From the IMG/VR virus record IMGVR_UViG_3300017987_000309, positions 1 through 27,042 of that record: DNA of 27,042 nucleotides. One strand, written 5' to 3'. The notes under the pieces were generated by a model. It had not been told where the DNA came from, made no database searches, and saw nothing but the letters and a program-made list of their open reading frames with translations. Origin of the DNA: a virus. A program made the position numbers and the translations under genes. This document shows, piece by piece, positions 1 through 27,042 of the stretch; within the stretch, counting starts at the first letter, position 1; each line of letters begins with the position of its first letter.

Positions 1-88
1 GATCTTTAGAGTCTATTTCTGACTTAAAAATGTTTAACTGTACTTCACTTATTTCGTATATTTCTTTACCGTCTAATAATATTTTCAT
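1..88 (-). CDS. Partial unknown phage protein, N-terminus only
   Basis: Only the first 29 codons are inside the window; the reading frame runs off the left edge without a stop. The ATG at 88-86 is preceded by a good ribosome binding site (AAAGGA, about 5 nt upstream). It starts 9 nt after the stop of the neighbouring fibre gene, so it is probably co-transcribed with the fibre genes. The visible part is charged and begins MKILLDGKEIYEISEVQ. I do not recognise a family from this fragment. Its position behind the last fibre gene would suit a tail-associated or fibre assembly protein, but that is position only. Confidence 0.7.
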   Translation of the reverse strand, partial: MKILLDGKEIYEISEVQLNIFKSEIDSKD

Positions 89-97
89 AATTTTCCT

Positions 98-2479
98 TTA
101 TTGATATCTAATTATGCTATTTGGTTTATATGGAACAAAAAAGTCTGTTGTTAAATCGGTTCCGTCTTTAGCTGTTCCTGCTACAGTATTAACCCTTGAA
201 GATGAACTTGACCTATATGCGAATAAAACCTTATCTAACCCATTGTGGCCTACGTGAAAAGAACTTCCATCAGTTATATTTGAATCAGTCCAACCTGAAG
301 AGTATGGGGATTCTACTGGTTGCCAAACTTCATAACTAAAACCATCAAAGCTTTTATAAAATAAATTTGTAGTACTAGCGCTTATCCAAAAAGGAGCATA
401 AGTATCATCTAACCACTTAAAAGCTGTACTTTTTAATGTTCCGGGTTGTGATGAATTAAATGCATATGGATACGCAAATGGCGTAATACTTGTCCATGCA
501 GAATAGTCAGTGCTTTTTCCATAATACATATTATAGAAATAACCATCATGAAATCGAGTTATATAAGATGTTAATCCAGATGCTGTCCATGTTATACCGT
601 CTGAACTCTTTACTCTTCCTATTGAATATAATCCGTTACCATAAGGTATTTCTTGATTATATAGCGAAGTGTATACAGTTTTATAGTCAGACGGAAGTCC
701 ACCACCAGGAACCCAAGTTATTCCATCAAGAGAATAGTATGATGCCGTATTTGAACAGGCAAGCGTCCAATTACCAGCACCATCATTACCAAGCATCATG
801 TCCATAGCAGCAGAACCTGATACTGTTAATCTTAATGTCCAATTAATGCCGTCAGGAGACGTATACACGTAAGACCCTACACCTGAACCAGTTGCCGAAA
901 CAGCCGCTAAACCACCATATGAAGTTATGCTATTTGTACCTAGACCATACGGAAGTGAAGAAGTTGCCCAACTAACTCCATCATTGGTTGAATACATCAT
1001 TCCACCAGAAGTACCAACAAGCCATACACCACTAAAAGATTTAGTAAAAGTAACTGGTTTACCACCATAATAACCAGGAGTAACAGGAGCAGAAAAATCA
1101 TATCTTACATATTTATGACCAATAGCACCATAAAGTGTTGCATATGTTACTTGATCTATTGCGCTTCCATCGCATTCTAAGAAGTTAGCGGGAGTTACGC
1201 CACTAAAATCTACCATCCCGCCTACGGGAATATTACCAGTTCCACCACCTCCCCCAGCATCTGTTCCAAGTTTTCCGTTTGCGTCTATCCTTACATATTG
1301 TGTTGTACTTACAGCCACACCATAAACACCTGCAATATATGCCGCATCTTGTTGTCCAGCGCCAGATCCCTGAGTTCCTATGCGTATTGTATTGCTTTCA
1401 CCAAGTACCCCTGCGTTGCCTATATCTATATTAGAACTATCAGCAGCTGTGTGAGCAACTCCAGCCTGAGATCCAAGAGCTGTGTTATTGCTTCCTGAAA
1501 CAATAGCAGAAAGAGATAAGTCTCCTACAGCGCAGTTTTCATCTCCAGTTTCTAAACTTAGTAAAGAACTTTCACCAATTGCCACATTACTATCACCAGT
1601 TGTTATCTCTGTTCCAGCATTATGTCCAACACCAGTATTGTCATTTCCTGTAGTCAAATTCCATAAAGTTTCAGTACCTATTCCAACGTTATCTTGAGAA
1701 GAAACCAATGTTCTGTTTCCAGCATCTTCACCTAAAAAAGTATTTTCTGTTCCATAAGCATGCATGAAGTCATCACCATCAAGAGTATATAAACCCTCCG
1801 TTCCAGACGCATTTGTTGCGGGCTGATGTATAGAAGTATCAAGATTTACTGTATAGGTGTTTGCTATAGCTCCCGTAGTATTTATATTATCTCCACCAGC
1901 TACAAATAGATTTCCTCCTGCTGTTGGAACAACCACATTTAAATCGTCGGTGGTAAATGTAGCTGCACCTACTCCTCCTCCTGCTTCAAGGTTAATTCCA
2001 TCAACGCTTGTTGTAATTGTAACTGTTCCTCCAGTAGATGTAAGATCTCCCCACTGCGCGACTCCGGAGCTATTTGTGTGATATATAGACCCCTCTCCAA
2101 CTCCAGGAGCTGCATCATCAGCCAATCCATACACTGTTCCATCCGCTAAAGTCCTTAAAGTAGAAGGATAATTTATAGCTCCAAGCTGCAATCCACCATT
2201 ATTAATATAAACATCACCCTGTACAACGGTAATGTCTCCAGGATCAACAACGATATCATCAAAATTACCAGTACCAGCAAACGCAGTCCACGTTGCTACA
2301 CCTGCATCTTTTTTGGTCAATACCCACATATTCTCTGTGGCTTTTTGATGCCATATATCACTAATATAATAATCTTTGTAATCATTTGCAGTAGGCGCAC
2401 GATTATAACTCATAAAGTTGGGAGGCGTACCCGCCCTTACACCAACATAACTTAACGGATTTACCGAATATTTCGACAT
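98..2479 (-). CDS. Tail fibre protein: anchor module, head-repeat stalk, collar domain interrupted by a propeller
   Basis: 793 residues. Residues 25-65 form a short N-terminal module (APT..DY...DIWHQK...MWVL...ATW) that recurs in the fibre at 8165-10357 and probably anchors the fibre to the tail. Residues 243-341 hold repeats of the YadA-head type (NVGIG, NTGVG, NVAIG, NTALG at regular spacing), followed by the NTIRIG/AYIAGVYG segment (363-387) often found after such repeats. A glycine linker leads to a phage tail-collar-like segment (416-457, ending TYATLYGAIGHKY). Residues 465-760 then carry six Asp-box-like S-x-D-G-x-x-W motifs or degenerate copies (near 497, 541, 583, 625, 656, 710), typical of a beta-propeller. 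The last 15 residues (DFFVP...IIRY) resemble the end of a collar domain. Role inferred: host recognition. The start is supported by AAGGAG upstream. Confidence 0.85.
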   Translation of the reverse strand: MSKYSVNPLSYVGVRAGTPPNFMSYNRAPTANDYKDYYISDIWHQKATENMWVLTKKDAGVATWTAFAGTGNFDDIVVDPGDITVVQGDVYINNGGLQLGAINYPSTLRTLADGTVYGLADDAAPGVGEGSIYHTNSSGVAQWGDLTSTGGTVTITTSVDGINLEAGGGVGAATFTTDDLNVVVPTAGGNLFVAGGDNINTTGAIANTYTVNLDTSIHQPATNASGTEGLYTLDGDDFMHAYGTENTFLGEDAGNRTLVSSQDNVGIGTETLWNLTTGNDNTGVGHNAGTEITTGDSNVAIGESSLLSLETGDENCAVGDLSLSAIVSGSNNTALGSQAGVAHTAADSSNIDIGNAGVLGESNTIRIGTQGSGAGQQDAAYIAGVYGVAVSTTQYVRIDANGKLGTDAGGGGGTGNIPVGGMVDFSGVTPANFLECDGSAIDQVTYATLYGAIGHKYVRYDFSAPVTPGYYGGKPVTFTKSFSGVWLVGTSGGMMYSTNDGVSWATSSLPYGLGTNSITSYGGLAAVSATGSGVGSYVYTSPDGINWTLRLTVSGSAAMDMMLGNDGAGNWTLACSNTASYYSLDGITWVPGGGLPSDYKTVYTSLYNQEIPYGNGLYSIGRVKSSDGITWTASGLTSYITRFHDGYFYNMYYGKSTDYSAWTSITPFAYPYAFNSSQPGTLKSTAFKWLDDTYAPFWISASTTNLFYKSFDGFSYEVWQPVESPYSSGWTDSNITDGSSFHVGHNGLDKVLFAYRSSSSSRVNTVAGTAKDGTDLTTDFFVPYKPNSIIRYQ

Positions 2480-2512
2480 TACTAACTCCTTGAGTTGTTA
2501 ACTCGTATCAAA

Positions 2513-4459
2513 TTAAACACCGTTCTCGGCAGTTGCTAATTTTCCACCAACTGATACTGCTACCCAATATCCATTATCTCCATAAACATCTTGTGCTGAT
2601 GACGTACTAAACCCTCCAGCTCTTGATGTCCAACCACTTCTTGGATCTCTTGTAGAATAAACCTCTCCACTATCTCCAACCGATACCCACGATCCATCAT
2701 AATAACTAACTCCCCATATTTCTCCTGTTTGCGGAGTAGTGATTTGTGTAAATGAACTTGTTGGATCTGTTGAATATGCTATTTTTCCACTTGCACCTGC
2801 TGCAACCCAATATGTTCCATCATAACCAAGACATGTTATTCTATCTGTCCCAAAAGAAGATGTTCTTGATGTCCACGTTCCAGTTGGATCAGTTGCCGTT
2901 GCCATTTTTCCATTATTTCCAACTATAACCCATAAACTATTAGCATAAAGTACATATTGTATTGGATCAGAACCAAAAGTGCTTGTTCTTGACGTCCATG
3001 TTCCCGTCGGATCAGTTGCTGTATATAACTCCCCAGCATCTCCAATGGCAACCCAATAAGTCCCATCATAATAAGCTCCTGTTATATAGCTACTAAAACC
3101 AGGGGTTCTTTGTGTCCACGTACTAGTCGGATCCGTCGCTGTTGCAAATTTACTTGACGCACCCATTGCCACATAGTAACCATCAGATCCATAAGTAGTA
3201 AAATATATATCAGTTGAGCTAAAAGAAGATGTTCTTTGCGTCCATGTTCCAGTTGGATCGGTTGCAGTTGCTAATTTACCAGAAGCTCCAACTGCTACCC
3301 AATATGTAGACCCATCATTTACGACACCGAAAATATTTGATGTGCTAAAAGAAGACGTTCTTTGTGTCCATGTTATTGGTTCATAAATCTTAGATAGATA
3401 GTGAGGTGCCCTATATGGTCTTAACCCAGTAGAATCTACCCTTAATGTGCCTGGATAAGTTGCAGAAACATAATTACCACCGCAAGATAAATATTTATTT
3501 TTATTACTTGCCGCGGGAAAAATTACACCATAGCTATTGTATGTTATCGAGCTATCTTCAGTTAATGTTTTTGCAACACTATCCCACTTATAAGTATAGA
3601 TCCATTTTTCACTAGCATTAGAAGTGCTTTGTTTTCCACTAAAAACATATGAACCATATCTACTTGTAGCAACTGCAGAAGTATAGGTAGCTCCATATGT
3701 AATATAATCTTCTTCAGTTAAACTAGATCCATCAAATGAATACGCTATTACAGTCCTAGTATCATCAGAAGTTCCATAAAATATAAATCCGTCGTCCTTA
3801 GACCATGAGCAATTATATCCCGTACTCCCAAGATTTATTGAATCTTCTTCTGTCAGAGTATCTATATTATTCCAAGAATAAACCAATAACGCTTTAGTTG
3901 TATCACCAGATGTCACTGCTAGATAATTACCATCGTTAGACCATGCTGAAGCTCTGGCATAATTACCAAGATTTACTGTTTCTACCTCAGTTAATGTATC
4001 AGAACCATTCCAGGAATAAATTATCACCTCTTTAGTGCCAGATGCAGCACTAACAGCCAAGAAATTACCAGATGGATGCCATCTTACATCGTAACAAGTA
4101 ACTCCAACATTTACTGTTTCAACAGAAGCCAACGTGTCAGTGCCATTCCAAGAGTAAATTATTACCTGGGAAGAACCAACAGCGCCTGCAACGGCCAAGA
4201 ATTCCTGCTTAGGATGCCAATCACACCCATAGCAAGTTGCGCCAGCGTTAATAGTTTCAACCTGTGTTAAAGTAGATCCATCAAACGAATAAACCATGAC
4301 CTGCTCAGAAGCTACGCCAGTTGCTATGGCTATAAATTCATCACTTCTATGCCAAGAAGACACATAACCTGCTCCACCCTGGTTATCAGTATCAACAGCC
4401 GTTAAATCAGAACTAGCTCCATCACTTTTAGGATATTTACCAGACGCTTTAATTATCAT
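2513..4459 (-). CDS. Tail-associated tandem beta-propeller protein (WD40-like plus Asp-box-like)
   Basis: 648 residues with two repeat blocks. Block 1 (about 30-345) has WD40-like units of 45-46 residues: Trp at 36, 81, 127, 173 and 219, each followed by a (F/Y)(L/I)AV strand and a V(I)IYSW/FDG turn; two more degenerate units complete seven. Block 2 (about 362-645) has seven units with the motif TWT(Q/S)RT...(K/E)LATATDP, the first aromatic at 364, 406, 448, 488, 529, 570 and 610, a period of 40-42. Each block is the right size for one seven-bladed propeller. There is no signal peptide. The gene lies between two fibre genes and starts 8 nt after the upstream stop with AGGAG before the ATG, so a virion receptor-binding or accessory role is inferred. 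No enzymatic residues could be assigned. Confidence 0.8.
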   Translation of the reverse strand: MIIKASGKYPKSDGASSDLTAVDTDNQGGAGYVSSWHRSDEFIAIATGVASEQVMVYSFDGSTLTQVETINAGATCYGCDWHPKQEFLAVAGAVGSSQVIIYSWNGTDTLASVETVNVGVTCYDVRWHPSGNFLAVSAASGTKEVIIYSWNGSDTLTEVETVNLGNYARASAWSNDGNYLAVTSGDTTKALLVYSWNNIDTLTEEDSINLGSTGYNCSWSKDDGFIFYGTSDDTRTVIAYSFDGSSLTEEDYITYGATYTSAVATSRYGSYVFSGKQSTSNASEKWIYTYKWDSVAKTLTEDSSITYNSYGVIFPAASNKNKYLSCGGNYVSATYPGTLRVDSTGLRPYRAPHYLSKIYEPITWTQRTSSFSTSNIFGVVNDGSTYWVAVGASGKLATATDPTGTWTQRTSSFSSTDIYFTTYGSDGYYVAMGASSKFATATDPTSTWTQRTPGFSSYITGAYYDGTYWVAIGDAGELYTATDPTGTWTSRTSTFGSDPIQYVLYANSLWVIVGNNGKMATATDPTGTWTSRTSSFGTDRITCLGYDGTYWVAAGASGKIAYSTDPTSSFTQITTPQTGEIWGVSYYDGSWVSVGDSGEVYSTRDPRSGWTSRAGGFSTSSAQDVYGDNGYWVAVSVGGKLATAENGV

Positions 4460-4467
4460 AATTACTC

Positions 4468-7359
4468 CTAACCCAAGTCACCACTCAAGTACCAAACGTC
4501 TTCCTCTGTCTGAATTAGGCTTACGACGCTATATTGCGCATAAGTATCTAATAACCCATCAGCAGAATTAATAGTTACACCAGACCCTTCTGCAAATGTC
4601 ACAGTTCCTGCACCTTTTTGGGCCACAATTATTTGTGTTCCATCATCAAAAGCAACACTAGAATGTGGAGGTACAGTAAGTGTAATCGCGGCTGCATTAG
4701 AACACGTAATCATTTTGTTCACATCAGTAAGTACAAGGGTGTATGCAGTCCCTGTTTGAGCATTTATTGATATTAACGGACTTGCTGCATCTTGCCATGT
4801 TGGATCACTTCCAGCACCGTTAGATGTTAATACTTGATCAGCTGTACCAACAGCTGTAACCGACACAGCACCTGTTCCAGAACCTAACAGAACACCATGA
4901 TCTGTTAACGTTGCGGCACCTGTTCCACCGTTTGCAACATCAAGAGTAGCTTGTGCTCCTAATTGACCATTAGAATCTATTACCACCACATTGTCTGAAC
5001 CACCTGCAGGTGCAGTGTTATATATACCAGCCACAAAACACTTGTTATGCTGATTAGAACCAGAACCCTGTCTTCCAATTCTTATTGTATTATTATCAAG
5101 AATTGTACCATTATTAGCTATTAAGACGTTTGAAGACTCACTTGTTGTATAAGTTGACCCACCTCCATAACCAATACAAACGTTATATGCACCTGTTTGT
5201 AAACTAGTTAAATTCAATGGCCCAAAAGAAAGATTTCTATTACCAGTAGTTAAACCCAATAATGATCTATATCCAACACCAACATTAAACTTAGCTGTTC
5301 CCCCTGTAAGAGAAACGTTACCAGCCTGATAACCTAAAAAAATATTGTAGTCTGTAGCATTACCATACGTTTGAAATATTATTTTATTATCTATATATAA
5401 TCTTCCTGCTCCTGCAGCATCTGTCATTGGCAAGAAAAAACTACCAGCCGTGCTCTTAAAATCATCTTGAGCTGTTACAGTTCCACCAAAAGAAGGGCTA
5501 CTTGTCCATGTTGGATCAGCGCCAGTAGAACCCATTAATCCTTCACCTGTTGCTCCTACCGCAAGAGAAGTTAAAGGTGCCCCTACTCCATTAGCTACCA
5601 ATAAAGCATGGTCATCCGTGTCTTTTCCCCAATCATCTATTGTTTCTAAGGCAGCTTGCACCGTAGTATCAGATGCAGATAAAATTCCATCAAAATTAGC
5701 GATATCTGTTAAAACAAGAGAGGCTACATTTGTTCCAGAAGTAGACGATGAAGATCTTAAAGTTTCTTTATCTATAATTACTTCAACAATAGATGTTGAA
5801 CTTTCAGCAAATACTATATATCCAAGCCTTGCGACTTCTAATGCTGCTAACTCACCAGACACAGTAGCTATTGATCCATCTGCAATAGCAGTTTGAGCAG
5901 ATGATAAATTGTTATATTGTGCCGTATTAAGAATAGCTATATAAATCGGAGTTGATGCATTTAAATTATCCTTGGATGCATAAAGCGTATAAACACCATA
6001 CTTGTTTGCACCAAGCGCTGTAACCGTACCGGCATTATTATATTCACCAACAAATGTGTCTGTTGAAGAGTTTTGTGCCCATTTCCCAGATCCAAGAGTA
6101 AAATATTGCCTAAATACTACTGCAACCCCACTGCTATCAGGAATATCAGTCACAAGACCATGATCTTCAAGTTCATCATCTCCAGAAATTTCTATCTTTT
6201 GGGTGCCGTTAAGGACAATATTTGCACCACGACGGTTATTTGCTATTACACAACCAATAACATCATGAAGGAACACAGAAGTTTCCCATGGAACCTGATA
6301 AGGGTGATTTTCTTTTACTGTTACTTGAATGTTAGTTCCTGCCGTAGAGTCTCTCATACACTCAAAAAGAACAATATTATCACTAAAAAGAGCACTATTA
6401 TACACAGTAGTCTTTCCTATTGTTCCAGTATCATCAATATAAATATAATACGTATTACCAGCTGTCATCCCAGTCTCTGTCTGAGGAGCAGCCCATGTAA
6501 CCTTCTTTCCTTTTATATACCCAACACCACTTTGCGAAACCTCAAAATCCCCAATAACCGTGTCATCAAAATAAGGACCAGCTCCATCCCAAGAAGAAAA
6601 CCCTGATAAGGCCTGTGTAGTTTCTGAATCTAAAGCTAAAGTACCAGCGCCAGCAGTATACTGTATCGTTCCAAGAGTAGACCCTAATGTTGCAATTACT
6701 GGATCATTTCCAGTTGATCCAATTGGCAACTGCCCATCTGTTGCAACACCTAATGACGTAAGACTTGAAGCCGCATTACCAACATGTAACGCATGATCTG
6801 TCATACCATTAAGATCAATTGTAACCGTAGAACCAGCCCCTGACGTTACTATATTATTCCCACCAGCTATTGTAATTGCATCAGCAGCCTCTACAGCATC
6901 AGTACTATCTGTATGATAAGTAGTATTATTGCCAACTGCAGATTGCCAGCTAGGAGCAACTCCAGCCCCATTAGACGTCAGAACATATGTTGCAGCACCA
7001 GCGGTAAGATTAGTATAAGTATTTGCAGCAGAAGCTATAATAATGTCGCCCTGAGCAGCTGTCGATGGATATGTAGCAGTGCTCCACGTTGGATCAGCCG
7101 CAGTATTACCTTGAAGAATGGTTCCCGTTAAACCAACCCCTAAAGATGTAAGACTTCCACCAGCATTACCCAATTGAACCGCATGGTCAGTTGTTCCGTT
7201 AAGGTTTATAGTAATTGTACCTGCTGTGCCAACCGTTCCTATATTGTTTCCACCAAGAACATTTATATTATTAGCTACGGGCGAGATCGCGCCACCAACA
7301 TCACCAGTAAGAGTGCATGTATAGGCCGATGCATTTATTCCACTAAGTATCTGAGACAT
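4468..7359 (-). CDS. Large modular tail fibre protein
   Basis: 963 residues, low in Cys, rich in Gly, Thr, Ala and Asn, as in trimeric fibre stalks. A repeated segment (DHA..VGNA..SLTSLGV...G...GSTG.DPTW) occurs near 58-92, 188-220, 583-618 and, diverged, 821-855. Residues 255-540 are a non-repetitive beta-rich region that could be a carbohydrate-binding or structural domain. The motif SASDTTVQAALETID at 561-575 is one seen in many phage fibres. Residues 670-780 repeat the YadA-head-like pattern and the NTIRIG.QGS segment shared with the fibre at 98-2479. The C-terminal 100 residues (SINAQTG..YTLVLTDVNK...LTVPP.....GTQI.V.Q.GAG.VT) form a beta domain common at the ends of phage tail proteins. 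RBS AGAGG lies just upstream. Function inferred: host adhesion. Confidence 0.85.
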   Translation of the reverse strand: MSQILSGINASAYTCTLTGDVGGAISPVANNINVLGGNNIGTVGTAGTITINLNGTTDHAVQLGNAGGSLTSLGVGLTGTILQGNTAADPTWSTATYPSTAAQGDIIIASAANTYTNLTAGAATYVLTSNGAGVAPSWQSAVGNNTTYHTDSTDAVEAADAITIAGGNNIVTSGAGSTVTIDLNGMTDHALHVGNAASSLTSLGVATDGQLPIGSTGNDPVIATLGSTLGTIQYTAGAGTLALDSETTQALSGFSSWDGAGPYFDDTVIGDFEVSQSGVGYIKGKKVTWAAPQTETGMTAGNTYYIYIDDTGTIGKTTVYNSALFSDNIVLFECMRDSTAGTNIQVTVKENHPYQVPWETSVFLHDVIGCVIANNRRGANIVLNGTQKIEISGDDELEDHGLVTDIPDSSGVAVVFRQYFTLGSGKWAQNSSTDTFVGEYNNAGTVTALGANKYGVYTLYASKDNLNASTPIYIAILNTAQYNNLSSAQTAIADGSIATVSGELAALEVARLGYIVFAESSTSIVEVIIDKETLRSSSSTSGTNVASLVLTDIANFDGILSASDTTVQAALETIDDWGKDTDDHALLVANGVGAPLTSLAVGATGEGLMGSTGADPTWTSSPSFGGTVTAQDDFKSTAGSFFLPMTDAAGAGRLYIDNKIIFQTYGNATDYNIFLGYQAGNVSLTGGTAKFNVGVGYRSLLGLTTGNRNLSFGPLNLTSLQTGAYNVCIGYGGGSTYTTSESSNVLIANNGTILDNNTIRIGRQGSGSNQHNKCFVAGIYNTAPAGGSDNVVVIDSNGQLGAQATLDVANGGTGAATLTDHGVLLGSGTGAVSVTAVGTADQVLTSNGAGSDPTWQDAASPLISINAQTGTAYTLVLTDVNKMITCSNAAAITLTVPPHSSVAFDDGTQIIVAQKGAGTVTFAEGSGVTINSADGLLDTYAQYSVVSLIQTEEDVWYLSGDLG

Positions 7360-7368
7360 CTTAACCTC

Positions 7369-7710
7369 TTAATTTTCTGAATCACCATAAAAGACCGTGA
7401 AATACACACTACCACTTGTTGGCGTATTAATTTCTTTGACATACAATCTAGTGCCTTTTTCAAAAAAGAACCCTGAGTCGATTGTTTTATTTGATGACAC
7501 ATCAATAATCATAGAAGTTGACGTTCTTACCGGAAAATGATCATCAACCCCATCAATAGAAAACATTAAGTCTTCATCTGTGAAATTTTGTATCAATATC
7601 ATTCTTGCTGGATTATCGATAGCCGTTCCAACACCCATATAAGCTGCGCCTATAGACCCAGCCGCTAATGAGCGTAAAGCCTCTATTTTAACCTTGATTT
7701 CTACTGCCAT
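7369..7710 (-). CDS. Small beta-rich virion protein, unknown
   Basis: 113 residues, beginning MAVEIKVKIEALRSLAAGSIG and ending in a strand-rich half with FTVFYGD. No signal peptide or membrane segment is visible. Proteins of this size and pattern commonly sit beside tail fibre genes in podovirus-like genomes and may cap or connect fibres, but I cannot name a family. The stop is 9 nt before the start of the 963-residue fibre gene, so the two are probably co-transcribed. The ribosome binding site (AGGAGAA) follows directly after the U-run of a hairpin terminator at 7721-7748, so expression should depend on read-through, antitermination or a promoter missed here. Confidence 0.75.
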   Translation of the reverse strand: MAVEIKVKIEALRSLAAGSIGAAYMGVGTAIDNPARMILIQNFTDEDLMFSIDGVDDHFPVRTSTSMIIDVSSNKTIDSGFFFEKGTRLYVKEINTPTSGSVYFTVFYGDSEN

Positions 7711-7720
7711 TACTTCTCCT

Positions 7721-7748
7721 AAAAAAAATAGAGCCGTGCAGGCTCTAT
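7721..7748 (-). terminator. Intrinsic terminator or attenuator abutting an RBS
   Basis: On the minus strand an 8-bp stem (ATAGAGCC/GGCTCTAT, 5-nt loop) is followed by eight U residues. The last U is only 2-3 nt from the AGGAG of the gene starting at 7710. It lies about 70 nt after the stop of the upstream gene. Confidence 0.8.
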
Positions 7749-7776
7749 ATCTAATACAAGTCTACATCATCGATAT

Positions 7777-7785
7777 TTTATAGCA
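7777..7785 (-). promoter_or_regulatory. Possible extended -10 promoter upstream of the attenuator
   Basis: The minus strand reads TGCTATAAA, an extended -10 element (TGnTATAAT type), with no convincing -35. Transcripts would begin near 7770 and meet the terminator at 7748-7721 after about 20 nt, giving either an RNA of about 50 nt or read-through into the gene at 7710. Weak evidence on its own. Confidence 0.35.
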
Positions 7786-7816
7786 TAACGCAAACCAATA
7801 ACATAAATTAATAATT

Positions 7817-8062
7817 TTAAGCTTTGATATCTTTAGACTCTTCCTTTTCAGGTAACTCTTCTTCTGTTTTAGGCGCTAAAGCAGAAGCCTCTTTTTTTAT
7901 TAAATCTAAAGTGTGCATCATAATACGATGACATACAGAATAAATTACTCCAAGATTAGAACCCTCAGGACCTGAAAATGTAAACAATGTCTCAGGCTTG
8001 GTTTCATCACCAACATTAATAGAAAATCTCTTTACTTCTTCTTTTTTTACTTCTTCTGACAT
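7817..8062 (-). CDS. Small charged protein, unknown
   Basis: 81 residues from the ATG at 8062, chosen because AAGGAG lies 5 nt upstream; an in-frame ATG at 8116 would start inside the terminator stem and has no RBS. The N-terminus (MSEEVKKEEVKRF) and C-terminus (PKTEEELPEKEESKD) are highly charged and probably disordered. The centre (FTFSGPEGSNLGVIYSVCHRIM) is more hydrophobic and could form a strand plus a helix. No family is recognised. It is flanked on both sides by hairpin terminators, so it is a one-gene transcription unit among the fibre genes. A tail or assembly accessory role is possible from context only. Confidence 0.7.
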   Translation of the reverse strand: MSEEVKKEEVKRFSINVGDETKPETLFTFSGPEGSNLGVIYSVCHRIMMHTLDLIKKEASALAPKTEEELPEKEESKDIKA

Positions 8063-8076
8063 AGCACTCCTTATAT

Positions 8077-8111
8077 AAAAAGGCGTCCTCCATGGGTACA
8101 GTTGGACGCCT
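8077..8111 (-). terminator. Intrinsic terminator or attenuator abutting an RBS
   Basis: On the minus strand an 8-bp GC-rich stem (AGGCGTCC/GGACGCCT) with a 15-nt loop runs into UUUUUAUAUAAGGAG. The AAGGAG is the ribosome binding site of the gene starting at 8062. It sits about 50 nt past the stop of the 730-residue fibre gene, so it can serve as that gene's 3' end. The arrangement matches the one at 7721-7748. Confidence 0.75.
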
Positions 8112-8164
8112 AACAATATTGTTTTTAACCGTTATAAATTTAGCATAAATAAATAGTTATAAAA

Positions 8165-10357
8165 CTAATTAATAATAATCCATGTAATAATTACATCTGA
8201 ATCTAGCGCTTGTGTTCCAACGTTTGTTGTATCAACTGTAAATGATCCAGCACCAGGAGTACATGCGTCCATCTGTATTTTGCAATCGTTACCAGCAGAT
8301 TTATTTGCAACAGTTACCAATAAGCCAGATGTTGCTTGGCATACACTGTTGGTAATTGTATATCTTTGAGATGCTGCTGATGCAGTTGTTAGACCTGTTA
8401 ATGTAGCAACACCAACACGCTTATTAAGTGTTATTGCTGCAGCTGCTGCTGTTCCTGTATCACCAACTATACTTGTAGATCCATCAGCATCTAAAACAAT
8501 ACCTGTTGCTGTATCTGCAGTAACTGTAACACCACCAGCTGTAGATGTAATAGCTACCGCTGCTGCATTTGTTCCTTGTGTATTAACAATATCAATAGTT
8601 TCAGATGTTCCAGTATTTGCATGTAAATAAATAGCCTGAGCAGCATCTGAAGTAGATGTAATAGTTGTGGTTGCTGCATCAATAGTTGCATTTCCGGTTA
8701 CATTAGCGTCAAATGCACCACCAGCCGTAAAGGTCATAGCACCTGTTCCAGCTTGTATTGTAGTTGCAGATGTTCCACTTGTTGAACCTAATCTTGTTGT
8801 ATGATCAGTTGCATTAATACCAAGATCAAGATTGCCTGTTCCTGAATTTAATACTACAGATGTAGCACCTGTACCGTTACCTATTGTAACTGTTCTTGCA
8901 GCTGCTCCGGTACCGATGTTTATATTATTTGCATCTGCACCTTCACCAATACCTAATGTTCCTCCAGAGGAATCTATTGTTACATTACCTGTTGCATTTA
9001 CATCAAATACTCCACCAGCAGTAAAGGTCATTGCTCCTGTACCAGTTTGGATTGTTGTATCACATGTTGTATTTGTTGACCCAACAGTTGTTGTATGAGC
9101 AGTTGCGTTTGTTCCTAAAGTAATACCACCAGTTCCGCAATCCACATCAACTGCTGTTGCACCTGTAGAGTTACCTATAGATATCGTTCTTGCTGCAGCA
9201 CCCGTACCTACATTAATATTTTGTGCTACCGCATCATTACCAACCGAAATTATACCAGCAGAAGAGTTTAACTCTAATACGCCAGCAGCGTCTATTGTTG
9301 TTGCTCCAGTAGAACTCATTGCTGTGCCGTCTGTACCAGAATAAATCTTTAAATCGTGGGTGGCAGAACTAGATCCAAGAATAGTATCGTGATCATTAAC
9401 ATTTGTTGATAATAATGTACTTCCAGTTGCAGACCCAACCACAACGTCTGCACCAGCAGATATTAATACAGCATCTCCAGCATCAGCATCAAGAAGTATT
9501 CCGCCAGCTGAATCAAAAGACATGGAAGAATTAGACACATCTCCAGTTACCATAGAAATACCACCAGCTGTAGACTCAATAGCTACTGCATCAACAGCAG
9601 TCCCTTGAGTAGATGTAATCTCAATAGTTTCATTTACACCACCATCAGCATGCAAATATATTGCCTGAGCAGCATTCGTATCAGAATTTATAACTGTAGT
9701 ACCAGTGGCTACCTCAAAATCAACAGACGATGTAATCTTACCAACAGATGTAATAGCATCCGCCAACCTTATCTTTACAGTATTAGCTGTTGCACCATCA
9801 GTAGTAATATTTGCATCATAACCTTCAAAGGTTGTTAAACCACCACCTGTTGGAGAAACTGGACCACCAGCATCCGTTCCAAATGTTGTACCAGTAGCAC
9901 CAGGGTTGGTTATTGTTATTGTCCCAGCAGCTTCAGTTATAGTTATACCTCCGCCAGCAGTTAATGTTGCCCATGCAGGAGCACCACCAGTTGTTCCAAT
10001 AAGAACTTCACCATCAGCACCATCAGCTAAAGTACTAACAACACCCGCTGCAGATGTTCTCATTGTTCCAGCGGTTAAAGATGATAATGTTAATGTAGTT
10101 CCAATAGTAGCTGTTGTTGTTACATCCAAAGTATTAAATGAACCGCCTCCACCACCAGAATTTATCCATGTAGCAGAATTAGCCGCAACATTTACCAAAA
10201 AGTAAACATCTTCACCCGATTTATCTACCCAACAAGTACCAAGTTCCGCCATATCTCTTGTGGTAGGAGCTCTTTTTGCAATAACAGGTACAGGGAAAAC
10301 ATCCGTAAACGGCTGTAAACCATAAACCTCATTCTTCTTTACTCTTTTTGTTGCCAT
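8165..10357 (-). CDS. Repetitive tail fibre stalk protein
   Basis: 730 residues, overwhelmingly Gly, Thr, Ala, Ser, Ile and Val, with almost no charged residues after residue 60: the profile of a trimeric beta-helical fibre. Residues 28-65 (KRAPT..D......W..K....VYFL......ATW) match the N-terminal module of the fibre at 98-2479. A unit of about 98 residues is duplicated in tandem (about 380-462 and 478-560; NIN(V/I)GTGAAART(I/V)(S/T)IG at each start). A second pair (229-269 and 572-612, AAQAIYLHA...ETI.I..TQGT) brackets it. The C-terminus (670-730) is a distinct beta domain containing Cys673, Cys692 and Cys699. RBS AAAGGA precedes the ATG. Genes on its upstream side are divergent, so it begins a transcription unit, although no clear minus-strand promoter was found in 10358-10473. 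Confidence 0.85.
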   Translation of the reverse strand: MATKRVKKNEVYGLQPFTDVFPVPVIAKRAPTTRDMAELGTCWVDKSGEDVYFLVNVAANSATWINSGGGGGSFNTLDVTTTATIGTTLTLSSLTAGTMRTSAAGVVSTLADGADGEVLIGTTGGAPAWATLTAGGGITITEAAGTITITNPGATGTTFGTDAGGPVSPTGGGLTTFEGYDANITTDGATANTVKIRLADAITSVGKITSSVDFEVATGTTVINSDTNAAQAIYLHADGGVNETIEITSTQGTAVDAVAIESTAGGISMVTGDVSNSSMSFDSAGGILLDADAGDAVLISAGADVVVGSATGSTLLSTNVNDHDTILGSSSATHDLKIYSGTDGTAMSSTGATTIDAAGVLELNSSAGIISVGNDAVAQNINVGTGAAARTISIGNSTGATAVDVDCGTGGITLGTNATAHTTTVGSTNTTCDTTIQTGTGAMTFTAGGVFDVNATGNVTIDSSGGTLGIGEGADANNINIGTGAAARTVTIGNGTGATSVVLNSGTGNLDLGINATDHTTRLGSTSGTSATTIQAGTGAMTFTAGGAFDANVTGNATIDAATTTITSTSDAAQAIYLHANTGTSETIDIVNTQGTNAAAVAITSTAGGVTVTADTATGIVLDADGSTSIVGDTGTAAAAAITLNKRVGVATLTGLTTASAASQRYTITNSVCQATSGLLVTVANKSAGNDCKIQMDACTPGAGSFTVDTTNVGTQALDSDVIITWIIIN

Positions 10358-10428
10358 AACAAATCCTTTAAATAAAAATTAAACCTATCAACCCAGTAAA
10401 ACATTACAAAAACAATAATTACAAGCAC

Positions 10429-10457
10429 TTGACAATATGTTTATATATTTATATAAT
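10429..10457 (+). promoter_or_regulatory. Perfect sigma70 consensus promoter for the plus-strand island
   Basis: TTGACA at 10429-10434, a 17-bp spacer and TATAAT at 10452-10457: a full match to the housekeeping consensus. The predicted start near 10464 falls at the 5' edge of the ribosome binding site (GAGGTG at 10464-10469), so the leader is only about 10 nt. Confidence 0.85.
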
Positions 10458-10463
10458 TATATA
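10450..10463. promoter_or_regulatory. 14-bp palindrome overlapping the -10, candidate operator
   Basis: TATATAATTATATA is its own reverse complement and covers the -10 element. Ribbon-helix-helix proteins such as Arc and CopG bind short palindromic operators in their own promoters, so the protein encoded directly downstream is the natural candidate ligand. AT-rich palindromes also arise by chance, so this is tentative. Confidence 0.4.
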
Positions 10464-10473
10464 GAGGTGAAAG

Positions 10474-10635
10474 ATGAATAAAAAAAAACGATTGTTGATA
10501 GATATAGACGAAGAGATACATAAAAACATTAAGAAGTTGGCAGCAGAGAGAAACACTTCAATAAGAAAGTATGTTACAAGATTTATAAAAGAGTTGATTG
10601 ATAGAGATAAGAAATACCTAAAAGATAAAAACTGA
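10474..10635 (+). CDS. Arc/CopG-like ribbon-helix-helix DNA-binding protein
   Basis: 53 residues. A basic start (MNKKKR) leads into a strand (LLIDID), then helix A (EEIHKNIKKLAAERN), a TS turn and helix B (IRKYVTRFIKELIDRDKK): the ribbon-helix-helix order in which the paired strands contact the operator and the protein works as a dimer. The length equals that of P22 Arc. SD GAGGTG lies 4 nt before the ATG, and a perfect consensus promoter with a palindromic -10 is directly upstream, so autorepression is likely. It heads a short plus-strand cluster surrounded by minus-strand structural genes. It could equally be a plasmid-type or antitoxin-like regulator. The fold call is from residue pattern only. 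Confidence 0.75.
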   Translation: MNKKKRLLIDIDEEIHKNIKKLAAERNTSIRKYVTRFIKELIDRDKKYLKDKN

Positions 10636-10657
10636 TCTATATTTCCTGGGGGGATTT

Positions 10658-11098
10658 ATGAAAAAGATGATTCTAATGGGTTTAATTTCGATCTCACTAA
10701 ATGGTAAGACTAGTGAGATTAAGGTAGGTAAACTTAATAGGCTATGTAGTGCAGCTTGTAAGACATTAAAATTAGCCACTGTGCCTATTAAGTTTACATA
10801 CAATAACTCAGACAAGATTGTATCCGTAAAAACATTAAAATTTATAGCGATAGTAGGAGCTCCGTTTTTCTATTTTAATCCAGATATCCTACAAGAGTTG
10901 TCCAGATTAGGCGCAGATGGAGTTGTTAAGATGAACGGTTTAATAGCTAGGGGTATCCTTGAAGGGTTAATGAGTAATCCTGCGGCATTGGCCAGTTTAG
11001 CTGCACTATTGACTGCGCAATCCACTGCGACGTCGTTTATAAAAGGTTTCGGAGAAAAGATGGGTGGACTATTATTAACAATCTTTACATTGGGGTGA
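10658..11098 (+). CDS. Unknown hydrophobic, possibly membrane-associated protein
   Basis: 146 residues. The ATG follows a GGGGGG ribosome binding site, 22 nt after the stop of the ribbon-helix-helix gene. The N-terminus (MKKMILMGLISISLNG) looks like a weak signal or membrane anchor. Further hydrophobic stretches lie at about 59-72 (KFIAIVGAPFFYF) and about 97-146, the latter rich in Ala, Leu and Gly (NPAALASLAALLTAQS, GGLLLTIFTLG). The middle contains two Cys residues (30 and 34). It does not resemble P22 Ant or any toxin I recognise. A holin-like, superinfection-exclusion or regulator-controlled effector role are all possible. Its stop overlaps the GTGA preceding the next gene, indicating translational coupling. 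Confidence 0.7.
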   Translation: MKKMILMGLISISLNGKTSEIKVGKLNRLCSAACKTLKLATVPIKFTYNNSDKIVSVKTLKFIAIVGAPFFYFNPDILQELSRLGADGVVKMNGLIARGILEGLMSNPAALASLAALLTAQSTATSFIKGFGEKMGGLLLTIFTLG

Positions 11099-11100
11099 AC

Positions 11101-11337
11101 ATGAAAAAGATACTATTGTCATTAGTCTTATTGGGATCACTTTCTGGAATTAAAGCAGAAACTCCTGGAGTTAAAGACCTAAACAGAAAGCAACTGATCA
11201 ATCGAGTAATAGAACTCGAAAAACAGATACTTGAAGCCTTAGATGTTTTAGAATTAAAAATAATTAGAGAAAAAAACATCGTTCAAGGTATCGATGCTCA
11301 ATTAGCATCAGTATTTGACCAAAAAGAAGAAAAATAA
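11101..11337 (+). CDS. Small secreted coiled-coil protein
   Basis: 78 residues from the ATG at 11101, preferred over the in-frame GTG at 11095 because GGGGTGA then serves as ribosome binding site. Residues 1-19 form a clear signal peptide (KK, then LLSLVLLGSL, with a likely cut after GIKA). The mature part is a single charged helix with heptad-like leucines and isoleucines (LINRVIELEKQILEALDVLEL), so probably a periplasmic coiled coil. There is no lipobox Cys. Size and layout would suit a spanin-like or envelope-modifying protein following a membrane protein, but no family is recognised. A hairpin at 11341-11358 comes 3 nt after its stop. Confidence 0.75.
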   Translation: MKKILLSLVLLGSLSGIKAETPGVKDLNRKQLINRVIELEKQILEALDVLELKIIREKNIVQGIDAQLASVFDQKEEK

Positions 11338-11340
11338 GAA

Positions 11341-11358
11341 AGGGAGCTCTTGCTCCCT
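11341..11358 (-). terminator. Intrinsic terminator closing the leftward ejection-gene transcript
   Basis: AGGGAGC, a 4-nt loop and GCTCCCT form a 7-bp stem. On the minus strand it is followed by UUCUUAUUUUUC, whereas the plus-strand side is purine-rich, so it should act on leftward transcription from the gene ending at 11439. It would keep that transcript from running antisense through the plus-strand island. Confidence 0.65.
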
Positions 11359-11379
11359 AACCGAAAAAGAAAGGTTACC

Positions 11380-11442
11380 ATGAATATAATTTTTGCTTTG
11401 TTAATCGGGGCTGCGGCAATGTGGTTTATATTAAATTATTAA
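11380..11442 (+). CDS. 20-residue single-pass membrane microprotein
   Basis: A short reading frame starting at ATG 11380 with AAAGG about 6 nt upstream. It encodes 20 residues, nearly all hydrophobic (IIFALLIGAAAMWFIL), enough for one membrane helix and nothing else. Its TAA stop overlaps by 4 nt the stop codon of the convergent minus-strand gene ending at 11439. It is the last member of the plus-strand island. Because it is so short, chance cannot be excluded; the RBS and uninterrupted hydrophobicity are the only support. Confidence 0.45.
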   Translation: MNIIFALLIGAAAMWFILNY

Positions 11443-12773
11443 TCCACTAATTGCATAGTAGGCTTAAAATTCTCTTTGTACTTATCCTTATCAATATACT
11501 TAGCTATACTATTCGCCTTTGTAGCTGCTGTTGATATACTTCCAGCAGATATGTCTTTCATGAATCCCGTAAACATACGTCTTAAGGTTGGGCTTGCTTT
11601 TAGTAATTTATAGTCTTGAGCCATATTTTTAACAGCATAAGCCCCTGTAGCTCCTAATGCACCTAAAAGACTCCAAGATCCGCCAAACTTAACAGCTGCT
11701 GGAATCGCTGCAAACTTACCAAACGCCATTGCTCCTTCAAGTAATCTATTAGTCGTAGGAGAAGATTTCTTAGCAATATTTGTTAAATATGGATGTTGCT
11801 TAATTGCTTTAGTTATAGATCTAGCTTCGGGATAAGATTCTATTATATTATCTAATCCTTTATTTATAGTTACCCTAAAGTCATTAAGTATCTTTTTACC
11901 TTGAGCTGATTTAACTTGAGGTATTGTATTAAATATTTTTCTTGTAGAATCTATTAAATTTTGAGCAGAAGCCTCTTTTGGACCCCAAGACTTAGACACA
12001 CTAGCCAAAGTATCTAAAACAACTTTCTTTTCTTTTCCAGGAAGAACTCTTGAAGCTTTAGATAAAACTTCTTCTGCTTCATCATATAAGCGCATAATTG
12101 GAACATTAGTCTCTTTTGCTGCTTGCTTTTCAACTTGAGACCATAAAGACCTTTCTGCCTGTTTAGCCACTTTAGGAACAGATCTGGAAATAGCCGCTTT
12201 ATAGGCCAACGGACTAACAATACCAGCTCCAAGCTCAGCGATCGATTGACCCATTTCTCCAGCACCAAGCTGTTTAGCAACCGCACCTCCGGTAGCTGAT
12301 AACCCTGCTTGAGACAATGCGCCCGGAATAGACGCTCCACCCAAAAGTGCTAATGGAGCTATCTGAGATCCTCTTGTTATTATATCTTCCAATATTCCAT
12401 CTTGTTTCCGCATAGATCCCTGACCAAAGATTTGCTCACCTATCGGATTAAACACGTTTTCCTTTAATCCTTCAGAAGTTAGAAATTCTGGAGCTCTTGG
12501 TAGAGTTGTTGAACCAGGACTATCCATTCCAGGAAGAACCTTATCTAAAAGCGTTGGACCAGACGAAAGCTCAGAAATTTTTTCTGCAACAGGAGCCAAT
12601 AAATTCCACATAGAAGCTGGCAACCCCGCAAGAGACGATAACCCTTCAGACACAGCCTTATATCCAAGTCTTCCTGCTTTACCAAGCGTCGTTTCTTCAG
12701 AAGATTTGAAATAGTTAGTCTTCTTATCAACTTGAGGCTTAGATGTTTTTCCATCACCGTCTAATAATATCAT
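11439..12773 (-). CDS. Internal virion/DNA ejection-type protein
   Basis: 444 residues from the ATG at 12773, chosen because AAAGGAG lies 5 nt upstream and the start overlaps the previous stop (TAATG); an ATG 8 codons earlier lacks such a site. The N-terminal half is Gly, Ala and Leu rich (PLALLGGASIPGALSQAGLSATGGAVAKQLG around 150-185) and the C-terminal half has a hydrophobic stretch (about 355-385, AAIPAAVKFGGSWSLLGALGATGAYAV), as expected for a protein that leaves the capsid and enters the cell envelope. It is the third of three genes between the tail genes and the fibres, the place where P22 carries genes 7, 20 and 16. Assignment rests on composition and position, not on a recognised domain. 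Confidence 0.65.
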   Translation of the reverse strand: MILLDGDGKTSKPQVDKKTNYFKSSEETTLGKAGRLGYKAVSEGLSSLAGLPASMWNLLAPVAEKISELSSGPTLLDKVLPGMDSPGSTTLPRAPEFLTSEGLKENVFNPIGEQIFGQGSMRKQDGILEDIITRGSQIAPLALLGGASIPGALSQAGLSATGGAVAKQLGAGEMGQSIAELGAGIVSPLAYKAAISRSVPKVAKQAERSLWSQVEKQAAKETNVPIMRLYDEAEEVLSKASRVLPGKEKKVVLDTLASVSKSWGPKEASAQNLIDSTRKIFNTIPQVKSAQGKKILNDFRVTINKGLDNIIESYPEARSITKAIKQHPYLTNIAKKSSPTTNRLLEGAMAFGKFAAIPAAVKFGGSWSLLGALGATGAYAVKNMAQDYKLLKASPTLRRMFTGFMKDISAGSISTAATKANSIAKYIDKDKYKENFKPTMQLVD

Positions 12774-13873
12774 TATTTCTCCTTTAATGGCTTCCAAACC
12801 TTTTTGCCTTTATCCATGACTATTATGTATTTTAAGCCATTTTCATTCCAAATAGCCTTCTGTCCAACTTTGAAATTAGAAGGTAAATTAGCTGGATCTT
12901 TAGTGCCTATAGATTTAGCTATAAGATTTTCAACAGTTGAGTAATACTTATCCAACTTAGGTTTTATCTTTTTTGCAACTCTTTCGTCTAAATCATAAGG
13001 AGCTTGCTTAGATTTTTTCCTATAAGACTCTAACGCTCTTATTTTAGCTTTCTCGAACTCTGACATTGCCTTAGAGTCTGCTATTCTTATTTGTGCTATT
13101 TGCCTTAAACCTTCTTCTGTATTAAATAATTGCGGAGTCATATCTTTAATCGTATCAAATACTTTACTTAACCTTGCAGCCTGTCCAGGAATAGAACTCA
13201 AAGATCTAATTGGTTCAGCAGCCAGTAATTTAGCAACAGCTTGAGTTTGAGGAGATGTTCCAAATTTATCAATGTTTGCGCCTTTTTTGACCGCATAAAC
13301 AACGCCAGTATCCACATTGCCTGTGTCTAAATATCTTAAGACGTCTTTATTTGCACGCATACTCTCATCTGCAGATTTTATTTTTTCCCTTGAATTAGTG
13401 ACTGTTTCTATGTTTTTAATATGACCAGACTCCAACATTCTTTGTTGGCTTTTTCTTTCATCAGATCTTTTTGCAATATCTTCCTTTTGTTGTAATTGCT
13501 TTTGCTGTAAGCCTAATTGTGCTAACTGAATTGCTTGCTGCGGATTTAATTGAGAAAGTTGCTGTGCGCCAATACCTTCGGCACCAGTACTAACGGGTTG
13601 TCCCCCTCCAAGTAATGAAGATAAAGCCCCAGCAAAAGCCTCCCTAGAAGGTGCTTGCATTTTTTGCTTAACCAATTCCTGCTGTATTCTTGGATCTAAA
13701 TTTGTTAGCCCAGATGCTTCATCAGGAGTAATACCTAAAAGCTGTGATAAACCACCAGCCTGCTGACGTTGCTGCATCTTTTTTACTTTTTCACCCAATA
13801 AAGCCTGTAAACCCATCCCCAAAGATTGTCCTAGAGACTGTCCCAATCCTAATTCATTTATAACTTGAGGCAT
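12773..13873 (-). CDS. Internal virion/ejection-type protein, Gln-rich
   Basis: 366 residues. Residues 1-35 contain GLGQSLGQSLGMGLQALLGEK. Residues 35-150 are very rich in Gln with heptad-like Leu (QQAIQLAQLGLQQKQLQQKE), suggesting a helical bundle. The remainder is helical and charged, ending in a small strand-rich tail (GQKAIWNENGLKYIIVMDKGKKVW) typical of a C-terminal virion domain. The RBS is GGAGAAG. It ends in the TAATG overlap with the next gene, so the two are co-translated. Position matches the P22 ejection gene cluster (7, 20, 16). No enzymatic domain such as a lytic transglycosylase was seen. Confidence 0.65.
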   Translation of the reverse strand: MPQVINELGLGQSLGQSLGMGLQALLGEKVKKMQQRQQAGGLSQLLGITPDEASGLTNLDPRIQQELVKQKMQAPSREAFAGALSSLLGGGQPVSTGAEGIGAQQLSQLNPQQAIQLAQLGLQQKQLQQKEDIAKRSDERKSQQRMLESGHIKNIETVTNSREKIKSADESMRANKDVLRYLDTGNVDTGVVYAVKKGANIDKFGTSPQTQAVAKLLAAEPIRSLSSIPGQAARLSKVFDTIKDMTPQLFNTEEGLRQIAQIRIADSKAMSEFEKAKIRALESYRKKSKQAPYDLDERVAKKIKPKLDKYYSTVENLIAKSIGTKDPANLPSNFKVGQKAIWNENGLKYIIVMDKGKKVWKPLKEK

Positions 13874-13882
13874 AATCTTCTC

Positions 13883-14341
13883 CTAAATAAACATTCTCAT
13901 TAAACCTGGCAATACATTTGGTAACGAACTCTCAAGCAAGCCTGGTTGACGATTAAAATATGCAGATTCAAACCTAGGGCTTAAACCTGTTCCTAAAAGA
14001 TTCTGTAATAGACCCTGTCTTTGAAGATTATATCCAGACTTTTGAGCAGCTAAACCCTGCTCTAACCCAGATCCAGCCCTTCCCAAAGCACTCCTAAAAG
14101 CTGAAGATCTTTGTCCTCCAGCACCCATACCAGTAAACCTTTCAGCTATACCAGGTATTGTTTGTTCCCTAAAATCAGTTCTTGCTTGCTCCTCTATAGG
14201 CCCAAAATCAAACTGATTACCCTGCAAGCCAGTAAGAGCTTGTTGTAAAATCTGACTCAACGCACTTTGCTGCTCAGGCGTGTACTTTTCAAATTGCTCT
14301 GTTCTGCCACCCCTACCAAATAACATGTTTCTTAAACTCAT
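13883..14341 (-). CDS. Small Gly/Gln-rich internal virion-type protein
   Basis: 152 residues from the ATG at 14341, chosen because AAAGG lies 6 nt upstream; the frame extends 15 codons further to 14386 but that start has no RBS and lies inside the previous gene. The segment AERFTGMGAGGQRSSAFRSA followed by LGRAGSGLEQGLAAQKSGY is a pattern common in small proteins next to ejection genes of podoviruses. There is no signal peptide. The gene is first of the three putative ejection genes and its stop is 9 nt from the next start. Function is inferred from position and composition. Confidence 0.65.
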   Translation of the reverse strand: MSLRNMLFGRGGRTEQFEKYTPEQQSALSQILQQALTGLQGNQFDFGPIEEQARTDFREQTIPGIAERFTGMGAGGQRSSAFRSALGRAGSGLEQGLAAQKSGYNLQRQGLLQNLLGTGLSPRFESAYFNRQPGLLESSLPNVLPGLMRMFI

Positions 14342-14352
14342 ACCATGCCTTT

Positions 14353-14889
14353 CTATTGTTTTATATACTCCAATACAACAAAACATGTCGTATAAGACGT
14401 TCTATCTATACCAGTAATAATACTTACATTAGTATTATCAACACTAAGCTCTATATTATTGATTAACGTTGTTGATGAATATGGTAACGGTAAAAAACTT
14501 GTTTTTGCCGTATTAGTAGCACAACCATAAATCCTAGTAAAAGTTATATTCGCATTAACCGTTATCCCATGAGCTACATTAGTAGTACCTGCATTAGGTA
14601 AAGTTCCAAAGTTTATCACCTTTCTGAAAACTTGCCTTGGAGATGGATTTACAGCAGTAGAAGAACTATATCCAGTGTTAGGGAAATACTCAGCACCAGT
14701 AACATACTCATCCAGACTATAAATACCAGAATCCTTAACGTTTAAATTCAATGCAATGCTATTAGTAGTCTGATATAAGCGAACCAACAGGTCCTTAAAC
14801 TCATCACTTGTAACATCTACAGACCTTATCTCCTGAACATCTAATAAGGTAGTAGTCGGTATAAACTGCCCAGGGTTCCTTATTGCCAC
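14353..14889 (-). CDS. Beta-rich tail protein, GTG start
   Basis: 178 residues starting with GTG at 14889; no ATG is available near the N-terminus, and AAAGGG lies about 8 nt upstream. The start lies inside the last codons of the tail hub gene (10-nt overlap), implying coupling. Residues 1-60 are mixed helix (TTTLLDVQEIRSVDVTSDEF). Residues 85-178 are beta-rich (VINFGTLPNAGTTNVAHGI ... CFVVLEYIKQ) and resemble the C-terminal domain repeated in many phage tail and fibre proteins. Position directly after the hub matches the P22 tail needle gene 26, but no needle-like coiled coil is visible. Confidence 0.7.
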   Translation of the reverse strand: MAIRNPGQFIPTTTLLDVQEIRSVDVTSDEFKDLLVRLYQTTNSIALNLNVKDSGIYSLDEYVTGAEYFPNTGYSSSTAVNPSPRQVFRKVINFGTLPNAGTTNVAHGITVNANITFTRIYGCATNTAKTSFLPLPYSSTTLINNIELSVDNTNVSIITGIDRTSYTTCFVVLEYIKQ

Positions 14890-17126
14890 GATCTAACCCT
14901 TTCGGTCTTTAATACCATAGCTTGTATCTCCAACAATGAATCCGCTATTTCCGGAACGATAATCTGATCGTCGGTCAAATACATATAAATCTGAACAAAG
15001 TTGCCCTCAGCTTGAAAATAGACTGGATGCCATAGGTAATCTTGTATCTGCTCTAGATTAATAGTCGCATAAGGAGAAGTCTCTAATATACTTGTTCCTA
15101 AAAGAGCTCCTGTTCCAATTGCTGAATTACTTTCATCTATCATGTTTAAATCAGTAGATGAGGTTCTATAATTAACTGTAACCTCTCCATCATCTGTCCT
15201 AGATACCAAAAAGTTAATCTCAGAAAGATATAGATTATCACCAGTACCAAGGTACGGATTCCACATTTTAGACTTTATACTGTAGTTGGATACCCTTGCC
15301 GCAACACCACCACCTGTATACGCACCAGTAAACACAGATGATACAAACGTCACTGTATTAGCATCAACCCTTGTTACCTTATAAATACCATCACCAGAAA
15401 GAACTACACCCTGAACATTAGATAATTTTATGTAATCACCAGTAGATAATGTGTGATCTTCCATTACCGCAGTAACTAAATTTGTAGCAGCCGTATACGT
15501 TAAATTTGTTATCTGCATAACACCAGCATTAGAACCAACAGCCGGATTCAATGAAAATACATAACCCTGATGATTTCCAGCTATTATTTGCCTAAAGTTA
15601 GCCTGATTAAGACCAGATATCCATGTATAATTAGCGTTAACCCATGAATCATGAGTCGTAGCCCATGTTCTGTCAGATTGCTGCTCAAAGTACCCAAAAG
15701 TAGTTATGCAATCATCATTATATGCCCAAGTATTATTAGAATAACTATAAACCAACACCCTACTTGGATACGTATTATCATCTGAACCCTTTCCAGGAGG
15801 AAATGTCCAATAAACCATCTCAGTAAAGTAGTCTCTAACGCCGTGTATTCTTTTAATACCGTCAAATGTATTGATAATTTTATAGACTTCGTCCGGAATA
15901 GACTCATCTATTCTCTTTATGTTGATACCATCACAAGCCGTTATCCCTTGAGAACCTATACTCAAAGCCACCTTATCAAATGGAACAGCTGAAAATGTAG
16001 ACTCAGAACCCAACTCACTATTAATTCTTTGCCACTGAAAAGGTTGAATATGGTTATTAGTATAAGCAAGTTCCCATGTACTTCTTTCAAAGTACACCAT
16101 TAACCGGTCTTTAATGTATACAGCAGATACTATCTCTTCTTCAGTTGGTGCTTCTATAAAACCACCACCGGTTGCTCCAACCTCGTCTGGTTCATAAAAA
16201 GCAGATGCAGATAACGGGGAACCATTGTGAGAAAATCTACACCTATTTGGATAAGCAGTGTTTGCAGCTGCTGCTGCATCCTGCTCAATAGTGTTTAATA
16301 ATATCAATCTGTCCTTAAAAGGAAGAATTATCTTTGCTGTCAGTACATTATCACCAGCTACTGTAAAATTAGGATTAAACGCAGACCACGTAGTTCCATC
16401 ATACGTCCAGATATTATCATCACCAGCGGCAGGAACACCAATTGCTGCCTGAAAGTTAGATATAAACATGTTTGTATCATCAGAAGTGGTTCCATCAGCA
16501 TTAGTTATCCAAAAGAAATCAGAATTATCTCCATTGAAATATGTTGCAGGTGGACCATCTAAGGCCCATATTCCACCAGAAAATTTATATATAAACTGAG
16601 TATCCATTGCATATGCTACATGATCGTTTATAGTGCCACTTTCATACATCCCTAAACCCATGACAGGCTCAGCAGGATAAAAATATACTTGCGTTGTTGC
16701 AGCTGCGCCTGTAATAACATACGCACCAGTCGTTGTATTATAAGTCAATGTTCCAGCACCAGTAGACAACGTAGCTGCAGGAGTTCCAGTTTGATAAATA
16801 GTAAATATCTCATCATCTACGGAAAACGCTTGACCTATCTTGAATATTGCACCCGGAACAGTTCCATTAGCCGCCCCGGTACCATCGGTAACACCAACAC
16901 CAGCCCCACCAGTAAGAGCTATTCTTAACCTTGAATATAACGGCTCCTCTAAAGCAGTAGCTGCACCTGAACCAGTGTAGTTAGATCCAAACCTTTTTCT
17001 AACCCTTCCTCTAAACACATAGGCATTTCTTAACTCTTCAAAAGCATCTTCAGGAATTAAAAACGGCGCTGCTCCAGTTTGAAGACCAGACTTAAAAGGA
17101 GCAATTAAAAAGCGGTCTTGTGCCAT
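14880..17126 (-). CDS. Tail hub/stabilisation protein (P22 gp10-like position)
   Basis: 748 residues. The N-terminal motif (GLQTGAAPFLIPEDAFEELRNAY, read in pieces at 14-36) followed by FRGRVRKRFG is characteristic of the large tail-tube or hub proteins of P22/T7-like phages. The middle has repeated W- and Y-containing strands (KFSGGIWALD, TYDGTTW, STWELAYTNN, SYSNNTWAYND), compatible with a beta-propeller. Residues 537-612 (AATNLVTAV..DHTLSTGDYIKLSNVQGV...GIYKV) form a module like the one in gene 19212-20186, of the ubiquitin-activating E1 FCCH-like type found in phage structural proteins. Longer than P22 gp10 (472 residues), partly because of this module. RBS AGGGG. Confidence 0.75.
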   Translation of the reverse strand: MAQDRFLIAPFKSGLQTGAAPFLIPEDAFEELRNAYVFRGRVRKRFGSNYTGSGAATALEEPLYSRLRIALTGGAGVGVTDGTGAANGTVPGAIFKIGQAFSVDDEIFTIYQTGTPAATLSTGAGTLTYNTTTGAYVITGAAATTQVYFYPAEPVMGLGMYESGTINDHVAYAMDTQFIYKFSGGIWALDGPPATYFNGDNSDFFWITNADGTTSDDTNMFISNFQAAIGVPAAGDDNIWTYDGTTWSAFNPNFTVAGDNVLTAKIILPFKDRLILLNTIEQDAAAAANTAYPNRCRFSHNGSPLSASAFYEPDEVGATGGGFIEAPTEEEIVSAVYIKDRLMVYFERSTWELAYTNNHIQPFQWQRINSELGSESTFSAVPFDKVALSIGSQGITACDGINIKRIDESIPDEVYKIINTFDGIKRIHGVRDYFTEMVYWTFPPGKGSDDNTYPSRVLVYSYSNNTWAYNDDCITTFGYFEQQSDRTWATTHDSWVNANYTWISGLNQANFRQIIAGNHQGYVFSLNPAVGSNAGVMQITNLTYTAATNLVTAVMEDHTLSTGDYIKLSNVQGVVLSGDGIYKVTRVDANTVTFVSSVFTGAYTGGGVAARVSNYSIKSKMWNPYLGTGDNLYLSEINFLVSRTDDGEVTVNYRTSSTDLNMIDESNSAIGTGALLGTSILETSPYATINLEQIQDYLWHPVYFQAEGNFVQIYMYLTDDQIIVPEIADSLLEIQAMVLKTERVRSWQ

Positions 17127-17127
17127 G

Positions 17128-17712
17128 TTAAACCCCTATAGCTAAGTAATAAAAATATGCTACCGGTCCCGTATATCCAGAATTCCTCTTAGCTGCAAAG
17201 CTTGCCAACGCTACAGAGTACGGATTAACTACAAAATCTTGCGCATTACTTCCGGCTCCATGAGCGTCATAACAACAAAGCTGAACAGAGTATACAGCAG
17301 TACTAAAAGCACTTGCAAACGCTATTCCCGTCCTTGTTGATGAGCCACTTGCTATTGTTGAAGTCCCCCAGCACATCTTTAAACCAGAAGGTAAAGTCTC
17401 ATATCCAGATGCAGCATGGCCAGCGTTAGACGGTGTAATATTAAACACTGTTCCATTACTCTCTTGCCTTAAATAAAGATTAGGAGCTGTGCCAGAATCT
17501 TTAGTATATAAAGCCATCTCACTTGCAGCTGTTACCTTATCAGCTGCTTGCTCAGGAAGAGATACGTGTGTATGCTTACCCTCATTTGGATCAGCAAAGT
17601 CGACATGGTTGACCGTTAAAACCGTTTGTATTTCTGTGAAATTATTTTGTATATCTGATTGAGATGTAGATATTCTATCATTTGCACCAGGCTTATTACC
17701 TTGATATGCCAT
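17128..17712 (-). CDS. Tail fibre tip-like protein (gp53-like C-terminal domain)
   Basis: 194 residues. The N-terminal part (GANDRISTSQSDIQNNFTEI and VNHVDFADPNEGKHTHVSLP) is a recurrent phage module that binds a fibre-like tail component. Residues 108-194 (GLKMCWGTSTIASGSSTRTG, AFASAFSTAVYSVQL, ending YFYYLAIGV) match the pattern of the gp53-like C-terminal fibre tip domain: GL..(Q/C)WG, strand repeats and a terminal YxxIG. RBS AGGAG. It lies between the adaptor and the hub, an unusual site for a fibre tip; it may form a short appendage or plug. The reading of the domain is by pattern only. Confidence 0.7.
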   Translation of the reverse strand: MAYQGNKPGANDRISTSQSDIQNNFTEIQTVLTVNHVDFADPNEGKHTHVSLPEQAADKVTAASEMALYTKDSGTAPNLYLRQESNGTVFNITPSNAGHAASGYETLPSGLKMCWGTSTIASGSSTRTGIAFASAFSTAVYSVQLCCYDAHGAGSNAQDFVVNPYSVALASFAAKRNSGYTGPVAYFYYLAIGV

Positions 17713-17721
17713 TACTATCTC

Positions 17722-18702
17722 CTAAATATTGTCATTAAAACCAGTGTCTGCAGATATAGGCATAGCAGAAGCGTATATCGTAGCAGCCCTCTTTTGGGAA
17801 TTCTCTTTAATCCTTTTTCGATTAATTAAAAGCTCTTGATTCTTAAATTCAGGCATTATCTTTTGAATGCTATCTATATCCATCCTATCTTCAAACACCT
17901 TCTTTGCAGCACCATAAGCTATATATTGCCACCATTGAGACAACTCTGGCATATCATCAGCGTTAAGAAACTCGGTAGGCCTCCTATAACAAGTCACATC
18001 TACCCTATATGGCCTATCTGGTATAGGTCTTAAAGTGAATTCATCCTTAAAGTAAAGAATATTTGTCGGAAGAGTTGGAACATAAGGCATTGTGTTTGCA
18101 TAAACATCTTCACCACTTTTTACTGCTAATGTGAAAGTAATGTCATAATCTCCTGTCACATAATCTATAGTTCCACCAGCAACAACATCACCTTCAAAAT
18201 TACCTTCGCCATCGTCGTGACCCTCTAATCCGCTATCGTTATTATCAATTGCACTTATTAAAACATTCTCCCTCAAGACAGGAAAATCTGATAGCGTTCC
18301 ACTAAAATTTGTGGTTACTCCGTCTCCAGTGCCTATAAGCTCTCTAAACTGAACCCTTGGATAGGCGTTATAAAACTGTTCTAGTGAAAAAGATAGATAT
18401 GCCTGACAACCAGATATATATGCAGGACCTTTAACACCAACATACTCATTCTTAAAGTTATACAACGGATTATTTGGATCAGCTGTATTTGTAGAATATG
18501 TGTCAATGTATGGATCCGTATAAAATGTTAACACTTCGGTTAATGACGGGGCTATTAGATGGGCAGGAAAATCATAAAGAACGAAGTTATTAACATAGTT
18601 ATCTATGTCATCATCAGATAACTGCGCAGAAGATGGAGTTCTCGTCAATCTTCTTATCTTTATTCTTATCTGTTCCAGCGTAGATAACGTATTGTCAGGC
18701 AT
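17722..18702 (-). CDS. Head-tail adaptor/connector protein (P22 gp4-like position)
   Basis: 326 residues. The N-terminus is helical (TLEQIRIKIRRLTRTPSSAQLSDDDIDNYVNNFVLYDFP in two helices, read as LEQIRIKIRRL and SDDDIDNYVN), as in connector proteins that pack under the portal. Residues about 115-205 are a beta-rich insertion (GTGDGVTTNFSGTL ... GTIDYVTGDYDITF). The C-terminal third is helical and charged (MPELSQWWQYIAYGAAKKVF, then KRIKENSQKRAAT). Position between capsid-accessory genes and the tail hub fits the adaptor. RBS AAGGA. Confidence in the role is moderate because sequence identity among such adaptors is low. Confidence 0.65.
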   Translation of the reverse strand: MPDNTLSTLEQIRIKIRRLTRTPSSAQLSDDDIDNYVNNFVLYDFPAHLIAPSLTEVLTFYTDPYIDTYSTNTADPNNPLYNFKNEYVGVKGPAYISGCQAYLSFSLEQFYNAYPRVQFRELIGTGDGVTTNFSGTLSDFPVLRENVLISAIDNNDSGLEGHDDGEGNFEGDVVAGGTIDYVTGDYDITFTLAVKSGEDVYANTMPYVPTLPTNILYFKDEFTLRPIPDRPYRVDVTCYRRPTEFLNADDMPELSQWWQYIAYGAAKKVFEDRMDIDSIQKIMPEFKNQELLINRKRIKENSQKRAATIYASAMPISADTGFNDNI

Positions 18703-18724
18703 AATTAATCCTTAAAAATAAAAT

Positions 18725-19117
18725 TTAGACCTTTTCAACTGTATATAAATTTGAATCATTTGGGCCTAAATCGTCAAGAAACTCTAGACTTTCAAAATTA
18801 TAACGTCTCTTGTAGCGACCTATCCTTATAATTGGTTTACCAGTTTCATCAGTTTGGTATTCATGGACCGGATATCTTCCAGCAGTATTTAAATGCTTTG
18901 CCACAGATCTCGGTATAGTGTAAATTTCACCATCTTTAAGTGAGTAATTTTTTATCTTCTCACCCTTGTATTTCCTAAAAGCAAAACGTAACGTTCCTCC
19001 AGGAACTTCCAAAAAGTTAAACCTCCCTCTTACAGGCTTACCGTCTCGCTCTCTTTGCTGAGCTAAAGTCGGTTTAGATTTAACAGTAATATTCTTTTCA
19101 GTAATCTTTGTTGCCAT
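18725..19117 (-). CDS. Small basic virion-region protein, unknown
   Basis: 130 residues, strongly basic. Residues 29-75 (RGRFNFLEVPGGTLRFAFRK and GEIYTIPRSVAKHLN) are beta-rich with an RSVAKHLN helix; residues 80-112 hold EYQTDETGKPIIRIGRYKRR. It looks like a conserved head-neck region gene of podovirus-like genomes, but I cannot name it. AGGAGG stands 6 nt before the ATG. Because a strong terminator precedes it, it should be transcribed from its own promoter (see 19131-19161). A role in head completion or DNA contact inside the connector would suit its charge, but this is inference. Confidence 0.65.
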   Translation of the reverse strand: MATKITEKNITVKSKPTLAQQRERDGKPVRGRFNFLEVPGGTLRFAFRKYKGEKIKNYSLKDGEIYTIPRSVAKHLNTAGRYPVHEYQTDETGKPIIRIGRYKRRYNFESLEFLDDLGPNDSNLYTVEKV

Positions 19118-19130
19118 ATGGCCTCCTATA

Positions 19131-19161
19131 TATATAGTTTATGGCTGCCTCATAATGCCAA
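19131..19161 (-). promoter_or_regulatory. Possible promoter for the adaptor/tail gene group
   Basis: On the minus strand TTGGCA (19161-19156) is followed after 18-19 bp by CTATAT/TATATA (19137-19131). It lies between a terminator and the AGGAGG of the gene at 19117, where a promoter is needed. Spacing is longer than ideal. Confidence 0.35.
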
Positions 19162-19179
19162 CCTAATGACATTAAATAT

Positions 19180-19204
19180 AAAAAAGGGGTCACTGTGACC
19201 CCTT
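19180..19204 (-). terminator. Strong intrinsic terminator after gene 19212-20186
   Basis: On the minus strand AAGGGGTCA, a 3-nt loop and TGACCCCTT form a 9-bp stem followed by UUUUUUAUAUUU. It begins 7 nt after the TAA stop. It closes the transcript of the capsid and its follower gene. Confidence 0.9.
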
Positions 19205-19211
19205 AACTTAA

Positions 19212-20186
19212 CTATTCGTTATTGTTAACTTCGTAAGTACCTGCTTCCCAGTAAACAACGTCATTGTTGTTTCCACCAGGATATGTTGTACCACCAGTAA
19301 GAACAACACCGATATATCCTTGATTATAGAATGCACCAGGTGCAGTCATATAACTTGCATATGAAGGGTTGTCACCTAAAGGAACAACGTTAGGTATTAA
19401 AGTTGGAACTAAGTCGTATGTAGGGAATGCGAATGCTGTGAAACCAGTGGTATCAACATCTACTGTAAATGTAGAATCTGTTACCGCTGTAATATTTCCT
19501 GTTAAACCGTCAAGCTGTATCATTCCTGCATTTGAAGGAATATGGAACTTAACTCTTTGACCAACTGCATAACCATGGTCAACTAATGTAGTTACAACTG
19601 CGCTAGCTGCTTGTGTAATATTAGCAATGTTTCTGTTACCAGGTGTAAACATTTTGTAAATTTCAATGTTTGGAGCAACGGTTCTGTAATACCCAGCTGC
19701 GCCAGCTACTCTTCCAGGTGCTGTAGCTAATGTATTAGCTAACCTAAAAGATGTATTTGCTACCACTGTATCAACAGAAAAGTCTAATCCGTTAACATTG
19801 TCATGATTTGTAGAATTAATTCTTACAATTCCGCCGTTAGAAAGCCCAGCTGTAGAACCTGTAGAATAAACTGGTTGAGTTACGTTTGTACCAGCTGTAA
19901 CTGCTGTATTAGCACCAAGAGCAAAACTTGATGTATCAATAACCTGAATTGAACTTGCACTTGCATCTACTGCTACGGTGTGATCTCCTGCAGGGTGATA
20001 CTTCATTACAGATGTAGTACCCATTCCACGTTGCCAAACATACTCAAAACCATAGCCATTATTTGTAGCTGCAGCCTGGGTATAGTTTACTACTTTAATC
20101 CAATCAATATTTGAACGGATCTTTAATGTTTTATCATTTCCATCAGCTGTAAAGGATCCGCCTTGTGTTGTTATGTTATAAGCCAT
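19212..20186 (-). CDS. Abundant structural protein with E1-FCCH-like modules, possible decoration protein
   Basis: 324 residues, rich in Ala, Thr, Gly, Asn and Val. It follows the major capsid gene by 13 nt (RBS AAGGAG) and shares its terminator, suggesting similar high expression. Residues 187-252 (ITQAASAVVTTLVDHGYAVG, QRVKF, DGLTGNITAVTDSTFTVDVD) match the phage version of the ubiquitin-activating E1 FCCH-like fold (HGY..GQ.V.....G....DG....V......F.V..D). Residues about 118-166 look like a second, more divergent copy (GGIVRINSTNHDNVNGLDFSV...). A role as head decoration or a second capsid component is inferred from position; a tail protein is the alternative. Confidence 0.7.
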   Translation of the reverse strand: MAYNITTQGGSFTADGNDKTLKIRSNIDWIKVVNYTQAAATNNGYGFEYVWQRGMGTTSVMKYHPAGDHTVAVDASASSIQVIDTSSFALGANTAVTAGTNVTQPVYSTGSTAGLSNGGIVRINSTNHDNVNGLDFSVDTVVANTSFRLANTLATAPGRVAGAAGYYRTVAPNIEIYKMFTPGNRNIANITQAASAVVTTLVDHGYAVGQRVKFHIPSNAGMIQLDGLTGNITAVTDSTFTVDVDTTGFTAFAFPTYDLVPTLIPNVVPLGDNPSYASYMTAPGAFYNQGYIGVVLTGGTTYPGGNNNDVVYWEAGTYEVNNNE

Positions 20187-20199
20187 AATTATCTCCTTA

Positions 20200-21150
20200 T
20201 TAAGCTAATGTAGATTTAAGGTTAGCAATCCAAGCATCGTTTGTTATTGCGATACCCATTGACATCTTCCAACCAGCTGTTGAATTCAACTCTAGTGGCC
20301 CACCAGCTATTTTATAATCATGATAGATAAATTTAGCATTAGCGTTTTCAAGACCAACTGTAGTGTAAGCTTCCATACCACAAATAAATGTGTTATAGAC
20401 GTCTTCACCAAGACCAGAAGCATTAGCAGAGACAGAGCCCTTAGAAGACAACAAGAATCTTACCCTGTTAACCTTACCGACTTCAGCATTATCAATTAAT
20501 TTTTGACTTGAATACTGTTCTGTTGAAACCCAACCATTCATATTCTCTAATGTTGGAAGCAAGTCTGTGTGACCCAAACCTACATATGCATTAGGAACCG
20601 GAGATGTTCCAAATTTATTAGCAGCATCAATTGAATCTGCAACTGTTTTTGCATCATTTGACATTAAAGACTTAACAACGTCTTGAACATCGGTTAAAGC
20701 CATTTCTGTAGGAGCATCACCATTAACACCGCCAACAGAATTTATAACAAATGCAGTAGCCGATAAATAATCACGAATTAACTCATCTTCAGTAAATCTC
20801 ATGCTTCGACCTAAAAGACGAGCTCTTTCATTTAATACTGGAGATTGTGACGTTAAATCCACCTGATCATTAACCTCTACCCATTGACCATAAAAGCTAA
20901 GCTCTGCGTCAATATAAACAGAAGACATTGATGAATTAGGAGGTGTTACCCCTGTGTTACCTAATGGAACTTTTGCTACTGATAAATCATCATAACGTTC
21001 CATTCTTATCTTATCACCACTACGAGCAGCAAGATTCTTTTTCATAGCCAACTTAGTATGAATCAAATTTGGCTGTGCCATCGCTAATAATAAGCGATCA
21101 TAATAAATCTGTACTGGAGGAGGTAAAATACTTGTAGTTACTCTTGCCAT
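20200..21150 (-). CDS. Major capsid protein, N4-gp56-like
   Basis: 316 residues from the ATG at 21150 (MARVTTSILPPPVQIYYDRL), chosen because AAGGA sits 7 nt upstream; the frame continues 16 codons further to 21198 but without an RBS. The N-terminal pattern (PPPVQIYYDRLLLAMAQPNL followed by H.K.A.....AARSGDKIRMERY and YGQWVEVNDQVD) is that of the N4-gp56 family of major capsid proteins, which adopt the HK97 fold. The gene follows scaffold and is insulated from it by a terminator, a promoter and a structured leader of about 150 nt, so it can be expressed at a level different from its upstream neighbours. The family call is by pattern. Confidence 0.85.
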   Translation of the reverse strand: MARVTTSILPPPVQIYYDRLLLAMAQPNLIHTKLAMKKNLAARSGDKIRMERYDDLSVAKVPLGNTGVTPPNSSMSSVYIDAELSFYGQWVEVNDQVDLTSQSPVLNERARLLGRSMRFTEDELIRDYLSATAFVINSVGGVNGDAPTEMALTDVQDVVKSLMSNDAKTVADSIDAANKFGTSPVPNAYVGLGHTDLLPTLENMNGWVSTEQYSSQKLIDNAEVGKVNRVRFLLSSKGSVSANASGLGEDVYNTFICGMEAYTTVGLENANAKFIYHDYKIAGGPLELNSTAGWKMSMGIAITNDAWIANLKSTLA

Positions 21151-21187
21151 AGATATTCCTTGAGTAAAAAAACATAAATAAATACAT

Positions 21188-21302
21188 TTAAATCTCAAGT
21201 CGGACGATACTTGAACGCGCGAAAAGCGCTACAGTCCTAGGTTTGCGAGACCCATTTTCAGCAACGACTAGGCTTGCGAAACCACCTTCAACAACTTTAG
21301 TC
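21188..21302 (-). ncRNA. Structured leader RNA of the capsid gene (undescribed)
   Basis: The 5' leader expected from the promoter at 21338-21310 contains four stem-loops in about 110 nt. (1) GACUA/UAGUC (21302-21298 with 21270-21266) encloses GGUUU-CGC-AAGCC. (2) UGGGU-CUCGCAA-ACCUA. (3) GCGC-UUUUC-GCGC (21229-21217). (4) UCAAGU, 8-nt loop, ACUUGA (21214-21195). Stems 1 and 2 belong to tandem imperfect repeats and both expose a UCGCAA loop. The segment is visibly more GC-rich than its surroundings. A 38-codon open frame covers the same stretch (21304-21188) but has no RBS and atypical arginine codons, so RNA function is favoured. No known RNA family was recognised. Confidence 0.5.
21236..21295. 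repeat. Two tandem imperfect 30-bp repeats
   Basis: Copy A (21236-21265) and copy B (21267-21295) align with about 24 matches over 29 positions and one indel; both contain CTAGG(T/C)TTGCGA(G/A)ACC and CA(G/A)CAAC. The offset between copies is not a multiple of three, so they do not encode repeated amino acids in the overlapping open frame. Confidence 0.75.
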
Positions 21303-21308
21303 ATTAAA

Positions 21309-21338
21309 ACTATAACAAACATAAAACTATAATTGCAA
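21309..21338 (-). promoter_or_regulatory. Promoter of the capsid transcript
   Basis: On the minus strand TTGCAA (21338-21333), 17 bp, TTATAG (21315-21310), or with 18 bp TATAGT (21314-21309). It lies directly behind the terminator at 21346-21365 and upstream of the structured leader. The same -35 hexamer is present in the terminase promoter. Confidence 0.5.
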
Positions 21339-21341
21339 TAT

Positions 21342-21365
21342 AAAACCCCAGCCTTAAAGCTGGGG
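21342..21365 (-). terminator. Intrinsic terminator between scaffold and capsid genes
   Basis: On the minus strand CCCCAGC, a 6-nt loop and GCTGGGG form a 7-bp stem followed by UUUUAUAUUG. It lies 40 nt past the scaffold stop and ends the terminase-portal-scaffold transcript. Confidence 0.85.
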
Positions 21366-21404
21366 CAGGATAAACACTAAAGAAAGGAGACTGTTTAATG
21401 TTTT

Positions 21405-22088
21405 TTAAATATTTTTAGAATACTCCATCGATTGCTTCAATATAGCATTTCTAACCTCTTTGTTTTCCAGATCAGAATAATCAGAAGCATGGGACAACGG
21501 AGAACTACTCTTTATCGCAGAAGACGGTATAGGCTTAGACATATTCTGCTGAACATGAGCCTTTTGAGTAATTTGATCATCATTTAAATGTAATCCAAAT
21601 TTTTTAATAATATTATAAGCAGAAACACCAGTAGAATAAATATCTTTACCCTGATCCAACGTTTGTGCAACTTCTGGAAATCTTTCCTGCAAGACTGCGA
21701 TAGACTCTTCATTCACAACACTGTTAAAATCTTGATACTTTGTCTGTAATTTTAAACGCTGATTATTACCCTCGTTTTGAGCAATGTATTGCTTAATCTG
21801 CTTCAACTCTTTAGTTGTGTCATCCTCATAGTCAAAATCTTCTTCAGGCTTGTTTTTAGCATCCTCAATCTGCTTTAACTTCAACTCAAGAGCTTCTTTC
21901 TCCTGCTTAAGCTTTCTCCTTGATTCCCTTAAAGCACGAAGATTCTCCTCATTCTCATTCGACTTTATAGGCTCAGCCTTAACAGTTTCTTCAACCTGCT
22001 CTTGTACCTGAACATCTTCTTGCTGAGGCACATCCTCTTGAACAACTTCTTCTAAATTATTTTGATTTTCTAATATCTCTTCTGACAT
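21405..22088 (-). CDS. Capsid scaffolding protein
   Basis: 227 residues, highly charged and without Cys. Residues 1-45 are acidic and Gln/Glu/Val rich, 46-80 form a heptad-containing helix (ENLRALRESRRKLKQEKEAL), 85-200 are mixed helix, and the C-terminal 30 residues contain charged helix (DLENKEVRNAILKQSMEYSK) that could bind capsid protein. Such composition, and the place directly before the capsid gene, is standard for phage scaffolds, which are lost or proteolysed on maturation. RBS AAAGGGG overlaps the previous stop region, with one base between the preceding stop and this start. A terminator lies 40 nt downstream. Confidence 0.8.
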   Translation of the reverse strand: MSEEILENQNNLEEVVQEDVPQQEDVQVQEQVEETVKAEPIKSNENEENLRALRESRRKLKQEKEALELKLKQIEDAKNKPEEDFDYEDDTTKELKQIKQYIAQNEGNNQRLKLQTKYQDFNSVVNEESIAVLQERFPEVAQTLDQGKDIYSTGVSAYNIIKKFGLHLNDDQITQKAHVQQNMSKPIPSSAIKSSSPLSHASDYSDLENKEVRNAILKQSMEYSKNI

Positions 22089-22089
22089 A

Positions 22090-22584
22090 TTACCCCTTTA
22101 TTTCCTTGTTTAACTTCTTCATGCGAATATACATACTACCATCTGAAAAATCAATTACATATGGCAACAAAGGATCGTTTATATGATTTAAATCATGACG
22201 ATTAGCATAAAGATCGTTACATATTTTTTTTGATGGCACTACCCATATAAACTCTAACTCGTCTAACTTGTGATTGTATTTATATACTGTTTGATCGTAA
22301 CTAGGAGTAGGACACGTAAGCCTAGGATAAAAATAATTCCTTAAAACAGTAGAGATTAACTTTTCCGGTTTAGTGCGTATCTCAATAAAGAAATCACCGT
22401 CAAACGCCTTAACGCCTCTTTTTGCAGACTCTTCCAAGTTAGCCATATAGTCTTTATGTAACGTATCACCTAACTCTTTAACATCTACAGTATCAAAGTT
22501 GGGCTTGGCAGCAATATCTATATACTGCTGCCCTATATTAGTTAACTTCTTTGTCTTTTGGTTTTTTATCTTCTTTTCTTTCAT
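22090..22584 (-). CDS. Conserved-type hypothetical protein between portal and scaffold
   Basis: 164 residues. The N-terminus is Lys-rich (MKEKKIKNQKTKKL); the C-terminal half (LDELEFIWVVPSKKICNDLY, NRHDLNHINDPLLPYVIDF and DGSMYIRMKKLNKE) has the look of a family I associate with genes next to portals in podovirus-like genomes, with a WVVPS motif and a terminal helix. Its function is unknown to me. The first 47 nt overlap, in another frame, the 40-residue gene starting at 22660. It is followed after one base by the scaffold gene. A head assembly role is suggested by position. Confidence 0.7.
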   Translation of the reverse strand: MKEKKIKNQKTKKLTNIGQQYIDIAAKPNFDTVDVKELGDTLHKDYMANLEESAKRGVKAFDGDFFIEIRTKPEKLISTVLRNYFYPRLTCPTPSYDQTVYKYNHKLDELEFIWVVPSKKICNDLYANRHDLNHINDPLLPYVIDFSDGSMYIRMKKLNKEIKG

Positions 22585-22660
22585 TTGGCCCCAAAAAGAA
22601 ATTGATTAGTATCTTTAATATCTTTCTTATAACTCTTTTTATCTTTTTAGTATTACTCAT
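22538..22660 (-). CDS. 40-residue basic amphipathic peptide
   Basis: A short frame starting 16 nt after the portal stop, with GAAGGG about 5-6 nt before the ATG. The product starts MSNTKKIKRVIRKILKILIN and then has FFLGPNERKEDKKPKDKEV; the first 23 residues would make a cationic amphipathic or membrane helix, followed by a charged tail. It overlaps the next gene by 47 nt out of frame. It is too small for family recognition. The RBS, tight spacing behind portal and coherent helix favour a real gene. It could be an assembly accessory or a membrane-active peptide. Confidence 0.55.
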   Translation of the reverse strand: MSNTKKIKRVIRKILKILINFFLGPNERKEDKKPKDKEVN

Positions 22661-22676
22661 GTTATCCCTTCAAGGA

Positions 22677-24749
22677 CTATAAAGTAGGTTTTCTAGATTC
22701 TAAGCCAGCATCGGTTTTATCTGTAGCTCCAGATAATATGGCAGCTCCAATCTTCTCCGTCTTATTGTCTTTACTTGTTTGACTCTTAACCAACCCAGAA
22801 AGAGAAATAAGCTTAGTCAGCTGATCAATATCAACGTCATCTATTTCTTGTAAAGTCTTAACAAGGTTTAACATCGACTGTGTTTTATCTTTTTCTGCCT
22901 CAAACTGTCTTTCTTGCATCAACCCAACGTTACTAAATACCCTAGACTGTCTTTCATCCGCAAGTGCAAGGTCAGATTCAACCTTAGCCTTGGCAAGCTC
23001 CGTCTGAGCGGTCTGTAACTGTTGTTGAATTTGAGTTTGTTCCTGTTCTGCTTGCTGTGCCGCCTGTTGTTGTTGAGCAATCTCTTGTATCAAGTCAGTC
23101 TTGTTCTGAATAGTAGCTGCCTCAATAAGAGTAGAATCTGGAATAGCTACGCCCAGTTCTTTTAATTGTAATAATTGAGCAAATTCTGTTTGTTTTTGAG
23201 TAGTTGTATTAAACCCTTCCTCAATTGCAGCGTCATACTTACCAAAAGACTTATTATAAAACTGGTCAGTAGGCTCTTCTTCGATAATTCTCTTAATCTT
23301 TGCTGCCGAGTAATTTGATTGTATGGCATTTAATGTAATAGACCCTAAAATCTTTTGAGACCTATCTAATTGATCAAAAAGAGTTTGCAACGTTGTTAAA
23401 CCAGCGCCCTGCCTAAGCATAGAAAGTATTCCAGCCTTATCGTCAACCGCTGAACCTAAAAGCTCCTCATTCACACCAGATATTTCCATAATCTCTCTAG
23501 CTAAAAGCTCTGAAAGCTGCATCATTGACGGAGGTATCTGCGCAGGTTGAATAGGCACCACATCAGAAATTTGTGCGCTATTCTTAAGAGCTATTCCTTT
23601 ACCTTGACCTGTTTTAAATACGTCGTCTGGATCGACAAGTGCATCTTCTTTATAAATAAATCCTGAATTAGCTTGAGACTCAAGTATATCTAGTTCAATA
23701 TTTTTTCGTCTATTATATAGGTATTGCGCGTCACGCAATCCTCTTACCATTCCCTGCATCTTTAACGAATACTGCTGAGAATTAGGATTAAAATACCCAA
23801 AAACAGGAACCATTGGATAAGAGTCTATTCCTAGAGGGTTTCTATCATCAAAAATTAAAACACCTTGTATTAATATAGCCAACTTAACAGATGGAATATC
23901 TATCTTAGAAGCTGTTATAGAAGGATAAAGCCTTAAAAACTCTCTTAACTGATCAGAATCCTCGGAACCTTGCCACTCCATAGACTCTCCAGTTTGAGAA
24001 TCGATAAGAATAGTCTGCTTACGAGAATCCATATAGTAAAATTCGTCATAAGATAGTAAGTTTTTACGATGGATATCGTTAGACTCAGGCATAAATGTAA
24101 ACATATTGTCTATAACCTGTGTTGATATCTCTTCTATCTGCTTCTTCTTTTCAGGAAACAAAGATACGGCCTGCTTCCTTGTAACAAAACTTCTTTTCCA
24201 TATAGCGCTACAATCAGAAAGGTCTGGCTTCTTAAAATACGGATCAACAATAAAAGAGTTGTAAGAAAGATAATCAACCTTTAAGGATCCACATACCGGA
24301 TCCAACCTATAATCATTCCATAAATGCAAAAATGATAATCCAGTTATCAATGCATCGTTAAATGCATCAGAAATCGTTTCTAAGACATGTTCTTTTCTAT
24401 GTATATGAGATATTACCTTTGAGTATTGATCCGATGTTTTTTGGTCTCCATTTTCAACAGGTATAACAACAGTAGATTTTCTTGATTTACGCTGATGACC
24501 AGAAACCATGTTGATAACTCTTTTTATTCTATTAAAATTAAAAAGATTTCGACGTCTTACTGGTTGTTTACCATAAAGCTCTGACCATACAGATTGATCT
24601 CCAGCCTCAAAGCGAGTATCAAGATCCGCCTCATACCAAAAAACTTGGTTTTTATCGTTGTTAAGATTATAAAAATCTTCCATCTGGTCTTTTATAATCT
24701 TACCCTTATCAGAATATAAGCTAGAAACACCTTCTGGGAATAACTTCAT
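22677..24749 (-). CDS. Portal protein, P22-like
   Basis: 690 residues, close to the 725 of P22 gp1. Visible features match P22-type portals: N-terminal helix (KGKIIKDQMEDFYNLN), the segment RRNLFNFNRIKRVINMVSGH (residues 65-85), SDAFNDALITGLSFLHLWND, then YNSFIVDPYFKKPDLSDCSAIWKRS, GMVRGLRDAQYLYNRRKN and SGVNEELLGSAVDDKAGI. Residues 560-640 are a long Gln/Ala/Glu-rich helix, matching the C-terminal barrel helix of P22-type portals. Portals form the dodecameric DNA gate at one capsid vertex. Start supported by GGAG upstream. It is preceded by the small membrane protein and terminase genes. Confidence 0.85.
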   Translation of the reverse strand: MKLFPEGVSSLYSDKGKIIKDQMEDFYNLNNDKNQVFWYEADLDTRFEAGDQSVWSELYGKQPVRRRNLFNFNRIKRVINMVSGHQRKSRKSTVVIPVENGDQKTSDQYSKVISHIHRKEHVLETISDAFNDALITGLSFLHLWNDYRLDPVCGSLKVDYLSYNSFIVDPYFKKPDLSDCSAIWKRSFVTRKQAVSLFPEKKKQIEEISTQVIDNMFTFMPESNDIHRKNLLSYDEFYYMDSRKQTILIDSQTGESMEWQGSEDSDQLREFLRLYPSITASKIDIPSVKLAILIQGVLIFDDRNPLGIDSYPMVPVFGYFNPNSQQYSLKMQGMVRGLRDAQYLYNRRKNIELDILESQANSGFIYKEDALVDPDDVFKTGQGKGIALKNSAQISDVVPIQPAQIPPSMMQLSELLAREIMEISGVNEELLGSAVDDKAGILSMLRQGAGLTTLQTLFDQLDRSQKILGSITLNAIQSNYSAAKIKRIIEEEPTDQFYNKSFGKYDAAIEEGFNTTTQKQTEFAQLLQLKELGVAIPDSTLIEAATIQNKTDLIQEIAQQQQAAQQAEQEQTQIQQQLQTAQTELAKAKVESDLALADERQSRVFSNVGLMQERQFEAEKDKTQSMLNLVKTLQEIDDVDIDQLTKLISLSGLVKSQTSKDNKTEKIGAAILSGATDKTDAGLESRKPTL

Positions 24750-24762
24750 TACTAGTCTCCAA

Positions 24763-24948
24763 TTATTTTAATTTCAATATGCCTGTTACAGCTATTATAT
24801 ATAAATAAAAAGAAAAGGCTGCGACAATAAAAAGAATAAAAAAGTCTACTGGTGTTATAAGAAACTCATAAATCTTAAAGCAAATAAAAAGCACAATGCT
24901 CTCTAATCCAAAAAGAGTAACTAAAACAAACCTCTCTAAAAAACTCAT
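24763..24948 (-). CDS. Small two-helix membrane protein
   Basis: 61 residues from the ATG at 24948, chosen because AGGAG lies 5 nt upstream; an in-frame ATG at 24963 overlaps the terminase end but has no site of its own. Nearly the whole protein is hydrophobic, with two likely membrane helices (RFVLVTLFGLESIVLFICF and FFILFIVAAFSFYLYIIAV) and a Lys-containing end. It resembles a holin in size and topology, but its place between terminase and portal genes is unusual for one, and I do not recognise it. It could also be a superinfection-related protein. Confidence 0.65.
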   Translation of the reverse strand: MSFLERFVLVTLFGLESIVLFICFKIYEFLITPVDFFILFIVAAFSFYLYIIAVTGILKLK

Positions 24949-24955
24949 AACACTC

Positions 24956-26299
24956 CTAATCATCTAAAGGGTTAAATTTATTTGAAGTTCCGTAATAAGC
25001 CTTCTCATACCTTTTCTGTAAATCATCAGGTGAAGAACCTGGACCAAGCTTATTAAGAGAAATACTTAACATTCTAAATGCGTCTACGCCATGACTCTCT
25101 GGTCCATGGAATGGCTTATCTTTATACATCTGACGCTTCGAATCCCATTCTTTTCTGTAGTTCAAAAGATGGTTTAACAACTTAGAACACTTTACACTAT
25201 CAAAATAACATTTTGGAATAGTCATCCTTATAGCTTCTATACCATCCTTAACCAGTAAGCTTTCAGCTATTGTAAATTCTACCCCTAAGTTGCGAGCGGT
25301 CTCTATCCTGCTGACGCCAGTAGAGAACGATTTATTCCTAATATCATGAGGCGCTATGTGTCTTCCATACTTATACTCTTTAGTATCTAAAAACTTTATA
25401 TAGTGATCTAGACCATGATCGCTATTCTCATAGTAATCTATTATATGCAAAACAGTACCAATTTTCTGAAAGAAGACTATTGATGTGTAATCTGACACCC
25501 CTAAATCCCACGATGTATGTACCGGAAAAGCTGGCTCATATGGAACAGTAGTTAACTGGTCCTTAAGATCTATAGCCCTAATATATTTAGCAAAATAAGA
25601 ACCCTCTACACCCTGCTCAAAACTACAATGGTACTCTTGCATGAATAGATCTGGAGACATTGAAGCTTTTTCTTCTGCTAGCGATTCTTCTGAAATATGC
25701 CTTGTCTCGTCAACAGTTTTCTTATAACAAAACCAAGAAGGATCATTCTTGGCTAACTGATATAGATCATAGAAATGATTCTTTGAGTATGGCGTCGAGA
25801 TAAATATAGCAACACCTTGGTTAGCTAAAAGAATAGGACGAACAGTCTGGTAAGCCATTGGGTTTTGGTATGCATACTCAGAGAATATAACCATATACGG
25901 GTTAGATCCACGGAGTCTATCGTATTCAGTTGAACCTAAAAACTGTAATACACTGCCGTTAATAAAAGTTATTTTCATCTCAGAGCTGTTTTTCTTTGCC
26001 AAAAAGTCAGGGATAAAATCTAAGATCTTTGTTCCGTCTATAGTTATAGCATCGTATATAGCCTTACGAGCCTGAGAGAAAGTTGGAAAGATGTAATAAA
26101 TTGTGCAAGATTGACGCAAAGCTTGTCTTATAGCTATCTGGAGTGCGCATATATCTTTCCCTGCCCTCCTCGGGAGAACAACAAGTGCTTTTTTAAATTT
26201 TTTATTCTCTATGGCGTCTACTATAGGTTTTTGGTAATCGCGAAATTTAAACTTTTTGTATAGTATTCTAGTTTCAACATTTTTGGTGAGATCACTCAT
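24956..26299 (-). CDS. terL: Terminase large subunit (ATPase and nuclease)
   Basis: 447 residues. The ATPase domain has a Walker A of the phage type (LPRRAGKD, residues 42-49), a Walker B region at 136-142 (MVIFSEY; the catalytic Glu is 141, with Ser where Asp is more usual) and motif III FISTP at 166-170. The nuclease domain shows the acidic triad context: SWDLGVSDYT (Asp265), HIAPHD and GPESHGVDAFRM (Asp406). It packages and cuts concatemeric DNA through the portal. It overlaps the small subunit gene by 8 nt, as expected for co-translated terminase subunits. Length is at the lower end for the family but nothing appears truncated. Confidence 0.95.
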   Translation of the reverse strand: MSDLTKNVETRILYKKFKFRDYQKPIVDAIENKKFKKALVVLPRRAGKDICALQIAIRQALRQSCTIYYIFPTFSQARKAIYDAITIDGTKILDFIPDFLAKKNSSEMKITFINGSVLQFLGSTEYDRLRGSNPYMVIFSEYAYQNPMAYQTVRPILLANQGVAIFISTPYSKNHFYDLYQLAKNDPSWFCYKKTVDETRHISEESLAEEKASMSPDLFMQEYHCSFEQGVEGSYFAKYIRAIDLKDQLTTVPYEPAFPVHTSWDLGVSDYTSIVFFQKIGTVLHIIDYYENSDHGLDHYIKFLDTKEYKYGRHIAPHDIRNKSFSTGVSRIETARNLGVEFTIAESLLVKDGIEAIRMTIPKCYFDSVKCSKLLNHLLNYRKEWDSKRQMYKDKPFHGPESHGVDAFRMLSISLNKLGPGSSPDDLQKRYEKAYYGTSNKFNPLDD

Positions 26300-26834
26300 T
26301 ATTAGTGCTTACGGGTTTAAGCATTTGAGATACTATATTGAATAGTTCTTCCTTGGTTACGTTGCTGCTGTCAGATGTCTTTTTGAGTGATGCTAGAAAT
26401 TCTTCTCTAGCTTGCCAGTCTGGATCATAATGACCCTGCATTAACTTTGTTGCGTTAAAGTCAAACTTCTTGTTTAGTGCGCCGTTTTCTCTTCTATCGC
26501 CTATTGCCATCATGGCGTACTTTTTAGCTTCTCTAAGTTTTTCGCTTTTCGCTGCTACTCGATGGAAAAGCATCTTACTTAATCCAGCTTGCACCAAAAA
26601 GGAGTTAAATGTTGTAGCTTTGTCGTTATCTATGACCCACTCTATAAGTTCTGTAGCTAGATCGTCGGCCATGACTTTAGTGATTGGATATTTGCTATAA
26701 AACTTATACCTTTCTAATGGCGATTGTGCCCTTAAAGGGGTCAATTTCTTTTTTTTAGTAACGCGTTTTTTAGATACTTTTTTTGCTATGGTAGATTGGG
26801 AAACTCTTCTTTTAAGAACTTTTTCTTCTTTCAT
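26292..26834 (-). CDS. terS: Terminase small subunit
   Basis: 180 residues. The N-terminal 35 residues are Lys/Arg rich (KKVSKKRVTKKKKL), followed by a helical region (VMADDLATELIEWVIDNDKA, then AGLSKMLFHRVAAKSEKLRE) typical of the DNA-recognition part of small terminases, the segment NGALNKKFDFNATKLMQGHYDPDW common in this family, and a C-terminal helix. It binds the packaging site and loads the large subunit. It heads the leftward late transcript with a promoter at 26885-26857 and AGGAG 5 nt before the ATG. Confidence 0.85.
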   Translation of the reverse strand: MKEEKVLKRRVSQSTIAKKVSKKRVTKKKKLTPLRAQSPLERYKFYSKYPITKVMADDLATELIEWVIDNDKATTFNSFLVQAGLSKMLFHRVAAKSEKLREAKKYAMMAIGDRRENGALNKKFDFNATKLMQGHYDPDWQAREEFLASLKKTSDSSNVTKEELFNIVSQMLKPVSTNNE

Positions 26835-26856
26835 GTATTCTCCTAAATTTATCTAG

Positions 26857-26885
26857 ATGATATTAAAAGTTGTGATTTTTTGCAA
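26857..26885 (-). promoter_or_regulatory. Promoter of the terminase-portal-scaffold transcript
   Basis: On the minus strand TTGCAA (26885-26880), 17 bp, TATCAT (26862-26857). The start would be near 26850, giving a leader of about 16 nt that contains the AGGAG of the small terminase gene. Confidence 0.6.
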
Positions 26886-26936
26886 TAAATGGGGAGTTTT
26901 TATCGACAAAGAAAGAAGCTTTGTAATTTAGGAGAT

Positions 26937-26952
26937 TTTGCGAGATCGCAAA
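26937..26952. promoter_or_regulatory. Palindrome TTTGCGA-GA-TCGCAAA, candidate operator
   Basis: A 7-2-7 inverted repeat about 50 bp upstream of the terminase promoter. Part of it (TTTGCGAGA) is identical to the core of the repeat in the capsid leader. Its right arm continues into ATCGCAAATTTC (26945-26956), which recurs inverted at 27013-27024. Confidence 0.45.
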
Positions 26953-27024
26953 TTTCATTAATAAGCAAAATATTAATAAAAAAAGCCCGCGTTAGCAGGC
27001 TCAACTTTGAAGGAAATTTGCGAT
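26945..27024. repeat. 12-bp inverted repeat flanking the upstream terminator
   Basis: ATCGCAAATTTC (26945-26956) and its exact reverse complement GAAATTTGCGAT (27013-27024) stand on either side of the hairpin at 26984-27001. They could be paired protein sites, or they could form a long stem enclosing the hairpin. Confidence 0.55.
26978..27001 (-). terminator. Intrinsic terminator at the right end
   Basis: On the minus strand AGCCUGC, a 4-nt loop and GCGGGCU form a 7-bp stem (one U-G wobble that would be a C-A mismatch on the other strand, so the minus strand is favoured), followed by seven U residues. It ends transcription from genes beyond the window. No open gene end could be assigned in 27002-27042. 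Confidence 0.8.
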
Positions 27025-27042
27025 AAATTAATTAAATAAGTA

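Follow-up and report, generated by a model that had tools for sequence, protein, structure and literature searches.

What does the structured sequence in front of the major capsid gene of an uncultured phage do? We examined this question in a 27,042 nt stretch of DNA (hereafter, the window), the 27 kb IMG/VR virus record IMGVR_UViG_3300017987_000309. The structural operon of this phage is on the minus strand and encodes a terminase, a P22-like portal, a scaffold-like protein and the capsid (phrog_1357), followed by tail genes. The capsid leader (21188-21302, minus strand) lies between a promoter-like site and the capsid ATG (Table 1). The first-pass annotation had described a terminator, a promoter and a capsid start around four stem-loops, two of them in tandem repeats, in a region of elevated GC content. 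All of these features are present. The tandem repeat reads GGUyUCGCAArCCUAG..., and the leader has a GC content of 49%, compared with 37.6% for the window and 14-18% for the immediate flanks. A strong terminator-like hairpin (19204-19184, minus strand; GGGGTCACAGTGACCCC followed by a T-run) was detected 3' of the gene that follows the capsid gene and, given this hairpin, the two genes may form a separate transcription unit.

Table 1. Features in and around the capsid leader of the window, listed in the direction of the capsid gene.
Feature	Position	Strand	Remarks
Intrinsic terminator-like hairpin	21345..21366	-	Splits capsid unit from upstream scaffold-like gene
Promoter-like site TTGCAA-N18-TATAGT with extended TG	21309..21338	-	-35/-10; presumed +1 near 21302
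Module 1 hairpin GGU-UUCGCAA-GCC	21271..21283	-	From sequence; upstream copy of tandem repeat
Module 2 pseudoknot 5' strand UUGC	21261..21264	-	Partner GCAA 21246-21243 in next loop; family-wide pseudoknot test
Module 2 hairpin GGGU-CUCGCAA-ACCU	21239..21253	-	All four pairs covary in 15 sequences
Module 3 pseudoknot 5' strand GGAC, then UGUA	21234..21237	-	GGAC/GUCC in 15/15 core sequences
Optional hairpin GCGC-UUUUC-GCGC in module 3 linker	21217..21229	-	From sequence; variable or absent in relatives
Module 3 hairpin UCAAGU-AUCGUCCG-ACUUGA	21195..21214	-	Loop GUCC 21205-21202 is pseudoknot 3' strand
CUUGAG, module 3 3' strand plus one base	21194..21199	-	Alternative partner of Shine-Dalgarno region
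CUCAAG, 3' strand of alternative helix	21159..21164	-	Overlaps Shine-Dalgarno AAGGA 21161-21157
Major capsid gene	20200..21150	-	phrog_1357 major head protein; Pfam PF25209; ATG at 21150

The four hairpins exist as proposed; they do not stand alone and are instead parts of pseudoknots (GGAC/GUCC and UUGC/GCAA). The annotation had also suggested that UAGUC could pair with either GACUA or GACU. These pairings are not kept in the nearest relatives, and the conserved alternative pairing is instead that of CUUGAG with CUCAAG, over the Shine-Dalgarno sequence. The folding energy of the leader is unremarkable compared with shuffled sequence (z from about 0 to +1), since the pairings that matter form pseudoknots, and we dropped such z-scores as uninformative about structure. 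A cmscan of the window and its relatives against Rfam 15, at the gathering score, gave zero leader matches, in agreement with the earlier statement that no known RNA family could be recognized.

Relatives of the capsid were gathered by protein similarity rather than RNA similarity. Most of the 82 non-identical leaders were obtained in this way, and all of the relatives are environmental contigs. The nearest leaders align in a core directly before the capsid gene, which comprises hairpin 1 (loop CUCGCAA), the sequence AGGACyGUA, an optional hairpin and hairpin 3, whose loop (nUCGUCCG) contains a GUCC complementary to GGAC. When viral contigs were scanned with the core pattern, nine matched, all nine directly before a capsid relative. 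Hairpin 1 covaries at each of its pairs across the 15 core sequences, all of which also retain GGAC/GUCC. A covariance model built from 13 relatives, with the window left out, recovered the leader of the window with a score of 57.5 bits (E = 3.8e-15), compared with 10.6 bits for the next best match in the window, and also picked up capsid leaders in other loci. The first-pass annotation had named the lack of stems or of compensatory changes in related phages as evidence against an undescribed, structured cis-regulatory leader. The relatives keep the stems, with many compensatory changes, which supports that reading at the level of sequence, one in which the leader would control capsid expression. 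The stable small RNA that it offered as another option is unsupported.

The recurring unit of these leaders is a module of ~22 nt. It opens with xxC(n)G-UA, which is connected by a short linker, in most cases of 2-5 nt and at times containing an additional hairpin, to a 3-6 bp hairpin with the loop YUCGyyA. The CGyy of the loop pairs back to the module's own 5' xxCG, forming a pseudoknot. Two to four modules per leader are the rule and up to five occur in tandem. In the window, modules 1 and 2 are divergent members that depart from the GUA consensus, and module 3 and the Shine-Dalgarno helix are typical of the family. A naive detector found 193 modules, compared with 72 (sd 7.6) in shuffled leaders; 12 of 131 leaders had no detected module. 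We evaluated the pseudoknot in two ways that did not select for complementarity, using permutations that leave the relatedness (shared descent) of the phages in place. In one, 128 of 178 unique modules pair, compared with 34.6 with permuted loops (maximum 49 in 2000 permutations), and in the other, which is anchor-based, 112 of 170 pair, with 31 expected (maximum 51 in 10000). For 28 gap-free modules, selected by nothing but their hairpin and GYA anchor, we obtained a covariation score of 0.785, compared with 0.238 for shuffled pairings (0 of 500) and 0.08-0.17 for slid ones. GC, AU, UA and CG are all found at the first pair of the pseudoknot, the GGAC/GUCC pairing typical of module 3 shows complementary exchanges in other modules, and even UCG changes in compensated form, to GGUG/CACC (L171), GAUG/CAUC (L140) and AAUG/CAUU (L131). 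Given these diverse, independent solutions, a chance origin of the pairing appears unlikely.

Crossing complementarity with compensatory exchanges also argues against a DNA element such as an operator repeat, and against a conserved gene for a short peptide, as does the density of modules on the antisense strand, which equals background. There is a 44-codon open frame in the window, and a conserved 38-codon protein had been raised earlier as a competing explanation. Relatives do not preserve this 38-44 codon ORF: 41 of the 82 leaders have a closed ORF of at least 30 codons, where composition predicts 32, and half of the core group has none. As the reading frame is not kept across leaders, we rejected the conserved peptide, and we consider a DNA or coding element highly improbable.

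The modules are concentrated before capsid genes. Within the 350 nt upstream of capsid starts we counted 153, compared with 36 in 419 kb of other sequence, a 62-fold difference by density. For strict modules, the density is 5.3 per kb in these 350 nt and 0.09 per kb in other sequence or on the antisense strand. In a gene-blind scan, we used three patterns that describe a pair of modules in tandem and contain no gene; these matched 101 loci, 91 of which have at least two modules according to the detector. At 87 of the 91, the modules are upstream of a major capsid gene on the same strand, mostly 44-133 nt away. The remaining loci are two truncated copies of known capsid leaders and two cases inside genes (L204 and L289). 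The two perfect modules of L289 (9433-9490) fall within an ORF of acidic, Ser/Asp-rich repeats and are probably a chance product of repeated codons. Overall, leader arrays precede the capsid genes of more than 100 related and unrelated phages.

Three of the 87 loci (L195, L215 and L224) have the array before a different major head protein, phrog_14242 (E 5.4e-22), with no similarity to the window capsid detectable by sequence. The contigs of L195 and L215 have GC contents of about 58-62%. As the array occurs before two capsid families, it follows the role of major capsid rather than one protein family, and this suggests a common signal or factor.

How could such an array act on the capsid gene? 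The single-strand fold of the window already shows the CUUGAG/CUCAAG helix over the Shine-Dalgarno sequence. In 39 leaders whose sole selection criteria were a CUU in the last hairpin and an AAG within the Shine-Dalgarno sequence, helix position 6, counted outward, is paired in 38, with 22 expected (maximum 31), and the pairs include GC, AU, UA, GU and UG. The outer helix cells of these leaders pair in 81% of cases, compared with 43-51% when slid. A helix score of at least 6 was reached in 45 of 118 leaders (15.5 expected, maximum 27), representing 34 distinct helices; about 60% of leaders have no Shine-Dalgarno helix of 6 or more. The phrog_14242 leaders form the same helix by unrelated letters, CCGUUGAG/CUCAACGG in L195 and L215 and CCUCG/CGAGG in L224. 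In another 14 leaders, the last module ends in CAACUC and is followed within 12 nt by (G)AGUUG, mostly then by U4-6. This terminator-like hairpin, which is conserved without covariation, stands in place of the Shine-Dalgarno helix and is only suggestive of an alternative platform.

Since they share a 3' strand, the last-module hairpin and the Shine-Dalgarno helix are mutually exclusive. In seven leaders, the buried state is better by 1-8 kcal/mol when pseudoknot energy is not counted; the two states are thus expected to be near balance, and a stable pseudoknot could tip it. Based on the modules, the pseudoknot pairing, the Shine-Dalgarno helix, the association with capsid genes and the position at the presumed +1, all established by comparison of sequences, we propose that this is probably a 5'-terminal, riboswitch-like cis-acting leader that switches capsid translation. 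Transcription from the promoter directly before the leader would give an mRNA whose 5' end is the tandem pseudoknot array. The last module would share its 3' strand (CUUGAG) with the helix that buries the Shine-Dalgarno sequence (CUCAAGGA). In the lineage of the window, the ribosome site would be free (ON) when the last pseudoknot is folded and buried (OFF) when it is lost, and a phage, host or chemical signal would shift the balance between the two.

The presumed position at +1 is based on a TATAAT-like box, which in 30 of 86 leaders is located 5-7 nt upstream of the first module, with a sharp peak at 6 nt (18 leaders). With the box at this distance, the array is expected to begin at +1 and thus to pair the 5' end itself. 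This is also what would be seen if the array were a 5'-terminal stabilizer that shields a highly expressed mRNA from 5'-end-dependent decay of the RppH/RNase E or RNase J type. The two to four modules per leader would then provide redundancy, and no other product is expected to be as abundant as the capsid. Neither the covarying Shine-Dalgarno helix nor the conservation of the UCG/GUA letters beyond pairing needs is explained by protection. We regard it as a serious rival, somewhat less than an even prospect, and one that is compatible with the switch.

An array immediately at the presumed +1 would likewise suit a nascent-RNA antiterminator that acts on RNA polymerase. In phage HK022, put consists of two stem-loops before the early operons, and is thus also a structured RNA that starts a phage transcript. 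The terminator-like site downstream of the capsid gene and the next gene also speaks for such activity. On the other hand, an antiterminator does not predict a Shine-Dalgarno helix, which put lacks, and the capsid unit, which has terminator-like sites at its borders, is short. We therefore consider antitermination improbable.

Another possibility is that a phage protein (capsid, scaffold or other) binds the modules and shuts translation off. The T4 protein gp32 acts in this way on a pseudoknot in its own leader (PMC3014915, PMC535899), and a 2010 review described this as possibly the sole viral pseudoknot in translational autoregulation (PMC3014915). As those accounts present the T4, T2 and RB69 gene 32 leaders, they resemble the capsid leader in having a pseudoknot tens of nt upstream of the start and an A+U-rich stretch to the ribosome site, and in targeting the mRNA of one abundant phage protein; in the capsid leader, comparison places the pseudoknot upstream of the ribosome site, at about 45 nt from the start, with an A+U-rich stretch between. 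The same accounts describe a single pseudoknot of other sequence rather than a tandem array, and their sections on gene 32 mention no covarying Shine-Dalgarno helix (PMC3014915, PMC535899). The gene 32 product is also an ssDNA-binding protein that binds the pseudoknot, whereas the gene regulated here would be that of the major capsid.

Some leaders do have an arrangement suited to repression. In the clade L048-L069, the capsid gene has no leader of its own and a module is found before the scaffold gene, about 700-800 nt before the capsid start in L048, L049, L055, L061 and L063. In L049-type members, the 3' strand of this hairpin is the Shine-Dalgarno sequence of the scaffold gene itself (GGCAGUAAAAUCCAUUCGCCAAGGA), so the folded state would be OFF there. 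In the window lineage, a protein that stabilizes the folded module would open the ribosome site, not close it. Two capsid families that show no detectable similarity in sequence are preceded by the same array, which also argues against repression, and particularly against a capsid that binds its own pseudoknot. Accordingly, the protein-binding site suggested in the first-pass annotation is weakened with regard to the capsid itself, and we consider repression by a phage protein unlikely, although more plausible than antitermination.

The switch that we favor can also be compared with known riboswitches. Small H-type pseudoknot riboswitches (preQ1, SAM-II, SAM/SAH and guanidine-III) combine a compact pseudoknot with mutually exclusive Shine-Dalgarno pairing, and the capsid leader is similar in both respects: it has a conserved structured domain with compensatory changes and a mutually exclusive expression platform, the Shine-Dalgarno helix, that covaries in a large subset. 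It differs in having no Rfam match and up to five tandem modules, and in its location before capsid rather than metabolic genes, a context that does not suggest a ligand. Tandem aptamers, such as the guanidine-II/mini-ykkC hairpins and the glycine riboswitch, also repeat near-identical small modules in one leader; in the capsid leader each loop pairs with its own 5' strand, and there is no Rfam match. The working principle would thus be nearest to those of the T4 gene 32 pseudoknot and the small pseudoknot riboswitches, and by the tests made the leader appears to belong to neither group. No description of capsid-leader pseudoknot arrays was found in the open-access literature, a scope that leaves aside most subscription journals and all preprints.

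The array was absent from the inspected isolates and sampled bacterial genomes. The RNA model had no match in 299 Pseudomonadota genomes, and a capsid profile gave nine distant matches in about 1190 bacterial genomes of three phyla, none with arrays. Named phages with the window capsid family share no more than 30% identity with it, and all seven inspected lack the leader. An exact 16-mer search with TTTCGCAAGCCTAGTC returned ten matches, nine of which are chance matches of 16-18 nt. A pattern scan of bacterial genomes gave 19 matches, none with flanking hairpins. Eleven of these are one repeat in a Zixiibacteriota MAG (QNAF01), where the same sequence (...AGGACAGTATGCGCGCTTGCG...AAGTGTCGTCCGAGACTCGCC) is located at the ends of 11 contigs (L075, L077-L079, L084-L086, L088, L089, L091 and L093); it is probably a dispersed repeat or an assembly feature.

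When examining the genomic context we noted that the capsid gene of the window is uninterrupted, unlike those of many relatives, which are split by insertions of ~0.2-1.3 kb. There are several distinct insertion sites, following residue ~93, 98-107, 122 and 144. Split genes occur in L003, L004, L006, L025/L036, L021/L038, L045, L054, L056, L061-L069 and others. One insertion (L006, 2499-2713) matches the group I intron model RF00028 at 51 bits, and at least three include LAGLIDADG-like ORFs in antisense orientation. The window also has two small plus-strand ORFs (10658-11337), apparently its sole genes on that strand. One begins with a signal-peptide-like sequence, and the two could be lysis genes.

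Phage assembly is determined by when, and how much, capsid is made and, to our knowledge, little is known about RNA-level control of the capsid genes of dsDNA phages. A bolder reading, which we hold only tentatively, is that the leaders represent a new class of phage sensor RNA, in which tandem, possibly cooperative pseudoknot aptamers would detect a signal of the host or of the infection stage and gate the production of capsid, and which is shared despite unrelated capsids. The combination of a widespread ~22 nt module and a ready-made Shine-Dalgarno switch offers a compact regulatory part and a system open to direct testing. The capsid leader looks like a candidate for a widespread, undescribed RNA switch for the most abundant protein of the virus.
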